Source: Halococcus qingdaonensis (GTDB lineage Archaea > Halobacteriota > Halobacteria > Halobacteriales > Halococcaceae). Taken from it: a stretch of DNA of 64,000 nt. Shown here piece by piece: positions 1 to 64,000 of the stretch. A model generated the notes under the pieces. The model ran no database searches, was not told where the DNA came from, and was given only the letters and a program-made list of their open reading frames with translations. The position numbers and the translations under genes were made by a program. The DNA is taken from positions 372,001-436,000 of the forward strand of contig NZ_CP101943.1 in the NCBI RefSeq assembly GCF_024508235.1, in the 5' to 3' direction. Within the stretch, counting starts at the first letter, position 1, and each line of letters begins with the position of its first letter.

Positions 1-26
1 ATGTCGTTCGGGGCACACGTTCCCGT

Positions 27-509
27 ATGGCCGACCGTGCCGGCGAACAAACGACGACCCGCGACACCGACGAGCTGCTCGCGGAGGTCGAGACCACGGC
101 CGAGGCGGTCGACGACGAACCGGCGACGGCGAGCGACGGCCCGACGCTGCGCGAGCGCGTGCAGGAACTGTTCTCGCCGCGGGTCTTTCTGGTCGCGCTC
201 GTGCTTACCGGCGTCGGCGTCGCTCTCGGCGGGTTCGTCCCGATCCTCGGCGCGATACTCAGATACGTCGGCGTCTTTTTCGCGGCCTTTGCACTCGGCG
301 CGGCGAGCGAGCGCCGCCACTACGTCGAAGCCGGTCTGGCTGGTGCGCTCGTGCCCGCCCTCGGCACGCTGCTCGATTACTTCGCACTGACGATCGGCGG
401 AGTCGGAGCTCCGGTCATCGCTGTCGCCGCCGGCGTCGGACTGCTCGCCGGACTCGTCGGTCACTACTTCGGACGTGATCTGCGTGACGGGCTGACGCGC
501 GAACTGTAG
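27..509 (+). CDS. Membrane protein of unknown function
   Basis: 160 residues. An acidic, Thr-rich tail (about 1-48) is followed by four hydrophobic segments at roughly 53-75, 76-92, 101-120 and 123-147, so this is a small integral membrane protein with a soluble N-terminus. The last two segments are Gly/Ala-rich, as in DUF456-like small membrane proteins, but I see no diagnostic motif. The ATG at 27 is the first in frame and gives normal haloarchaeal acidic composition from the start. Only 26 bases lie upstream in the window, so promoter and operon partners cannot be judged. The downstream neighbour converges on it. Function unknown. Confidence 0.75.
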   Translation: MADRAGEQTTTRDTDELLAEVETTAEAVDDEPATASDGPTLRERVQELFSPRVFLVALVLTGVGVALGGFVPILGAILRYVGVFFAAFALGAASERRHYVEAGLAGALVPALGTLLDYFALTIGGVGAPVIAVAAGVGLLAGLVGHYFGRDLRDGLTREL

Positions 510-556
510 TGCGCACTTCGCCAAACCGGACGACCCGTCGAGGCCGTGGGAGAGCC

Positions 557-880
557 TCAATGGCCCGTAACCTCTAGTCCGACGACGCCAGCGACGATGA
601 GACCGATGAACCCGAAGCGGGCGATGCTCGAGGCCTCGTCGAACAGAACGACGCCCAGAATGGCTGTCAGGGCGGCTCCAATGCCCGTCCAGACGGCGTA
701 GGCCGTTCCGATCGGGAGCGACTGTACGGCTCTGGCCAGCAACACGACGCTGATAGCCATCGAAATCACCGTCGCGACGCTGGGGACGAGTTCCGTGAAG
801 CCGTCCGAGAGTTCGAGACCGAGCGCCCAGCCGGTTTCGAAGATCGCTGCAACGACGAGGTACAGCCACGCTGAGACCAT
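557..880 (-). CDS. sugE: SMR-family exporter, Gdx/SugE type (probable guanidinium exporter)
   Basis: 107 residues, the normal length for a four-helix small multidrug resistance protein. The N-terminal helix carries the essential Glu in AIFETGWALGL. The stretch SLPIGTAYAVWTGIGA is close to the same segment of bacterial SugE/Gdx, as is the short His-ending C-terminus. Known for the family: dual-topology dimers in the cytoplasmic membrane; the Gdx branch exports guanidinium in exchange for protons. The branch assignment is inferred from these motifs. ATG 880 is preferred (ATG 883 is adjacent); the longer in-frame extension runs into the decayed regulator fragment at 990-1090 and is not coding. 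No riboswitch was recognised upstream. Confidence 0.85.
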   Translation of the reverse strand: MVSAWLYLVVAAIFETGWALGLELSDGFTELVPSVATVISMAISVVLLARAVQSLPIGTAYAVWTGIGAALTAILGVVLFDEASSIARFGFIGLIVAGVVGLEVTGH

Positions 881-989
881 CATAAAGGCATGCGAACCCG
901 GGCGCATAGCGGTTGCGGAATCGGACCCGCGGGATGGTCGACTACTGCAGACGCTCCTTCTCTGCTTGCAGACACTCACCGCCGATCCG

Positions 990-1090
990 TCATTCGACGG
1001 TCCACTGTCCGTCTTCATGATGGACGAGATCGTTCGTCGCCAGAAGACCGAGTGTGTCCCCAACGACTGTCGCCGGCCTCCTTACGGCAC
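990..1090 (-). pseudogene. Decayed 3' end of a winged-helix regulator, paralogous to the gene at 1751-2428
   Basis: Read on the minus strand, this region encodes LLATNDLVHHEDGQWTVE and then TGA. The last residues of the intact regulator at 1751-2428 are LLATNDLVHREDGQWTVE, so 17 of 18 match. Upstream the match fades (VRRPATVVGDTLG against the regulator's RLGVPLAIVEDALD) and no N-terminal part or start codon is present. At DNA level positions 980-1017 repeat 1741-1778 without a mismatch. The two copies flank the 1119-1646 gene in direct orientation. This is a broken paralogue or a duplication scar. Confidence 0.8.
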
Positions 1091-1118
1091 GTAATTGACA
1101 GTTGCAGTAGAGGTTAAT

Positions 1119-1646
1119 TTAGCTCGTCGGAGACATCGTGTCAGCGCTCATCTCGTCTGGCTCGGGCGGCGAGGCATTATCCCGTGAGAAGTGACCGAAC
1201 GCTGCACCAGCGAATATACTGACCATAACAGGTAGCGAGACGGTGGCGAATAGACGCAGAACCATCGCGGTCGTCACAAGCACAGTGAACGCACTGACCT
1301 TCCCGAGAATGAAGGCTCCAACGCCTACCGTCCATAGCAGAACGAGCGGAACCGTCGTTCCGGCGACGACTGCACCACAGAACTGTCGATACTCGTTGCT
1401 GAGATCGAGTTGTCGGATCACGGAATAGCCGAACCCGATCGCGAGGACCACCATCAGCAGCGCTCCGATGACATCCATTCCATAGCTATACAGTGTTACT
1501 GTCTCCCCGATCGTTCCAAACGTGGGTAGCCAGCCCGGTAGCGGCTGCTCGAACAGACTCTCTAGAAGAATCTCCGGTACGATCTTGACGGCCGCACCGA
1601 TGATCCCAATAACCCCAGCAAGTACAGCAATACGTTTGCTCTCCAT
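1119..1646 (-). CDS. Membrane protein of unknown function
   Basis: 175 residues with a likely uncleaved N-terminal helix (about 5-25) and further hydrophobic segments near 55-75, 88-108, 115-130 and 135-152, ending in a hydrophilic Ser/Pro/Glu tail. No catalytic or binding motif is recognisable. Base composition is visibly richer in A and T than the surrounding genes, and the gene sits between two direct copies of a regulator 3' end (980-1090 and 1741-1840), both suggesting insertion. The ATG at 1646 fits a leaderless transcript from a TATA-like box at about 1669-1677, with an inverted repeat between box and start. Function unknown. Confidence 0.7.
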   Translation of the reverse strand: MESKRIAVLAGVIGIIGAAVKIVPEILLESLFEQPLPGWLPTFGTIGETVTLYSYGMDVIGALLMVVLAIGFGYSVIRQLDLSNEYRQFCGAVVAGTTVPLVLLWTVGVGAFILGKVSAFTVLVTTAMVLRLFATVSLPVMVSIFAGAAFGHFSRDNASPPEPDEMSADTMSPTS

Positions 1647-1647
1647 A

Positions 1648-1677
1648 ACAGAACTACCGTCTGTTCTGTAATAAATA
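1648..1677 (-). promoter_or_regulatory. TATA-like box with an overlapping inverted repeat (candidate operator)
   Basis: On the minus strand an AT-rich box (TATTTATTA-like, about 1669-1677) lies some 25 bases before the ATG at 1646, the usual spacing for a leaderless archaeal gene. Between them is the inverted repeat ACAGAAC (1648-1654) / GTTCTGT (1663-1669) with an 8-base spacer. A dyad between TATA box and start is a typical repressor position; the regulator encoded next door is the obvious but unproven candidate to bind it. Confidence 0.45.
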
Positions 1678-1750
1678 CTAGTGGCGGTTCGATGTATTTA
1701 GTTCTCTGTACGCAGCTACTCCCCTGCTTGATGTTTTTCCCGCCGATCCG

Positions 1751-2428
1751 TCATTCGACGGTCCACTGTCCGTCTTCACGATGGACGAGGTCGTTCGTTG
1801 CCAACAGATCGAGCGCGTCCTCGACGATCGCCAGCGGGACGCCCAGCCGTTCGGCGATCGCGTCGGCGGTATCGGTGCCGGTCTCGATGGCACCGAGAAC
1901 CTCCGCACAGAAGCGCGCGTCGCCGTGCTCGGCGATCCCGTCACCGTTCAGTCGGTCCTGGAGGCGGTCGGTGAGCGTGTCGTGTAGCGCTGCCAGCCGG
2001 CCTTGCACCCAGCGCTGGGCCAGTGAGAGCTCGTCTTCCAGTCGCTCGAACCGACGGAGATCGGCGGCGAGCTCGGCGAGATCGCTCGTCTCCGTTCGCG
2101 AGACGTCGATGGAGACGTACCGACAGGTCGTGAGATCGAGGCTCGAACTCGCCGGATAGGCGCTTTTGGCACCGAACTCGTACGGCGAGACGTTCACCTC
2201 CAGTCTGAGGTTGCGCGCGATGCGGAAGTACTTCCGCCGGCCGTCGTCGACATGGCTCTCGACCAACCCTGCCTCCTCCAGCTTCCGGAGGTGGTCGATG
2301 ACGGCCTTCGGGCTCACGCCGAGCGAATCGCTGATCTCGGTGACGTAGAACGGCCGCTGGGCGAGCAATCGGAGGATGCGTCGGCGGTTCTCGTTGCCGA
2401 GAAGGTCGAGCAGCGCCGCGGAGTCCAT
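1751..2428 (-). CDS. ArsR-like winged-helix transcriptional regulator
   Basis: 225 residues. The N-terminus (MDSAALLDLLGNENRRRILR) and the following segment (TEISDSLGVSPKAVIDHLRKLEEAGLV) form a typical winged HTH with recognition helix near 35-50; the wing follows (DDGRRKYFRI). The middle (about 75-180) is a helical domain of unknown ligand, and the C-terminus (about 185-225) looks like a second winged-helix half (TADAIAERLGVPLAIVEDALDLLATNDLV). Haloarchaeal genomes carry many such regulators. It ends 104 bases from the start of the membrane gene at 1119-1646, and a fragment of a paralogue lies at 990-1090. Target and signal unknown. Confidence 0.85.
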   Translation of the reverse strand: MDSAALLDLLGNENRRRILRLLAQRPFYVTEISDSLGVSPKAVIDHLRKLEEAGLVESHVDDGRRKYFRIARNLRLEVNVSPYEFGAKSAYPASSSLDLTTCRYVSIDVSRTETSDLAELAADLRRFERLEDELSLAQRWVQGRLAALHDTLTDRLQDRLNGDGIAEHGDARFCAEVLGAIETGTDTADAIAERLGVPLAIVEDALDLLATNDLVHREDGQWTVE

Positions 2429-2465
2429 TCACTTACGGTTAGTGCCCGAGGCGTAAAACGTTGTC

Positions 2466-3035
2466 TTAGCGGTCGGTTCGATCGCTCGTTCGCGTGTCCA
2501 TCGTTCCGGGGGTTCGTCCGGGGGTTTGCGCACTCCCGTTGCTTGCCGTCGGAACCGCCGAAAGGTTCTCGACGCGCTGGCCGAGCCGGTCGAGCGACGA
2601 TGCGTTCACGCCCTCGCTCGTCGCGGTCGTCTTCGCCTCGCTGATGGCGGTGCTGAGGGCGTCGTGGTCGGCAGTGAGGCGTGCTCTCCGTGCTCGGTGG
2701 CTGGCGGAGCCGTTCGCTTGCGTCCGGAACGCTTCGATACGGGTCGCGAGCCTGTCGAGGCGCACGCTGAGTGTCGCCGCGCGCTTGGCGACGAGCGCCT
2801 CCCTGCGCGATTGGTTCTCGGCAGTCTCGAAGGCTGCAACCCACATGCCCGAATCGACCGAGCCGTTGGCCGTGGCGACGCCGCGCTGCATGAACACCGA
2901 GACGTCGCGGCCGACGTCCTCGGTCGCGGTGTGAGTGGTCGTTTCGGTCGCTCCGAGCTGTGGTCCGACACCGACGCCCACGAGTCCACAGAACAGTATC
3001 GACACGAGAACGACCGCGACGGCGTTCGTGTTCAC
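2466..3035 (-). CDS. Predicted secreted or membrane-anchored protein, unknown function
   Basis: About 189 residues from a GTG at 3035; the longer in-frame extension to 3104 has non-haloarchaeal composition and was rejected. The N-terminus (AVAVVLVSILFCGLVGVGVG) is a signal peptide or anchor. The rest is Ala/Thr/Arg-rich with probable long helices (about 75-160) and several Asn-X-Ser/Thr sequons, consistent with an exported glycoprotein. The tail is Pro/Thr/Asp-rich. I recognise no domain with certainty; the layout resembles short haloarchaeal secreted families of unknown role. Start codon uncertain. Confidence 0.6.
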   Translation of the reverse strand: MNTNAVAVVLVSILFCGLVGVGVGPQLGATETTTHTATEDVGRDVSVFMQRGVATANGSVDSGMWVAAFETAENQSRREALVAKRAATLSVRLDRLATRIEAFRTQANGSASHRARRARLTADHDALSTAISEAKTTATSEGVNASSLDRLGQRVENLSAVPTASNGSAQTPGRTPGTMDTRTSDRTDR

Positions 3036-3153
3036 TGACTGTCGTTCGGGGGTCGAGCAGTAAAAGCGCGCTGGCCGTCCGTGCCTCGGTCCGACTGTAT
3101 CCATCGGTTGGGCCGCCCGAAACTACAAGTGGTTTCCTGTGGTACGACAAGAC

Positions 3154-3297
3154 ATGGCTCGTTGCCCACACTGTGAGGCCGATATCAGCACCTGGACGGA
3201 GCGACTCCAGCAGGCCAGCGCCGCAAGCACGCCGAAGGTCTGGACCTGTCCCGAGTGTGACGTCGTGCTCGGCATCTCCGATTGGGGGCACGACTGA
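3154..3297 (+). CDS. Small zinc-ribbon protein (47 aa)
   Basis: A 47-residue ORF starting MARCPHCEAD and ending near VWTCPECDVVLGISDWGHD. Two CxxC knuckles (CPHC at residues 4-7, CPEC at about 32-35) make a four-Cys zinc ribbon. Haloarchaea encode many such micro-proteins, and some are needed for stress responses or biofilm formation in Haloferax; this one has no assigned role. It stands alone between a minus-strand gene and the DUF5802 gene. Confidence 0.7.
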   Translation: MARCPHCEADISTWTERLQQASAASTPKVWTCPECDVVLGISDWGHD

Positions 3298-3345
3298 GGC
3301 CGCGGAAACGCTTATCCCTGGGTGTGTGGTAGTAGTACACACAGC

Positions 3346-3696
3346 ATGTTCGAACGGTTCTCGCGCGGCTACTACGTCGGCCGGCTCTCCATCGAACCCA
3401 CCCCCGACGCGGAGACGGGCGCGTTCATCCAGCGCGCCACCCACGAGCGGCTCAACGAGCAGCTGTACGCCGCCGGCGAGGGGATCGAACGGACCGACCT
3501 GCCGCTGGTGATGAAGCTCGAAACGAGCCACTTCGCCGTCGACGGCGACAGCGGCGTGCCCCAGGACACGCTCTGGGTGCCCGAATCACTGCTCGCCGAG
3601 ACCCGCATCGAGACGCCGCCCACTCTCCGGGAGGTGTTCCTCGCCAAGGCCGACCGCGCCGCACAGCTGTTGCGCCTCTCCGGGCAAGCGGTCTGA
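3346..3696 (+). CDS. DUF5802 family protein
   Basis: 116 residues starting [14 protein letters not shown], the characteristic start of this haloarchaeal family. The protein is soluble, with a conserved aromatic/basic N-terminus and no recognised active site. The start at 3346 is chosen over an upstream in-frame ATG at 3322 because a promoter-like CGCTTATCC lies at about 3308-3316, so transcription should begin near the chosen start. It is in tandem with thrS (61 bases to the thrS ATG) but thrS has its own promoter-like element. Function unknown. Confidence 0.75.
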
Positions 3697-3757
3697 GGCG
3701 CTGCGACGGAGGCGTCGTCTCAACAGGCTTATCCCCCGCGTGGAACCTATCGGTGCC

Positions 3758-5683
3758 ATGAGCGATGTCGTCGTGACGCTGCCGGACGGCTCCGAACTGC
3801 AGGTCGAGCGCGGCTCGACGGTCGAAGACGTGGCCCACGAGATCGGTCCTGGACTCGGCCGCGATACGGTCGCGGGCGTGGTCGATGGCGATCTCGTCGC
3901 CGCCGCCGAACCGATCGAGACGGACATCGATCTCGAAATCGTCACCGACCAGTCCGACGAGTATCTCGACGTGCTCCGCCACTCGGCAGCGCACGTTTTC
4001 GCGCAGGCGCTCGGCCGTCTCCGTCCTGCTGCGAAACTCACCATCGGGCCGTGGACCGACGACGGCTTCTACTACGACATCGCGAACGTCGATCTCGACG
4101 AGGACGACCTGGCCGCGATCGAGGCCGAAGCCGAGGAGATCATCGCGGCCGACCTCCCTATCGAGCGCGTCGAACGCCCGCGCGCGGAGGCGATCGAGAT
4201 CTACGACGACAACCCGTTCAAGAGCGAAATCCTCGAAACCGAGGCCGCCGGCGAGGACCCCGTGAGCTTCTACGAGCAGGGCGACTTCTTCGATCTCTGT
4301 CAGGGGCCACACGTCGACTCGACGGGCGAGATCGGCGGCTTCTCGCTGCTCGAAACCTCGGCGGCGTACTGGCGTGGCGACGAGGACAACGAGACGCTCA
4401 CGCGGGTGTACGGGACGGCGTTCCCGACCGAGGACGGGTTGGCGGAATTCCTCGAACGGCGCGAACAGGCCAAGGAACGCGATCACCGCAAGATCGGCCA
4501 GGAGATGGATCTCTTTAGCGTGCCCGAACACTCGCCCGGCTGTGTGCATTTCCATCCGAACGGCATGGCGATGCGCCGTGAACTCGAAGACTACATTCGG
4601 ACGAAAAACGACGAGTTGGGCTACGAGGAGGTTTGGACGCCCGAACTCAACAAGGCCGAGCTCTGGAAGCCGACGGGTCACTACGAGAACTTCACCGAAC
4701 AGGGTGAGATGTTCAACTGGGAGCAGGACGACACCGAGTACGGCCTGAAGCCGATGAACTGCGCGAACCACGCCTACCTCTACGGCCGCGAGCGCCGTTC
4801 CTACCGGGACCTCCCGATCCGCTACTCCGAGTTCGGCACCGTCTATCGCAACGAACAGTCCGGCGAGCTCTCGGGTATGCTTCGCGTGCGCGGGATGACC
4901 CAGGACGACGGTCACGCGTTCGTCCGCCGTGACCAGATCCGCGATGAGATCACCCATACCCTCCAGATCATCGAGGAAATCTACAGCGACGCCGATCTCG
5001 ACGTGCTCTACAAGATCGAGACGAAGGGTGACAACGCCATCGGTAGCGACGATATCTGGAGCGATGCCACCGATGCGCTGCGGGAAGCACTCGAATCCGA
5101 AGGGCTGGACTACGAAATCGAAGACGGTGAAGCCGCCTTCTACGGCCCGAAGATCGGTCTGAATGCCCTCGACGCGCTCGGGCGCGAGTGGACCATCGGG
5201 ACCGTGCAGGTTGACTTCAACATACCCGAACGCCTCGATCTGAGCTACGTCGGCGAGGACAACGACGAGCACAGGCCGGTGGTCGTCCACCGTGCGCTGC
5301 TCGGCAGTTTCGAGCGGTTCATGGGCGTACTCATCGAGCACTTCGGCGGCGACTTCCCGCTCTGGCTCGCGCCCGAGCAGGTCCGGATTCTCCCGGTGAG
5401 CGACGACAACATCGCCTACGCGCAGTCGGTCGCCGACGACCTCGACGGCTTCCGCACCGAGGTCGAGACGCGTTCGTGGACGGTCGGGCGCAAGATCCGT
5501 GCGGGCCACGACGACCGAGTGCCGTACATGCTGATCGTTGGCGACACCGAGGAGGCGGACGGGACGGTGTCGGTCCGCGACCGTGCCGAGCGCGAGCGCG
5601 ACGGGGTCTCGGTCGAGGCGTTCGGCGACCATCTCGAACGCGAACGCGACGAGAAACTGACCTCGCCGGCGTTTCTCGACTGA
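3758..5683 (+). CDS. thrS: Threonyl-tRNA synthetase
   Basis: 641 residues, full length. Order: TGS domain (about 1-62), bacterial-type N2 editing domain with HSAAHVF (His75 and His79) and the [10 protein letters not shown] segment, class II catalytic core with motif 2 ([26 protein letters not shown]), zinc ligands including the Cys in LKPMNCANH, and the anticodon-binding domain (from about 545). It charges tRNA-Thr in the cytoplasm. Many archaea have an unrelated editing domain; the bacterial-type layout here is typical of Halobacteria. The ATG at 3758 follows a GCTTATCC promoter-like box at about 3727, while the in-frame ATG at 3740 would sit too close to it. Confidence 0.97.
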
Positions 5684-5737
5684 ACTTACTCCTTTTCGCC
5701 GCCGAAGGGTCAAGACCGAGCGCGCCGGAGGATCACC

Positions 5738-6016
5738 ATGGGCGAGTGCGCCATCTGCGAGCGCTCCGTCGAGACGACGCGACACCATCTGACGCCGCAG
5801 AACCGTAAGGAAAGCCCGATCGCCAGGATCTGTGATCCCTGCCACCGCCAGATCCACGCCGTCTTCACCAACCACGAACTGAAACAGCGGTTCAACACCG
5901 TCGCCGACCTCAAAGAGAGCGAGGAGATGCAGAAGTTCACGTCTTGGATTCGGAAGACGGACAAGGAAGCCGTCCACGTCGACGAATCGAAACACGTCCG
6001 TGACTGGCGCGGGTAG
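5738..6016 (+). CDS. HNH endonuclease-like protein
   Basis: 92 residues. Four Cys in CAIC (4-7) and CDPC form a zinc-binding cradle around TTRHHLTPQNR and CHRQIHAVFTN, which together match the HNH fold: His-His at 15-16, an Asn near 22, and the final His in CHRQIH. Stand-alone HNH proteins of this size occur in bacteria (YisB-like) and haloarchaea, with nuclease activity presumed and biological role unknown. It lies 54 bases after thrS and may be co-transcribed with it, although a T-rich stretch between the two could end the thrS transcript. Confidence 0.8.
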   Translation: MGECAICERSVETTRHHLTPQNRKESPIARICDPCHRQIHAVFTNHELKQRFNTVADLKESEEMQKFTSWIRKTDKEAVHVDESKHVRDWRG

Positions 6017-6202
6017 CCATCGTGGCTGCCTCGTGTAAGTGGTGACGGGGGAAAGAAGGAGGATATCGGGAGCGGGAGTGGGAAGCCACGAACGACTCGA
6101 TGACGAGAGAATGACAATCTATATCAATTGGACGAATGATGTGACGAATCAGACAAAGTATTTACCGCTTGTGGCCGATGGTCGAATGGGAGTGGCCTGC
6201 GG

Positions 6203-6367
6203 ATGAGCTATTTCGAACGACTCAACCGGTATATCGGACGGGAGGACAGCGAGGGGACCGAATACGTCTGCCGAGACTGTGCTTCGGGCTTCGACGAACG
6301 CTGGCAGGTCTGTCCGGAGTGTGGGAGCTACTCGGTTCGGCGGCGCGAGTGGGGCTCGGTGCGGTAG
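6203..6367 (+). CDS. Small zinc-ribbon protein (54 aa)
   Basis: 54 residues, MSYFERLNRYIGRED onward, with CRDC and CPEC knuckles about 14 residues apart, so a compact zinc ribbon, and a basic C-terminus (RRREWGSVR). A promoter-like AGTATTTACC at about 6157-6166 sits at a suitable distance, and the 186-base gap upstream holds no other gene. The stop touches the end of the convergent lipoprotein gene (6368). Function unknown. Confidence 0.7.
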   Translation: MSYFERLNRYIGREDSEGTEYVCRDCASGFDERWQVCPECGSYSVRRREWGSVR

Positions 6368-7375
6368 CTAGCGCCACCAGTCGCCCCGGCGCTCGTCGTG
6401 ACCCGTCGTTTCGCGCAGCACCGGCGGGTAGGCCGATTCGTTCTCGATACCGAAGCCGAGCGCGAGCCACCGCGCGACGTGCCAGCCGACGGCGTCGGCG
6501 TCGAGATCGCTGTAGACGATCTCCAAGCGCGTGTACGTCTCGAGCGCGCCGTCGCCGTCGCTGTCGCTGCCGAAGACCGAGCCACACGAGCCCGCGCCGG
6601 GGCCACAGGGCGAGCGCTCGGCGGTGCGGATCACGACGTCGGCGTTCTCGAAGCGAGAGACGACGCGAAAGGAGACGTTTTTCGGGACGTGGCCCTCCGC
6701 ACCGCGGTCGTAGTAGTCGAGCGCGTGGTCGATCCCCTCGCGTTCGGCCGCCGAGACCCCATCGGCGACGAAGACGGAGAGGGTCGAATCGTTCCACGCG
6801 AGCGCGCGCTCGCTGGCGTTCGGTTTCGGCAGACTCGTCAGCGTCGTGTGTGTCGCCATCAGCTCGCGCGGCGGATCGCCGTGGCCGAGCCCGAGCGCGT
6901 GACCGAACTCGTGTTCGAGCACGCGCACCGTCGAGTTCGCCGAGAGGTTGTCGAGCGCGCGCACTCCGACCGTCTCGCCCGTCTGTGACGGCGACGTGAT
7001 CTCGGGCGCGCAGCCGGCGGCGCTCTCGACCTCGCCACAGCGATCGATCCGCGGCACGAACGACACACGGATGTCCGGATCGCTCTCGTTCGCGACGAAC
7101 GTGACGTTCACCGAGTAGTTCAGATAGCGCTCGCCGCGTGTCTCCCAGTAGTCAGCGGCGTCGGCGACCAGCGGTGCGAACGACCGCCCGGAGTCGGTGG
7201 CCGCCACGGCCACGGTGATGTTTCGGTCGCCGTAGGGGTTGTCGGGATCGCCCGCGTAGCCAGCGAGGCTGTCGGGCAGCGACCGCTCGCTGAGACCGAT
7301 ACAGCCGGCCGAAACGACGAGCGTGGCGACGACGAGCACCGACAGAACGGTCGTCCGGCGGTTCGTCCCTCTCAC
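6368..7375 (-). CDS. Secreted lipoprotein with an active zincin domain and a degenerate second copy
   Basis: 335 residues. An N-terminal signal ends in lipobox VSAGC (Cys about 25), so the protein should be lipid-anchored outside the cell. Domain 1 (about 50-190) holds the metzincin motif HEFGHALGLGHGD, a complete HExxHxxGxxH zinc site, and two Cys (RCGEVESAAGC). Domain 2 (about 200-325) repeats the layout: a beta strand and long helix, a spaced Cys pair (SPCGPGAGSCG), then WHVARWLALGFG where the zinc motif would be, with the catalytic residues lost. Asn-X-Ser/Thr sequons are frequent, as in exported haloarchaeal proteins. Substrate unknown. Convergent with the zinc-ribbon gene upstream. Confidence 0.85.
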   Translation of the reverse strand: MRGTNRRTTVLSVLVVATLVVSAGCIGLSERSLPDSLAGYAGDPDNPYGDRNITVAVAATDSGRSFAPLVADAADYWETRGERYLNYSVNVTFVANESDPDIRVSFVPRIDRCGEVESAAGCAPEITSPSQTGETVGVRALDNLSANSTVRVLEHEFGHALGLGHGDPPRELMATHTTLTSLPKPNASERALAWNDSTLSVFVADGVSAAEREGIDHALDYYDRGAEGHVPKNVSFRVVSRFENADVVIRTAERSPCGPGAGSCGSVFGSDSDGDGALETYTRLEIVYSDLDADAVGWHVARWLALGFGIENESAYPPVLRETTGHDERRGDWWR

Positions 7376-7394
7376 GCTTGGTTCACGGGCGCGC

Positions 7395-7661
7395 TCAGAT
7401 GGTGAGTTCGCCCTTGCGCTGGAGCACCTCGACGGACTCGGCGTCGACGGCCTCGACGTCGAGATGCATCGGGATGAACTGGCGGCGCTCGTAGGTCTCG
7501 GTTTCGTCTTCCGTGCCGACGGTACACCACAGCTGCGGGCGATCGGGGCCGTGCCACTCGCCCTGCTTGCTGATGCCGAAACAGACGAGCTCCTCGCCGT
7601 CGTGTTCGATGATGCCCCCTTTCCGGACGTCGGGGTCGCCGTTGATGATGAGCCGCTTCAT
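7395..7661 (-). CDS. Small conserved haloarchaeal protein (HAH_0734-like)
   Basis: 88 residues, MKRLIINGDPDVRKGGIIEHDGEELVCFGISKQGEWHG onward. A compact, mostly beta, acidic soluble protein without catalytic motif. Size and sequence resemble what I recall as the HAH_0734 family of haloarchaea; that name is from memory and should be checked. The ATG at 7661 is the natural start. The gene lies 19 bases upstream of the lipoprotein gene on the same strand, so the two may be co-transcribed. Function unknown. Confidence 0.7.
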   Translation of the reverse strand: MKRLIINGDPDVRKGGIIEHDGEELVCFGISKQGEWHGPDRPQLWCTVGTEDETETYERRQFIPMHLDVEAVDAESVEVLQRKGELTI

Positions 7662-7717
7662 GACTGAACGTCAGCCGACACGAACCTAAGCGCTTCGGAC
7701 GGACATGGGAGGTCGGT

Positions 7718-7825
7718 TCAGGCCATTCCTTGCTCGGGATGTTCTTCGGCCATGTGTTCGTTGAGTGATTCCTCGCTTCCGAACGATTCATTACAGATAC
7801 GACAGCTTATGTCTGGTGAACTCAT
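7718..7825 (-). CDS. C2H2 zinc-finger micro-protein (35 aa)
   Basis: A 35-codon minus-strand ORF too short for usual gene callers: [20 protein letters not shown] and on to a terminal EEHPEQGMA. The spacing C-x2-C-x12-H-x4-H with a central Phe and Leu is a canonical classical zinc finger. It fills most of the 306-base gap between the minus gene starting at 7661 and rpl44e on the plus strand. Single-finger micro-proteins of this type occur widely in haloarchaea; they may bind DNA, RNA or protein partners. Confidence 0.65.
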
Positions 7826-7930
7826 CGTTCGTACAACGCCGCGACCGACAAAAACGCTTTCACTGGCAAACGACGGGTCCCGATCGGGTGAGCCGACGCC
7901 ATCGCGGCCGGGTCCCGCCAGACCAAACGG

Positions 7931-7939
7931 GTTTTATCC
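7931..7939 (+). promoter_or_regulatory. TATA-like box of the rpl44e operon
   Basis: GTTTTATCC sits 28 bases before the rpl44e ATG at 7968, the spacing of a leaderless haloarchaeal transcript, and is the best box in the intergenic region. Confidence 0.55.
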
Positions 7940-7967
7940 GCCCGCCCGTTACCGACGCGCAGTAGCT

Positions 7968-8249
7968 ATGCAGATACCACGCCGGTTCAACACGTACTGT
8001 CCGAACTGTCACGAACATCACGAACACGAGGTCGAGAAGGTCCGTAGTGGTCGCGAGACCGGGATGAAGTGGATCGACCGACAGCGCGAGCGGGGCACGT
8101 CGGTCATCGGCAACGCCGGCAAGTTCTCGAAGGTGCCGGGTGGGGACAAACCCACGAAGAAGACGAACCTCAAATACCGCTGTGGCGAGTGCGGCAACGC
8201 TCACCTGCGCGAAGGCTGGCGTGCCGGCCGCGTCGAATTTCAGGAGTAA
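7968..8249 (+). CDS. rpl44e: Ribosomal protein eL44 (L44e)
   Basis: 93 residues, full length. Two Cys pairs (CPNC at 11-14 and CGEC near 72-75) form the zinc site; the basic, His-rich first half and the KKTNLKYRC stretch are typical of eL44, a large-subunit protein near the E site. It opens the operon rpl44e-rps27e-aif2a-nop10-PAC2 chaperone, an arrangement conserved across archaea. The ATG at 7968 is preceded by a TATA-like box at 7931-7939; the in-frame upstream extension is not protein-like. Confidence 0.96.
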
Positions 8250-8251
8250 TC

Positions 8252-8464
8252 ATGCCCGGGAACTTCTACACCGTCCGCTGTCCGGATTGCGAGAACGAAC
8301 AGGCCGTCTTCGGCAAGGCCGCGAGCACGGTCCCGTGTGCGGTCTGTGGGACGACGCTCGCCACACCCACGAGCGGCAAGGCCGTCTTCGAGGGCGAGGT
8401 CCTCGACACCGTCGAGCGCCGCGAACGGACCGACACCATCGCGGGTGAATCAGAGGCCCAATGA
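8252..8464 (+). CDS. rps27e: Ribosomal protein eS27 (S27e)
   Basis: 70 residues. A four-Cys zinc ribbon (CPDC and CAVC) with the surrounding beta strands ([19 protein letters not shown]) identifies eS27 of the small subunit. The start lies 2 bases after the rpl44e stop, and its stop overlaps the aif2a start as ATGA, so translation is probably coupled. Confidence 0.95.
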
Positions 8465-9261
8465 AATACAGCGGCTGGCCGGATCCGAGCGAGTTGGTGG
8501 TCGGAAAGGTCGACGAGATCACCGACTTCGGCGTGTTCGTCGATCTCTCCGAATACGAGGATAAACGCGGTCTCGTCCACATCTCCGAGGTCGCCTCGGG
8601 CTGGATCAAGAACGTCCGCGATCACGTGAGCGTCGGCCAGACGGTGGTCGCGAAGGTGCTCGACGTCGACGAGGGCTCCCAGCAGATCGACCTCTCGCTC
8701 AAGGACGTCAACGATCACCAGCGCTCGGAGAAAGTCCGCGAGTGGAAATCCGAACAGAAGGCCGACAACTGGATGACGATCGCCTTCGGCGAGGAGATCT
8801 CCGACGAGCAGTACGCCACGGTGGCCAACGAGTTCCTCGCCGCGTTCGGTTCGCTCTACGACGGGTTCGAGGAGGCCGCCATCCACGGCACGGAGGCGCT
8901 CGCCGACACCGATCTCTCGGACGAGGAGATAGACGCCATCGTCCAGACCGCCCGCGAGAACGTCTCGGTGCCGTACGTCGAGGTCTCCGGCTACGTCGAT
9001 CTCGAAAGCCCGGACAGCGCCGGTGTCGACGTCATTCGCGATGCGCTCCACGCCGCCGAGGGTAACGGCGAGATCCCCGAGGAAGTCGATCTCGACGTCA
9101 CCTACGTCGGCTCGCCCGAATATCGCATCCGCGTGCAGGCACCCGATTACAAGATCGCCGAGCGCGAGCTCGAAGCCAGCGCCGACCGCGCGGCGGCCAA
9201 CATCGGCGATCACGGTGGCACCGCCGATTTCCACCGTGAACGCCGCAGCGACGACGAGTAA
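8461..9261 (+). CDS. eif2a: Translation initiation factor aIF2 subunit alpha
   Basis: 266 residues. An S1 RNA-binding domain at about 11-85 ([29 protein letters not shown]) is followed by a helical middle domain and a C-terminal alpha/beta domain that contacts the gamma subunit. aIF2 delivers initiator Met-tRNA to the 30S subunit. The S1 Ser51 loop used for regulation in eukaryotes is present only as the general loop; no inference on phosphorylation is made. It overlaps rps27e by four bases, and nop10 follows after 9 bases. Confidence 0.96.
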
Positions 9262-9270
9262 TCCGTCGCG

Positions 9271-9453
9271 ATGAAAGCCGCCATCCACGTCTGTGAGGCG
9301 TGGGAATCGACTCACGACCGACCGATCTACACCCTCGGCGCTACCTGTCCCGACTGCGGCGGTCCGGCGGTCAACAGCGCGCCAGCGCCCTACAACCCTG
9401 AGGACCCATATGGCGAGTACCGACGCGCTCTTAAGCGCCGCGACGCGGATTGA
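9271..9453 (+). CDS. nop10: H/ACA RNP protein Nop10
   Basis: 60 residues. An N-terminal zinc ribbon-like segment (IHVCEAW, then CPDCGGPA) precedes the family signature SAPAPYNPEDPYGEYRR. Nop10 works with Cbf5, Gar1 and L7Ae in RNA-guided pseudouridylation of rRNA. It retains only three of the usual zinc Cys in the visible pattern (Cys8, Cys26, Cys29), as in other haloarchaeal Nop10 proteins as far as I recall. It lies inside the translation operon, three bases before the PAC2-family gene. Confidence 0.95.
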   Translation: MKAAIHVCEAWESTHDRPIYTLGATCPDCGGPAVNSAPAPYNPEDPYGEYRRALKRRDAD

Positions 9454-9456
9454 GCC

Positions 9457-10206
9457 ATGGACGAATTCGACGTCGAGACGCTCGCGGAGCCGGAGCTCGC
9501 CGAGCCAGTGCTCGTCGAGGGGCTGCCCGGCGTGGGCCACGTCGGCAAGCTCGTCGCCGAGCACCTCTTGGAGGAACTCGACAGCGAGCTCGTCGCGCGG
9601 GTCTATTCGGAGCATTTCCCGCCGCAGGTGAACATCGAGAACGGCCGTGCGAAGCTCGCATCGGCCGAGCTCCATGCGATCGAAGCCGACGGGCGGGACC
9701 TGCTCGTGCTCACCGGCGACCATCAGGCCCAGGACGCTGCCGGCCACTACCGGATGACGGATCTCTTTCTCGATCTCGCGACCGATCACGGGGCCGAGCG
9801 GGTGTTCGCGCTCGGCGGCGTGCCGACGGGCGAGTTGATCGACGAGTACGGCGTCATCGGGGCCGCGACGACCGACGAACTCGCCGAGGAACTCGAAACC
9901 GACGGTGTGGAGTTCCGTGAAGGCGAACCCGCCGGCGGGATCGTCGGTGTCTCCGGCCTGTTGCTCGGGCTGGGCGAGCGCCGCGATCTGCCGGCAGCGT
10001 GTCTGATGGGTGAGACAAGCGGCTATCTCGTCGATCCGAAAAGCGCGCGGGCGGTGCTCGAAGTACTTGAGGATCTCGTCGGGTTCGAGGTCGGCTTCGA
10101 GTCGCTCGAAGAGCGCGCCGACGAGATGGAGGAGGTCGTCCAGAAGATCCAACAGATGGAGCAGGGCCAGCAGGCCACCGACGACGACCTCCGGTATATC
10201 GGTTAG
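9457..10206 (+). CDS. PAC2-family proteasome assembly chaperone-like protein
   Basis: 249 residues. The start EPVLVEGLPGVGHVGKLVAEHL and the later GGVPTGELIDEYG and GVSGLLLGLG segments are hallmarks of the PAC2/PbaB family, with a C-terminal coiled coil (about 215-240, EEVVQKIQQMEQGQQ). Eukaryotic PAC2 and archaeal PbaB assist 20S proteasome assembly; some archaeal members are ATP-independent chaperones. It ends the translation operon and overlaps the convergent UPF0212 gene by four bases. psmB follows less than 1 kb downstream, which fits a proteasome link, though this is only context. Confidence 0.88.
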   Translation: MDEFDVETLAEPELAEPVLVEGLPGVGHVGKLVAEHLLEELDSELVARVYSEHFPPQVNIENGRAKLASAELHAIEADGRDLLVLTGDHQAQDAAGHYRMTDLFLDLATDHGAERVFALGGVPTGELIDEYGVIGAATTDELAEELETDGVEFREGEPAGGIVGVSGLLLGLGERRDLPAACLMGETSGYLVDPKSARAVLEVLEDLVGFEVGFESLEERADEMEEVVQKIQQMEQGQQATDDDLRYIG

Positions 10207-10565
10207 TTCTCTTCTTCTTCGACGTCGTGTTCGATGACCTCGACGATATCGAGGGGCACGTCTCTGAGTGCGCCGCCGACCTCGCTTTTGGCGATGCGCT
10301 GTGCGTGTTCGCGGCCGTCGGCATTGAACACCTCGATTTCGAGCACCAGCCCCACGAGCGCCGTGCCTGCGGCGACGAACGCCGAGTCGAACGGTTCGCC
10401 ACAGGCCGGACAGCCGGTCGCGCCGACGTCGACCTCGACGTAGGACTTATCCTCGTCGTTCAGTCGCTTGCCGGCCTCGCTGACCGCGACGCCGATGGCG
10501 TCGTCGATGCTGTCGACGTCACGAACCAACCACGCCGCCTCCATCGCAACGAGATAATCTGCCAT
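10203..10565 (-). CDS. UPF0212 (DUF555) family protein
   Basis: 120 residues, MADYLVAMEAAWLVRDVDSIDDAIGVAVSEAGKRLN onward, with a single CPACGEPF knuckle near 51-58 and a long conserved C-terminal beta region (LEIEVFNADGREHAQRIAKSEVG). The family is archaeal, one domain, of unknown function. The very acidic tail (EHDVEEEEN) overlaps the convergent chaperone gene by four bases. Confidence 0.9.
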   Translation of the reverse strand: MADYLVAMEAAWLVRDVDSIDDAIGVAVSEAGKRLNDEDKSYVEVDVGATGCPACGEPFDSAFVAAGTALVGLVLEIEVFNADGREHAQRIAKSEVGGALRDVPLDIVEVIEHDVEEEEN

Positions 10566-10784
10566 GCGTTACGCTGGGGCCCCAACGTGTCGTACCTTGT
10601 GGTTTCCCGCGCACGTGAACGCGAACTCATCGATAGGTTATGCCGACGAACGTCCTGGGTCGTCGGTCGCCCTGCCCTCTATCGACGCATTCGCGCTCCG
10701 AATTGTGTCCGACACAAATACGGTTTAATCGCACGACTGCGGCGGTATGCGGTCGGTTGTCATTCACGATTTTGGTGCGATACA

Positions 10785-10793
10785 GTTATATAC
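10785..10793 (+). promoter_or_regulatory. TATA box of the small membrane protein gene
   Basis: GTTATATAC ends 27 bases before the ATG at 10820, giving a leaderless transcript. The remainder of the 254-base gap from 10566 holds no gene that I can support. Confidence 0.6.
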
Positions 10794-10819
10794 ACGGTCG
10801 GGTACCCCTCGTCGAGGAC

Positions 10820-10993
10820 ATGAAAGCACGACTGCACCGCGCGTCCCTGTTCGCCGCGTATCAGACTGTGCTGCTGTTGGGTATCGTCACGTTCCCGCTC
10901 GCGCTGGCTGCCGAACGCGCCGGCCTCTCGCTGCCGATCGGCCGGCTCGTCGAGCGTCTCGGCGAGGCGTACGAGCGCGCGAGCGAGGAGTAG
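10820..10993 (+). CDS. Small single-span membrane protein (57 aa)
   Basis: 57 residues. A basic N-terminus (MKARLHR) is followed by one hydrophobic helix (about 9-29, SLFAAYQTVLLLGIVTFPLA) and an amphipathic acidic tail. The longer in-frame ORF starting at 10640 is rejected because a clear TATA box at 10785-10793 points to a start at 10820. It lies 48 bases before psmB, which seems to have its own CTTTTAAGC box at about 11010. Function unknown. Confidence 0.65.
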   Translation: MKARLHRASLFAAYQTVLLLGIVTFPLALAAERAGLSLPIGRLVERLGEAYERASEE

Positions 10994-11041
10994 GACTTCT
11001 GAAGGACTGGTCTTTTAAGCGTCCGGCGAGTACACGGCGCA

Positions 11042-11755
11042 ATGCCTGACCTACCAGACGCTCCGGAGTTGGAGCAACCCGGCCGACAGGCGACCGACGA
11101 CATCTACGGTCCGGAGCTTGGCTCGCTGCCGAGTCCCGACATGGACGACGCCGAGATCACCAAGACCGGGACGACGACCGTCGGGATCACGACCACCGAC
11201 GGCGTCGTGCTCGCCACCGATCGCCGGGCGAGCGCGGGCAACATGGTCGCGAGCAAACGCGCTCAGAAAATCGCCGAGATCCACCCCCGTGGTGCACTCA
11301 CGATTTCGGGGGCGGTGAGCGCGGCACAGGCGCTCATCAGCAACCTCCGTGCAGAGGCCGATCTCTACGAGGCTCGCCGCGGCGAGGAGATGAGCATGCA
11401 GGCGCTCTCGACGCTCACTTCGAACTTCCTGCGCAGCGGTGCCTTCTACATCGTTCAGCCGATCCTCGGCGGCGTCGACGACGAAGGTGCTCACATCTAC
11501 AGCATCGACCCCGCGGGCAGCGTCATGGAAGAAGAGTACGACGCGACCGGCTCCGGTTCGCCGTTCGCCTACGGTGTGCTCGAACAGCAGTACGAGGACG
11601 GTCTGAGCAACGACGAGGCCAGAACCGTCGCCGCGCGCGCAGTCAAAAGCGCCGTCGAGCGCGACACCGCCAGCGGCAACGGTATCATCCTCTCCGAGAT
11701 CACCGAAGACGGCGTCGAGATCGAAGAGCACGACGACATCGAGCAGCTTCTCTGA
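11042..11755 (+). CDS. psmB: 20S proteasome beta subunit (with propeptide)
   Basis: 237 residues. A 43-residue propeptide ends in Gly before TTTVGI, so autocleavage exposes Thr44 as catalytic nucleophile. Conserved core residues follow: the Asp/Arg pair in LATDRRASAG, the Lys in ASKRAQKI, and GSGSPFAYG. The beta subunits form the two inner rings of the proteasome, digesting unfolded proteins delivered by PAN or Cdc48 ATPases. The alpha subunit is not in this window. Downstream lies repeat element A (11756-12075). Confidence 0.97.
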   Translation: MPDLPDAPELEQPGRQATDDIYGPELGSLPSPDMDDAEITKTGTTTVGITTTDGVVLATDRRASAGNMVASKRAQKIAEIHPRGALTISGAVSAAQALISNLRAEADLYEARRGEEMSMQALSTLTSNFLRSGAFYIVQPILGGVDDEGAHIYSIDPAGSVMEEEYDATGSGSPFAYGVLEQQYEDGLSNDEARTVAARAVKSAVERDTASGNGIILSEITEDGVEIEEHDDIEQLL

Positions 11756-11761
11756 GGCAAC

Positions 11762-12055
11762 CGCTTTTTGCCGGTCGCAACTGCCGAGCGGTCGCTGTAG
11801 CGATTTCAGCTGCGGTTGCGGAGCAGTGGCGGTGCGGTTCCTGGTGGATGAAGGGCGAGACTGTGAGCGAAGCGAACAGTCGAGGGCTTCTGCGGTGCTG
11901 TGCGGGGCGGGTGCGGAAGCACCAGTATCCGCGCGAGCGGAGCGAGCGTGGTTCGCCGCGAACGAGGCCGCAGGCCGAGTGAGCGGGAGTTTTTGGTCCA
12001 GATTTTTGGACGAGATTCGAGGCGAGCGAACGACGTGAGCGAGCCGAGGACCCCG
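11762..12055 (+). repeat. Modular hairpin-rich intergenic repeat, copy A
   Basis: Non-coding stretch between psmB and the HTH-CBS gene. Recognisable modules, in order: a GGCGGTGCGG-type block (about 11828), the 18-base TGGTGGATGAAGGGCGAG block at 11842-11859 (identical to copy C), a hairpin GACTGT (11859-11864) / ACAGTC (11876-11881) with the 11-base loop GAGCGAAGCGA, a 30-base block at 11881-11910 identical to copy B (19116-19145), and a T-rich GGTCCAGATTTTT block near 11990-12008. Other short palindromes lie between (GTGCGGAAGCAC; GAGGCCGCAGGCC). No credible ORF. Confidence 0.75.
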
Positions 12056-12109
12056 TCTAAAAAGGTGGGGGTCCGCAATCCTTTTGATTACCCACGGTTA
12101 TCAGCGGGT

Positions 12110-12652
12110 ATGGAGCTGCCGACGCCGGAGGATCTGCGCGAGCATCGGAATCGCGTCGGACTCACCCAGAGTGCGCTTGCCGATCGCGCCGAGGTCTCAC
12201 AGCCGCTCATCGCACGCATCGAGAGCGGCGACGTCGATCCGCGGCTGTCGACGCTGCGGCGTATCGTGACGGCGCTCGACGCCGCCGAGGGTGGGATTCG
12301 GCGTGCGCGCGATCTGATGCACACCTCGGTGATCGCCATCGCGCCCGACGACAGCGTTCGGGAGGCGATCGATCGGATGGGCGAGGAGGGCTACTCGCAA
12401 CTACCGGTGGTCCACGATGGCTATCCCGTCGGTATCATCTCGAACGGTGATGTCCGGCGGGCGTCCTCGGAGAACGCGGCCGAACTCCCCGTTGCGGACG
12501 TGATGCGCGAGTCGATCACGACCGTGGCTCCGGAGGCGACGCTCGATACGGTCGATACGCATCTCGATCACCACGACGCCGTCATCGTCGTCGAGAGCGG
12601 GCAGATGCTCGGCATCATCACCGAGGCTGACGTCGCTGCACACCTGTCCTGA
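12110..12652 (+). CDS. XRE-family HTH regulator with two CBS domains
   Basis: 180 residues. An N-terminal lambda-repressor-type HTH (about 5-62, RNRVGLTQSALADRAEVSQPLIARIESG) is fused to a CBS pair (about 65-118 and 123-180; SVREAIDRMGEEGYSQLPVV and the second HDAVIVVESGQMLGIITEADV). CBS pairs in archaea usually bind adenosine nucleotides or S-adenosylmethionine, so an energy- or SAM-sensing regulator is likely. The longer in-frame start at 11900 lies inside repeat copy A and is rejected; ATG 12110 gives the normal domain start. Targets unknown. Confidence 0.88.
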   Translation: MELPTPEDLREHRNRVGLTQSALADRAEVSQPLIARIESGDVDPRLSTLRRIVTALDAAEGGIRRARDLMHTSVIAIAPDDSVREAIDRMGEEGYSQLPVVHDGYPVGIISNGDVRRASSENAAELPVADVMRESITTVAPEATLDTVDTHLDHHDAVIVVESGQMLGIITEADVAAHLS

Positions 12653-12680
12653 CGGTTTCCGATGCCGTGCTGTCTTCTTC

Positions 12681-13652
12681 TTAATCGAGTTCCAGCCCGT
12701 CGGTAGCGACGCCCGTCCCCTCGGTGACGTGACCGACGACCTGCCCGTCCGTCGCGTCGGCGAGTGCGGCGGCGTCGTCGGGGGCGAGCGCCGCGATGAA
12801 CCCCATTCCCATATTGAACGTTCGGTAGAGCTCCTCGTCGGCCACATCTCCCTGGTCAGCGATGAACTCGAAGACCGGCGGGACGGGGAGCGGGTTCGTG
12901 ATCTCGTAGCGGTGAGCCCCCATCCGTGTGAGGTTCGTCCAGCCGCCGCCGGTGACGTGAGCCGCGGCGTGCGTGTCGTGAGAATGTAGTGGGAGATCGG
13001 TGTAGATCCTGGTGGGTTCGAGCAGGACCTCGCCGACCGTTTTCTCGGAATCGGGGAAGAGGTCGTCGTAGCTTCCCGCGCGCGTCGCGGCCTCGCGTGC
13101 GAGTGTCAGCCCGTTCGAGTGGATACCCGAGGAGGGAAACCCGACGAGCGCGTCGCCGACCGTCGCCTCGCCGAAGAGATCGCTCTCGTCGGCGAGCCCC
13201 GCACAGGTTCCGGCGATGTCGAGCCCGCGGATCACCTCCGGCATGACTGCCGTTTCACCACCGACAAGCGCGACATCCGCGCGTTCGGCTCCCGTCGCGA
13301 GCCCCGCACCGAGTTCGGCGGCGGTCCCTTCGTCGGGCTCGTCGACCGCGAGGTAGTCGACGAAGGCCACGGGATCGACCCCGGCGGCCACGAGATCGTT
13401 GGCGTTCATCGCGATGCAGTCGATGCCCACCGTGGAGTAGTCGCCGACTGCCTCGGCGACGAGCAGTTTGGTGCCGACGCCGTCGGTCGCGAGCGCGAGA
13501 TACTGGCCGCCGATGTCGATCAGTCCGGCGTAGTCACCTTCGCCGTCCTCGTCGTCGACCGCCCCCACGAGCGCCGCCGTCGCGGCTTCGCTCGCGCCGA
13601 TATCGACGCCCGCACCGGCGTACGTGAGTCCGTCGTCCGCGTCGTCGGTCAT
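12681..13652 (-). CDS. purM: Phosphoribosylformylglycinamidine cyclo-ligase (AIR synthetase)
   Basis: 323 residues. The AIR synthetase fold is clear: YAGAGVDI near the start, LATDGVGTKLLVAE, the substrate loop DCIAMNANDLVAAGVDP, GGETAVMPEV, FPSSGIHSNGLTLAR and HVTGGGWTNLTRM. The enzyme converts FGAM to AIR with ATP, step five of purine synthesis. Length is slightly shorter than bacterial PurM but complete. ATG 13652 is used; ATG 13679 would add nine residues with no homologous look. purF and purA are also in this window, not linked in one operon. Confidence 0.96.
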   Translation of the reverse strand: MTDDADDGLTYAGAGVDIGASEAATAALVGAVDDEDGEGDYAGLIDIGGQYLALATDGVGTKLLVAEAVGDYSTVGIDCIAMNANDLVAAGVDPVAFVDYLAVDEPDEGTAAELGAGLATGAERADVALVGGETAVMPEVIRGLDIAGTCAGLADESDLFGEATVGDALVGFPSSGIHSNGLTLAREAATRAGSYDDLFPDSEKTVGEVLLEPTRIYTDLPLHSHDTHAAAHVTGGGWTNLTRMGAHRYEITNPLPVPPVFEFIADQGDVADEELYRTFNMGMGFIAALAPDDAAALADATDGQVVGHVTEGTGVATDGLELD

Positions 13653-13715
13653 GGCGAAAGCGCCGGTGGAGGCGGACAAAAGCCCGTCGGTGAGGGGGCG
13701 AGCGCTTTCGCCAGT

Positions 13716-14342
13716 TCAGAGGCCGATACCGAACGTCAGGAACACCGCGACCGCCGAACCGGCGCTCGCGACGAAGGCGACCGCGAAGACGACGACACTC
13801 CAGGAGAGCACCGTGCGCCCGTCGAGCGGGCCGAACGGGAGCATGTTGAACCCCGCCAGGAGGAGGTTGATGCCGACGCCGAACGTGCCGACCGTGCCGA
13901 GAAAGCCGGTGGCGAACAGCGTGAGCGCCGCGAACCCGAGTGCGAGAACGAGGTTCGTCACCGGGCCGGCGAGCGCGATGAGCCCGTTCTGGCGCTTCGT
14001 GATGCGCCCGCGGTGGTAGACCGCGCCGGGGGCGGCGAACAGGAAGCCGGCGAAGGCGCTCGCCACCGCCAGGAAGAGCATGCCGTAGTCGGCCTGAAAC
14101 TGGGCGACCTGGCCGAACCGCTGGGCGACGAGTTTGTGCGCCAGCTCGTGGAGGAGAAAGCCGATACCGGCGGTGAGCATGCTGAGCGCGAACGAGCGGA
14201 AAACGGGCCCAGAGAGCAGCAGATCGACGTCACCGGCGAGGAGGATCCGCCGGAGCGGTGGCGTGAAAAAGAGCGCGAACGCGACGCCGAGCGCGATCCA
14301 CGCGATCGCGAGATCGACGAGCTCGCGCCGGCCGAATCTCAC
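13716..14342 (-). CDS. Site-2-protease-type membrane metalloprotease (M50)
   Basis: 208 residues, polytopic. The zinc motif HELAH (His65-His69) lies in a transmembrane helix and is matched by the second S2P signature NMLPFGPLDG near 167-176, where the Asp completes the zinc site. Members cleave membrane-embedded substrates such as anti-sigma factors or regulators; the haloarchaeal substrate is unknown. No PDZ or CBS domain is attached. The GTG start at 14342 overlaps the stop of the TraB-family gene, so the two genes are translationally coupled. Confidence 0.9.
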   Translation of the reverse strand: MRFGRRELVDLAIAWIALGVAFALFFTPPLRRILLAGDVDLLLSGPVFRSFALSMLTAGIGFLLHELAHKLVAQRFGQVAQFQADYGMLFLAVASAFAGFLFAAPGAVYHRGRITKRQNGLIALAGPVTNLVLALGFAALTLFATGFLGTVGTFGVGINLLLAGFNMLPFGPLDGRTVLSWSVVVFAVAFVASAGSAVAVFLTFGIGL

Positions 14343-15835
14343 GTGAGCGCCCCCCAGATGAGGTCGGCGCTGTTCTCGGCTCCCTGGATCATCAGATCGA
14401 CGACGCCGTCGACGCCACCGACACCCGCCGCGAGTATCGGCAGAACGATGGCCGCGAATAGGAAGCTCGCCACGATGGAGCCGACGTTGGTGAGTGCGAC
14501 GATCGCGATGAGTCGGAAGAGGGCAACCTCACGGAGGCGTTCCCAGAGCTCGCCGAGCGGGCTCTCCTCGTCGCTCAGGATCTCGTTCAGCGTGTTGATG
14601 TCGCCGACGTTGACGTCGAGATAGCGGAGTTCGACGTAGCCGGCGAACCAGCCCGGCGCGAGCAGGGGGTTGACGCTCGTGAGCCACGCGACCGCGCCGC
14701 CGACGAGCGCGCTCGCCCAGTGTGCGCCGCCGAGTCTGGCGAGCACGGTGGCGAAGACGCCGTTGACGAGAAACCACGCGCCGAACAGTTTGAGAAGGAA
14801 GCCGTTGCGCGCGCCGGCCATCGCCAGCAGAACGAAGAAGACCAGGAAGCCGAGCGTGAACAGGTAGCCGACGAGTTTGTACGGCGAGAACCGTCGGCCG
14901 CTCTCGTGGCCGACCAGCGAGTCCATCGGCGGGAGCGCCCCCGGCTCGCGGAGGTAGCGCTCGATGCCCTCGCGATGACCGGCACCGACGACCGCGACGA
15001 CCCGATGGCCCTGCTCGCGGAGCGCCACCAGCCGGTGAGCGATGAACGCGTCCCGTTCGTCGATGAGTGCCTCCGCACCGCCCGGCGAGAATGCCCGGAA
15101 CTCTTCCAACATGGTGCTCACGACGTCGGTGTCGGTCATGTCCTCGATATCGAACTCCTCGGTTTCCTCCTCTTCCTCAGGGATGCTCCAGACGAACGCC
15201 GCGGTGAGGATCGTCCCGAGGACGAGCCCGGAGAGGATCGCCACCGCCAGGAAGTCGGCCACCGCGACGACGAGCCCGGGAACTGCGGCCGTCGCCGGCA
15301 GCACGAGCGGACCGACGAACGCCTCGATCGGGATGGCGAGGAAGGTCCCGAGCGCGATGCCGATCCCCATGCCGACCGCCAGCGGCGAGGCGAACCCGAG
15401 CGGGAGGCTCAACAGCATGCTGAGCTTCTCGCCGGCGGTCATCCGCGCCCAGAACCGCTGGATCGTCATCTGGATGTCGCGGTCGACGAGCGCGACATCT
15501 GAACTGTGCTCCTCGGCGGTTTCGACGGCCGCGAGCATGTCCGCTCCGGGGTTGATGTCGAACTCGTCACCGAGACGCGTCTGCACATAGGAGAGCATCC
15601 AGTAGGCGAGAAATTGAAAGACCGTGTTCCCACGAAGAAGATCGCCCGCAGACAGATCGTCGGGCTGCTCGCCCTTGAGCTGGCGAAAGCGACCCTGGTC
15701 GAGTTCGACCGCCACGACGTCCGGGCGCTCCTCGGCGATGGTGCGCTCGACCTCGTCGACGCTTTCGTGAGAGACGTGGGCCGTCCCGACGACGTGGACG
15801 CTTCCCTCGTCCGTCGTCGCCGTCGAATCGCTCAT
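14339..15835 (-). CDS. TraB/PrgY-family membrane protein
   Basis: 498 residues. The N-terminal soluble domain (about 10-230) has the TraB signature VHVVGTAHVSHESVDEVERT and a later RDAFIAHRLVALREQGHRVVAVVGAGHREGIERYL, both with conserved His and Glu, as in the erythromycin esterase/TIKI/TraB superfamily thought to hold a metal-dependent peptidase-like fold. Several hydrophobic segments lie at about 160-230 and 330-490. Bacterial TraB/PrgY relatives inhibit peptide pheromones; the archaeal role is unknown. It is followed, with overlap, by the M50 protease, suggesting a joint membrane proteolysis function. ATG 15835 is the natural start. Confidence 0.87.
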   Translation of the reverse strand: MSDSTATTDEGSVHVVGTAHVSHESVDEVERTIAEERPDVVAVELDQGRFRQLKGEQPDDLSAGDLLRGNTVFQFLAYWMLSYVQTRLGDEFDINPGADMLAAVETAEEHSSDVALVDRDIQMTIQRFWARMTAGEKLSMLLSLPLGFASPLAVGMGIGIALGTFLAIPIEAFVGPLVLPATAAVPGLVVAVADFLAVAILSGLVLGTILTAAFVWSIPEEEEETEEFDIEDMTDTDVVSTMLEEFRAFSPGGAEALIDERDAFIAHRLVALREQGHRVVAVVGAGHREGIERYLREPGALPPMDSLVGHESGRRFSPYKLVGYLFTLGFLVFFVLLAMAGARNGFLLKLFGAWFLVNGVFATVLARLGGAHWASALVGGAVAWLTSVNPLLAPGWFAGYVELRYLDVNVGDINTLNEILSDEESPLGELWERLREVALFRLIAIVALTNVGSIVASFLFAAIVLPILAAGVGGVDGVVDLMIQGAENSADLIWGALT

Positions 15836-15887
15836 TACGACGTGGACGAACTGGCCTTCCTTACCCCTGTCGGGATAGCGTTCCGAG

Positions 15888-16337
15888 CTACTCGTGCCGC
15901 TCGTCCGCATCGTCGAGCGCGGCGGCCTGGAGTCGCTCGCCCTCCTCGGAGTCGACGGTGAGTTCGGGCACCGGCGTCGGGTTGCCGTCCTCGTCGATGG
16001 CGACGTAGACGAAGTACGAGTCGGTGGTCTTCTCGCGTTCGCCGCTGGTGAGGTCCTCGCGGTAGGTCTGGAGACGGACGTGGACGCTCGTCCGGCCAGC
16101 CTGATAGACGTAGGATTCGATGAGCGCGACGTCGCCGACTCTGATGGGGCGCTCGAAATCGACCTGATTGATCCGCGCGGTGACACAGGAGTTGCCCGCG
16201 AAGCGCATCGCGCTCATAGCACCGATCTCGTCCATCCATTTCATCACGTTGCCCCCGTGGACGCTCTGGAGGTTGTTCGCGTGGTTTGGCTGGACCATCT
16301 CCCGGTTCTCGATGTAGGTCGATCGCAGATCGGTCAT
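15888..16337 (-). CDS. Acyl-CoA thioesterase, hotdog fold (YciA-like)
   Basis: 149 residues. The hotdog signature includes the REMVQPNHANNLQSVHGGNVMKWMDEIGAMSA stretch, with the HGG-x2-M-x3-D pattern where Asp is catalytic, followed by VTARINQVDFERPIRVGDVA. The C-terminal tail is extended and acidic. It hydrolyses acyl-CoA in the cytoplasm; chain preference unknown. ATG 16337 matches the family start; the longer in-frame frame runs through the inverted-repeat element at 16381-16480 and is rejected. Confidence 0.9.
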   Translation of the reverse strand: MTDLRSTYIENREMVQPNHANNLQSVHGGNVMKWMDEIGAMSAMRFAGNSCVTARINQVDFERPIRVGDVALIESYVYQAGRTSVHVRLQTYREDLTSGEREKTTDSYFVYVAIDEDGNPTPVPELTVDSEEGERLQAAALDDADERHE

Positions 16338-16380
16338 ATCGGTCCTTCGCGCGCAGCGGAATGAGCCTGCTGTATCTCTC

Positions 16381-16480
16381 ATACTGTCGGACGGGACTGA
16401 TCGGAAATCGTGAGGTGAAACATCACTCGTTGCAGTAAATTTTCTCAATCTGAACTTCACGTACTTCCGTCCGACAGTAT
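16381..16480. mobile_element. MITE-like element with 14-bp terminal inverted repeats
   Basis: Perfect inverted repeats ATACTGTCGGACGG (16381-16394) and CCGTCCGACAGTAT (16467-16480) bound exactly 100 bases whose interior is clearly richer in A and T than both neighbours. There is no ORF. One end coincides with the stop codon of the M28 peptidase gene; the element also occupies the upstream region of the thioesterase gene. I could not see target-site duplications. It could be a miniature derivative of an insertion sequence or a large hairpin. Confidence 0.5.
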
Positions 16481-17781
16481 CAGTACGGCCACTCGCCGGT
16501 GACTTTCATCCCGGCGGCCTCGCCCTCGGCCTCGAGCGCGGCCGCGATCTCGTCGGGATCGGCGCGGGAAACCGTGAACTCGTCGTCGGCGAGTGAGACA
16601 GCGAGCTCGGTGAGGAGGATCGCCTGTTCGCGGAACGTGCGCGAGTCGAGCTTGTCGAGCGTGTCGGCGTGAGTGTGTCCCCAGCCACGATCCGGTCCCG
16701 TGTCGCTCTTGACGTGATAGCTCGGCACGCCCCAGCGGACGAACGGCCAGTGATCGCTGTGCGGGCCCTGTTTCGGGACTGTCTTCATTGGATGATCGAA
16801 GCGATCGACGACCTCCTCCGCGACCGCACCGAGTTCGTCGAAGCCGTGCGTCAGCAGCGCCAGCGTGCGTCCAGCGACGACGCCGTCGTTGTTGAGGATC
16901 GCCTTCACCGAATCGAGATCGGTCTCCGCGGCCAGATGCTCGGAGCCACAGAGACCGACCTCCTCGGCCCCGAACGCGACGAATTCTACTGTGATGTCGA
17001 GCTCGTCCTCCCGATCGGCGAGCGCGCGGGCGAGTTCGACGACCATCGCCGTGCCCGCACCGTTGTCCATCGCGCCCTCGGCGATGTCGTGGGCGTCGAC
17101 GTGGCTCGTCACGAGCATTCGTTCGTCGCTCTGCGGTCCAAGTTCGGCGTGGACGTTCCGACTCGTCGCGTCGTGGATGTCGGCCTCGACGGCGACGCTC
17201 ACCTGCTCTCCGTCGTACCGCCGACCGAGGCGTGCGCCGACCTCCTTCGAGACGCCGACGGCCGGGATCTCGCCGATCGGGCCGTCGGCACCGGCGACGC
17301 TCCCCGTGGGCGGGAGCTGGCCGGGAACGTGATTGCGGAAGACGAACGCGCTCGCCCCGCCCGCGACCGCGCGGTGGTACTTCTCGCTGCGGTGGACGAA
17401 CCGGTCGTGGTGGTCGGGGACGTCGCTCGCGACCATCACGACCTCACCCTCGACGTCGCGAGCCGCGAAGTCCTCGGGGAGACCGTGACCGAGATCGACG
17501 AACTCGCCGGTCGCGTCGGCGCTCGGGCTTCGCGGGAGCGCGATGCAGGATGCGTCGGTATCATCTGTGCGGATCGCGCTCTCACCGCGCGTCCAGCCCT
17601 GGATGTCGAACTCCTCCAGGCGGGCGTTACGCGCGCCGGCGTCGGCGAGCGCGTTACGGGTGAGTGCTGCGGCGCGGCGCTCGCCCTCGCTGCCGGCCAT
17701 ACGGTTGCCGATATCGACGAGGGCCTCGAGGTGGTTCCAGCCAGTGTCGCTCGTGAACGTCTCGCCGATCCAGTCGTGCAT
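16480..17781 (-). CDS. M28-family aminopeptidase with PA domain
   Basis: 433 residues. A protease-associated insert (about 95-215) precedes the di-zinc core: His and Asp in TSHVDAHDIAEGAMDNGAGTA, the catalytic Glu pair in FVAFGAEEVGLCGSEHL, the Asp in NNDGVV, and a late His in WGHTHADTLDKLD. No signal peptide, so it should act in the cytoplasm, trimming peptides. The final stop codon overlaps the last base of the inverted-repeat element at 16381-16480; the C-terminus (KVTGEWPY) looks natural. Confidence 0.92.
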   Translation of the reverse strand: MHDWIGETFTSDTGWNHLEALVDIGNRMAGSEGERRAAALTRNALADAGARNARLEEFDIQGWTRGESAIRTDDTDASCIALPRSPSADATGEFVDLGHGLPEDFAARDVEGEVVMVASDVPDHHDRFVHRSEKYHRAVAGGASAFVFRNHVPGQLPPTGSVAGADGPIGEIPAVGVSKEVGARLGRRYDGEQVSVAVEADIHDATSRNVHAELGPQSDERMLVTSHVDAHDIAEGAMDNGAGTAMVVELARALADREDELDITVEFVAFGAEEVGLCGSEHLAAETDLDSVKAILNNDGVVAGRTLALLTHGFDELGAVAEEVVDRFDHPMKTVPKQGPHSDHWPFVRWGVPSYHVKSDTGPDRGWGHTHADTLDKLDSRTFREQAILLTELAVSLADDEFTVSRADPDEIAAALEAEGEAAGMKVTGEWPY

Positions 17782-17869
17782 GCGATAGCTGCCGGCGAGC
17801 GCGTGCTAAGCGTTTCGTCTTCGCGGGTGAGAGCGAGCCTTTTTAGCTCATCCCCGACCCGTTCGGTGT

Positions 17870-18934
17870 ATGCGCGACGTGCTCGCGGCGTGGCGGCCGG
17901 TCATCGACGAGGAGATCGAGCGGCTGCTGCCACGCGAGACCAGTGCCGACTACGCGACATCGTTCTTCGGCCCACCGACCTACGACTACGACGCGACGGC
18001 GATCCAGCACGCGCTCTCCGAACCCGTCTGGAACCTGCTCGATCGCGGTGGCAAGCGCTGGCGCGCGGTCGTCTGCTGTCTGCTCATCGATGGGTTCGGT
18101 GCCGATCCACACGAGTATCTGCCCTACGCCTGCATCCCGGAGATCCTCCACAATGGGACGATCATCGTCGACGACGTCGAGGACGGCGCGACGATGCGCC
18201 GCGGCGAGTCGGCGCTCCACCACGAGTTCGGCACCGACGTCGCACTCAACGCCGGCAACGCGATGTACTTCTTCCCGCTCAAGATCGTCTCGCGCGACCC
18301 TGCCGACCTCGCGGCCAAGACACGCCTCGCGATCTACGAGATGCTGATGCACGAGCTCAATCGGACGCATCTCGGGCAGGGAATGGACATCCACTGGCAC
18401 AACCAACAGGAAATCGAGATCTCCGAGCAACAGTATCTCGAGATGTGTGCGTGCAAGACCGGCTGTCTCGGGCGCATCGTCGCCCGGCTGGCCACGATCC
18501 TCACCGACCAGCCCGAAGAGGTCGAACACCACGCCGCACGTTACGCCGAACTGATGTCGATCGCCTTCCAGATCGGCGACGACATTCTGGACGTCGAGAC
18601 CGCCACCGAGGCCGGCGGCGCGTTCGGCAAAGGGATCGGCAACGACGTCCGCGAGGGTAAGAAGACGCTGATGGCGATCCACGCCGCCCGCGAGGCCGAC
18701 CCCGAGCGTGCCGCCAGACTCGAAGAACTGCTCTGGGCCGACGAGAACAGCACCGAGGAGATCGCCGAGGTCATCGCCATCTTCGAGGAGACCGACAGCG
18801 TCGCCTACGCCCGCGAGTGCGCCCTCGACATCGCCGCCGAAGCACGCGACCATCTGGCCGAACTCGATCTCGCCGACGAGCCCGCCGACAACCTCGCCGA
18901 TTTCACTCGATTCGTCGTCGAACGCGACGTTTGA
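17870..18934 (+). CDS. Short-chain isoprenyl diphosphate synthase (farnesyl/geranylgeranyl)
   Basis: 354 residues. The first aspartate-rich motif is present as DDVED with the following RRGE, and the second as GDDILDVE; GGKRWRAVV near 60 is the conserved start of the fold. Such enzymes build C15-C20 chains for archaeal ether lipids and quinones. The region five residues before the first motif (HNGTIIV) decides chain length but cannot be read reliably by eye, so FPP against GGPP is left open. A TATA-like TTTTTAGC lies at about 17838. Repeat copy B follows directly. Confidence 0.9.
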   Translation: MRDVLAAWRPVIDEEIERLLPRETSADYATSFFGPPTYDYDATAIQHALSEPVWNLLDRGGKRWRAVVCCLLIDGFGADPHEYLPYACIPEILHNGTIIVDDVEDGATMRRGESALHHEFGTDVALNAGNAMYFFPLKIVSRDPADLAAKTRLAIYEMLMHELNRTHLGQGMDIHWHNQQEIEISEQQYLEMCACKTGCLGRIVARLATILTDQPEEVEHHAARYAELMSIAFQIGDDILDVETATEAGGAFGKGIGNDVREGKKTLMAIHAAREADPERAARLEELLWADENSTEEIAEVIAIFEETDSVAYARECALDIAAEARDHLAELDLADEPADNLADFTRFVVERDV

Positions 18935-18939
18935 GACGG

Positions 18940-19390
18940 CTGCTGTGGCTGTGGCGGTGCTGTGCGGCCTGCTGACCTTGGTGTCTCGGCGAGTGGAACG
19001 AGCCGAGGCTCAGGAGAGTGTGCTCTCCTGGCGGATGAAGGGCGAACGAGCGACCGGAGTTCTCGTGAGCGAAGCGAACGAGAGCACGGAAGAGCGAAGC
19101 TCTTCCGGAGGGATGCGAGGGCTTCTGCGGTGCTGTGCGGGGCGGTGGCTGTGCGGTCTGCGGTTGTCATAGGTATCGAACCACGAACGAGCAACGCGAG
19201 TGAGCGGGCCGAGGAACCCCCGAAGGGGGTGACGCTGTCTGCGCGAACGAAGTGAGCGCAGGCTCGGGAGAGATTCGCTCTGCCGGTGGCTTTTGGTCCA
19301 GATTTTGCCACGAGCGAGCGAAGCGTGGTTCGAGACGCCTCCGGCGTCTCGTCATCACGAAAATCGCGCAGCGATTTTCGAACGACAGCA
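18940..19390 (+). repeat. Modular hairpin-rich intergenic repeat, copy B
   Basis: About 450 non-coding bases after the isoprenyl synthase. Modules: GGCGGTGCTGTGCGG (about 18953); a 37-base block at 18983-19019 identical to the reverse complement of 43127-43163 in copy C; an outer stem CAGGAGAG (19011-19018) / CTCTCCTG (19023-19030) closed by TGTG; GGATGAAGGGCGA; the stem TCTCGT / ACGAGA (19061-19066, 19078-19083) around the same 11-base loop as copy A; triplet-loop hairpins at 19087-19107 (loop GAA), 19216-19230 (GAA), 19331-19351 (TCC) and 19358-19380 (GCA); the 30-base block 19116-19145; and a TTTTGGTCCAGATTTT block at about 19290. Confidence 0.8.
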
Positions 19391-19399
19391 AAAGGTGGA

Positions 19400-19423
19400 T
19401 GCGTGGGACCGGATTTGAACCGG
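19400..19423 (-). repeat. Duplicate of the tRNA-Leu 3' end (att-like direct repeat)
   Basis: The 24 bases here equal 19524-19547, the acceptor and T-arm end of the tRNA-Leu gene, and one more base matches outside (19399 and 19523). No D- or anticodon arm follows, so this is not a second tRNA. A 3'-end copy downstream of a tRNA in the same orientation is what integrases leave behind. Only 124 bases separate the copies, so any element is gone or never large. Confidence 0.7.
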
Positions 19424-19488
19424 AGCCAGACAATCCGACTCGCTGCGCTCGCCGGCTGCGACTGGCAGGGTTTAAATCCCTCCGTTCG

Positions 19489-19524
19489 ATTCCTGCTGCT
19501 CGCGGGATTGCTCGCAGCAGGAAT
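19489..19524. other. Perfect 11-bp inverted repeat between the two tRNA-Leu end copies
   Basis: ATTCCTGCTGC (19489-19499) pairs with GCAGCAGGAAT (19514-19524) around a 14-base loop. The right arm ends on the discriminator base of the tRNA-Leu gene. The hairpin could stop or process the tRNA transcript, or be a recombination site remnant. Confidence 0.55.
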
Positions 19525-19608
19525 GCGTGGGACCGGATTTGAACCGGCGGACCTCTACAGGACAGCGCCCTCAACGCTGCGCCGTTGGCCTAGCTTGGCT
19601 ACCCACGC
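19524..19608 (-). tRNA. tRNA-Leu(GAG)
   Basis: An 85-base gene on the minus strand beginning GCGTGGG and ending CCCACGC plus discriminator A. The anticodon stem CAGCG/CGCTG encloses TTGAGGG, so the anticodon is GAG (19570-19572), reading CUC/CUU Leu codons. A long variable arm and T-arm GGTTCAAATCC complete a class II tRNA, as expected for Leu. No intron and no encoded CCA. The 3' end is duplicated at 19400-19423. Confidence 0.95.
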
Positions 19609-19731
19609 GCGAGTCGTTGCTATCGCCCGGCCCAATAAAAGCGCTTCCATCTCACTGCTCCCTGTCGGACGATTGCACGTCCCCGGAGCACACGCGCCTA
19701 GATATAAGCCGCTCGCAGCCGTGTTATTGTC

Positions 19732-20547
19732 ATGCCTGAACCGAGCGAGACGGCGACCGAGCGGTACCGACTGCGTCCGGAGACGGTCGTGACCGATCGC
19801 GGCGAGGGGCCGGCAATCGTCTTCGCACACGGGACGCTGATGGATCGGACGATGTACGATCCGCAGATCGACGCCCTCAGCGACGACTACCGGACGGTGG
19901 CCTACGATCTCCGTGCGCGCACCGACCAGTACGCGACCGAGTACGATCTCTACGATCTGGCCGACGACCTCGACGCCCTGACCGACGCGCTCGACATCGA
20001 CACGTTCGTCCTCTGTGGGATGTCAATGGGCGGGTTCATGGCGCTGCGCTTCGCCGAGCGCTATCCCGAGCAGTTGGCGGGCGTCGTCCTGATCGACGCC
20101 ATCGCCGAGCCCCACACCGACGAGGAGCGCGAGCAGTACCGACAGATGGCCGCACAGATCAGCGCGGACGGCGAATTCGCCGATCATCTGGTCGATGTCG
20201 CGAAAAACCAGCTGTTCGGCGCGACGACGCTGGCGGAGAACCCCGATCTCGTCGAGCACTGGACCGAGCGCTGGCGGACCTACCCGCCGGAAGGGTTCTA
20301 TCGGGAGATGCACTCGTGGCTCGATCGCCCGGATTTCACCGACGAACTGTCTGCCATCGACGTGCCCGTGCTCTCGGTCCACGGCGCGGAGGACGTCTCG
20401 CTCGAACCCGAACGCACCGAATCGATGCTCGACGCGCTTCCCGACGCCCGTCAGGAACTGATTCCCGAGGCTGGCCACAGTTCGAACATCGAGAACCCTC
20501 AAGCGGCGACCGCGGCCATCCGGTCGTTTCTCGAAGACGTTTACTGA
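19732..20547 (+). CDS. Alpha/beta-fold hydrolase
   Basis: 271 residues. The catalytic triad is visible: nucleophile Ser in GMSMGG (about 103), Asp in SVHGAEDVSLEP, and His in PEAGHSSNIENP; the oxyanion segment is FAHGTLMD. The overall pattern is that of 3-oxoadipate enol-lactonase-like or esterase-like single-domain hydrolases; the substrate cannot be told. It starts about 120 bases after the tRNA-Leu gene, with a promoter-like GATATAAGCC at about 19701. Convergent with purF, with no gap. Confidence 0.87.
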   Translation: MPEPSETATERYRLRPETVVTDRGEGPAIVFAHGTLMDRTMYDPQIDALSDDYRTVAYDLRARTDQYATEYDLYDLADDLDALTDALDIDTFVLCGMSMGGFMALRFAERYPEQLAGVVLIDAIAEPHTDEEREQYRQMAAQISADGEFADHLVDVAKNQLFGATTLAENPDLVEHWTERWRTYPPEGFYREMHSWLDRPDFTDELSAIDVPVLSVHGAEDVSLEPERTESMLDALPDARQELIPEAGHSSNIENPQAATAAIRSFLEDVY

Positions 20548-21969
20548 TCAGTCGCCGATGACCGGTCGGCTGACGGCGCGGTCGGTTGCCTCGCCGTCGA
20601 TATCGTAGGGGTATTCGCCGGTCACACAGCCCATGCAGAGGTCCTCGCGTGCCGTGTCGAGCGCGTCGGCGATCGATGCGGGCGAGAGGAAACCGAGGCT
20701 GTCGGCACCGATCGCCTCTCGGACCTCCTCGACGGTCTTCCCGGCGGCGATGAGCTCGTCGCGACTCGCCATGTCGATGCCCATGTAGCAGGGTGCGACG
20801 ATCGGTGGTGAGCCGATGCGGAGATGGACCTCCGCGGCACCGACGTCGTGGAGCAGTTCGACCAGTTGGGTCGAGGTCGTCCCGCGGACGATCGAGTCGT
20901 CGATGAGCGTGACGGTCTTGCCCTCGACGGTCGATTTGATCGGGTTGAGCTTGAGCCGGACGGCGCGCTCGCGCTCGTCCTGGCTCGGCATGATGAACGT
21001 GCGCCCGACGTACCGGTTTTTCATCAGCCCTTCGGCGAACTCGACGCCCCCGCCATCCTCGTTGGCGGCCTCGGCGTAGCCGGAGGCGAACGCTCGGCCC
21101 GAGTCGGGGACGGGCATCACGACGTCGGTGTCGATGCCGTTCTCGGCCCAGAGCCCGCGGCCAAGTTCGCGGCGCGCCTCGTAGACGAGTTTACCGTCGA
21201 CGGTCGAGTCGGGTCTGGCGAAGTAGACGTGTTCGAAGAAACACCGTGCGGTGTTGTCGGGGTCGGTGAGTCGGTGGCTCTCGTAGCCCGTGCCGTCGGG
21301 GTCGAGAACGATCAGTTCGCCCGGTTCCACGTCTCTGACGAGCTCGCCGTCGAGCGTGTCGATGGCGGCGCTTTCGCTGGCGAGTACGTAGCCGTCGTCG
21401 AGTTCGCCGAGACAGAGCGGGCGATTGCCCTCTGGATCCCTGAGTCCGAGCACGCGGTCGTCGTGCATCACCGCGAGCGAGTACGAGCCGTGGACCTTGG
21501 CCATCGTCTCCTCGACGGCGGTCACGAGATCCGCGTCGAGGAGGTTGCGCGCGAGGTCGTGGGCGATGACCTCGGTGTCGCCGTCGGAGGTGAAGGCGTG
21601 GCCCATCCCGGCGAGTTCGTCACGGATCGTGTCCGCGTTTACAAGGTTACCGTTGTGTGAGAGCCCGAGCGAGCCACTCTTGAACGAGACCGAGAACGGC
21701 TGTGCGCAGGCGGTATCGACGCTGCCGGCGGTCGGATAGCGGACGTGGCCGATCCCGTTCGAGCCGTTGAGCTCGGCGATGTCGTCGGGATCGAAGGCGT
21801 CGCCGACTAACCCCATCTCGACGTGGGAGTGCTGCTGAAAGCCGTCGTGAGTGACGATGCCCGCCGACTCCTGGCCGCGGTGCTGGAGGGCGTACAGCGC
21901 GTAGTAAAGGGGGCGGGCGGCGGCGCGGTCGGCAAGTGAGACGCCGACGACGCCGCACTTTTCGTCCAT
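20548..21969 (-). CDS. purF: Amidophosphoribosyltransferase
   Basis: 473 residues. The start [11 protein letters not shown] shows the Ntn-hydrolase glutaminase with Cys5 exposed after removal of MDEK; later LQHRGQESAGI, GHVRYPTAGS and the PRPP loop VTLIDDSIVRGTTS are diagnostic. It makes phosphoribosylamine, the first committed step of purine synthesis. The C-terminal Cys cluster needed for an Fe-S cluster in Bacillus-type enzymes is only partly visible (CYMG, LCMGCVTGEYP). The start overlaps the rpl37e stop as TAATG, so purF is expressed with a ribosomal protein. Confidence 0.97.
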   Translation of the reverse strand: MDEKCGVVGVSLADRAAARPLYYALYALQHRGQESAGIVTHDGFQQHSHVEMGLVGDAFDPDDIAELNGSNGIGHVRYPTAGSVDTACAQPFSVSFKSGSLGLSHNGNLVNADTIRDELAGMGHAFTSDGDTEVIAHDLARNLLDADLVTAVEETMAKVHGSYSLAVMHDDRVLGLRDPEGNRPLCLGELDDGYVLASESAAIDTLDGELVRDVEPGELIVLDPDGTGYESHRLTDPDNTARCFFEHVYFARPDSTVDGKLVYEARRELGRGLWAENGIDTDVVMPVPDSGRAFASGYAEAANEDGGGVEFAEGLMKNRYVGRTFIMPSQDERERAVRLKLNPIKSTVEGKTVTLIDDSIVRGTTSTQLVELLHDVGAAEVHLRIGSPPIVAPCYMGIDMASRDELIAAGKTVEEVREAIGADSLGFLSPASIADALDTAREDLCMGCVTGEYPYDIDGEATDRAVSRPVIGD

Positions 21970-22142
21970 TACTCGCCGGCTTTGTCCTGCCACTCGTAGT
22001 CGCGCCGTTTGGCGGACTTCCCGAAGCCACAGGACGAACAGACCTTCTTCGTCTTGTGGTAGGAGGCCTCGCCGCAGCGGCGACATTTCACGTGAACGGT
22101 CTTGTTCTTCTTCCCTTGGGACGACGTTCCGCCGGATGTCAT
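21969..22142 (-). CDS. rpl37e: Ribosomal protein eL37 (L37e)
   Basis: 57 residues: [20 protein letters not shown], then [20 protein letters not shown] and a basic tail. Two CxxC pairs (Cys20/23 and Cys35/38) form the zinc site. eL37 is a large-subunit protein near the exit tunnel. It sits between lsm and purF with one- and four-base overlaps, a normal archaeal lsm-rpl37e pair extended by purF. Confidence 0.96.
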
Positions 22143-22375
22143 GGTGTTATCGAGACGACGTTGTCGCCGCGGATAATCGTTGTGCTCTCGACCGTCTCGG
22201 TCGCCTCGTCCGCACCGGTCGACGGCTCGGAATCGCCGCCTGCGGGTTCGAGTACGACGTTCAGATGCTGGTCGTAGCCGCCGAGCTCGCCCGTGTAGGT
22301 CACGCCGTCCTTCAGTCGGACGGCGACGCCGTCGCCGAGGTTCGCTTCGAGTACGTCGAGGGGGCGTCCACTCAT
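22139..22375 (-). CDS. lsm: Sm-like archaeal protein (Lsm)
   Basis: 78 residues. Sm1 ([35 protein letters not shown]) and Sm2 ([12 protein letters not shown]) motifs are complete, separated by a Ser/Thr/Glu-rich loop. The heptameric ring binds U-rich small RNAs. In Haloferax the lsm gene likewise overlaps rpl37e. The start at 22375 is three codons inside the longest frame and gives the conserved [10 protein letters not shown]. Confidence 0.95.
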
Positions 22376-22425
22376 ACGGCCCACTCGCCGGGTTGCGCTC
22401 TTAAACGTACCGACCGCGTACGGGC

Positions 22426-23484
22426 CTAGATATCGACGGCGAACGCGTCGTCGGCCTCGACGTCGGCCGCGAACGCGCCGAGTAGGTCGGCGAGCGCGTC
22501 GAGATCGTCGGTGTCGATGACCTCGACGGGCGTGTGCATGTAGCGGTTCGGCAGGCCGAGGTTGAGCGACGGGATCCCGCCACGCTCGGTGAAGATGGCG
22601 TCGGCGTCGGTGCCCGTCCGCGAACCCGTCGCCTGGAGCTGGGTCGCGATGTCGGCCGTGTCGGCGCTTTCGCGCAGCGCGTCGACCAGAGCGGGATGGT
22701 TCGCCCCGCCGCGGGCAATGACCGGTCCGTCACCGAGTTCGACGCCCGTACTGCGGTTGCCGGGCGTCCCGGGGTCGTCGGTCGCGTGGGTGACGTCGAC
22801 GACGATCGCCGCGTCGGGCGCGAGCTCGAAACCGATCATCTTCGCCCCCTGCAGGCCGACTTCCTCCTGGACGGTGCTCACGGCGCAGACCGTCGCGTCG
22901 ACGTCGGCCTCGCTCGCGCGGCGCAGCCCCTCGGCGGCGGCCCAGGTTCCGATGCGGTTGTCCATGCCGCGGGCGGCGAGCCGGCTGTCGTCGAGTTCGC
23001 TGATCGTGCTCTCGATCGTGATCGGATCGCCGACCGCGACCAGCTCCCGTGCGCGCTCCTCGTCCGTGACGCCGATGTCGACGTGTTGGTCCTCGATGTC
23101 GGCTGTCTCGTGGTCGTCGCGGAGGTGGATCGCCGTCTGGCCGATGACGCCCTCGATCGGGCCGTCGGCGGCGTGGATCGTGACGTGCTGGCCGCGCGAG
23201 ACGGTCTTGTCGGCACCGCCGATGGCACCGATCCTGATGAACCCCTCACCGTCGATGTCGCGCACGACGAAGCCGATCTCGTCGGCGTGGCCGGTCAGCG
23301 CGACGGTCGGTGCATCGCTCGCTCCTTCCAAGACGGCGATGGCGTTGCCGTACGAATCGGTTCGCACTTCATCCGCGAACTCGCTCACGTAGTCGACCCA
23401 GACGCGCTGGCCGCGGGTCTCGAAACCCGACGGGCTCGGCGTCGTGAGCAGTTCGTCCAGAAACGCACGTTGTCGTTCGTTCAC
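22426..23484 (-). CDS. M42-family metallopeptidase (tetrahedral aminopeptidase type)
   Basis: 352 residues from a GTG at 23484 that gives the family start VNERQRAFLDELLTTPSPSGFE. Di-zinc site residues: GHADEIGFVV (His, Asp), ARGMDNRIG, the catalytic Glu pair in STVQEEVGLQGAKM, VDVTHATD, and the final His of NRYMHTPVEV. M42 enzymes form dodecameric shells in the cytosol and degrade peptides released by the proteasome. The longer in-frame start (23535) adds residues unlike the family. Confidence 0.93.
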   Translation of the reverse strand: MNERQRAFLDELLTTPSPSGFETRGQRVWVDYVSEFADEVRTDSYGNAIAVLEGASDAPTVALTGHADEIGFVVRDIDGEGFIRIGAIGGADKTVSRGQHVTIHAADGPIEGVIGQTAIHLRDDHETADIEDQHVDIGVTDEERARELVAVGDPITIESTISELDDSRLAARGMDNRIGTWAAAEGLRRASEADVDATVCAVSTVQEEVGLQGAKMIGFELAPDAAIVVDVTHATDDPGTPGNRSTGVELGDGPVIARGGANHPALVDALRESADTADIATQLQATGSRTGTDADAIFTERGGIPSLNLGLPNRYMHTPVEVIDTDDLDALADLLGAFAADVEADDAFAVDI

Positions 23485-23579
23485 GGTCGTCGTACCGCTT
23501 CGAGGCTGATGAAGCTCCCGCCACGCTGCCGGCACTCGAAGCCCAAACGAATAAGGTGGCTCGTAGCGAACTCGTCGGC

Positions 23580-24023
23580 ATGGCAGACAACTTGACCCTG
23601 CTCGAACTCCACCTGCACGCCGAGGACAACGAGTTCACGAGCGATCTGGAGCTCACGTCGGACGTCGGCGATCTCGTCCGCGACCGACTCGGGTTCGCCG
23701 AAACCGACGACGAGCAGTCGTCGTTCGCCGAGACCGACTTCGGCACCGAATCGGATTCGTCCGAGGTGGGTTCGACGGAGGCGAGTTCGACCGAGGCCAG
23801 CGCCGACGGTGGCAACACGGTACAGGTCGGCGAGGGAGACGAGGACGAGCACGGTGCCGTCGTCGAGATCGACGAGACCGTCGCCGACGAGGACGACGAG
23901 TCGGGCGGTCGCAGCAAGACGCGGACGCTGCTCAAACTGCTCGTGCTCGCCGGTGTCGTCATGCTCGTCCGGCGCTATCTCGGCGGTGACGACGAGTTCG
24001 AGAACGAGTTCGAAGAGCTGTAA
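23580..24023 (+). CDS. Acidic protein with C-terminal membrane anchor, unknown function
   Basis: 147 residues. The N-terminal 45 residues (MADNLTLLELHLHAEDNEFTS) look like a small conserved domain; residues 45-105 are a low-complexity Ser/Glu/Asp stretch; one hydrophobic helix (about 117-135, LLKLLVLAGVVMLVRRYLG) precedes an acidic end. So a tail-anchored protein facing the cytoplasm seems likely. It is divergent from the M42 gene and 38 bases upstream of the F420-associated zincin gene. Function unknown. Confidence 0.7.
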   Translation: MADNLTLLELHLHAEDNEFTSDLELTSDVGDLVRDRLGFAETDDEQSSFAETDFGTESDSSEVGSTEASSTEASADGGNTVQVGEGDEDEHGAVVEIDETVADEDDESGGRSKTRTLLKLLVLAGVVMLVRRYLGGDDEFENEFEEL

Positions 24024-24061
24024 GGCAAAGCGCTTTGACCGGTCGGTACGTCGTTTCTCCC

Positions 24062-25015
24062 GTGACCCTCTCCGATAGCGTTCGTGCGATCACGACGGCC
24101 TCCGGCGACGGCCTCATCGACTGGAGAGCCGTCACCGAGGCGGCGACGGCCGCCGTCGATCCCGGTGAACTCTCGCTTTCGGCGGCGGAACGCGACGGCT
24201 ACGCGCGGGACGTCCGCGACGCACGCACACGCGTCAGCGAGGTCGCGGGAGTCGATTTCGACGTACCGGACACCATCGAGGTGCAGAACCGCCACCACTG
24301 GATCGACGCCAACACGGCCACCTTCGAGCGCGTACTGGGAACGCTCGAAACGACCGGCCCTGGATTGGCCGGGTTCGCACGTATGCTCAACACCGGTTCG
24401 ATGAGTGTCGCGCTCGCCTTCCTCGCCAACAACGTGCTCGGTCAGTACGATCCCCTCTTGCTCGCCGAATCGCCGGCCGAGTCGCACGCGCTGTATTTCG
24501 TCCAGCCGAACATCGCCCGCGTCGCCGACGAACTCGACGTCTCGGAGGAGCGGTTCCGCCGCTGGATCGCCTTCCACGAGGTGACACACGCCGCCGAGTT
24601 CGGCGCGGCCCCGTGGCTGCCCGATCACCTCGAAGCCAGAATGGAGCAGAGCGTCGACGCACTCGGCGACGGCCGGATCGACCGCCAGTCGATGCGCGAG
24701 CTCAACGCCGCGATGACCGCCGTCGAGGGCTACGCCGAACTGCTGATGGATCGCGCGTTCGACGACGAGTACGAGGACCTGCGCGAGAAAGTCGAGGCGC
24801 GCCGGCGCGGTCGCGGTCCGATCGCCGCCCTCGTCCGCCGTCTGCTTGGGCTCGGCATGAAGCGCCGCCAGTACGAGCGCGGAAAGGCCTTCTTCGAATA
24901 CGTCGTCGAGGCGCGCGATATCGAGACGGCCAGCCTCGTCTGGGAAGCTCCCGAAAACCTCCCGAGCGACGACGAACTCGATGCACCCGAGACGTGGCTC
25001 GCGCGCGTCGACTAA
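24062..25015 (+). CDS. Zinc-dependent metalloprotease family (DUF2342, F420-associated)
   Basis: 317 residues from GTG 24062 (an in-frame TTG at 24035 is less likely). The zinc motif is FHEVTHAAEF in the middle of the chain, with preceding YFVQPNIARVADELDVSEERFRRWIA, as in actinobacterial and haloarchaeal proteins labelled putative hydrolase/coenzyme F420 biosynthesis associated. The link to F420 comes from genome neighbourhood in other organisms and is not supported here: none of the cof genes is nearby. Its end overlaps the convergent small membrane gene by four bases. Confidence 0.85.
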   Translation: MTLSDSVRAITTASGDGLIDWRAVTEAATAAVDPGELSLSAAERDGYARDVRDARTRVSEVAGVDFDVPDTIEVQNRHHWIDANTATFERVLGTLETTGPGLAGFARMLNTGSMSVALAFLANNVLGQYDPLLLAESPAESHALYFVQPNIARVADELDVSEERFRRWIAFHEVTHAAEFGAAPWLPDHLEARMEQSVDALGDGRIDRQSMRELNAAMTAVEGYAELLMDRAFDDEYEDLREKVEARRRGRGPIAALVRRLLGLGMKRRQYERGKAFFEYVVEARDIETASLVWEAPENLPSDDELDAPETWLARVD

Positions 25016-25221
25016 TCCTCGCGAAGACCGCTCGGAAAGGCAAACACGACCATGACGATCCCGACGAGCAGGCCGGCGAGCACCGCGAGCAGTACAGTGA
25101 AAAGCGATCCGCCGCCCTGCAACGCGATGAGGCCGCCCGAGAGGCCGACGAGCACGACGAACGCGAGTTTGAACCGGCGCGAGGCCGTCCGTCGCTCCTC
25201 GCGCGTGGTCGGCCCGACCAT
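25012..25221 (-). CDS. Small membrane protein (69 aa)
   Basis: 69 residues: a basic N-terminus (about 1-19, MVGPTTREERRTASRRFKLA) and two hydrophobic helices (about 19-36 and 40-62). The start codon overlaps the stop of the preceding gene (TGATG), indicating co-translation with the NTF2-like protein. No motif. Function unknown. Confidence 0.7.
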   Translation of the reverse strand: MVGPTTREERRTASRRFKLAFVVLVGLSGGLIALQGGGSLFTVLLAVLAGLLVGIVMVVFAFPSGLRED

Positions 25222-25592
25222 CAGCTGTCACCGGGCACGCTGACGTGCATCCCGACGAACCGCCAGCCGTCGTCCGTCCGGCGGAGCCCGCCGCTCCACC
25301 GCGCTCGATGGTCGTGGTGTTCGTCGCTCTCGGTGTCGTACCACGCCATCCGGACATCGTCTGCGAACCAGGCCCACTCCTCTTCTTCCCTGACCCGCAG
25401 ATCGTGGCTCTCGACGGTCCAGTTCTCGGTCGTGCGCGTCTGCTCGCGGAGTCCCGCGGCGATCCCGTCGGAGCCCTCTAAGCACTCGCCGATGCCGAAT
25501 TTGACGAGCGCGTCGGCGGCGAAGAAGGCTGCGAGCGGCTCGCCGGCACGGAGCGCATCGTAGTATTCCTCGATCGTGGCTTCGGCGCTCAT
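25221..25592 (-). CDS. NTF2-like (SnoaL-type) protein
   Basis: 123 residues, starting MSAEATIEEYYDALRAGEPL, then FFAADALVKFGIGECLEGSDGI and a C-terminal beta sheet (RWSGGLRRTDDGWRFVGMHVSV). This is the cone-shaped alpha+beta fold of SnoaL/NTF2 proteins, several of which are enzymes or small-molecule binders. No catalytic pair can be assigned with confidence. Translationally coupled to the small membrane protein at 25012-25221. Confidence 0.82.
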   Translation of the reverse strand: MSAEATIEEYYDALRAGEPLAAFFAADALVKFGIGECLEGSDGIAAGLREQTRTTENWTVESHDLRVREEEEWAWFADDVRMAWYDTESDEHHDHRARWSGGLRRTDDGWRFVGMHVSVPGDS

Positions 25593-25623
25593 TGTCGGGC
25601 GGTGGCGGCGATCCGGTTTACAC

Positions 25624-25722
25624 TTACTGGAAGCCGCGATCCGTTCCGTCTTCGGCGACGAGTTCGTCGAGTTCGGTGTCGAGCAATTGTTCGGCCTCGT
25701 CTTGCCAGTCACGAACGCGCAT
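25624..25722 (-). CDS. Possible micro-protein (32 aa)
   Basis: A 32-codon ORF, MRVRDWQDEAEQLLDTELDE onward, with haloarchaeal composition and a plausible helix. It lies in the 224-base gap between the NTF2-like gene and the ABC permease. The MRVRDWQD start is reminiscent of the first residues of longer haloarchaeal proteins, so it could also be a truncated gene. No other support. Confidence 0.3.
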   Translation of the reverse strand: MRVRDWQDEAEQLLDTELDELVAEDGTDRGFQ

Positions 25723-25816
25723 AGCTCACATACCGGTGCGGTCGTCATCAACCCGCTGCTTGTAACACTCGTTCGGGAGCGGTCGTCGAACGGCCCTGAG
25801 TAGTGAAAAAGAGGGC

Positions 25817-26902
25817 TCAGTCCTCGCCGGATTCGTAGTGGTCGCCCGCGGCCGAGGGGACGCGCGTGTGGCCGACGAGCGCGAGGACGACGATCACCGT
25901 GACGTAGGGGATCGTCTGGACGAGCGAGCTCGGCACCGCGTAGGCTGGGATCTGCTGGAGGCGAAGCTGGAGTGCGTCGAGCCCTGCGAACAGAACGGAG
26001 GCTCCGAACGCACCGAGCGGGTTGTAGTTGCCGAACAGGTAGGCGACGATGGCGATGAACCCCTTGCCGTTGACCATCGTCTGGCCGTTGCCGATGAACT
26101 GTCCGACCTGGCCGAGCGAGAGGCCGACGCCGCCGATCCCTGAGAGCACGCCCGAGAGCGTGATCGCCAGATAGCGCACCCGCGTCACGTCGACGCCGGC
26201 GGTGTCGAGCGCCTTCGGGTTCTCGCCGCTCGCGCGCACGTGCCGGCCGAACGACGTCCGATTGAGCACGTACCAGCCGCCGCCGACGACCAAGAACATC
26301 AGATAGACCGTCGGGCTGGCGTCGAACAGCACCGGGCCGACGAACGGCAGCTCCGAGAGCACGGGGATCGTCCACGTGCCGAGCGTGCCGACGCTGCTGG
26401 TGTTGACGCTGCCGTAGATGACCGTCGCCGCGAACGGTGCGAGTCCAAGCGCGATGAGCCAGACCGCGAGCCCGGCGATGATCTGATCGGCCCGGAACCT
26501 GATGCAGACGACCGCGAACAGGAGTGACAACAGCGTGCTCGCGAGCACGCCGGCGACGAAGCCGACCCAGATGCCCGGAATCGAGAACACCGAGCCGACC
26601 GCGTCGGTGACGAACACGCCGGTGAACGCCGAGATGATCAGCAGCCCCTCCAGTCCGATGTTGATGACGCCGGCTTTCTCGGCGAAGATGCCGCCGACGG
26701 CCGCACAGGCGATCGGTACCGCGAGCCGGAGCGCCGCGCCGAGCGTGCTCTTGCTGGTCGCCAGCCGCAGCAGGTCGCCGACCATCGTCTCCGGGAAGAC
26801 CAGGCCGTAGAGTGCGGCGAGCACCACCAGCCCGGCCAGCCCATAGGCGAGAGTGTGCCGAAGACCGCCATCTAGCGCCGATCGCAGCCGTCCGACGCTC
26901 AT
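25817..26902 (-). CDS. ABC transporter permease (simple sugar/nucleoside type)
   Basis: 361 residues with about 8-10 hydrophobic segments and the BPD_transp_2 signature IFAEKAGVINIGLEGLLI near 72-90 and GVLSGIGGVGLSLGQ near 255. It is the second permease of a four-gene importer: BMP-type binding lipoprotein (29778-30911), double ATPase (28155-29711), permease 1 (26899-28158) and this gene, all overlapping or nearly so. Such systems import nucleosides or purine-like compounds (BmpDEFG, NupABC). The start overlaps the end of permease 1 by four bases. Confidence 0.92.
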   Translation of the reverse strand: MSVGRLRSALDGGLRHTLAYGLAGLVVLAALYGLVFPETMVGDLLRLATSKSTLGAALRLAVPIACAAVGGIFAEKAGVINIGLEGLLIISAFTGVFVTDAVGSVFSIPGIWVGFVAGVLASTLLSLLFAVVCIRFRADQIIAGLAVWLIALGLAPFAATVIYGSVNTSSVGTLGTWTIPVLSELPFVGPVLFDASPTVYLMFLVVGGGWYVLNRTSFGRHVRASGENPKALDTAGVDVTRVRYLAITLSGVLSGIGGVGLSLGQVGQFIGNGQTMVNGKGFIAIVAYLFGNYNPLGAFGASVLFAGLDALQLRLQQIPAYAVPSSLVQTIPYVTVIVVLALVGHTRVPSAAGDHYESGED

Positions 26903-28158
26903 CGTTCACCTCCCGGGTCGTCCGTCCCACCGGTCGATGATGGCTCTGTGGGGGTCTGTTCGCCGCCGTCCGTGGCGACGGCCGGCTCGCGATCGGTCGT
27001 GACGAACTGCTTCCCGAGCAGCCGGAAGAACTCCGGCATCGCCACGAACAGGATGATCAGTCCACGGAGCACGCCGACCAGCTGGATCGGCACTCCGGTC
27101 GAGAGCTGGACGGCCAGCGAGCCGCTCTTGAGCACGCCGAACAGCAGCGCCGCGGGCACCACGCCCAGCGGGTTGTTGCCGGCGAGAATCGAGACGGTGA
27201 TGCCGTCGAAGCCGAGCGCGGGCACGCCCGTCTGGAACCGACCGAGCACCATCAGCACCCAGACCGCGCCGCCGATGCCCGCGAACGCCCCGGACAGCGC
27301 CATGCTCGACACGATCGTGCGCTTGGCGTCGACGCCGCCGAACCGTGCGGCCTCGGGCTGGAGCCCGCTCGTCCGGAGATCGAAGCCGAAGGCGGTGTAC
27401 TTGATCAGGTAGTAGAGGCCGGCGACGAGCACCAGTCCGCCCACGAACGCGACGATCGAGAAGTCGCTGCCGGAGCCGAACAGCGCCGATTCGAGCACCG
27501 CGGCCGGCGGGATCTGGCTCGTCTCGACCGACTGGCTGTCGGGCGCGGCGAAATACGCCGACACGACGAAGAAGGCGATCTGTTCGGCGACGAAGTTGAG
27601 CATGATCGTCGTGATCACCTCGTTCGCGCCGGCATAGGCCTTGAGCGCGCCCGGCACCGCCCCGTAGAGCGCGCCGGCGAGCGCGCCGGCGAGGACGCCG
27701 AGCGGCACCAGCAGGAATCCGCCGACGCCCGTCAGCAGCGGCCCGGCGGTGAGCACGGTGATGGCGCTCGCCAGCCCGCCGAAGATCAGCTGGCCCTGCG
27801 AGCCGATGTTGAACAGTCCGGCTCGGAAGGCCACCGCCACCGACAGCCCGGTGAAGATCAGCAGCGTCGTCTCCTTGAACGTGAGCGCCACGTTGAAGTT
27901 GAACGGGTCGGAGAGGATGCTGCCGAACGCGCCCGTCACGAGCACGGAGTAGACCGAGATGGGGTTGTAACAGGAAGTGAGGCCGAACACGCCGTAGGCC
28001 GGTTCCTGACAGGTCGCGGCCGTTCCCGAGAAGAAGACGATCAGCCCACCGACGAGCACCGATGCCACGAGCGCCGCGAAACTCAATCCTAACCGCTCGG
28101 CCCACGACGCCGCCACGAGCCGGCGAAGCCCGCTCTCGATGCGATCGCGCGCGCTCAT
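26899..28158 (-). CDS. ABC transporter permease (simple sugar/nucleoside type)
   Basis: 419 residues. Many membrane helices; the family signature is AFRAGLFNIGSQGQLIFGG near 110-130 and GANEVITTIMLNFVAEQ. A hydrophilic C-terminal tail of about 35 residues (TDREPAVATDGGEQTP) follows the last helix. Larger permease of the BMP-type importer; it overlaps both the ATPase and the second permease gene by four bases, so the three are translationally coupled. Confidence 0.92.
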   Translation of the reverse strand: MSARDRIESGLRRLVAASWAERLGLSFAALVASVLVGGLIVFFSGTAATCQEPAYGVFGLTSCYNPISVYSVLVTGAFGSILSDPFNFNVALTFKETTLLIFTGLSVAVAFRAGLFNIGSQGQLIFGGLASAITVLTAGPLLTGVGGFLLVPLGVLAGALAGALYGAVPGALKAYAGANEVITTIMLNFVAEQIAFFVVSAYFAAPDSQSVETSQIPPAAVLESALFGSGSDFSIVAFVGGLVLVAGLYYLIKYTAFGFDLRTSGLQPEAARFGGVDAKRTIVSSMALSGAFAGIGGAVWVLMVLGRFQTGVPALGFDGITVSILAGNNPLGVVPAALLFGVLKSGSLAVQLSTGVPIQLVGVLRGLIILFVAMPEFFRLLGKQFVTTDREPAVATDGGEQTPTEPSSTGGTDDPGGER

Positions 28159-29711
28159 CGTTCACCCCCGTCGGCGCTGACGCTCTCGGCCGTCGTCGGC
28201 TCGTCGGGGCGTTCGCCGGCCATCAACAGGCCGAGTTCCTCTTCGGTCACCGTATCGGGATCGACGACGTCGACGAACTCGCCGTCGTGCATCACCGCGA
28301 GCCGATCGGAGAGCCCGCGCACCTCGGCGAGGTTCGCCGAGATCAGGAGCACTGCGACGCCGGCCTCGCGGAGCGCGAGCAGTCGGTCGTGGACGAACTC
28401 CGTCGAGCCGACGTCGACACCCCGCGTCGGGTGGGTCGCCACGACCATCCCCGGATCGCGCTCCAGTTCACGGCCGACGAGGAACTTCTGCTGGTTGCCC
28501 CCGGAGAGCGATTTCGCTCTCGCCTCGGGGTTCGGCGGGCGCACGTCGTAGGTCTCGATGACGTCGCTCGCGTGCTCGCGCGCGCTCGGCCAGTCGATAC
28601 GTGTCCCGCCGACGGGCGGGGTGTGCTGGCTTCCGAGCACGCCGTTTTCGGTGAGATCGAACTCCATGACGAGTCCGCGTTCCTGGCGATCCTCGGGTAC
28701 GTAGGCCATCCCACGTTCGATGTGGCCGCGCCGTGAAACGCCCGCGAGATCCTCTCCGTCGAGGCGCACCGTTCCCGTGTCCGGTGATCGGAGCCCGGTG
28801 AGCGCTTCAACCAGTTCGGCCTGGCCGTTGCCGTCGACGCCGGCGATGCCGAGGATCTCGCCTTCACGGACCGCGAAATCGACGTTTCGGACCTGGTCGG
28901 CCCCCTCTTCGGTGACCGTGAGCTCGTCGACATCGAGCACCGTCTCGCCGGCCTCGACGGGCTCGGTTTCGATGTCGAGCACGACCTCGCGACCGACCAT
29001 CATCTCGGCGAGCTGCTCGCGGTCGGTCCCGTCGGCGTCGACGGTGCCGACGTTCTCGCCGTCGCGGAGGACGGTGATGTCGTCGGCGACCGTCATCGCC
29101 TCGCCGAGTTTGTGTGTGATGAACAGGACCGTCTTCCCCTCGGCGGTGAGTTCCTCGAAGACATCGAACAGCTCCTCGACCTCCTGGGGAGTGAGCACCG
29201 CCGTCGGCTCGTCGAGGATCAACAGGTCGGCACCGCGGTAGAGCGCCTTCAGGATCTCGACGCGCTGGCGCTCGCCGACGCTGATATCCTCCACTCGCTC
29301 GTCGGGATCGACGGCGAAGCCGTAGCGCTCGGAGAGCTCACGAACCGCCTCGCGCGCCCGTGAGCGATCGGTCGCGAGCCCGCCCCACTTGGTGGGTTCG
29401 TTGCCGAGCACGACGTTCTCGCCGACGGTCATCGGCGGCACGAGCATGAAGTGCTGGTGGATCATGCCGATGCCGGCGTCGATGGCGTCGCGCGGCGCAT
29501 CGAACTCCCGCACCTCGCCGTCGAGCTCGATCGTCCCGCCCTCTGGCTGGTAGAGCCCGTAGAGGACGTTCATCAGCGTGGATTTCCCCGCACCGTTCTC
29601 GCCGAGCAGCGCGTGGACGCTGCCCGCCTCCACAGTCAAATCGACCGCGTCGTTGGCGACGACGCCCGGAAAACGCTTGGTGATGTCGTCCAAAACGACC
29701 GCGTCCGTCAT
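28155..29711 (-). CDS. ABC transporter ATP-binding protein with two ATPase domains
   Basis: 518 residues in tandem ABC halves. Half 1: Walker A GENGAGKST, signature ISVGERQRVEILKALYRGADLLILDEPTA. Half 2: Walker A position is GVDGNGQAELVEAL (degenerate, as usual for RbsA/BMP-type proteins), signature LSGGNQQKFLVGREL and a Walker B region reading VVATHPTRG, lacking the usual catalytic Glu. The first half therefore provides the active site. It powers the BMP-type importer and follows its binding protein by 66 bases. Confidence 0.94.
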   Translation of the reverse strand: MTDAVVLDDITKRFPGVVANDAVDLTVEAGSVHALLGENGAGKSTLMNVLYGLYQPEGGTIELDGEVREFDAPRDAIDAGIGMIHQHFMLVPPMTVGENVVLGNEPTKWGGLATDRSRAREAVRELSERYGFAVDPDERVEDISVGERQRVEILKALYRGADLLILDEPTAVLTPQEVEELFDVFEELTAEGKTVLFITHKLGEAMTVADDITVLRDGENVGTVDADGTDREQLAEMMVGREVVLDIETEPVEAGETVLDVDELTVTEEGADQVRNVDFAVREGEILGIAGVDGNGQAELVEALTGLRSPDTGTVRLDGEDLAGVSRRGHIERGMAYVPEDRQERGLVMEFDLTENGVLGSQHTPPVGGTRIDWPSAREHASDVIETYDVRPPNPEARAKSLSGGNQQKFLVGRELERDPGMVVATHPTRGVDVGSTEFVHDRLLALREAGVAVLLISANLAEVRGLSDRLAVMHDGEFVDVVDPDTVTEEELGLLMAGERPDEPTTAESVSADGGER

Positions 29712-29777
29712 GCGTCGCCCACGCTCCGTGGTCGGTTCCTCTCGTGGGTTCTCTCGTGGTCGAACACGGCTGGTCGA

Positions 29778-30911
29778 TTACGAGCCCGAACCTGGTTTCT
29801 TCGGCACCTTGATCTCGCCCGAGACGATCTTCTTTCGCGATTTCTTGAGCGCGTCCTTGACGTCCTTGGGGATCTCGGAGCCGAGCTGTTTGCCGTACGC
29901 GACCTTGACGCCGTCCTTTTCGAGCCCGAGCGTCTTGGTGTTGCCACCCTTGAAGTTCCCGTCGACGACGTTCTCGATCGCGGTGAACACGGCGTTGTCG
30001 ACCTGTTTGACCATGCTCGCGAGGATGACGTCGGAGAACTTCGGTGAGCTCTTCGACTGGTCGGAGTCGACGCCGATGGCGTAGCGGTTCTGCTCGCTGG
30101 CCGCCTGGAACACGCCGATACCGGTCGCGCCGGCGGAGTGATAGACGATGTCCGCGCCGTCGTTGTACATCGAGACCGCCGCCTCCTTGCCCGCACCGGG
30201 ATCGGAGAACGAGCCGGTGTAGGCGACGTTGACGCTTGCGTCCTCGTTCGCGTAGTTGACACCCTTCTCGAAGCCGGCCTGGAACTTCTTGATCAGCGGC
30301 GCTTCCTCGCCGCCGACGAAGCCGAGTTTCGCGTTACTGGGGTCGGTCTTGCCGCCGCCGGCGCTCAGCTCCTTGGTCGTCAACAGCCCGGCGAGATGGC
30401 CGACCTGGAAGGAACCCTCGTGCTCCTTGAAAACGTAGTTGGCGACGTTCGGCTCCTCGACGACGCCGTCGACCAGCAGGAAGCTCTGATCGGGGAAATT
30501 CGGCGCGACATCGGAGAGGGCGCTGACCTGCGCGAACCCGATACACGAGACGAGATCGTATTTGGGGCTGGTCGACTGGGCGTAGCGGCGCTGGAACGTC
30601 GGGAAATCGGAGTTCTGCTCGGGCTGGGCCTGGTTGAAACTGATGCCGAGCTGTTTTTTCGCACGTTTGACGCCCTGATTGGCCATGTCGTTGAACGACT
30701 TATCACCCAGGCCACCTTTCGCGTAGATCATCCCGATGTTCGCGCCCGAGCCACCGGAGCCGCCCGAGCCACCGCTCGTTCCGTTACCCGAACCGTTGCT
30801 TCCGTTGCCGCTCGTTCCGCCCGAGCCACCACCGCCGCTCGTACAGCCAGCGAGGCCAGCGATACCTGCTGCACCCGCGATCCGGAGGAACTGCCGTCTG
30901 TCTGAGGACAT
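29778..30911 (-). CDS. BMP-family substrate-binding lipoprotein
   Basis: 377 residues. A twin-arginine-like start (SSDRRQFLRIAGAAGIAGLAGC) ends in a lipobox, so Tat export and lipid anchoring are likely. A Gly/Ser/Asn linker of about 35 residues precedes the binding domain, which opens GMIYAKGGLGDKSFNDMA and contains YHSAGATGIGVFQAA and YAIGVDSDQS, typical of BMP/PnrA/Med purine-nucleoside receptors. It opens the importer operon with a TATA-like box at 30939-30947. Ligand inferred as nucleoside-like, not proven. Confidence 0.93.
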   Translation of the reverse strand: MSSDRRQFLRIAGAAGIAGLAGCTSGGGGSGGTSGNGSNGSGNGTSGGSGGSGGSGANIGMIYAKGGLGDKSFNDMANQGVKRAKKQLGISFNQAQPEQNSDFPTFQRRYAQSTSPKYDLVSCIGFAQVSALSDVAPNFPDQSFLLVDGVVEEPNVANYVFKEHEGSFQVGHLAGLLTTKELSAGGGKTDPSNAKLGFVGGEEAPLIKKFQAGFEKGVNYANEDASVNVAYTGSFSDPGAGKEAAVSMYNDGADIVYHSAGATGIGVFQAASEQNRYAIGVDSDQSKSSPKFSDVILASMVKQVDNAVFTAIENVVDGNFKGGNTKTLGLEKDGVKVAYGKQLGSEIPKDVKDALKKSRKKIVSGEIKVPKKPGSGS

Positions 30912-30938
30912 ACTCTACCCATATCAATGACGATGATG

Positions 30939-30947
30939 ATTTAAATG
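30939..30947 (-). promoter_or_regulatory. TATA box of the BMP-type importer operon
   Basis: ATTTAAAT, with flanking T-rich bases, lies 28 bases before the ATG at 30911 on the minus strand and suggests a leaderless transcript. Confidence 0.6.
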
Positions 30948-30957
30948 TAACGGAGGT

Positions 30958-32310
30958 TTACGCCGGGAGCGCCGCCTCGATCGCCCCGACCGTCCGCTCG
31001 ACGAGCGCATCGACCCGCTCGCTCTCGGCGTAGACCCTGACTTTGGGTTCGGTGCCGCTGGGTCGGACGAGCACCCAGCCGTCGTCGAGTTCGATGCGCA
31101 CCCCGTGAGCGGTCGAGCGCTCGCCGTCGGGGAACGTCTCACCGAGACTCTCCGCCAGCTCGTCCATCACTGCCTCCTTGCGCTCGTCGGGACAATCCAC
31201 GCTCACCTTCCGGTAGGGGCGCTCGGCGACCGGTTCGCGGAGCGTATCGAGCCCGGTCTCGGCGACCAGTCGGGCGAGTGTCGCGGCGCTCGCCACGCCG
31301 TCGATCCACGGCCCGAGTGCGGGATGGATGTGTTTCCAGGGTTCGGCTGCGAAGACGACCGCCGTGTCCTCGTCGCCGGCCGCACGCGCCGCCGCGATCC
31401 CCTCGTGGAGCGCGCCGAGTCGGACGCGCTCGACACGCCCGCCCGCTTCCGCGACGCGCTCGTCGATGCGCGAGGAGGCGTTCGGCGTCGTCACGACGAC
31501 GGGATCGCCGGCGTTGCTCGTGCGGGTGTACCGTTCGGCGAGGATCGCGACGATCGTGTCCTCGTGGACGATCTCGCCGTCGCCGTCGAGTACGACGACC
31601 CGGTCGGCGTCGCCGTCGTGGGCGAACCCGAGCTCCGTCTCGCCGTCGGCGACGAACTCCCGAAACTCCGCGAGCGTTTCCGGCGTCGGCTTCGATCCAC
31701 GGGCGGGGAAGTGGCCGTCGACGTTCGCGTTGACGCCCGTCACGTTGGCCCCGAGCGCCGAGAGCACCTGCGGGGTCGCCCGGCTCGCCATCCCGTTGCC
31801 ACAGTCCACACTGATGGTCGTTCCGTCGAGGCTGCCGCCGTGTTCGTGGGCGTAGTCCGCGACGTACGTGCGATAGGCCACGAGCGGTTCGACGTGCTCG
31901 GTGTGGCCCCACTCGTCCCAGCTCGCCGGCGGGTCTCTGGCGTCGACGCGCTCCTCGATGCGTGCCTCGGCGTCGTCGCCGTACTCCTGGCCGTCGGTGA
32001 ACAGTTTGAGCCCGTTGTCCGTCGGCGGGTTGTGACTCGCCGTGACCATGATGCCGCGCCGCCCGCGCGAGGCGAACGCCAGCGCCGGCGTCGGGAGCGT
32101 TCCGGCACGGCGAACGTCCGCGCCGGCGCTTTCCAGGCCGGCTTCGAGCGCCGCGAGCAGCGCCGAACCGGTCTCGCGACCGTCGCGCGCGATGACGAAC
32201 TCAGTGTTCGGAGCGTCCGTGCCGGCCGCACGACCGACCGCGAGCGCGAGGCTCGGTGTGACGCGCTCGGTGGCACTACCGCGGATGCCCGCGGTGCCGA
32301 AGAGGTTCAT
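30958..32310 (-). CDS. glmM: Phosphoglucosamine/phosphohexose mutase
   Basis: 450 residues. Alpha-D-phosphohexomutase landmarks: the phosphoserine loop VTASHNPPTDNGLK (about residue 94), the metal loop GFAHDGDADRVVVLDGDG, the sugar loop with AAEPWKHIHPALG, and the phosphate-binding RPSGTEPKVR near the C-terminus. The sugar loop here reads EPWKH rather than the usual GEXSGH/GEQSGH, so the substrate could be glucosamine-, glucose- or mannose-phosphate; the symbol is the commonest annotation of such archaeal proteins. Confidence 0.87.
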   Translation of the reverse strand: MNLFGTAGIRGSATERVTPSLALAVGRAAGTDAPNTEFVIARDGRETGSALLAALEAGLESAGADVRRAGTLPTPALAFASRGRRGIMVTASHNPPTDNGLKLFTDGQEYGDDAEARIEERVDARDPPASWDEWGHTEHVEPLVAYRTYVADYAHEHGGSLDGTTISVDCGNGMASRATPQVLSALGANVTGVNANVDGHFPARGSKPTPETLAEFREFVADGETELGFAHDGDADRVVVLDGDGEIVHEDTIVAILAERYTRTSNAGDPVVVTTPNASSRIDERVAEAGGRVERVRLGALHEGIAAARAAGDEDTAVVFAAEPWKHIHPALGPWIDGVASAATLARLVAETGLDTLREPVAERPYRKVSVDCPDERKEAVMDELAESLGETFPDGERSTAHGVRIELDDGWVLVRPSGTEPKVRVYAESERVDALVERTVGAIEAALPA

Positions 32311-32348
32311 GGACGGTTTTCGGACGGTGGGCTATTTAGTCGGGCGGT

Positions 32349-32807
32349 TTAGAGTTCGACGCCGCCGGGGATCAGGCTGTGCTGGCGGACGAGGTTGCCG
32401 TCCTCGTTATAGACGAGAAACGTCGATTTCTCGTGGGCGAGCAGTCGCTCGCCGTCCTGCTCGACGGTAATGCGATAGCGACCGTCGTCGTCGGTGTGGT
32501 CGCCATAGGCCCGCGCCGCGCGGATGAAATCGAGGACGCCGTCCGCGTCGGCGTTCAGTTCGAGTACGAAATCGCCGGTGATGCGGTTGGTGATCGAGAG
32601 CACGCCCTCGTTCTCGTCGGAATGAAAGCGGTAGTTGACGTCGGTCTCCTCGGCATCGACGACGGCGTCGTCCGTGCCGGCGAGACGCGACTGAAGCACC
32701 TCGTTCGGCCCATCGAACTCGATGGCGACCGTCGGCTTGCCGGGGTCGCCCCCGTTCGCAACCCACTCGGTGTTTGTGACGTGTATGTCGAAGTTCTCGC
32801 GCCTCAT
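32349..32807 (-). CDS. DUF5793 family protein
   Basis: 152 residues, MRRENFDIHVTNTEWV onward, then several beta strands with acidic loops (VLSITNRITGDFVLELNADADG) and DGRYRITVEQDGERLLAHEKSTFLVYNEDG. A soluble, mainly beta, haloarchaeal protein with no catalytic motif. It precedes the phosphohexomutase on the opposite-facing side with a 38-base gap on the same strand, so the two might share a transcript. Function unknown. Confidence 0.75.
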   Translation of the reverse strand: MRRENFDIHVTNTEWVANGGDPGKPTVAIEFDGPNEVLQSRLAGTDDAVVDAEETDVNYRFHSDENEGVLSITNRITGDFVLELNADADGVLDFIRAARAYGDHTDDDGRYRITVEQDGERLLAHEKSTFLVYNEDGNLVRQHSLIPGGVEL

Positions 32808-32945
32808 TCGGTTCTGTTCGGCCTATGTCCCCTGTCGTCATGAACGTAACGCCGGGATGTCCTCGCCCCCGGCATGGGTTCGCTCGCCACAACTACCGAT
32901 GGGTTTTACCCGTCTCCACCGATAGCACCACTGTGATTCGATATC

Positions 32946-33461
32946 ATGGATCGTGCACCTGAACTCGCGGCGTTCGCGGCGTTCGTCGCCGCGCTGGTCC
33001 CGTGGTCGGTGTCGGTTTCCGACGGCGCGTTCGCCGAGTCGGTCGTCGTCCGGTTCGTCTTCGGTGTGGTCGAGCTCTCCTTCGGCGCACGCTCGCTCGA
33101 CATGGCGCGGGCCGCGGTCCCCATTACCGACATCGGCTCGCAGTATGGCGGCGATCTCGCCCGGCTGGGAACGCTCTGGCTCGTCGCGGCGGCGTTGCTC
33201 GTCGTCGCGCTGGCGCTGGCGCTGGCGCTCGTCGTCGCTGGCGACCGCCTGCTCGTGGGGGCGTTCGATCCGGTGCGGGCGATGGGTGCGCTCTGTCTCG
33301 GCATGGCGCTCGTCCTCTCGGGCGCGATGTGGCTGCTCTGGCAGTCGACATCGCCCGTGCCGATCCCGATCGGCGTGATCGCGCTGCTCCTGTTCGGTGT
33401 GGGGCTGCTCACCGTCGATCGCACGCACGACACTCGTACGAGCGCCGGTGCGAGTGGATAA
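32946..33461 (+). CDS. Membrane protein of unknown function
   Basis: 171 residues with four hydrophobic segments at about 6-25, 76-100 (a long Leu/Ala/Val run), 110-128 and 135-153, and an extracytoplasmic loop between the first two. A hydrophilic basic tail ends the chain. Promoter-like GGGTTTTACCC lies at about 32900. The methyltransferase gene starts 41 bases downstream and is probably co-transcribed. No recognised domain. Confidence 0.7.
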   Translation: MDRAPELAAFAAFVAALVPWSVSVSDGAFAESVVVRFVFGVVELSFGARSLDMARAAVPITDIGSQYGGDLARLGTLWLVAAALLVVALALALALVVAGDRLLVGAFDPVRAMGALCLGMALVLSGAMWLLWQSTSPVPIPIGVIALLLFGVGLLTVDRTHDTRTSAGASG

Positions 33462-33501
33462 CGATGAATTGAACCGCCCCAGCGGCGAACTCCGTTCAGC
33501 A

Positions 33502-34155
33502 ATGGGCGATCCGAGCCGGCGCGATGTGCGCGAGACATACGATCGCATCGGCGACCACTTCGCGAAGACTCGCGCACACGCGTGGCCGGCCGTCGAGTGG
33601 TTCGTCGATCGAAGCGACGGCGTCGCGCTCGGCCTCGATCTCGGCTGTGGCAACGCCCGCCACGCCGCGGTGCTCGCCGATCGCGCCGACCGGGTCGTCG
33701 GGCTCGACGCGAGCCGGACGGTCGTCGAGGCGGCACGCGAACGCCGCGAGCGCGAGGGGTTCCCCGTCGATCTCTGTCAGGGCGATGCGACTCGCCTACC
33801 GATCGCGTCCGATACCGTGGGGTTAGCGGTGTATATCGCCACAATCCACCATCTACCGACCCACGAGGCACGCATCGCGAGCCTGGACGAACTCGCGCGC
33901 GTTCTCGTCCCTGATGGGCGTGCACTCGTGAGCGCGTGGAGCACGTCACACGACCGGTTCGAGGCCGACGAGGCGTTCGACACGACGGTCGATTGGACGC
34001 TGCCCGGCGGCGAGGCCGTTCCCCGTTACTACCACATCTACGATCCAGCGGCGTTCGAGGACGATCTGCACGAGAGTACGCTCGCCGTCGACCGGGTCTT
34101 CGAGGAGCGGGGCAACTGCTACGGGGTGGTGCGTGCCGAAGGGAAACGGACTTAA
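33502..34155 (+). CDS. Trm9-like class I SAM-dependent methyltransferase
   Basis: 217 residues. The start DVRETYDRIGDHFAKTR, motif I LDLGCGNARHAAVLADRADRVVGLDAS, motif II region CQGDATRLPI and YIATIHHL are those of the Trm9/ABH8-type wobble-uridine methyltransferases. In eukaryotes and Haloferax such enzymes are activated by Trm112; a Trm112-like gene lies at 43346-43540. Target tRNA is inferred. ATG 33502 is used; an upstream GTG at 33454 would add 16 unconserved residues. tRNA-Gly(TCC), which has the kind of wobble U these enzymes modify, is encoded directly downstream. Confidence 0.85.
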   Translation: MGDPSRRDVRETYDRIGDHFAKTRAHAWPAVEWFVDRSDGVALGLDLGCGNARHAAVLADRADRVVGLDASRTVVEAARERREREGFPVDLCQGDATRLPIASDTVGLAVYIATIHHLPTHEARIASLDELARVLVPDGRALVSAWSTSHDRFEADEAFDTTVDWTLPGGEAVPRYYHIYDPAAFEDDLHESTLAVDRVFEERGNCYGVVRAEGKRT

Positions 34156-34234
34156 TCACCGATCCGCAACCGCCGATATGCGTCGATGTCGGGACGAGCC
34201 ACGTTTGCCGATGTTCGACGCGAACGTAGTGAGC

Positions 34235-34305
34235 GCGCCAGTGGTCTAATGGTAGGACAAGGGCCTTCCAAGCCCTCGGTCGGGGTTCGATTCCCCGCTG
34301 GCGCA
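34235..34305 (+). tRNA. tRNA-Gly(TCC)
   Basis: 71 bases, acceptor GCGCCAG/CTGGCGC, D-arm GTCT..AGGAC, anticodon stem AGGGC/GCCCT enclosing CTTCCAA (anticodon TCC, 34267-34269), T-arm GGGGTTCGATTCCCC, discriminator A, no CCA, no intron. Reads GGA/GGG glycine codons. Confidence 0.96.
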
Positions 34306-34414
34306 TCCGAACCAATCGGATCGGCGCTCGATCCGTTCCGCAGTAATCGTGCTCTCTCGGCGCTACGATGGCTCTTTTGACCGATGGCGTCTCCGCTTGC
34401 ATCAGCCATTCCAC

Positions 34415-34423
34415 AATACTTAT
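34415..34423 (+). promoter_or_regulatory. TATA-like box of the sugar transferase gene
   Basis: AATACTTAT lies about 42 bases before the ATG at 34465, so transcription would start near 34448 with a short leader. This argues against the in-frame ATG at 34384, which lies upstream of the box. Confidence 0.5.
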
Positions 34424-34464
34424 GCCCGCTGCTGGCACTGGTTTATTCGATTCGCTCGTTCAGC

Positions 34465-35886
34465 ATGGACCCCAACACCGGATGGCGATATCGCGTCGCG
34501 AGCAGTTTCGGCGCAAGCGTTCTCGTCGTCTGTGCGATCGCCGTGGCGAACTATCCGTTCGTCCAGCGGCTGGTGACGACGATCCCGCTGCTCGATCGGC
34601 TCCCTGTGACGGTACTGTCCGATGAGGCGCTGGTGGTGGCGATGGCGACGGCGCTGGCGGTGGTGGCCGCCGCGCTGTTGACGCTGTTCAAACCCCATCC
34701 ACGGCGCATCCTCGATACGATCTCACTCACGCTTCGGCGGCTTTTCATGGGCGCGCTCGCGCTCGCGGCGATCGGCTATTTCGATTACACCTATCGACTC
34801 CCGCGGACGACGTTGGTGGCGACGACGCTGTTGCTTTCGGTCGTGCTGCCGGCGTGGTTCGTCGCCATCCGTCGCCGGCCGGAGCCAACCGCCGAGCGCG
34901 CGGTGTTGGTCGGCGACGATCCGGACGCGATGGGTGAACTGCTCGCGACGACCGACCTCCCGATCGTCGGCTACATCGCGCCGGCGATCCGCTACGACGC
35001 CGATCGGAGCCGGCCGTCGATGGGCGTCGCCGATGGCGGGCAAGCGCTCGATGGACGGCTCGACGAGATCGATCATCTGGGTAGTCTCTCGCGACTCGAC
35101 GATCTGTTAGTCGATCATGACATCGATACGGCGGTGCTCGCCTTCGAACGCTCGGATCGCGCGGCCTTTTTCGGTGCGCTCGCCACCTGCTACAACCACG
35201 GCGTCACCGCGAAGGTCCACCGCAAGCACGCCGATAGCGTGCTCACGAGCGGTACGGGCGTCGGCGAACTCATCGACACCGAACTCGTCCCGTGGGACTG
35301 GCAGGATCGCGTCATCAAACGCGGGTTCGACATCGCCTTCGCGCTCGCGGGGCTGGTGGCGCTCTCGCCGGTCATCATCGCCATCGCCGCCGCGATCAAA
35401 CTCGACGATGGCGGGCCACTTTTCTATGGTCAGGAACGAACCGCCGAGTTCGGCGAGACGTTTCGCGTCTACAAGTTCCGGAGCATGATACCGCATAGTG
35501 AAGACTCCACCCCTATTGATGATAGGGACAATACTCAAATCACTCGTGTCGGCCGTCTACTCCGCCGGACACACCTCGATGAAATCCCTCAGCTTGGTTC
35601 GATTCTCAGCGGGAATATGAGCGTTGTGGGGCCGCGTGCCGTCTGGGTTGATGAGGAAGAACACTTAGAAGAAGAAATCAGTACATGGCGCAAACGCTGG
35701 TTCGTTAAGCCCGGACTCACAGGACTCGCCCAAGTCCACGATGTATCAAGCACTCGGCCACATAAAAAGCTCCAGTACGACGTGAAGTATATCAACGAAC
35801 AGTCGTTTTGGTTCGATCTTCAGATCGTCGTCAGACAGGTCTGGCTCGTTCTGAGCGATCTCGTCGAGACCGTCGCCGCCCGTTGA
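34465..35886 (+). CDS. Membrane-bound sugar-1-phosphate transferase (WbaP/EpsE-like)
   Basis: 473 residues. About five hydrophobic segments (roughly 15-35, 58-78, 95-115, 118-135) and a nucleotide-binding-like middle region precede the bacterial-type sugar transferase domain (about 290-460): membrane-dipping helix FDIAFALAGLVALSPVIIAIAA, then KFRSM, RRTHLDEIPQLGSILSGNMSVVGPR and KPGLTGLAQV. It starts glycan assembly on a lipid carrier, for S-layer or exopolysaccharide glycosylation. Third-position base use from about 35480 to 35820 is clearly more A/T-rich than the rest, so the catalytic domain looks acquired or gene-converted. No other glycan genes adjoin. Confidence 0.9.
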   Translation: MDPNTGWRYRVASSFGASVLVVCAIAVANYPFVQRLVTTIPLLDRLPVTVLSDEALVVAMATALAVVAAALLTLFKPHPRRILDTISLTLRRLFMGALALAAIGYFDYTYRLPRTTLVATTLLLSVVLPAWFVAIRRRPEPTAERAVLVGDDPDAMGELLATTDLPIVGYIAPAIRYDADRSRPSMGVADGGQALDGRLDEIDHLGSLSRLDDLLVDHDIDTAVLAFERSDRAAFFGALATCYNHGVTAKVHRKHADSVLTSGTGVGELIDTELVPWDWQDRVIKRGFDIAFALAGLVALSPVIIAIAAAIKLDDGGPLFYGQERTAEFGETFRVYKFRSMIPHSEDSTPIDDRDNTQITRVGRLLRRTHLDEIPQLGSILSGNMSVVGPRAVWVDEEEHLEEEISTWRKRWFVKPGLTGLAQVHDVSSTRPHKKLQYDVKYINEQSFWFDLQIVVRQVWLVLSDLVETVAAR

Positions 35887-36008
35887 TCGACCGATTACGG
35901 AGTTCGGAGACGTGCCGTTAGCAGCCGTCTCGACCACCGGAACGTCATCATCGACTGGGAATATATACCAAACCCACATGATTGATTAGTCTTGATATAC
36001 CGGAAACC

Positions 36009-36016
36009 CTTTTATA
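36009..36016 (+). promoter_or_regulatory. TATA-like box near the korA start
   Basis: CTTTTATA directly abuts the in-frame ATG at 36017 and would give a start near 36040, leading to translation from ATG 36059. Another box, ATATATACC at 35960-35969, could serve ATG 36017. The two readings predict different N-termini. Confidence 0.4.
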
Positions 36017-36058
36017 ATGTCCTCACAAAGATCGGAGCAGGAAGCGGCGAGGCTAACT

Positions 36059-37954
36059 ATGACAGGAGAAGAACTCATCTGGCGGATCGCGGGCGGTTCC
36101 GGTGACGGGATCGACTCGACGAGCCAGAACTTCACGAAGGCGCTGATGCGCACGGGGCTGGACGTATTCACACACAGACATTACCCATCGCGGATCCGCG
36201 GTGGCCACACCTACGTGGAGGTGCGAGCGGCCGACCACGCAGTGAAATCGCGCGGCGACGGCTACGATTTCCTGCTGGCACTCGGTGACAGTTTCGCCCG
36301 GAATCCCCAGGACGGGGAGGCCTACTACGGCAACGAGGAGGTCAAACCGCTCTCGGAGAACCTCGACGAGCTGCGCGAGGGCGGGGTGATCGTCTACGAC
36401 GAGGGGCTGCTCGACACCGACGAGGTCGAGGATTTCGACGAGCGCGTCGAGGAAAACGACTGGCACGTCTACCCGCTCGACCTCCGAAGCCTCGCACGCG
36501 AGCACGGCCGCGAGATCATGCGCAACACAGCCGGCGTGGCCGCCACCGCGGCGCTGATCGACATGGACACGGGGATCTTCGAGGAGTTGATGGCCGACAC
36601 GATGAGCGGCGAGATGCTCGAAACCAACGTGGAAGTGCTCGAGGAGGCTCACGCCGAAGTCAGCGAGATGGAGTTCACCCACGATCTGGAGGTGCCCACC
36701 GGGAGTCACGACGAAGAGCAAGTCCTCTTGAACGGGAGTCACTCGGTCGCGTACGGTGCGATCGACGAGGGCTGCCGGTTCATCGCGGGCTATCCGATGA
36801 CACCGTGGACGGACGTGTTCACGATCATGACCCAGCACTTGCCCTCCATTGGAGGGATCTCCGAGCAGGTCGAAGACGAGATCGCGGCGGCGTCGCTCGC
36901 GATCGGTGCCTCCCACGCGGGTGTCAAGGCGATGTCCGGTTCCTCGGGCGGCGGGTTCGCACTGATGTCCGAACCACTGGGACTGGCGGAGATGACCGAG
37001 ACGCCGATCGTGCTCGTGGAAGCGATGCGGGCTGGTCCCTCGACGGGGATGCCGACCAAACCCGAGCAGGGCGACCTCGAGCACATCCTCTACACGAGTC
37101 AGGGCGACTCCAATCGTGTCGTCTTCGCCCCTGGTACGGTCGCGGAGGCCTACGAGCAGTCCCGGGAAGCGTTCCGGGTGGCCTACGAGTATCAGATTCC
37201 GGTCGTGATCGTGATCGATCAGAAGCTTTCGGGTGAACTCGCGAGCGTGCCGGCGAGCCACTTCGATCGCGAGCCCAACCCGGATCTCGGCAGTGTCCTT
37301 TCGGAAGAGGAGATCGCGGATGCACCCCACCACGCGTCGGGGACGTTCAACCGGTTCCGGCACGACCCCGAAGACGGCGTGAGCCCGCGGAGCATTCCGG
37401 GCCAGAAGGACGGTCGGTTCCTGGCGACGGGCAACGAACACACCCCGCAAGGCCACATCGAGGAGAGTCCGGACAATCGCGTCGCGCAGGTCGACCGGCG
37501 CACGCGGAAACTCGAATCGATTCGAGAGGATCTCGACGACAAAGAGCACTCGAATCAGACGTATTACGGTCCAGAAGACGCCGAGCACGGCATTCTGGTC
37601 TGGGGAAGCCAGCAGGGCAGCGTCGAGGAGGCCGTCGACCGCCTCAACGAGCAGGGCGAGTCGGTCAAGATGCTGGGCGTGAGCGACCTGATGCCCTACC
37701 CCAAAGAAGACGTCACGGCGTTCCTCGAGTCGGTCGACGAATGCCTGGTCGTCGAGATGAACATCACCGCCCAGTTCAGAGGGCTCACTCAGAAGGAACT
37801 CGGACGGTTCGGCGAGAAGATGTCGAGCCTGCTCAAATACAACGGCAACCCGTTCGAACCGGCGGAGGTCGTCGAGGGGTTCGACATCCAGGTCAACGGC
37901 GGCGACGAACCGCCGACGGCACAGACGCGGATCGAACCCGCGGCAGGTGATTAA
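36059..37954 (+). CDS. korA: 2-oxoacid:ferredoxin oxidoreductase, alpha subunit
   Basis: 631 residues from ATG 36059 (start MTGEELIWRIAGGSGDGIDS, the conserved beginning; ATG 36017 would add 14 residues). It is the fused gamma-alpha type: the N-terminal gamma-like domain (about 1-190) and the alpha pyrimidine-binding domain with GYPMTPWTDVFTIM and SGGGFALMSEPLGLAEM. With KorB it oxidatively decarboxylates a 2-oxoacid (pyruvate or 2-oxoglutarate) to acyl-CoA, reducing ferredoxin. The pyruvate/2-oxoglutarate preference cannot be decided here. korB follows after three bases. Confidence 0.93.
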   Translation: MTGEELIWRIAGGSGDGIDSTSQNFTKALMRTGLDVFTHRHYPSRIRGGHTYVEVRAADHAVKSRGDGYDFLLALGDSFARNPQDGEAYYGNEEVKPLSENLDELREGGVIVYDEGLLDTDEVEDFDERVEENDWHVYPLDLRSLAREHGREIMRNTAGVAATAALIDMDTGIFEELMADTMSGEMLETNVEVLEEAHAEVSEMEFTHDLEVPTGSHDEEQVLLNGSHSVAYGAIDEGCRFIAGYPMTPWTDVFTIMTQHLPSIGGISEQVEDEIAAASLAIGASHAGVKAMSGSSGGGFALMSEPLGLAEMTETPIVLVEAMRAGPSTGMPTKPEQGDLEHILYTSQGDSNRVVFAPGTVAEAYEQSREAFRVAYEYQIPVVIVIDQKLSGELASVPASHFDREPNPDLGSVLSEEEIADAPHHASGTFNRFRHDPEDGVSPRSIPGQKDGRFLATGNEHTPQGHIEESPDNRVAQVDRRTRKLESIREDLDDKEHSNQTYYGPEDAEHGILVWGSQQGSVEEAVDRLNEQGESVKMLGVSDLMPYPKEDVTAFLESVDECLVVEMNITAQFRGLTQKELGRFGEKMSSLLKYNGNPFEPAEVVEGFDIQVNGGDEPPTAQTRIEPAAGD

Positions 37955-37957
37955 GAC

Positions 37958-38905
37958 ATGAGCAAATCATTCAGCGCGATCGGACAGGCGGCACAGGGCG
38001 AGGAGATCGATCGGGAGGCGTTCACGCCGGGGATCGAACCGCAGGCGACGTGGTGTCCGGGCTGTGGCGACTTCAGTGTCCTGAAGGCGCTCAAAGGTGC
38101 GATGCCCGAAGTCGGGCGCACGCCCGACGAGACGCTTCTCGTCACCGGCATCGGCTGTTCGGGCAAACTGAACAGCTACTTCGAGTCCTACGGGATGCAC
38201 TCGATCCACGGGCGGTCGCTGCCGATCGCCCGCGCGGCGAAGCTCGCGAACCCGGGACTCGAGGTGATCGCGGCGGGTGGCGACGGCGATGGGTACGGCA
38301 TCGGCGGGAACCACTTCATGCACACCGCCCGCGAGAACCACGACATGACCTACATCGTGTTCAACAACGAGATCTTCGGGCTGACGAAGGGCCAGACCTC
38401 CCCGACGAGCCCGAAGGGCCACGAGTCGAAGACCCAGCCCCACGGCTCGGCGAAAGATCCGATTCGACCACTATCGCTGGCGCTGACGTCCGGTGCGTCC
38501 TACATCGCCCGGACGGCGGCGGTGAACCCGCGGCAGGCGACGGAGATCCTGACGGAGGCGATCGAACACGACGGGTTCGCCCACGTGGACTTCCTGACGC
38601 AGTGTCCGACCTGGAACAAGGACGCCAAACAGTACGTCCCCTACACTGACGTCCAGGACTCCGAGGAGTTCGACTTCGACGTCCACGACCGCCAGGAGGC
38701 AGCCGAGATGATGCACGAGACCGAGGACAAACTCTACGAGGGCGAGGTGCTCACCGGTCGGTTCTACATCGACGAGGAGCGCCGGTCGTACGGCGAGGAG
38801 AAACGCTCCACTGGTGAGATGCCCGAGGAGCCGCTGGCCGAGCGCTACTTCGACGCGGAGGCAGACTGGGAGCGCAGTTACGACCTCCTCGACGCCCACA
38901 AGTAG
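37958..38905 (+). CDS. korB: 2-oxoacid:ferredoxin oxidoreductase, beta subunit
   Basis: 315 residues. TPP-binding subunit: WCPGCGDFSVLKAL (Cys pair), GIGCSGKLNSYF, and the TPP/Mg motif GGDGDGYGIGGNHFMH followed by FNNEIFGLTKGQTSPTSP. The Cys residues of CPGC and GCSG with a later Cys (LTQCPTW) bind one 4Fe-4S cluster. Partner of KorA three bases upstream. The C-terminal 60 residues are acidic and haloarchaea-specific. A T-run at 38933-38939 follows and could end the korAB transcript. Confidence 0.95.
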   Translation: MSKSFSAIGQAAQGEEIDREAFTPGIEPQATWCPGCGDFSVLKALKGAMPEVGRTPDETLLVTGIGCSGKLNSYFESYGMHSIHGRSLPIARAAKLANPGLEVIAAGGDGDGYGIGGNHFMHTARENHDMTYIVFNNEIFGLTKGQTSPTSPKGHESKTQPHGSAKDPIRPLSLALTSGASYIARTAAVNPRQATEILTEAIEHDGFAHVDFLTQCPTWNKDAKQYVPYTDVQDSEEFDFDVHDRQEAAEMMHETEDKLYEGEVLTGRFYIDEERRSYGEEKRSTGEMPEEPLAERYFDAEADWERSYDLLDAHK

Positions 38906-38963
38906 ATCGCCAGCGCGTTTTCTGATTCGGAAGATCTTTTTTCATGGACACCAACTAGTCGAC

Positions 38964-39392
38964 ATGAGCGCGGACTCCACCGAGGACCGCATTCTCTCCG
39001 TCCTGGAGGAGGATGCGCAGGCCTCGTACGCCGACATCGCGAACCGAGCGGACGTCTCGAAGCCCACCGTTCGCAAGTACATCGACAAACTCGAACGCGA
39101 CGGCGTTATCACGGGCTATTCGGCCGACATCGATCCGAAGAAGCTCTCCGGGCGCTCGATCGCGCTCGTCGGTATCGAGGTCGAGAGCGGCCGCTACGTC
39201 GAGACGACGCGCACCATCACGGAGCTCGACGAGATCGAGACGCTCTACAGTTCCAGCGGCGACCACATGCTGATGGCTGAGATCCGCGCACCTGACGGCA
39301 ACGCCGTCGGCAACGTCATCGCCGACGATATCCTCTCGATCGAGGGCGTCACCGCCGCCCACCCCTCCTTCTTGCAGGAACGACTCAAGTAG
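38964..39392 (+). CDS. Lrp/AsnC-family transcriptional regulator
   Basis: 142 residues. An N-terminal HTH (about 6-52, RILSVLEEDAQASYADIANRADVSKPTVRKYIDKLERDGVI) and a C-terminal RAM ligand-binding domain (GRSIALVGIEVESGRYVET; SSSGDHMLMAEIRAPDG). These octameric or dimeric proteins sense amino acids or metabolites. It follows korB by 58 bases on the same strand, so autoregulation and control of korAB are likely guesses. ATG 38964 gives the standard start; the longer in-frame ORF overlaps korB. Confidence 0.93.
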   Translation: MSADSTEDRILSVLEEDAQASYADIANRADVSKPTVRKYIDKLERDGVITGYSADIDPKKLSGRSIALVGIEVESGRYVETTRTITELDEIETLYSSSGDHMLMAEIRAPDGNAVGNVIADDILSIEGVTAAHPSFLQERLK

Positions 39393-39635
39393 GGGTCCGT
39401 TTTCCACGGACGAGGCGTCCTCTCGCGTTGCTCGGTCCCATTCGCCGTTCACGATCCACCGGGTTCGCCGGTTCTCGCTGAATATCGTTCGCGTGATACT
39501 CTATCGGCATAGCTTGCACTTGCTCCGCTGAGTTCAGGTCATGATGCGACTACAGACGGCAGAACGACTGCAACCGCACTACCTCCACAACCATCGGCCG
39601 GCGGCGTTTTCACGCTACGGGTGCGAAACGACGGC

Positions 39636-40340
39636 ATGGACACGCTGCGTGGTCTCCTCGTACGCGAGCGCCGGGGCGAGGGGATCGTCCTCCACGACGC
39701 CACCACCGGCCGCGAGTACGACGCCCGCCGACTCCTCACGAACGCCTGGAAAACGGGCAACTTCCTGCACCACTGCGGTGTCCGAAGCGGTCACACGGTC
39801 GCCATCGTCGGTCGGACTCCCGAAGCGCTCCTCGGCTTTCTCGGTGCGGTGTCGATCGGGGCCGTCACCCGCTTCGAGCCGTCACCGACGACCGACGCGC
39901 GTGCGGTGATCGCGCCGACCGACGAGATCGACGCGTTCGAACTGCCGCCCGGCGGCACGAAGATCGCCTACGGCGACCCCCCGGACGACGCCCACGTCGA
40001 ATACTTCGAGCGCGACGTCTGGAGCGAGAACCCGACGCTCGTCCCGGCGACGATCGATCCTGACGACTCCGTTCTCGCGACCGATGGAGGAGGGGTTACG
40101 CACACCGCGGTGCTCACTGCCGCCGAGAGCGCGATCGAATCGGTGGCCATGCAGGCGGGCGAGACGATCGCCGTGCGCGCACCGCTCTCTCGACCCGGAA
40201 CCGTCGCGGGCGGCATCGTCGCCCCACTGCTCGCGGATGCGACCATCACGCTCCCTGACGGCGATATCGTCGCGGATGTGGCGATCGCGAGCGACGACGC
40301 ACCCGAACCGCGATCGCTTGATCCGGCGGACTGTTTCTGA
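39636..40340 (+). CDS. AMP-binding-domain-like protein, N-terminal part only
   Basis: 234 residues. The N-terminus (GIVLHDATTGREYDARRLLTNAWKTGNFL) and HTVAIVGRTPEALLGFLGAVSIGAVTRFEP resemble the N-terminal subdomain of acyl-CoA synthetases and O-succinylbenzoate ligases, where a phosphate-binding Ser/Thr/Gly loop should follow; here only VLATDGGGVTHTAVLTA is seen, and the chain ends where the catalytic core would continue. The frame is open to a normal stop, so this is a stand-alone short protein rather than a fresh truncation. Activity doubtful. Start ATG 39636 (a GTG at 39621 is possible). Confidence 0.65.
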   Translation: MDTLRGLLVRERRGEGIVLHDATTGREYDARRLLTNAWKTGNFLHHCGVRSGHTVAIVGRTPEALLGFLGAVSIGAVTRFEPSPTTDARAVIAPTDEIDAFELPPGGTKIAYGDPPDDAHVEYFERDVWSENPTLVPATIDPDDSVLATDGGGVTHTAVLTAAESAIESVAMQAGETIAVRAPLSRPGTVAGGIVAPLLADATITLPDGDIVADVAIASDDAPEPRSLDPADCF

Positions 40341-40399
40341 GTTCTCGATTCATCGAATCGATCCGAAAGAAATATCCATGTGGTGTTCGCTCATCGGCC

Positions 40400-40960
40400 A
40401 TGCCAGGAACGCTCATCGAGCAGGGCGAACGGGTCACGCTGCGGACCGTCGAGCGCGAGGACAGCGAGTTCCTCCAGCGTGCACACGCCAATCCCGAAAT
40501 CCGCTACCCGCTCGGCACCGTCACACATATGAACGACAGCGAGATGGACGACTACTTCGAGGAGTTCATCGAGGACGAACACAACGTCGGTTTCGTCGTC
40601 TGTCTCGACGATGCAGGGCCGGACCATCCCGAGGAGGACGAAACCGAACCGATCGGTGTCGTCACTGTCAGGCGCGTCGACTGGGATCGACCTAGCCTAG
40701 CCTACTGGCTCGTCCCTGATCATCACGAACAGGGCTACGGCAAAGAGGCGGTCTCGCTCGTCGTCGAGTACGTCTTCCGGACGTTCGACGTCCACAGCCT
40801 CGGCGCGCACGCCTTCGATTTCAACGCGGCCTCGCGCGGGCTGCTCGAATCGCTCGGTTTCGTCGAGGAAGGTCGTGCGCGCGAGAATCGATTCATCGAT
40901 GGCGAGTACCGAGATTCGGTTCAGTACGGACTGTTGCGCCGCGAGTGGCGCGAGCAGTGA
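40400..40960 (+). CDS. GNAT-family N-acetyltransferase (RimJ-like)
   Basis: 186 residues. GNAT fold: RVTLRTVEREDSEFLQRAH at the start, the acetyl-CoA loop YWLVPDHHEQGYGKEAVSLVVEYVF, and the helix-strand end AASRGLLESLGFVEEGRAREN, all typical of the RimJ/RimL branch that acetylates protein N-termini or small amines. Substrate unknown. A promoter-like GAAATATCC at about 40369-40377 precedes ATG 40400. Convergent with the winged-helix gene. Confidence 0.88.
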   Translation: MPGTLIEQGERVTLRTVEREDSEFLQRAHANPEIRYPLGTVTHMNDSEMDDYFEEFIEDEHNVGFVVCLDDAGPDHPEEDETEPIGVVTVRRVDWDRPSLAYWLVPDHHEQGYGKEAVSLVVEYVFRTFDVHSLGAHAFDFNAASRGLLESLGFVEEGRARENRFIDGEYRDSVQYGLLRREWREQ

Positions 40961-40961
40961 G

Positions 40962-41267
40962 CTACGAGGTGGCTTCGGCCGTATCGCTGATCTTCATTCC
41001 CGAGAGCTTATCGACGATCGTGTCGACTTTTCCGTCGAGTTCGTCGACGAACTCCTCGGTCTGCTCGGTCGTGATGGCACCCTGACTCGACGGCTCGATG
41101 AGCGATTCCTCTTCGAGCACGCGCAGCGAGTAGCGCACCTTGTGATGGGGGTAGCCCGTCTCGTTGGACATCTTCACGATGCCGATCGGTTCGCTCTCGA
41201 TGACCATCCGCAGCACCTGCAGATGGCGTTCCAGCATATCGACCTCTTTCTCAAGTCGGTCTATCAT
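40962..41267 (-). CDS. Small winged-helix protein
   Basis: 101 residues. A coiled N-terminus (MIDRLEKEVDMLERHLQVLRMV) leads into a winged-helix core (GIVKMSNETGYPHHKVRYSLRVLEEESLIEPSSQGA), and the C-terminus is a helix (about 70-90). The HTH is of the kind seen in small archaeal DNA-binding proteins, perhaps a nucleoid-type or local regulator. TATA-like GTTTAAAC at 41294-41301 gives a leaderless transcript. Targets unknown. Confidence 0.8.
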   Translation of the reverse strand: MIDRLEKEVDMLERHLQVLRMVIESEPIGIVKMSNETGYPHHKVRYSLRVLEEESLIEPSSQGAITTEQTEEFVDELDGKVDTIVDKLSGMKISDTAEATS

Positions 41268-41293
41268 GGCATTTGTTAACTCGTGCGTGAGGG

Positions 41294-41301
41294 GTTTAAA
41301 C
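41294..41301 (-). promoter_or_regulatory. TATA-like box of the small winged-helix gene
   Basis: GTTTAAAC lies 27 bases before the ATG at 41267. The rest of the 41268-41529 gap is AT-richer than average; I see no gene in it. Confidence 0.55.
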
Positions 41302-41498
41302 GTTACTCCTCCGGATTCCGGTCGAAAAATCCAGCCACAGTGGGACGACTGCGATCGGCCGGCCCGTCGTCACCGGATTCGCTATTTCGGGCGTTAGTGG
41401 CCATGTATCATATACTTTCTGGCCTTCGACACCGAATGACGATGAATACCATCAAGTGGTGTTCGACGTCACCGTCATGACTGCCGGCACATCGAAAT

Positions 41499-41507
41499 CG
41501 GTTTACC
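41499..41507 (+). promoter_or_regulatory. TATA-like box of purA
   Basis: CGGTTTACC lies 23 bases before the purA ATG at 41530, consistent with a leaderless mRNA. Confidence 0.5.
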
Positions 41508-41529
41508 CGGAAGGTCGGAACCGAAGGAC

Positions 41530-42894
41530 ATGACAGTCACCATCGTCGGCGCACAGCTCGGCGACGAGGGCAAGGGCGGAATGGCCGACCGCTGGAGCGA
41601 ATCGGCCAGCGTGGTATGTCGGTATCAGGGCGGCGACAACGCCGGTCACACCGTCGTCCACGACGGCGAGGAGTACAAGCTCTCGCTGGTACCGAGCGGT
41701 GCCATCCGCGGGAAAGTCAACGTACTCGGCAATGGCTGCGTCGTCAACCCCGAGACGCTGTTCGAGGAGCTTGACGCGCTACAGGAGCGCGGCGTCGATC
41801 CCGACATCCGGGTTGCCCGCCGCGCGCACGTCATCTTCCCCTATCATCGCGTTCTCGACGGCATCGAGGAAGACGTCAAGAGCGAGAGCGACTTCGACGT
41901 CGCCACCACCGGTCGCGGCATCGGCCCGACCTACGAGGACAAGGCCGGCCGGCGCGGCATCCGGATCGGCGACCTGCTCGACACCGACGTGCTGCGCGAG
42001 CGCCTCGAATACGTCGTCCCGCAGAAACGCGCGCTCGCCGAGGAGGTCTTCGGCGTCGAGACCGGCGAGGCGTTCGATATCGACGCGCTCTACGACCAGT
42101 ATGCGGCGTTCGGCGAACGGCTCGCCGAGGAGAACATGACCGTCGATGCCGGGACCTTCCTCGCCGACCGCATCGACGACGGCGAGGACGTGCTCTTCGA
42201 GGGTGCACAGGGGACGATCCTCGACATCGATCACGGCAACTACCCCTACGTGACTTCCTCGAACCCGACAGCAGGCGGGACCTGTACCGGCACGGGACTC
42301 GGCCCGGGGATCGTCGGTGACGGCGAGATCGTCGGGATCGCCAAGGCCTATCTCTCACGGGTCGGCACCGGCCCCCTTCCCACCGAACTCGGTGGCGTGG
42401 TCGGCCAGACGCCCGACTACGACGAGGACACCGAGCGCGGCGACGAGGCACTCGCCACGGAACTCCGCGAGGCTGGCGGTGAATATGGTACTGTCACGGG
42501 TCGGCCACGACGCATCGGTTGGCTCGACATGCCGATGCTCCGCCATTCGACGCGCGCGAACGGGTTCACCGGGCTCGTTGTCAACCATATCGACACGCTC
42601 GCCGGGCTCGACGAGGTGCGAGTGGGTCATGCCTACACGCTCGATGGCGAGGAGCGACTCACGCTACCGGCGACGACCGAACGGTGGGCCGACTGCGAGG
42701 CGTCCTTCCGCAGCTTCGACGGCTGGGACGACGCCGACTGGGACGCGATCGCCGACGAGGGCTACGACGCACTCCCCGAGAACGCACGCGCATATCTGGA
42801 CTACATCAGCGAGGAACTCGACGTCCCGATCTACGCCGTCGGCGTCGGGCCGGGCCGCGAGCAGACGATCGTCCGCGAGGACCCGCTCGGGTAG
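41530..42894 (+). CDS. purA: Adenylosuccinate synthetase
   Basis: 454 residues. GTP P-loop equivalent GAQLGDEGKGGMADRW at the start with catalytic Asp and Lys, QGGDNAGHTVV with catalytic His, TTGRGIGPTYEDKAGRRGIR, FEGAQGTILDIDHGNYPYVTSSN, and the base-specificity NHIDTL. It links IMP and aspartate towards AMP. Longer than the bacterial enzyme by about 25 residues, mostly in acidic insertions (VGQTPDYDEDTERGDEALA). Start codon ATG with a TATA-like box 23-31 bases upstream. Repeat copy C follows. Confidence 0.96.
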   Translation: MTVTIVGAQLGDEGKGGMADRWSESASVVCRYQGGDNAGHTVVHDGEEYKLSLVPSGAIRGKVNVLGNGCVVNPETLFEELDALQERGVDPDIRVARRAHVIFPYHRVLDGIEEDVKSESDFDVATTGRGIGPTYEDKAGRRGIRIGDLLDTDVLRERLEYVVPQKRALAEEVFGVETGEAFDIDALYDQYAAFGERLAEENMTVDAGTFLADRIDDGEDVLFEGAQGTILDIDHGNYPYVTSSNPTAGGTCTGTGLGPGIVGDGEIVGIAKAYLSRVGTGPLPTELGGVVGQTPDYDEDTERGDEALATELREAGGEYGTVTGRPRRIGWLDMPMLRHSTRANGFTGLVVNHIDTLAGLDEVRVGHAYTLDGEERLTLPATTERWADCEASFRSFDGWDDADWDAIADEGYDALPENARAYLDYISEELDVPIYAVGVGPGREQTIVREDPLG

Positions 42895-42897
42895 ACG

Positions 42898-43215
42898 ACA
42901 CCGCACAGCACTGCCTCCGCCGAAGCCCTCGGGGCGCGCTCACTCCGTTCGCTACTCGCTCGGCTCCGCCTCGCTTGCGCCCCTCGCCCTTCATCCACCA
43001 AGAGAGCATAGTCGTTCGAGAGAGCGAAGCTCTCTCGTGATCGTCAAAAGAGCCGAGGGCTCTTTTGGATCTCGCGGGAGCTTCGCTCCCGCTCAATGAC
43101 GAAAGACGCGAAGCGTCTTTCGAACCACTCTCCTGAGCCTCGGCTCGTTCCACTCGCCGAGACGCCAGGCACCGCCCGGCATCGCCAGCCGCCTCAGCAC
43201 CGCAGCCGCGGTCAC
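42898..43215 (-). repeat. Modular hairpin-rich intergenic repeat, copy C (four triplet-loop hairpins)
   Basis: Non-coding copy in reverse orientation. On the minus strand the order is: GGCGGTGC-like block (about 43190), the 37-base block at 43163-43127 identical to copy B, outer stem CAGGAGAG (43135-43128) paired with CTCTCTTG (43006-42999, one wobble), the 18-base TGGTGGATGAAGGGCGAG block (43000-42983), a palindromic GC stretch, and the CGAGGGCTTCGGCGG/TGCTGTGCGG block (42930-42898). Inside the outer stem lie four perfect hairpins: 43017-43037 (loop GAA), 43045-43067 (GAG), 43074-43092 (TTC), 43100-43122 (GAA), with arms of 9, 10, 8 and 10 bases and 6-7-base spacers. Confidence 0.8.
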
Positions 43216-43345
43216 GGACCGCACTACCCCGCAGGCCGCGGCGCGGTCGCCCCGCAACCGCGCCACCCCGCGATCGCCGCTGGGCGAGCGCCACGCTTTT
43301 ATCACCGCCGGTCGTCGTCTCGCGCATGAATTGGGGCGAGCGACG

Positions 43346-43540
43346 ATGAAGGAGTCGCTGATGGAGATCGTGCGGTGTCCGATGGACAAGCAGGAGCTCG
43401 AACTCGAAGTCATCCAGCGAACCGACGACGAGGTGCTCGAAGGGCGACTCGTCTGTTCCGAGTGTGGCGAGGAGTACCCGATCGAGGAGGGGATTCCGAA
43501 CCTGCTTCCGCCGGACATGCGCGAGGACGCGCCGGCCTGA
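43346..43540 (+). CDS. Trm112-family methyltransferase activator
   Basis: 64 residues, MKESLMEIVRCPMDKQELEL onward, then VLEGRLVCSECGEEYPIEEGIPNLLP. Two Cys (Cys10 and CSEC) form the zinc knuckle and PIEEGIPNLLP is the conserved end of the Trm112 fold. In Haloferax Trm112 stabilises several SAM methyltransferases that act on tRNA, rRNA or release factors. The Trm9-like enzyme at 33502-34155 is one possible partner. A promoter-like CGCTTTTATC lies near 43292. The downstream gene starts two bases after the stop. Confidence 0.9.
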   Translation: MKESLMEIVRCPMDKQELELEVIQRTDDEVLEGRLVCSECGEEYPIEEGIPNLLPPDMREDAPA

Positions 43541-43542
43541 AT

Positions 43543-44196
43543 ATGGCTGAGTCGACCGCTTCGGGGACGCTCTCGGTTCATCTCAACCGTGCGGAGCTCC
43601 ACGCCGTCGAGCTGCCGGCGACGTTCGCGAGTTCGGATTCGTTCGTCGTCGAGCTCGACAACCACGGTGAGGCGACCCACGTCCATCTCCGTATCGACGA
43701 CGCGCTCTCCGAGATCGCTTCGATCCCGACGAGCAACCACTACGTCCGTCCGGGCGCGACGGTGCGCGTTCCGATCCGCGTCCACGAGAGCGGCCCCGTC
43801 ACGGGCCATCTCACCGTCGCCACCGCCTACGGCAGCCAGACCGAGGAGGTCGAGATCACGATCGAGCCGACCGCCGGCAAGCAGCGCGTCGAGATCGACG
43901 AATCGCTCATCGAACGCACCGACGACACCGTCGATGCCGGCCCGACGAGCCCCCCGACACGGTCGACGGGCGGCGGGACACGGTCGCGATCGACCGGGAG
44001 AACGCGATCGAGCACCGGAGGCATGTCGCGATCGAGTAGTGCAGGCGGCCTCGATAGTTCGGGACTGCTCGGTGCCACGGCGGTGGTGATCCTGCTGGGA
44101 ATCGCGCTGCTGTTCGTCGAGGGTGTCGCCATGTACATCGGCGCGGTCGCCGTTCTCGCCGGACTCATCGTCGCCGGCTATCTCCTGCTCTCCTGA
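43543..44196 (+). CDS. Membrane-anchored beta-sandwich protein, unknown function
   Basis: 217 residues. The N-terminal 115 residues look like an immunoglobulin-like beta domain (DSFVVELDNHGEATHVHLRID, VPIRVHESGPVTGHLTV), followed by a low-complexity Ser/Thr/Arg/Gly linker (about 135-170) and two adjoining hydrophobic helices near the C-terminus (about 175-193 and 198-216). Starts two bases after Trm112 and is probably co-transcribed. The haloarchaeal DUF7524 may be its family, from memory. Function unknown. Confidence 0.7.
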   Translation: MAESTASGTLSVHLNRAELHAVELPATFASSDSFVVELDNHGEATHVHLRIDDALSEIASIPTSNHYVRPGATVRVPIRVHESGPVTGHLTVATAYGSQTEEVEITIEPTAGKQRVEIDESLIERTDDTVDAGPTSPPTRSTGGGTRSRSTGRTRSSTGGMSRSSSAGGLDSSGLLGATAVVILLGIALLFVEGVAMYIGAVAVLAGLIVAGYLLLS

Positions 44197-44197
44197 C

Positions 44198-45256
44198 TCA
44201 TCTTTTCTCGCGCAGACCCTCGAACTCGCCGTCGGCGAGTCGCTTCGCCCGGAGGTAGCGCGCCCGATACCGGTTCGCGCCGTCGCCGACGTCGGCCTCG
44301 CGGATCTCGTCGACGCGTCCGTCGGCGACCGCATCGACCAGCTCCGTCAGCTGCGAGCGCTCGCTCGGCGTCAGTTCGACTTCGTAGGTGCGCGTCTCCT
44401 CGCCTTCGAGAACGGCGAACTGTCGGGCGGCGGCGACGACGAGCGAACACGGCTCCCGACAGGGGAACTCACCGTCACCACGGGGTGCGTCGAGAGGCGT
44501 CTCTTCGTCCTTGTCCCACTCGCGGCGTTTGAGACACTGTGAATCGACACAGCAGGCCTCGGCGAGGTTTTCGACGCTATCGACGTCGAGATCGTCGATC
44601 ACGCCGTAGATCCCCGTCTGGCGCTCGGCGGTTTCGCGGAAGTGGCTGACGTCCAGCTTGCCGACCTGTTCGCGATACCAGTTGGCGACCGTCGCCGGGT
44701 AGAAAAATTCGACCGTGCGCACGAGATCGCGGCCGTCGAGATCGCCGAAGCGCCAGCCCGCTTGAAGGCTGGGTGCGGTCTTCAGCGGACGATACCGGCC
44801 ATCGTCGTCAAGCGTGCTGATCTCGCGTGCTTCGCGCGGATCGTGATAGCTGTCGAGCCCCGTGACGGCAGTGGCCGCGTCGGCCGTGTGGCGGAGTTCG
44901 TAGCTGCGCTCGCCGTCGGTGCCGAGCGTCGCAGTAACGAGCAGTTGGCCCCACTCGCGCGTGAGCCCGTCGACGAGCGTCTCGTACCGTTCGCGCACGC
45001 CGAGTTCGCTCGCGTGTTCGACCCAGCGGAGGAACGCTTCGTTGGTCTCGCTCGTCCCGCGCCAGAAGTGCCAGTTCGAGACGAACCACGGGTTCTCCGT
45101 CGCGAGCGCGTCGAACTCCTCCTCGCTCAGGCCGTCGTGGCTCACTTCCGGCGTCACGAACGCGTAGCCCGAATCATCCTGCGTGGCCGACAGCCCATCG
45201 CAGGTCACGCCGTCGGCGGCGGCCTCGCGGAGCGCCGCCAACTGGGAATCGTTCAT
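44198..45256 (-). CDS. DR2241-family protein with a Cys-rich (probable Fe-S) centre
   Basis: 352 residues. The first half is an alpha/beta domain containing FVSNWHFWRGTS; the C-terminal third carries a run of Cys (EACCVDSQCLKRREWD and later FPCREPCSLVVAAAR), consistent with an iron-sulphur cluster. In haloarchaea and Deinococcus this family travels with CbiX. Start ATG 45256 overlaps the cbiX stop by one base (TGATG), so the two are co-translated. A role in sirohaem/cobalamin metabolism is inferred from context. Confidence 0.82.
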   Translation of the reverse strand: MNDSQLAALREAAADGVTCDGLSATQDDSGYAFVTPEVSHDGLSEEEFDALATENPWFVSNWHFWRGTSETNEAFLRWVEHASELGVRERYETLVDGLTREWGQLLVTATLGTDGERSYELRHTADAATAVTGLDSYHDPREAREISTLDDDGRYRPLKTAPSLQAGWRFGDLDGRDLVRTVEFFYPATVANWYREQVGKLDVSHFRETAERQTGIYGVIDDLDVDSVENLAEACCVDSQCLKRREWDKDEETPLDAPRGDGEFPCREPCSLVVAAARQFAVLEGEETRTYEVELTPSERSQLTELVDAVADGRVDEIREADVGDGANRYRARYLRAKRLADGEFEGLREKR

Positions 45257-46128
45257 CAATCACCGGCCGCCGGCGTGGCGGTCCGTTTGCGAACGATGTC
45301 GAGCGCTTCCTCGACGTCCGCGCCCGCATCGGCCGCGCGTTCGAGCAACACGTCGGCCATGAGCGGTTCGGTCCCGACCGCGCCGGCGTACCAGATTCGT
45401 TGGCCCTCGACCTCGGTGGGTGTCTCGTAGCCCTCGCGGTAGTCGTCGGTCAGCCCCATATCCTCGGGGATGTCCTCCTGAGTGTGATAGCCGTCGGCGA
45501 CGAACAGCGGCACGACGACGACGTCCTCGCTCTCGAAGTAGTCGGTCACGTCGTCGACCTCCGGCTCCTCGTCCATGAACAGCGCATTGACCTCGTCGAA
45601 CCGGTCCATCTCGCGAACGCGATCAGCGTGGTAGTGAATCGCCTTCGCCGAGTTCTCGTTGCGATTCGTCCCGTGGCCGACGACCGCGAGACCGAACCCC
45701 TCGCCCACGTCCGGATCGCCCGTCACCGACTCGGCACGCTGGACGACGACGTCGGACATGGCGGGGTGGGTGCCGACCGGGCCGCAGTAGTGGATCGTTT
45801 TATCGACGTCGGCGGCCGTGAGTGTGGCCGTGTCGGCGTCCGTCCCGTCGGAATCCCACAGCGAGACGTCCCAGTCCTCCAGGCGGAGCTCGCGCGGGAT
45901 GACTTCCTCGGTGAAGTAGCCCTCGCTCACGAACAGCGGCACGACGTAGACCTCCTCGCTCTCGACGGTCCGCAGAACCTCCCGGAAGGAGGGTTCCTCC
46001 TTCCAGAACGCCTCGCGCACCTCGTCGAAGGCCCCCGCCGCGCGCACGGTGTCGGCGTGGGTGAAGGTCGGGTCGTGCGAGCCGGGGTTCAGGTGCGAGC
46101 CGTGGGCGACGATGACCAGTGCCGGCAT
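45256..46128 (-). CDS. cbiX: Sirohydrochlorin cobaltochelatase (CbiX), two-domain form
   Basis: 290 residues with two CbiX repeats. Repeat 1: VIVAHGSHLNPGSHDP (chelatase His) and VYVVPLFVSEGYFTEEVIP; repeat 2: LAVVGHGTNRNENSAKAI and VVVVPLFVADGYHTQEDIP. Each holds one conserved active-site His, so the monomer mimics the homodimer of short CbiXs. It inserts cobalt into sirohydrochlorin in anaerobic cobalamin synthesis. The remaining cobalamin genes are not in this window. ATG 46128 gives the canonical start; longer frames enter the repeat-rich gap. Confidence 0.93.
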   Translation of the reverse strand: MPALVIVAHGSHLNPGSHDPTFTHADTVRAAGAFDEVREAFWKEEPSFREVLRTVESEEVYVVPLFVSEGYFTEEVIPRELRLEDWDVSLWDSDGTDADTATLTAADVDKTIHYCGPVGTHPAMSDVVVQRAESVTGDPDVGEGFGLAVVGHGTNRNENSAKAIHYHADRVREMDRFDEVNALFMDEEPEVDDVTDYFESEDVVVVPLFVADGYHTQEDIPEDMGLTDDYREGYETPTEVEGQRIWYAGAVGTEPLMADVLLERAADAGADVEEALDIVRKRTATPAAGD

Positions 46129-46189
46129 ACTGAAATCGAGGAGTGCGACCGGTTTAGTGGCTTCGCCTCCCCACTCTTGGGGCGAATCC

Positions 46190-46375
46190 ACTTCACCATC
46201 AAATCGACGAACGGGACGGTTGCGGTCGGCGCGCGCTCGCGCTCGTGTGTGAGCCAAGCGAGCACCGAGCGCGGATCGGCGTGTGAGGGATGAGCACCGC
46301 AGCGAGCGGAGCGAGCGAGGAGCGCAATCGGCTGGGGAGGTATGTGGGCTGTGGTGGTGCGGTTGCGGTCTCTCA
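46190..46375. repeat. GAGCGA-rich intergenic sequence (second repeat family, copy D)
   Basis: The gap between cbiX and the gene at 46464 holds GAGGGATGAGCACCGCAGC (about 46285-46303), then GAGCGGAGCGAGCGAGGAGCG and a GTGGTGGTGCGGTTGCGG block. It is GC-rich, non-coding and partly palindromic. I recall similar intergenic sequence from other haloarchaea. It shares the GGTGCGG vocabulary with copies A-C and E but not their long identical blocks, so it is listed separately. Confidence 0.45.
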
Positions 46376-46463
46376 TTTGGGTCAGGATTCGCGGTCTCGG
46401 TGCGATACATCGTCCACGATTCGGTACGTCGAGTTTTTCGTGCTCGACAGTTCATTCCGAAGC

Positions 46464-46982
46464 ATGACCCTCGCCGCCGACACCAGACGTGCGGTGCGTC
46501 GAAACCCGTTCGTGTTCGAGGCGCTCCAGGCGGGCGTGCTCAACTACACCGCCGCCGCACGATTCCTCGATGTCGGTGATCTCGATCCGGTTGCCGCTGC
46601 GCTGCGGCGCTACGCCGAGGAGTTGCCCGACCACGAATCCGATGCGCGCGACGCCCGCGTGACGATGCAGAGTGGCCTCGGTGCGGTAAATGTGGACGAG
46701 GGAGATGGTGGACCCGACGAAAGCGAGGCGCTACTCGCGGTCGGCAGCCACGCGCTCGTGCCCGATGCCGGGTCGCTGACGGGCGTGCTCGCCACCGGGG
46801 AAGTCGATGCCCGAGCGCTCGCGCACGTTCTCGACCGATTGGCCGTCGAGGGAATCGACGTGACGGCTGCGGGCGTTGCCGGTGACGCGCTTCTGATCGC
46901 CGTGGATCGGCGGGCGGGTCCCGACGCAGTGCGGGTCGTCGAAGAGGCGCTCGGGGGAGTTGCGACGACTCCGACGGATTGA
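46464..46982 (+). CDS. DUF7523-like conserved haloarchaeal protein
   Basis: 172 residues: MTLAADTRRAVRRNPFVFEA, then LQAGVLNYTAAARFLDVGDLDPVAAALRRYAEELP, an HTH-like helical start in which the text resembles small regulators, and a C-terminal alpha/beta half (TGVLATGEVDARALAHVLDRLAVEGIDVTAAGVAGD) with an ACT-like look. The first half could bind DNA and the second sense a ligand, but neither is certain. The stop lies 26 bases before cysS. The family number is from memory. Confidence 0.7.
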   Translation: MTLAADTRRAVRRNPFVFEALQAGVLNYTAAARFLDVGDLDPVAAALRRYAEELPDHESDARDARVTMQSGLGAVNVDEGDGGPDESEALLAVGSHALVPDAGSLTGVLATGEVDARALAHVLDRLAVEGIDVTAAGVAGDALLIAVDRRAGPDAVRVVEEALGGVATTPTD

Positions 46983-47007
46983 AGCGCTGGCCCGCGTAGA
47001 TGGGACG

Positions 47008-48495
47008 ATGACGCTGCGCGTGGAGAACACCCTCACCGGCGAGCGCGAACCGTTCGAGCCACAGGACCCCGATTCCGTACTCTTGTACTACTGTGGCCTG
47101 ACGGTCTCGGACCGCGCTCATCTCGGCCACGCGCGCACGTGGGTCCACGTCGATGTGATGCACCGCTGGCTCGAACATCTGGGGTACGACGTGCGCCACG
47201 TCGAGAATTTTACCGATGTAAACGAGAAAATCGTCGCCCGAGTAGGGGAGAACGACCTCGGCGACTCCGAGGGCGCGGTCGCGCGCGGGTTCATCGAGAA
47301 GACGCTCGACGACATGCGCGCGCTCAACCTGAAGCGTGCGGAGGTCTACCCGCGGGTTTCGGAGCATATCCCCGAGATCGTCGACCTCGTCGAGCGACTC
47401 GTCGAAGGCGGGCACGCCTACGAGTCGAACGGCTCCGTCTATTTCGACGTGGGAAGCTTCGAATCGTACGGCGAACTCTCGAACCAGCGCCTCGACGAGA
47501 TCGAATCACAGGGCGATCCCGACGAGCGAAGTGAGAAACGCCATCCGGCCGACTTCGCGCTCTGGAAGGCCGGCGGTGTCTCGCCCGAGGCCGTCGCCGA
47601 GCATCGCCACGACGAGGGCGTCGAGCCGTCGTCCGGCCAGACCTGGGAGTCGCCGTGGGGCGAGGGCCGACCGGGCTGGCACATCGAATGCTCGGCGATG
47701 AGCATGGCTCATCTCGACGAGACGATCGACATCCACGTCGGCGGACGCGATCTCGTCTTCCCCCATCACGAGAACGAGCGCGCTCAGAGCGAGGCCGCCA
47801 CGGGCGAGACGTTCAGCGAATACTGGCTCCACGCCGATCTCTTCGCGATGGACGACGAGAAGATGAGTTCGAGCCTCGGCAACTTCATCACCGTCGACGA
47901 GGCGCTCGCCGACTACGGCCTGAACGCGATCCGCACCTTCCTGCTGTCGGGCAGCTACAACAGTACCCAGACCTACAGCGAGGCGGCCATCGAGGAAGCC
48001 GTCGAACGCGCCGAACGGCTCGAACGTACCCACGAGCGAGCGGTCGCGGCGCTCGACGGGCCCGACGCACGAACGAAGGTCGACGACGAGCGACTGCGCG
48101 ATGCCGTCGACGACACGCGCGAGGCATTCACGACCGCGATGAACGACGATTTCAACACCAGGGGCGCGCTCGCGGCGCTGCTCGAACTCTCGACGGTCGT
48201 CAACTCCCGGCTCGACGCCGAGGACGAACACGATTATCGGGCGCTCAAACGCGCGGTCGAGACGTTCGAGGAGCTCGGCGAAGGGATACTCGGCCTGCAG
48301 TTCACCGAGGGGGCGACAGGCGAGGTCGGCATCGCCGACGAGCTCGTCGAACTCCTGCTCGACGTGCGCGAGTCGGCTCGCGAGGCAGGTGACTACGACC
48401 GCGCCGACGAGCTCCGGACCGAACTGGAGGCGCTCGGCGTCGAGATTCAGGACACCGACGACGGCCCGACCTACCGCCTGGGGGCGGGCGAATGA
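47008..48495 (+). CDS. cysS: Cysteinyl-tRNA synthetase
   Basis: 495 residues. Class I core: HIGH motif as HLGHART in LTVSDRAHLGHARTWVHVD, zinc-site residues YYCGLTV, GWHIECSAMSM and FPHHENERAQSEA, and KMSSS as DDEKMSSSLGNFITV. The helical anticodon domain follows from about 345. It charges tRNA-Cys. ATG 47008 gives the usual MTLRVENTLTGE start; the preceding in-frame codons overlap the upstream gene. The downstream membrane gene overlaps by four bases. Confidence 0.96.
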   Translation: MTLRVENTLTGEREPFEPQDPDSVLLYYCGLTVSDRAHLGHARTWVHVDVMHRWLEHLGYDVRHVENFTDVNEKIVARVGENDLGDSEGAVARGFIEKTLDDMRALNLKRAEVYPRVSEHIPEIVDLVERLVEGGHAYESNGSVYFDVGSFESYGELSNQRLDEIESQGDPDERSEKRHPADFALWKAGGVSPEAVAEHRHDEGVEPSSGQTWESPWGEGRPGWHIECSAMSMAHLDETIDIHVGGRDLVFPHHENERAQSEAATGETFSEYWLHADLFAMDDEKMSSSLGNFITVDEALADYGLNAIRTFLLSGSYNSTQTYSEAAIEEAVERAERLERTHERAVAALDGPDARTKVDDERLRDAVDDTREAFTTAMNDDFNTRGALAALLELSTVVNSRLDAEDEHDYRALKRAVETFEELGEGILGLQFTEGATGEVGIADELVELLLDVRESAREAGDYDRADELRTELEALGVEIQDTDDGPTYRLGAGE

Positions 48496-48896
48496 AATCC
48501 GGCGAGCATTTCCTGCTCAGTATCCCCGTCGTCGGGTGGGTTCTCGCACGCACTGACGAGCGCTCGCCACGCCGACTGGCGGCGCTTGCGGCCTACGGAC
48601 TCGGGCTCGGCGTACTCATCGATCTCGATCACTTCGTACTCGCCCGACTGCGCGTCGGCGACTGGCACCATCTCACGGACTGTCTGCGGGATCCGAAGCG
48701 GGTGTTCGTCGACCAGGAGAACCTCTTCGAGGGGACCGGCGAGATGGCCAGTCTCAGGATTCTGAGTCACGTCCTCATCGGCGGTGCGCTGATCGCGCTC
48801 GCGCGGCGGGTGAGCCGTCCGGTCGAGCGGCTCACCGAATCCGTTCTCTTCGTACACGTGCTCGCGGACCTGCTGCGGGACAACGAGATCGTCTGA
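48492..48896 (+). CDS. Small membrane protein, possible metal-binding
   Basis: 134 residues. Hydrophobic segments near 8-20, 28-45 (LAALAAYGLGLGVLIDLDHFV) and 85-105; the aspartate/His pattern LIDLDHF and a later His-His (GDWHHLTD) with HVLADLL recall metal-dependent membrane hydrolases of the YdjM/LexA-binding type. That likeness is suggestive only. The start overlaps cysS as ATGA, so it is co-translated with the synthetase. Convergent with gyrA four bases away. Confidence 0.65.
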   Translation: MKSGEHFLLSIPVVGWVLARTDERSPRRLAALAAYGLGLGVLIDLDHFVLARLRVGDWHHLTDCLRDPKRVFVDQENLFEGTGEMASLRILSHVLIGGALIALARRVSRPVERLTESVLFVHVLADLLRDNEIV

Positions 48897-48900
48897 CCGG

Positions 48901-51339
48901 TTACGTTTCGAGCACGTCGATACAGGCGATACCGTCGCCGTCTTCGAGCGCCATGATCGTCACGCCCATCGTGTTCCGGCCGACGGTCGAGATGTCGCCG
49001 ACGGGCGTGCGCATGATCTGGCCGGTATCGCTCATCACCACGAGATCGTCGTCGGCGGTCGCGGCCTCGATGGCGGTGACGCGGCCGTTGCGCTCGTTCG
49101 TCTTGATGTCCTTCAGTCCCTTGCCGTAGCGCGACTGGGTGCTGTACTCGCTCATCGGCGTGCGCTTGCCGTAGCCGTTCTCGGTGACGGTGAGGAGGTC
49201 GGTGTCGTCGGTGGCGGCGACGACCCCCGCGACCGCGTCGTCCCCCTGGAGATCGACGCCGTTGACGCCGCGGGCGCTCCGTCCCATCTCCCGGGCCTCC
49301 TCCTTCGGGAAGCGGATCGCCATCCCCTGCTGTGTGCCGATCAGCAGGTCGCCGTCGTCGTCGGTGACTGCGACGTCGACGAGTTCGTCGCCGTCCTCCA
49401 GCCGGGTGGCGATCAGTCCGCCCGAGTGGATGTTCTCGAACTCGCTCGCGCAGGTCCGCTTGACGTAGCCGTCGTGCGTGACCATCGTGAGACATTCCTC
49501 GTCGGTGAGATCGTCGGTCGCCACGACGGCGGTGATCGCTTCGCCATCGTCGAGATCGACGAGGTTGATCGCGGATTTCCCGCGGGCGGTCCGCCCCATC
49601 TCGGGCACCTCGTAGACCTTGAGGCGATAGACGTAGCCCTGATTGGTGAACGTGAGGAGGTAGTCGTGGGTGTTCGCCCGGAACACCGCCGAGACGCGGT
49701 CGCCGTCCTTGAGTTTCGTGCCGATAATCCCCTTGCCGCCGCGACCCTGGGGATCGAACTGGCCGGCCGGCATCCGCTTGATGTAGTCGTTCTCGGTCAT
49801 CACGACGACGACCTCCTCGTCCGGGATGAGGTCCTCGCGCGTGACGGTGCCGTAGTCCTCGACGATCCGTGTCCGGCGGTCGTCGGCGTACTCGTCCTGA
49901 ACCGCGCGCAGCTCGTCGGTGATGACGCGATCGAGCTCGGCATCGCTCGCGAGGATGGTTTCGAGGCGGTCGATCTCGCTTTCGACGTTCTCGTACTCGG
50001 TTTCGATCTCCTCGGCTTCGAGCGCCGTCAGACTCCCCAGCTGCATCCGGACGATGTGGTCGGCCTGTCGCTCGGAGAACTCGTAGACTTCCCTGAGAGC
50101 GCTCTTGGCCGCGTCGCGGTCGTCGGCCTCGCGGATCAACTCGACGACGTCGTCGGCGTTTTCGAGCGCCGTCAGTCGCCCGGAGAGGATGTGCGCACGC
50201 TCCTCGGCCTCGTCAAGGTCGTGTTGGGAGCGTCGTCGGACGACCTCGCGGCGGTGCTCCAGATAGTGGCCGAGCAGTTCTTTGAGATCGAGCACTTGCG
50301 GCTCGCCGTCGACCAGCGCGAGGTTGATGACGCCGAACGTCTTCTCGAGGCAGTGTTCGAGCAGCTGGTTCTCGACGACATCGGTGAGCGCGCCGCGCTT
50401 GAGGTCGACGACGATACGGATGCCGTCGCGGTCGGACTCGTCGCGGAGATCGCTCACGCCGTCGAGCGTGCCGTCGTTGACGAGATCGGCGATATGCTCG
50501 ACGAGTTTGGCCTTGTTCTGCTGGTAGGGGAGTTCGGTGATGACGATGCGCTCGTGGCTACCTGCCTCCTCGATCTCGTAGCTCGCGCGCATCCGCACGC
50601 GACCGCGACCGGTGGTGTACGCCGAATGGATCGCCTCGCGACCAACGATCTCAGCGCCCGTGGGGAAGTCCGGCCCCTTTACGTGCTCCATCAGATCCTC
50701 GACAGTGCAGTCGGGGTTCTCGATCAGGTGGATCGTCGCGTCGATCACTTCGCCCAGATTGTGCGGCGGGACATTGGTGCTCATCCCGACCGCGATGCCC
50801 GAGGAGCCGTTGACGAGAAGGTTCGGGAACGCCGACGGGAGGACGTCCGGCTCTTCGAGACGGTCGTCGTAGTTCGGCGTGAAATCGACGGTGTCCTTCT
50901 CGATGTCCGAGAGCAGTTCCTCGGCGATGGAACTCATCCGTGCCTCGGTGTAGCGCATCGCGGCCGGCGGATCGCCGTCGACGGAGCCGAAGTTGCCCTG
51001 GCCGTCGACTAGCGGCGCGCGCATCGAGAAGTCCTGGGCCAGCCTGGCGAGCGCGTCGTAGATTGCCGAGTCGCCGTGCGGGTGGTAGTCACCCATCGTG
51101 TCCCCGACGACCGAGGAGGACTTTCGGTGGCCCGCGTTCGAGGTGACGCCCTCCTCGTGCATCGCGTAGAGGATGCGCCGATGGACGGGCTTGAGGCCGT
51201 CACGGACGTCGGGCAGCGCGCGCCCGGCGATGACGCTCATCGCGTAGTCGATATACGACTGTTCCATCTCGTCTTCGATGCGGACCGAATCGACGTTCGC
51301 GGCCGCGTTCGATCCTGGTTGGGGGATGTCTGAACTCAT
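48901..51339 (-). CDS. gyrA: DNA gyrase subunit A
   Basis: 812 residues. Breakage-reunion domain with catalytic Tyr130 in [10 protein letters not shown], the quinolone pocket [15 protein letters not shown] with Ser91 and Asp95 (sensitive-type residues), coiled-coil tower and hinge, then six C-terminal beta-pinwheel blades including a GyrA-box-like QGRGGKG near 535. Gyrase introduces negative supercoils; haloarchaea acquired it from bacteria. Transcribed after gyrB, 239 bases downstream of its stop, with repeat copy E between them. Confidence 0.97.
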
Positions 51340-51363
51340 GTGGTGTAGCTATCGGTGATACTG

Positions 51364-51560
51364 AAACGGGTTACAGCGCGGCTGCCGCGCTGTGGCGGTG
51401 CGGCTGCGGGAGCGGTGGGTCGTAGTGGGGGGACCGTTGTCCTTGGTGGATGAAGGGGGAGGCCCGCTTCGGGGGCCGAGGGTTTCGGCGGTGCTGTGCG
51501 GGGCGGTGCGGTCACACCAGCGAGCGGGTGTTTTTGGCGTAGCTTTTTCCGAGCACCCCG
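51364..51560 (+). repeat. Modular hairpin-rich intergenic repeat, copy E (inside gyrB-gyrA)
   Basis: Occupies most of the 239-base gap between gyrB and gyrA, in the orientation opposite to those genes. Modules: a perfect hairpin at 51373-51393 with 9-base arms and triplet loop CTG; a GTGGCGGTGCGG block; TTGGTGGATGAAGGG (about 51442); a short palindrome CCCG-CTT-CGGG; the 30-base block at 51477-51506 (two mismatches from copies A and B); and a T-rich end, TGTTTTTGGCGTAGCTTTTT (about 51529-51548). Confidence 0.75.
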
Positions 51561-51578
51561 AAGGAAAACGGTACACGA

Positions 51579-53681
<2,103 letters not shown>

Positions 53682-53702
53682 GTCGCTCGAATACGCCGGG
53701 TA

Positions 53703-56084
53703 ATGCCATCCCTCCAGTCGACGCTCGACGACGAGGGGGTCGCCGACGAGCTGGCGGCGAGCCAGCGTTCGATCTCCATCGCCGAGTTCTTCGAGAAGAA
53801 CAAGCACATGCTCGGGTTCGACAGCGGGGCCCGAGGACTCGTCACCGCCGTCAAGGAGGCCGTCGACAACGCGCTCGACGCCGCCGAGGAAGCCGGCCAT
53901 CTCCCCGACATCTACATCGAGATCGAGGAGGTCGGCGACTACTACCGGCTCGTCGTCGAGGACAACGGACCCGGCATCACGAGCGAGGAACTTCCCAAAG
54001 TGTTCGGGAAGCTCCTCTACGGTTCCCGCTTTCACAAACGCGAACAGGCCCGCGGCCAGCAGGGGATCGGCATCTCGGCGGCGGTGCTCTACTCACAGCT
54101 CACCAGCGGTAAACCCGCGAAGATCACCAGCCGGACGCAGGGTGGCGAGGCGAAATACTTCGAGCTCATCATCGACACCGACTCGAACGAGCCCGAGGTC
54201 TCCGTCGACGAGACGACGACTTGGGATCGGACCCACGGCACGCGCATCGAACTGGAGATGGAGGCGAACATGCGCGCACGCGGCCAGCTCAGGGACTACG
54301 TGAAACACACAGCCGTCGTCAATCCCCACGCCCGCATCGAGCTCCGCGAGCCCAACGGCGAGTTCAAGGCCGAGCGCGCGACCGATCAGCTCCCCGCCGA
54401 GACCGAGGAGATCCGCCCCCATCCCCACGGCGTCGAGCTCGGCACGCTGCTCAAGATGCTCGAAGCGACCGACTCCTACAGCGTCTCGGGGTTCCTCCAG
54501 GAGGAGTTCACTCGCGTCGGCACGAAGACGGCGACGAACGTCATCGGGGCGTTCACCGACCGCCACTACGGCCGCGAGATGGCCTGGCGGACGCCGGCGA
54601 CCCACGAGGCGGACATCGAGGAAGCCGTCGCGGAGGCGGTGGTGAACAAGGGGCAAGACGCTACCGACGCGTTCGCCGGCCGCGTCGCCGACGCGATTCA
54701 CGAACACGACCGCCTCGCCCATCACGAACTCGCCGCGCTCGTCGAGCGCGCCGCCGCAGCGACGACAGACGAGACGGGGACGACGTTCGGCGACACGGTC
54801 CAGGAGAAGGCGGTCGCGGCGGCGTGGGCGATCGTCCGCGACGACCGGACGGCCGATTTCTACACGTTGGCCGACGAGGCGACGAGCACGCGCAAGGACG
54901 ACGGCGTCATCGAATCGTTCGCCGAACGGCTGGCGGCGAAGTTCGACGGCGAGGGTCGGGCGCGCGACCGACTGCGGCGGGAGACGCTCGAAGAGTACGT
55001 CGAGCGCGCCGCCGCGATGACCGCCGAACGCGAGGACGTCTCTTTCGGCGAGACCGCCCGCGAGAACGTCACGGACGCGCTCTGGAACGTCGCGCGGACG
55101 GTGCCCGACGATCCGCCGAACGTCACCGCCGTCGCCGACGATCGTGACACCGCGAGCGCCCTTCTGAGCGCGATGGCCGAGACGGACATCATCGCGCCGC
55201 CGACGGACTGTCTCTCGCCGATCACCGCGGATCTCGTGCGCTCGGGGCTCGAAAAGGAGTTCGACGCCGACTTCTACGCGTCGGCGACGCGCGACGCGGG
55301 CGTCCACGGCGGCGACCCGTTCATCGTCGAGGCCGGCATCGCCTACGGCGGCGACCTCCCCGCCGAAGGGAGCGTCGAACTGCTCCGCTTTGCGAACCGG
55401 GTTCCGCTGGTCTACCAGCGCGGGGCCTGTGCGACCACCGACGTTCTCAAGGGGATCGGCTGGCGCAACTACGGGCTCGACCAGCCCGGCGGCTCGGGCA
55501 TGCCCAACGGGCCGGCGGTGATCATGATCCACGTCGCCTCGACGAACGTGCCCTTCACGAGCGAGTCGAAGGACGCCATCGCCAACATCCCGGCGATCGA
55601 GGACGAGATCGAACTCGCCGTCCGCGAGGCCGCCCGCGAGCTGAAGAGCTATCTGAACAAGCGCCGCTCGATGCAACAGCGTCAGGAGAAACAGGACGTC
55701 CTCGGCTCGATTCTCCCCGAGATGGCCGACAAGCTCGCGACCGTCACCGAGCGCGAGGAGCTGAAGATCGACGACTCGCTCGCGCGCATCATGAACAACG
55801 TCCTCGTCGAGCGCCGCGTCGAGAACTCCCACGTGGAGCTCGTCGTCGAGAACAACAGCGGGACCAGCGAGTCGCCCGAGCTGACCGAGATCGTCTCGGC
55901 CGAACCCACGAGCGTCTCCGACGGCGCGCGCGTCGTCGAGATGGACGGCGAGTGGTTCATCAAGTGGTCGCCAGAGGTCGGCAGCGACGACGACAGCGTC
56001 CTGAAGTACGAACTCGCCGACGAGAGCGACTACGATCTCGACGTGACCGGTATCGAGAACGCGAAACTCACCGTCAACACATAG
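53703..56084 (+). CDS. top6B: DNA topoisomerase VI subunit B
   Basis: 793 residues; crenarchaeal subunits are near 530, so this is a long haloarchaeal form. GHKL ATPase: [48 protein letters not shown]; helix-two-turn-helix, then an insert (about 290-500) before the transducer domain. Inside the insert two about 40-residue units (342-381 and 428-467) repeat VERAAA and FG-T. The C-terminus has an Ig-like extension. Top6 relaxes and decatenates DNA using ATP. Gene pair top6B-top6A with 10 bases between. ATG 53703 gives the MPSLQSTL start. Confidence 0.95.
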
Positions 56085-56094
56085 CTGCACCACA

Positions 56095-57195
56095 ATGAGC
56101 ACCGACAGATCCGACAGCGACGACTCGGCGCGCGAGCGACTCATCGAGCTCGCGGCCGACTTCTACGACCAGTTCGCCGCCGGCCAGATCCCCGAGATGG
56201 AGCTGCCGACGCGGACGAAATCCAACATCGAGTACGACGAGAACAGTGACGTCTGGGTCTACGGCGACCGCACGAGCACGCGCAGCGCGAACTCGGTTCG
56301 CGGCGCGCGCAAACTGCTGAAGGCGATCTACACGATCGACTTCCTCGCCGACCAGCTCGGCGAAGACCGTTCGTCGACCCTGCGTGAGCTCTACTATCTC
56401 TCGGAGAGCTGGGACAACGAGGAGGCGCAGTTCTCGGATCAGGACGAATCGAACCAGCTCGTCGAGGACCTCGAAATCGTCTCGGAGGTGACCCGCGAGG
56501 ACTTCCACATGCGCCCGGAGGAGTCGGGCGCGACGCTGATGGGGCCGCTCTACCTCCGCGAGCAAACCAGACGTGGCGAGCGCGAGATCCACTGCCAGAA
56601 GGACGTCGGCGAGGGTGGCTACCAGATCCCGAACAACCCGGACACGATCGAGTTCCTCGATCACGACGCCGAGTTCATCCTCTGTGTCGAGACGGGTGGG
56701 ATGCGCGACAGGCTCGTCGAAAACGGGTTCGACGACGACTACGGTACGATCGTCGTCCACCTGAAGGGCCAGCCCGCCCGCGCGACCCGGCGAATCACCA
56801 AGCGCCTTCACGACGAGCTCGACCTTCCCGTGGTGGTGTTCACTGACGGCGACCCGTGGTCCTACCGGATCTACGGCTCGGTTGCCTACGGCTCGATCAA
56901 GTCGGCCCATCTCTCGGACTATCTCGCCACGCCCGAAGCGCGATTCATCGGGATTCAGCCGACCGACATCGTCGAGTACGACCTGCCGACCGACCCGCTC
57001 GCGGATTCGGACATCAACGCTCTCGAAAGCGAACTCAGCGATCCCCGCTTCCAGACCGACTACTGGCGCGAGCAGATCGAACTCCAGCTCGACATCGAGA
57101 AGAAGGCCGAACAGCAGGCGCTCGCCTCCCGAGGGCTGGACTTCGTCACCGACACGTATCTCCCGGAACGGCTGACCGAGATGGGCGTGCTGTAA
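56095..57195 (+). CDS. top6A: DNA topoisomerase VI subunit A (Spo11-like)
   Basis: 366 residues. A CAP-like winged-helix domain holds the catalytic Tyr pair region [14 protein letters not shown] (Tyr100/101), and the TOPRIM domain holds a Glu in [10 protein letters not shown] and the metal-binding FTDGDPW (Asp251, Asp253). It cleaves DNA with two-base 5' overhangs, in an A2B2 enzyme with top6B. Acidic ten-residue N-terminus of no known role. Followed by a toxin-antitoxin pair. Confidence 0.97.
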
Positions 57196-57256
57196 CGGGC
57201 GAACCAACGGGGCGTCGAGCCCGGAGGCTTATCTCCCGGGAGCGACGAAAGGAGAC

Positions 57257-57535
57257 ATGGCCGAGATCGTGAAGACCGAGGGGGTGCTCGGTGGTAAGGC
57301 CCGCCTCGATGGGCGACGGATCGCGGTGCTCGACATCGCCGAGCGAGTGCTCGACCACGGTCGGACGCCCGAACACGTCGTCGATCAGCTCGACATCACG
57401 CCCGCGGAAGTGTACGCCGCGCTCGCGTACTACTACGAGCACATCGACGAGATGAACGCCGCGCGCGAGCGCCGACGCGAGCGCGACGAATGGCTGCGCC
57501 GCGAGTCGAAAGCACCCGAAACAATCGAGCAGTGA
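57257..57535 (+). CDS. DUF433-family antitoxin (VapB-like)
   Basis: 92 residues. EGVLGGKARLDGRRIAVLDIAERVLDHGRTPEHVVDQLDITPAEVYAALAYYYEH is the DUF433 fold, a winged HTH-like antitoxin. Its stop is three bases before the DUF5615 gene, the standard order of this toxin-antitoxin type. Antitoxins of this type bind the toxin and their own promoter. A promoter-like GGCTTATCTCC lies at about 57226-57236. The charged C-terminus (RERRRERDEWLRRES) probably wraps the toxin. Confidence 0.85.
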   Translation: MAEIVKTEGVLGGKARLDGRRIAVLDIAERVLDHGRTPEHVVDQLDITPAEVYAALAYYYEHIDEMNAARERRRERDEWLRRESKAPETIEQ

Positions 57536-57538
57536 CGA

Positions 57539-57877
57539 ATGGGTCTCTCCTTTCGCGCCGACGAACACGTCGATAGCGCGATCGTCACGGCACTCGAAGC
57601 CGAAGGGTATACCGTCGAGACAGTGGGCGAAGAGTACGAGCGAGGGCTCGCCGACGAAGCTCATCTCTTGGAGTGTCGCCAGCGGGGACGAATCATCCTG
57701 ACGAACGATGACGATTTCGCCGTATTGGGTCGTGAGATGGAACACGCCGGGATTGTCAGATATAGCAACCAGGGCCGATCGCCGGGCGAGTTCGTCCGGG
57801 CAATCAGGTGCATCGACACGCATCTCTCCACCCGGGAGATGACCGATCACGTCGAGTGGCTGGGTCAATGGCTCTGA
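57539..57877 (+). CDS. DUF5615-family PIN-like toxin
   Basis: 112 residues. PIN-like ribonuclease core: FRADEHVDSAIVTALEAEGYTVE with the first Asp/Glu, DEAHLLECRQRGRIILTNDDDFAVLG with the central acidic cluster, and a third acidic position in the HVEWL tail. The Mut7-C-like, metal-dependent RNase activity is presumed from the family. It follows the DUF433 antitoxin by three bases; the pair is 61 bases from top6A, so it may use an own promoter. Confidence 0.85.
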   Translation: MGLSFRADEHVDSAIVTALEAEGYTVETVGEEYERGLADEAHLLECRQRGRIILTNDDDFAVLGREMEHAGIVRYSNQGRSPGEFVRAIRCIDTHLSTREMTDHVEWLGQWL

Positions 57878-57991
57878 CGGGCCGACACGGCGCGAGCCGA
57901 CCATCGGCTCGATAATCGAGAGATAGTAGTCGAGGGTCTATCGTTTCCCTCAGCCGCGAAGTTAAAGTCGTTCGCTCGCACACGGCGAGGC

Positions 57992-59515
57992 ATGTCTGGC
58001 TCGGATCTCGCGGGGCGGGTCGAGGACGTGCTCGCCGTCGACGACGAGGAGTTCCACGCTCGTGCCGAGGACGAAGCCGAGGTGATCAAGCGCGAACTCG
58101 ACGCCGGCACGTTCGACAACCCGCAGGCGATCATCGGGCTCGAATACGAGTTCTATGGGGTGGATCGCGAGACGAGCGCGCTGGCGCGGGTGCCGCGCCG
58201 CCTGCTCGAATATATCGGCTTCGAGAAAGAACTCGGGCTGCACAATGCCGAGATGCGCACGAGCCCGCAGCCGCTGAATCCACACGGGCTCGCCGCCCAG
58301 GAGGCCGAAGTCAGCGCCCGCCTCCGCACGGCTCTCGACTGCGTCGCATCAGCGGACCTGCGGCTCGTCAGCGACGGCATGTGGACGATCCCCTCGGAGG
58401 GCGAGCAGGCACGCGACTATCTCACCGGCTCGATCACTGACCGCGAGGTGCGCATCGCCTCGAACATGAGCGACTCGGTCCGCTATCACGCGATGGCCAA
58501 CACCGCCGGCGCGGACGCGGTCGGGATGAACGTCGACGCGCCGCACGTCTCGCTGTCGGCGAATACGGTGATGCCAGAGAGCCTGATCACCTCGATCCAG
58601 CCCCACTATCAGGTCGCCCACGCCGCTGATCTGCCCGAGTATTTCACCTACGCGCTGCGGATCGCGGGACCGCTGCTCGCCCTCGGCGTCAACTCGCCGT
58701 TTTTCCCACCGAGTCTCTACGACGATGCAGCCCCCGAAGCGATCCTCGACGACGGCTGGATGAGCCACCGCATCCACGTCTTCGAGGCCATTCTCAACCC
58801 CGACGGTGGCACCGGGAAGGTCCGCTTCCCCCACGACTTCGATTCGGCCGAGGAGGCCGTCGATCGCATCGCAGCCGACGACACGATCGTGCCGATGCCG
58901 ATCGAGGAGTCGAACCGCTTCGACGACGCCTTCGCCACTTTCCGTCAGAAACACGGCACCTACTGGCGCTGGGTGCGACCGGTCTTCGAGGGTGCGAGCA
59001 AGTCCTCGGCGAACGCCCGCATCGAGTTCCGGCCGATCGGTGGCCAGCCCACGGTGCGAGACACCATCGCTTTCCAGGCGATCTTCGCGGGCCTGATGGA
59101 GAGTCTGACCCGGCGCGAGCATCCGGTGGCGAACCTCGACTGGCAGGACGCCCACGGCAACTTTTACGCGGCGATGCACGACGGGCTCGACGCCGATCTC
59201 GTCTGGATCACCAACGACGGCCGCGAGACGCGCTCGTACGACGAGCTCTATTCCGACCTCTTCGCCCACGCGAAGGACGGGCTCGAATCGCGCGGCCTCT
59301 CCGAGAGCGAGGCCGCCAAATATCTCTGGCCGCTGCGCCAGCGCGCCCGCCACGAAGTGACGCCGGCGCGCTGGAAACGCCACGAGGTCAGAGAGCGCCT
59401 CGACGACGGCGACGACTTCGAGGCGGCCGTCCACGGCATGCAGCGGGCGTACATCGACCGCCAGTCGGAGACGATCATCGGCGACAGCAGCTTCGCCGAC
59501 TGGCTCGCCGACTGA
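57992..59515 (+). CDS. GCS2-family glutamate-cysteine ligase-like enzyme
   Basis: 507 residues. The conserved Mg/ATP core of the carboxylate-amine ligase family is visible: GLEYEFYGVD (Glu-x-Glu), LHNAEMRTSPQPLN, MNVDAPHVSLSANTVMPES, and SSANARIEFRPIGGQPTVRDT near the middle. Haloarchaea use gamma-glutamylcysteine as main thiol, and gshA of this superfamily makes it; this gene is longer than the Halobacterium gshA that I recall, so it may serve another amide ligation. Long C-terminal helical part (about 400-507). Stand-alone gene. Confidence 0.85.
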   Translation: MSGSDLAGRVEDVLAVDDEEFHARAEDEAEVIKRELDAGTFDNPQAIIGLEYEFYGVDRETSALARVPRRLLEYIGFEKELGLHNAEMRTSPQPLNPHGLAAQEAEVSARLRTALDCVASADLRLVSDGMWTIPSEGEQARDYLTGSITDREVRIASNMSDSVRYHAMANTAGADAVGMNVDAPHVSLSANTVMPESLITSIQPHYQVAHAADLPEYFTYALRIAGPLLALGVNSPFFPPSLYDDAAPEAILDDGWMSHRIHVFEAILNPDGGTGKVRFPHDFDSAEEAVDRIAADDTIVPMPIEESNRFDDAFATFRQKHGTYWRWVRPVFEGASKSSANARIEFRPIGGQPTVRDTIAFQAIFAGLMESLTRREHPVANLDWQDAHGNFYAAMHDGLDADLVWITNDGRETRSYDELYSDLFAHAKDGLESRGLSESEAAKYLWPLRQRARHEVTPARWKRHEVRERLDDGDDFEAAVHGMQRAYIDRQSETIIGDSSFADWLAD

Positions 59516-59564
59516 TCGTCCAGACGAGTTCTTGTGGAAGTGGGAAAGAGACGACCGATGTCGG

Positions 59565-59999
59565 TCAGCGAACGACCGTCACCGGCACCGGCGCGCGCCG
59601 GACGACGGTTTCGGCGACGCTGCCGAGGACGATCCGTGAGACGCCGTCGCGGCCGTGGCTCCCCATCACGATCGCGTCGATGGGGTTCCCCTCGGCGAAC
59701 GCGGCGATGGCACGGGCGGGCCGACCGACGGTCGTCTCGGTCTCGATCTCGCGGTCGCCGACGCGTTCGCTGGCACGCTCGAACAGAGCCTCGGCGCGCT
59801 GTTCGGCGGCCTCGTACCACTCCTCGCCGTAGCCCACGTCGGCGATCTGCGCGCCCGCGCTCACGCCGGCGGTGCCCCCGACGGGGTTGATGACGTAGAG
59901 CAGCGTGAGCGCTGCCTCGGGATGCTCGGTCGTGGCGTGGTCGAGCGCGGTCCACGCCTGCTCGGAGCCGTCGATCGGGACGAGCAGCCGTTTCGTCAT
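59565..59999 (-). CDS. Universal stress protein (UspA family)
   Basis: 144 residues. ATP-type UspA signs: MTKRLLVPIDGSEQAWTALDHA at the start and the phosphate-binding end IVMGSHGRDGVSRIVLGSVAETVVRRAPVPV, with GxxG and Ser contacts. The internal segment with ADVGYGEEWYEAAEQRAEALFERA is the usual helix. Halophilic archaea carry many copies; each is a soluble dimer involved in stress physiology. The start at 59999 is the only family-like one; the longer frame continues beyond it into the convergent gene. Confidence 0.92.
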   Translation of the reverse strand: MTKRLLVPIDGSEQAWTALDHATTEHPEAALTLLYVINPVGGTAGVSAGAQIADVGYGEEWYEAAEQRAEALFERASERVGDREIETETTVGRPARAIAAFAEGNPIDAIVMGSHGRDGVSRIVLGSVAETVVRRAPVPVTVVR

Positions 60000-60086
60000 G
60001 TGAAAAAGTACCACGGGTGAGTTGTTAAGTGCTCCGCCGCGGGCGGCGAACACCGAGGTTTTGGTCGCCGGGCGGGTAGCGACGGT

Positions 60087-60428
60087 ATGCTCCTGATTCG
60101 GGGCCGTGCCGGCGGGACGGCACTCACCGGCACGCTCTACGAGCGCGGGGAGACCGCCCCCTCCTTCAGCGGCGCACCCGACGAGGACGCGCCGTACGTC
60201 TGGGTCTGCGATTCCTTCTACGAGGTCGAATCCGGCGGCCAGCGCCAGCAGATCGACGGCGCGACCGTGAACGTCGCCTTCGAGTCGCCCGTCGCCCACG
60301 GCTTCGAGACGCGCGAACAGGCCATCGAAGGCGCGAAAGAACATCTCCGGACACAGTTCGCTCGCGTCGGCGTCGCCGAATCGGACGTCGATATCGAGAT
60401 GCAGAAGACCGATTCGGCGGCCGAGTGA
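60087..60428 (+). CDS. Small conserved haloarchaeal protein
   Basis: 113 residues, MLLIRGRAGGTALTGTLYERGETAPSFSGAPDEDAPYVWVCDSFYEVESGG onward. Acidic, mainly beta, with a helical C-terminus (REQAIEGAKEHLRTQFARVGV). No catalytic motif. It may correspond to one of the short haloarchaeal DUF families, which I cannot name with confidence. Divergent from the UspA gene; the next 50 bases begin an AT-rich stretch. Confidence 0.7.
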   Translation: MLLIRGRAGGTALTGTLYERGETAPSFSGAPDEDAPYVWVCDSFYEVESGGQRQQIDGATVNVAFESPVAHGFETREQAIEGAKEHLRTQFARVGVAESDVDIEMQKTDSAAE

Positions 60429-60478
60429 GGCACCAAATACGAAAAAATGCCAATATTATACAAGAGAAGAATATGCGC

Positions 60479-61096
60479 TTATGAATTGTTGCTATCGCTC
60501 TGTATATCTTTTATCGCTCTCTCAATTTTCTCAATTTCTTCCTCTGCATTTTCGTCTGTGACCGTTTCATCATCGAAATATTCTGTCGCAGGACTATCGA
60601 TTGCGAGTTTCAGTACACCATGTGCGTTCCGGAACGCCTCCTCATACTGCTCTTCATCGTAACTGACATCTGCCCATGTTGAACCAGAAATTTCCGACAT
60701 TCGCTCACAAACGTTGATTGATTGCCATATAAAACGTGAGATTATTGCTGATTCTGGGGCAGTAAGATAGATTTGTGCCTTCGTATGTGCTTCCTGAGCA
60801 GCGTTAATACGGGACATGACATTGTCTTTTTCGTCTCGAAATTTCGGCACCATCTCTTCCACATCAAAATGTTCTGTTGAATAGCCAGAGGTGGCACTAC
60901 GAAGATGAACGATTTTTTGATGCAAATCGATTAGTGTATCCACTTTGTACTGTAAGTAAAACTCTGATCTTTTACGTTCTGTACGTTCAGATTCCATAAT
61001 TCTAGCTTTTCTGATGCTGGCAAGACCTTGGATAGCTGCACCAATAGCAGTACCAATAATTCCAATTACACCGGTGAGAATAGCTATGTCAACCAT
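60479..61096 (-). CDS. AT-rich ORF: membrane-anchored coiled protein, likely foreign
   Basis: 205 residues from ATG 61096 (GTG 61111 also possible). One hydrophobic helix at about 3-25 (ILTGVIGIIGTAIGAAIQG) anchors it, then about 160 residues of mostly charged helix (KARIMESERTERKRSEFYLQ) and an acidic tail with many Glu/Asp/Ile. Codon choice and base composition differ strongly from every neighbour (many AT-ending codons), and the flanking non-coding bases (60430-60478 and 61097-61250) are also AT-rich. No motif recognised. Signs of transfer or a domesticated mobile-element gene. Confidence 0.6.
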   Translation of the reverse strand: MVDIAILTGVIGIIGTAIGAAIQGLASIRKARIMESERTERKRSEFYLQYKVDTLIDLHQKIVHLRSATSGYSTEHFDVEEMVPKFRDEKDNVMSRINAAQEAHTKAQIYLTAPESAIISRFIWQSINVCERMSEISGSTWADVSYDEEQYEEAFRNAHGVLKLAIDSPATEYFDDETVTDENAEEEIEKIERAIKDIQSDSNNS

Positions 61097-61280
61097 ATAT
61101 TCAGCAATCACTATTGTACAGGATTTAAACCTAACACATTCTTTGCAACGCTCATCACAGAATATACTGAAATAACCATGAATGAGTCATGTTCTATTTA
61201 CGTTTTTTCGGAACCACATTGATGACTTAGCAACTAGCGAGTGCGAAGGGTAGTTACGCATCGCTGGCGAAAATCGGGGT

Positions 61281-62801
61281 ATGCAGGCGGCACTCGTCGT
61301 GCTCGACGGCTGGGGACTCAGCGACCACGACCGACTCGACGCGGTCCATGAGGCCGACACGCCGACGATGGACGAGCTCACCGACCGCGGCGCGAGCGGC
61401 ACCCTCGACACCTCGGGACGGGCGGTCGGCCTCCCGGCGGGCCAGATGGGAAACAGCGAGGTCGGCCACCTCACGATCGGCGCGGGCCGGGTCATCGACC
61501 AGAGCTACACCCGCATCACGCGGGCGGTCGAGAACGGCGAACTCGTCGAGAACGAGGCCATCGAGGAGGCGTTCGCCCACGCGGAGGCGAACGACGGGCG
61601 CGTCCACCTGATGGGACTGGTGAGCGACGGCGGCGTTCACTCCGACCAGCGCCATCTCCACGCACTCGTCGAGATCGCCGCCGAGCGGGGCGTCGAGGCG
61701 ATCACACACGCCTTCACCGACGGGCGGGACACACCCCCCAAAAGCGCCGTCGAGTATCTCACGGATCTGGAGGGTGTGATCGAGCGGTGCGGGACGGGCG
61801 ACGTGGCCACCGTCTCGGGGCGCTACTACGCGATGGATCGTGACGAGAACTGGGCGCGCACGAGACGGGCCTACGACGCCATCGTCGAGCGCGAGGCCGA
61901 TCACACGGCCGAGACGGCCGTCGAAGCGGTCGAAGAGTCCTACGAACGTGGTGACACCGACGAGTTCGTCGAGCCGACGCTGATCGAGGGTACAGCGCAG
62001 CGCATGGTTCGAGACGGCGACAGCATCCTCTTCTTCAACTTCCGTGCCGATCGCGCGCGCCAACTCGTCCGCATGCTCACCGATACGCGGCCGGAGTGGG
62101 ACGACGGGACGACCCCGCCCGCAATCGAACTCATGACGATGACGGAGTACGACGAGACCTTCTCGTTCCCGGTCGCGTTCGCACCCCACGAACCCGCCGA
62201 CACGCTCGGTGAGGTGCTCGCAGCACGCGGGAAGACCCAACTGCGAATCGCCGAATCCGAGAAGTATCCCCACGTGACATACTTCCTGAACGGCGGGCGC
62301 GAGGTCGAGTTCGACGGCGAGCACCGGGAGATCGTCGCGAGTCCAGACGTACCGACCTACGACCAGCAGCCCGAGATGAGCGCCGTCGAAGTGACCAACA
62401 CGGCCATCGGCGTCATCGAATCGGAGGATCCGGACGTGCTCGTACTCAACTACGCGAACGCCGACATGGTGGGCCACACGGGCGATTTCCTGGCGGCCGT
62501 CGAAGCCGTCGAGACCGTCGACACACAGCTAGCCAGACTGGTCAACACCTGCCGCGAGGCGGGGGCCGACGTGCTCGTGACCGCCGACCACGGCAACGCC
62601 GACGACATGGGGACGCCCGACGATCCGGACACGACGCACACGACCAACCCCGTGCCGATCGTCTTCCTCGCCGCCGACGGCAGCGACGGCGGGAAACGCA
62701 TCAGGGACGGCGGCGAACTGTCTGATCTCGCACCGACCGTGCTCGAACGCTGTGGGATCGAGGTTCCCGACGCGATGACCGGCCGCTTACTGCTCGACTG
62801 A
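61281..62801 (+). CDS. gpmI: 2,3-bisphosphoglycerate-independent phosphoglycerate mutase
   Basis: 506 residues. Alkaline-phosphatase-fold metal residues: LDGWGLS (first Asp), catalytic Ser59 in GQMGNSEVGHLTIGAGR, HSDQRHLHALVE, DGRDTPP, FNFRADRARQL, YANADMVGHTGD (Asp/His) and TADHGNADDM with late HTTNPVP. It interconverts 3- and 2-phosphoglycerate in the cytoplasm. The gene starts just after the AT-rich island and is divergent from the foreign ORF; nadC converges on its end. Confidence 0.96.
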   Translation: MQAALVVLDGWGLSDHDRLDAVHEADTPTMDELTDRGASGTLDTSGRAVGLPAGQMGNSEVGHLTIGAGRVIDQSYTRITRAVENGELVENEAIEEAFAHAEANDGRVHLMGLVSDGGVHSDQRHLHALVEIAAERGVEAITHAFTDGRDTPPKSAVEYLTDLEGVIERCGTGDVATVSGRYYAMDRDENWARTRRAYDAIVEREADHTAETAVEAVEESYERGDTDEFVEPTLIEGTAQRMVRDGDSILFFNFRADRARQLVRMLTDTRPEWDDGTTPPAIELMTMTEYDETFSFPVAFAPHEPADTLGEVLAARGKTQLRIAESEKYPHVTYFLNGGREVEFDGEHREIVASPDVPTYDQQPEMSAVEVTNTAIGVIESEDPDVLVLNYANADMVGHTGDFLAAVEAVETVDTQLARLVNTCREAGADVLVTADHGNADDMGTPDDPDTTHTTNPVPIVFLAADGSDGGKRIRDGGELSDLAPTVLERCGIEVPDAMTGRLLLD

Positions 62802-62846
62802 AGCCTGCCCGCCCCCTTCCCCCGCTCGGCGGAGTCTCCCCGGGCT

Positions 62847-63707
62847 TCAGCCCGTCCGAAACGAATAGTCGAGCGCCGGGGCCGAGTGGGTGAGTGAACC
62901 GAGTGAAACGACATCGACGCCGGTGGCGGCGTACTCGGGCACCGTCTCGATCGTGATGCCGCCGCTGGCCTCCGCGAGCGTGTCGTCGGATAGTTCCGCG
63001 ACACCCTCGGCGACCGCGTCCGGCGCGAGATTGTCGAACAGCACGATATCCGCGCCGGCATCGGCGGCCCGGCGACCGTCCGCGGGGCGTTCGACCTCGA
63101 CTTCGATCTTCGTGGCGAACGACGCGCGCTCGCGGAAGTGTGCGATGGCGCTCTCGAAGCCCATCTCGGCGATGTGGTTCTCCTTCACCATCACCATCTG
63201 CGAGCAGTCGAGACGGTGCGTGTCGCCGCCGCCCGCGACGATGGCACGCTTTTCGATTCCCCTGAGGCCGGGCGTCGTCTTGCGCGTACCGGCGATCCGT
63301 ACCCCGTCGCCGATCTCCCGGCTGTTCGCCGTTCGATCGTCCGGGGTTCGTCGGGCCGCGCTCGCCTCGCGGGCGGCGTCGACGGCCGCGCGTGTTCGTG
63401 TCGCGATTCCCGAAGCGTGACTCGCGACGTTGACCGCGACGCGCTCGCCGCGGAGAACGGCCCGCGCCGGTCCGTCGACCGCCAGCACTTGCTGGCCCGC
63501 CTCGACGCGATCGCCGGTGTCGACGAGAACTTCCGTCTCGACGTCGAGATGGTCGAAGACGGCCGCGGCGGTTTCGATACCCGCGGTGACGCCGTCCTCC
63601 GTGGCGATCAATCTCCCTGCGGTCTCGCCCGGCACGTGGTTTGTCACGTCGTGATGGCCGAGATCCTCGCGCAGCCAGCGCTCGATGCGACTGCGATCAA
63701 TCGGCAT
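62847..63707 (-). CDS. nadC: Nicotinate-nucleotide pyrophosphorylase (quinolinate phosphoribosyltransferase)
   Basis: 286 residues. Start IERWLREDLGHHDVT, then LRGERVAVNVASHASGIATRTR, TRKTTPGLRGIEKRAIVAGGGDTHRLDCSQMVMVKENHI, and ADIVLFDNLAPDAVAEGV with a C-terminal GGITIETVPEYAATGVDVVSLG, all NadC/type II phosphoribosyltransferase signatures. It makes nicotinate mononucleotide from quinolinate for NAD. It overlaps the upstream nadB gene by 11 bases, so the two are translated from one message. Confidence 0.95.
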   Translation of the reverse strand: MPIDRSRIERWLREDLGHHDVTNHVPGETAGRLIATEDGVTAGIETAAAVFDHLDVETEVLVDTGDRVEAGQQVLAVDGPARAVLRGERVAVNVASHASGIATRTRAAVDAAREASAARRTPDDRTANSREIGDGVRIAGTRKTTPGLRGIEKRAIVAGGGDTHRLDCSQMVMVKENHIAEMGFESAIAHFRERASFATKIEVEVERPADGRRAADAGADIVLFDNLAPDAVAEGVAELSDDTLAEASGGITIETVPEYAATGVDVVSLGSLTHSAPALDYSFRTG

Positions 63708-64000
63708 GGACCTCGGGATCGTCGGCAGTGTCGACGAGATGATGACAGCCCCGGGAGTCGGTGTTTTCGCGTGCGGCCCGAGTGATCAAAAGTGCTGTCA
63801 CGGTCGCCGCACGGAGTTCGTAGAGCTCTCGCGAGGTACGGGTGCGGACGTAGGCATCGACCTCGCCCTTCAGCCGCCGGATGGCCGCGCTCGCCCTGCG
63901 AAGCCCATCGGGACTCCGCGAGAGGCCGACGAACTCGTCCATCACCCCGCGAAGGCGGGTGAACTTCTCCGCCGCGAACGCTGCCGGGAGTGCGGGATCA
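63697..64000 (-). CDS. nadB: L-aspartate oxidase, C-terminal end (partial)
   Basis: Frame continues off the window edge; 101 codons are visible, reading LPAAFAAEKFTRLRGVMDEF, then VGLSRSPDGLRRASAAIRRL and ATVTALLITRAARENTDSRGCHHLVDTA. The RENTDSRGCHH segment is the family's C-terminal signature (usually R-x-E-S-RG-x-HxR). NadB oxidises aspartate to iminoaspartate, the first step of NAD synthesis. It lies directly upstream of nadC. Confidence 0.9.
   Translation of the reverse strand, partial: DPALPAAFAAEKFTRLRGVMDEFVGLSRSPDGLRRASAAIRRLKGEVDAYVRTRTSRELYELRAATVTALLITRAARENTDSRGCHHLVDTADDPEVHAD

Follow-up and report, generated by a model that had tools for sequence, protein, structure and literature searches.

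The window (the whole 64,000-nucleotide stretch of Halococcus qingdaonensis DNA analyzed here) carries, between purA (PF00709) and a Trm112-like gene (PF03966), a row of four perfect triloop hairpins on its forward strand. Hairpin 1 (43017-43037) has a 9-bp stem and a GAA loop, hairpin 2 (43045-43067) a 10-bp stem and a GAG loop, hairpin 3 (43074-43092) an 8-bp stem and a TTC loop, and hairpin 4 (43100-43122) a 10-bp stem and a GAA loop. Coordinates, arms, loops and the spacers of 6-7 bases are all as given in an initial annotation of this DNA. The outer pair described there, CAAGAGAG (42999-43006) with CTCTCCTG (43128-43135), is likewise present, albeit with one A.C mismatch, as is copy B, in which CAGGAGAG (19011-19018) closes over TGTG directly onto CTCTCCTG (19023-19030).

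When the organism's own 2.70-Mb genome is searched, two components separate: query positions 1-112 and 228-271 belong to a dispersed frame with about 30 copies, and positions from about 112 to about 229 make up the array. Matches to the left part of the frame are confined to the same genus; the array reaches other families. In the window, the left part of this genus-restricted repeat occupies 42904-43010 (+) and ends in CTTCATCCACCA(A/G)GAGAGC, and the right part, CTCTCCTGAGCCTCGGCTCG..CTCGCCGAGACG, occupies 43128-43163 (+). The frame is thus itself a dispersed repeat, represented in the window by copies at 42904-43163 and 18983-19130. The outer stem that was initially seen to enclose the array does exist, but it is the target hairpin and lies outside the element. 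Its left part, CAAGAGAGC-ATA-G (42999-43011, +), and its right arm, CTCTCCTG (43128-43135, +), are identified by empty paralogs (L023, L029, L032, L034 and L038) and by an empty ortholog in the related genome G009, and inspection of copy B reveals the same empty hairpin at 19011-19030 (-). The insertion point in the window follows the G at 43011, at the tip of the host hairpin GAGAGC-ATA-G^CTCTC.

Set side by side, the frame paralogs fall into three states: some have an empty hairpin of the form CAGGAGAGC-NNN-GCTCTCCTG, L021 is filled with two hairpins, and the window copy with four. In G009, whose flank is 95% identical, the orthologous site downstream of purA is an empty CAGGAGAGC-CGC-GCTCTCCTG, and in G004 there is an independent two-hairpin insertion elsewhere within the same purA-downstream intergenic frame. 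The proposal that the array is optional cargo in a conserved frame is therefore borne out, both by the empty orthologous hairpin and by the paralogous frames, empty or filled, of the same genome. Judging by these comparisons, the window copy is a recent insertion, for which the empty site in G009 and the independent insertion in G004 are the best evidence. The right part of the frame resembles a second double hairpin, [CAGGAGAGC-NNN-GCTCTCCTG]GAG[CCTCGGC..GCCGAG], lying beside a CCAGGA repeat; frame copies that lack this double hairpin read CCACCAGGACCGC, and in L029 and L055 its stems are altered yet still paired.

The copies collected from the window and elsewhere share a common core, TCGTT-hairpin-TGATGA-hairpin-AACCA, with ends that form an imperfect inverted repeat (TCGTTCG/TGGTTCG). 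In the window, comparisons of filled and empty sites, which display zero target duplication, delimit an inserted four-hairpin element of 116 nt that runs from TCGTTCG to CGAACCA (43012-43127, +). Its left end, TCGTT (43012-43016, +), and its right end, AACCA (43123-43127, +), are invariant in the alignment and pair with one another save for one conserved C.C mismatch. The linker TGATCGT (43038-43044, +) consists of the left part of the TGATGA linker and the start of an inner insertion, within which lies the inner linker GATCTC (43068-43073, +; GACCTC in relatives), and TCAATGA (43093-43099, +) contains the right part of the TGATGA linker. Covariance model R1, whose spans extend over the target's bordering G and C, detects exactly two strong copies in the window, at 43011-43128 (E 4.7e-10) and at 19325-19386 on the minus strand (68.1 bits, E 4.5e-19); the latter is a 60-nt element of the two-hairpin form (19326-19385, -). 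The two-hairpin form, at 54-66 nt and usually about 60 nt, is the commoner, and the four-hairpin form measures 110-118 nt. At 56-118 nt, the element is too short for a transposase gene.

The four-hairpin form corresponds to an extra pair of hairpins residing inside the TGATGA linker, represented in the window by hairpins 2 and 3. At five loci in G001 (L061 and L332-L335), the frame hairpin is the same and the outer hairpins match those of the window, but the inner pair is a different one, GTCAGAACGT / GTCGAGC (type 2) rather than the CAAAAGAGCC / GCGGGAGC of the window (type 1). A single frame hairpin is consequently found with three contents: the two-hairpin form (L021), the type-1 four-hairpin form (the window) and the type-2 four-hairpin form (the G001 loci). 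The inner pair has conserved linkers of its own (GACCTC or TGCAA), and the inner stems vary too. Searches for paired half-elements in the four fully listed genomes returned two- and four-hairpin spacings only. Longer or differently composed arrays appear to lie between conserved ends in L082 (about 1343-1530) and L227 (about 3240).

The core pattern is present in 168 of 292 Halobacteria genomes and in 61 of 77 genera, in a sample of one genome per species whose copies in related species are not independent, and the reversed pattern used as a control gave none. Within the window's own family, 15 of 18 genomes contain it. A scan of all GTDB representatives yielded at least 120 stretches, and all 80 titles among the matches listed are haloarchaeal, as are, by the genera listed, the 31 plasmid records that carry the pattern; there were no occurrences in IMG/VR or in phage records. 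A wide-gap pattern search of Haloquadratum records gave matches that are mostly due to chance. Reading the array as a private one is thus incomplete, given that it belongs to a mobile element with defined boundaries that occurs across the class Halobacteria, usually with two hairpins. Copy number is very uneven, reaching about 31 or more elements in some genomes (G071, G017, G303 and G169), and the element is found in no sampled member of one genus (g34) and in nearly none of another (g39). In several draft contigs from G001 and G007 (L333-L335, L338, L339, L340, L342 and L351), an N lies in or beside the array and part of the array is repeated beyond it, so that assemblies seem to break at hairpin arrays.

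Many pairs of filled and empty sites can be aligned, and in none of them is the target duplicated. The joined flanks match empty sites that already hold the bordering G and C, including 12 with exact 9+9 flanks, and because the empty sites already have this GC, the element must be TCGTT...AACCA, placed between these two bases without duplication. Before the G, the left flank shows a preference for CGNN (C at -5, 0.73; G at -4, 0.82). The flank frequencies derive largely from loci retrieved by a search in which the outer G and C were prescribed, such that the empty sites alone test those two bases. Most sites conform to CGNNG^C, and 15 insertions lie in triloop hairpins where 3.8 are expected. 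Neither a pure sequence motif nor a pure hairpin describes the target, as both contribute. Beyond the host-hairpin classes, complementarity between the flanks is modest (23 sites with stems of at least 7, versus 6.5 expected).

The copies occupy non-orthologous sites, which fall into hairpin tips, the 3′ palindromes of IS605-type elements (GCCTCGGGG^CTTGACCCCGAGGC) and other intergenic palindromes; insertions also occur at the ends of annotated transposase genes. In the genomes sampled for the genus to which Haloquadratum J07HQW1 was assigned, the element sits inside IS605-type near-terminal palindromes. The same IS605-type 3′ palindrome is occupied in many genera (L078, L083, L104, L132, L143, L215, L223, L402, L405 and L423). 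Conceivably, the element may ride with IS605-type transposons or disable them, and it could alter RNA from that end.

Comparison of copies with empty sites suggests that the element is mobile. Overall, with a probability of roughly 0.8, the array appears to be a copy of a haloarchaeal mobile DNA element that encodes no protein and is non-autonomous, and for which an HUH-like route is proposed. By analogy, the absence of target duplication, the one-sided target preference and the hairpin ends resemble HUH-like single-strand transposition. In such a scheme, the active form would be folded DNA, either a single strand or a cruciform, whose folded ends would be recognized by an enzyme encoded elsewhere that cuts at the precise ends. 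The excised element would then be joined to a nicked CGNNG^C without target duplication, in the HUH style of IS200/IS605 or REPIN-like elements, and its perfect arms might be restored via arm-to-arm copying or the exchange of whole hairpins.

An IS200/IS605-type transposase is one candidate for this enzyme; it would cut hairpin ends in single-stranded form, and the element would be either its minimal derivative (a PATE) or, like a REPIN, the rider of such a Y1 protein (TnpA/RAYT). Consistent with this assignment are the zero target duplication, the short left-flank target motif, the hairpin ends and the frequent insertion in or beside IS605-type 3′ ends, and haloarchaea have Y1 proteins. However, the distribution of PF01797 (Y1_Tnp) does not follow that of the element: three genomes with many copies lack it (G071, with about 31 elements; G017, with 36 exact copies; G058, with 10), and it occurs in genera that have no element. 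An IS200 TnpA/RAYT helper was thus set aside. In addition, IS605 elements and PATEs lack terminal inverted repeats (PMC3119063) and the element has an imperfect one, and no tnpA flanked by element ends was seen. The PATE-type end, which has no inverted repeat and is related to the IS605 palindrome, is not matched by the element's own conserved inverted ends. Transposition by a Y1 enzyme therefore seems unlikely. In the four genomes with full lists, pairing of half-elements brought up no gene-bearing version. It is possible, though at odds short of even, that the non-autonomous element belongs to a class-wide archaeal transposition system that has no gene-bearing element at all. Its unit would be a folded DNA junction in which linkers and ends serve as the recognition signal, the hairpins are obligatorily unlike, arms are rewritten as whole palindromes and pairs added in the linker make arrays grow, and a host-encoded or other enzyme would target CGNNG^C, often at hairpin tips.

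The stems vary among copies in a manner that preserves pairing. Across 30 diverse copies, standard pairs fill 98.9% of the cells, two-sided changes outnumber one-sided changes by 89 to 3, and the covariation score is 0.371, as compared with 0.133 for shuffled and at most 0.103 for slid alignments. In a larger set of 200 distinct elements with 391 hairpins, 97.8% of 3548 stem pairs are Watson-Crick and 327 of the 391 hairpins are perfect. Stems of RNA normally include G-U steps, and in the 30 diverse copies such pairs occupy just 3 of 614 cells. Of 377 triloops, 275 (73%) read GNA on one of the two strands, and with the conserved linkers as reference both orientations occur; constant arms are found with loops that differ or are flipped. 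DNA mini-hairpins whose GNA loop is closed by C-G are exceptionally stable; d(GCGAAGC) melts at 78 C (PMC4686876). Because G-U steps are scarce, GNA triloops occur in both orientations and the same arms carry flipped loops, the selected form appears to be folded DNA, whether single-stranded or cruciform.

Strong covariation together with conserved linkers would also be expected of a dispersed gene for a structured non-coding RNA, or of a transcription terminator, with stems that covary for RNA folding. The conserved polarity of the element accords with this explanation, as does the C-box-like linker GTGATGA. The non-Watson-Crick cells of the 200 elements, 37 G.T versus 18 A.C, are the one mild sign that a single strand is under selection, and an RNA could also account for this excess. 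The rarity of G-U pairs and the occurrence of both loop orientations at a fixed linker orientation are difficult to reconcile with an RNA, as is the fold of the window copy: with DNA energies, 42995-43145 forms exactly the four array hairpins, on the forward strand (z -5.8) as on the reverse (z -5.6), whereas the minimum-energy RNA fold differs and pairs hairpin 1 of the array with hairpin 3. For the same reasons, the multi-branched RNA tree envisaged in the initial annotation is disfavored. No Rfam family matches at the gathering threshold, and the copies do not lie beside conserved genes, leaving an RNA function very unlikely. A box C/D RNA was also considered in view of the GTGATGA linker and rejected, since no D box is visible by eye in the two-hairpin core and the loops are strand-mixed.

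The hairpins of one element are never alike. The claim that those in the window share no sequence is only partly correct, failing for the outer two, whose arms begin CGRRA and come from a limited repertoire. This repertoire is common to both positions in the two-hairpin core, with CGAGAGAGC the most frequent stem in each; nevertheless, none of 200 elements contains the same stem twice, where 13.3 are expected (minimum 5 in 2000 shuffles), and among 127 distinct stem pairs there are no identical hairpins, where 5.8 are expected (P 0.0018). Two explanations suggest themselves: deletion of identical palindromes, or a junction that needs two separate arms. A related and unexplained preference for heterodimers has been described in many families of bacterial REP sequences (PMC3733652), on which the rule of unlike hairpins may bear.

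Two-sided changes without intermediates, and differing or flipped loops on constant arms, might likewise arise in static palindromes that are kept perfect merely by arm-to-arm copying during replication, with no transposition. This is highly improbable, in that the precise boundaries, the empty sites with an intact GC and the scattered, non-orthologous positions of the copies require insertion. As for a chance array in a GC-rich, low-complexity stretch, whose composition does favor short palindromes, its likelihood is negligible: the window contains 11 perfect triloop hairpins with stems of at least 8 bp against a mean of 3.5 in order-1 Markov shuffles (n=40), its largest cluster within 110 nt holds 4 against 2 in the shuffles (a number reached once), none of the 40 shuffled windows having more than two per 110 nt, the ends are conserved in 61 genera, and the arms of other copies, which the initial annotation had expected to be unpaired if chance were responsible, stay paired.

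The statement that no such array had been described is too strong, as SMR-A of Haloquadratum, REPINs and mitochondrial double-hairpin elements are of closely similar kinds. SMR-A of Haloquadratum walsbyi (HqIRS42, HqIRS43 and HqIRS55), reported by Dyall-Smith and colleagues, comprises three unrelated sequences from one species, non-coding and about 110 bp long, with prominent inverted ends unrelated to known transposons and no target duplication, which insert in near-terminal palindromes of IS605-type elements and PATEs and whose mobilization is enigmatic (PMC3119063). The haloarchaeal element shares the non-coding character, the lack of target duplication and the IS605/PATE palindrome sites. 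Its imperfect TCGTTCG/TGGTTCG repeat may correspond to the inverted ends of SMR-A, and its four-hairpin form (110-118 nt) comes near to the SMR-A length, but the two-hairpin form of about 60 nt is the commoner one. Further differences are that the element often occupies sites other than IS605 palindromes, and that neither an array of hairpins, nor arms that covary, nor a CGNNG^C site, nor spread over the class figures in the description of SMR-A. Because its behavior matches that of SMR-A and insertions occur in palindromes in the J07HQW1 genus, the element may be regarded as SMR-A-like by behavior, set beside HqIRS42/43/55 by description and not by sequence. As has been suggested before for SMR-A, insertion in IS605 ends could inactivate the transposons concerned or hold them in check.

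In REPIN/REP systems (PMC3116915, PMC3733652), two inverted hairpins similarly constitute the replicating unit, which is non-autonomous and intergenic. Those families have a GTAG/CGTC tag rule. For the archaeal element no RAYT partner was found, its stems are freely variable with perfect compensation and its hairpins are never identical. PATEs and IS200/IS605 ends share hairpins near the ends and a lack of target duplication, but PATEs have no terminal inverted repeat, and the PATE/IS605 palindrome is here the target rather than the element. The nearest analogs outside the prokaryotes are the mitochondrial double-hairpin elements (DHE of Allomyces, RHE of sponges; PMC2800124), small gene-less mobile hairpin pairs that in Allomyces lack flanking duplications and whose mover is enigmatic. 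They differ in being organellar, and they are not known to have conserved linkers with covarying arms or a defined target.

What is new is the class-wide spread, an architecture of several covarying hairpins joined by conserved linkers, the core of two hairpins, the exact target, the rule of unlike hairpins and the negative result with PF01797. SMR repeats have been enigmatic in one species since 2011, and this kind of element now gains a core, boundaries, a target and a host range. With a defined core and a host range over most sampled haloarchaeal genera, the mover can be sought in tractable haloarchaea, and the uneven copy number would suit a gene-association search for it. Hairpins that are never identical, two-sided arm changes and GNA loops together make up an unusual natural record of constrained DNA secondary structure. 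Elsewhere in the window, other perfect triloop hairpins with stems of at least 8 bp lie outside the element, at 28330, 45992, 51381 and 57900.
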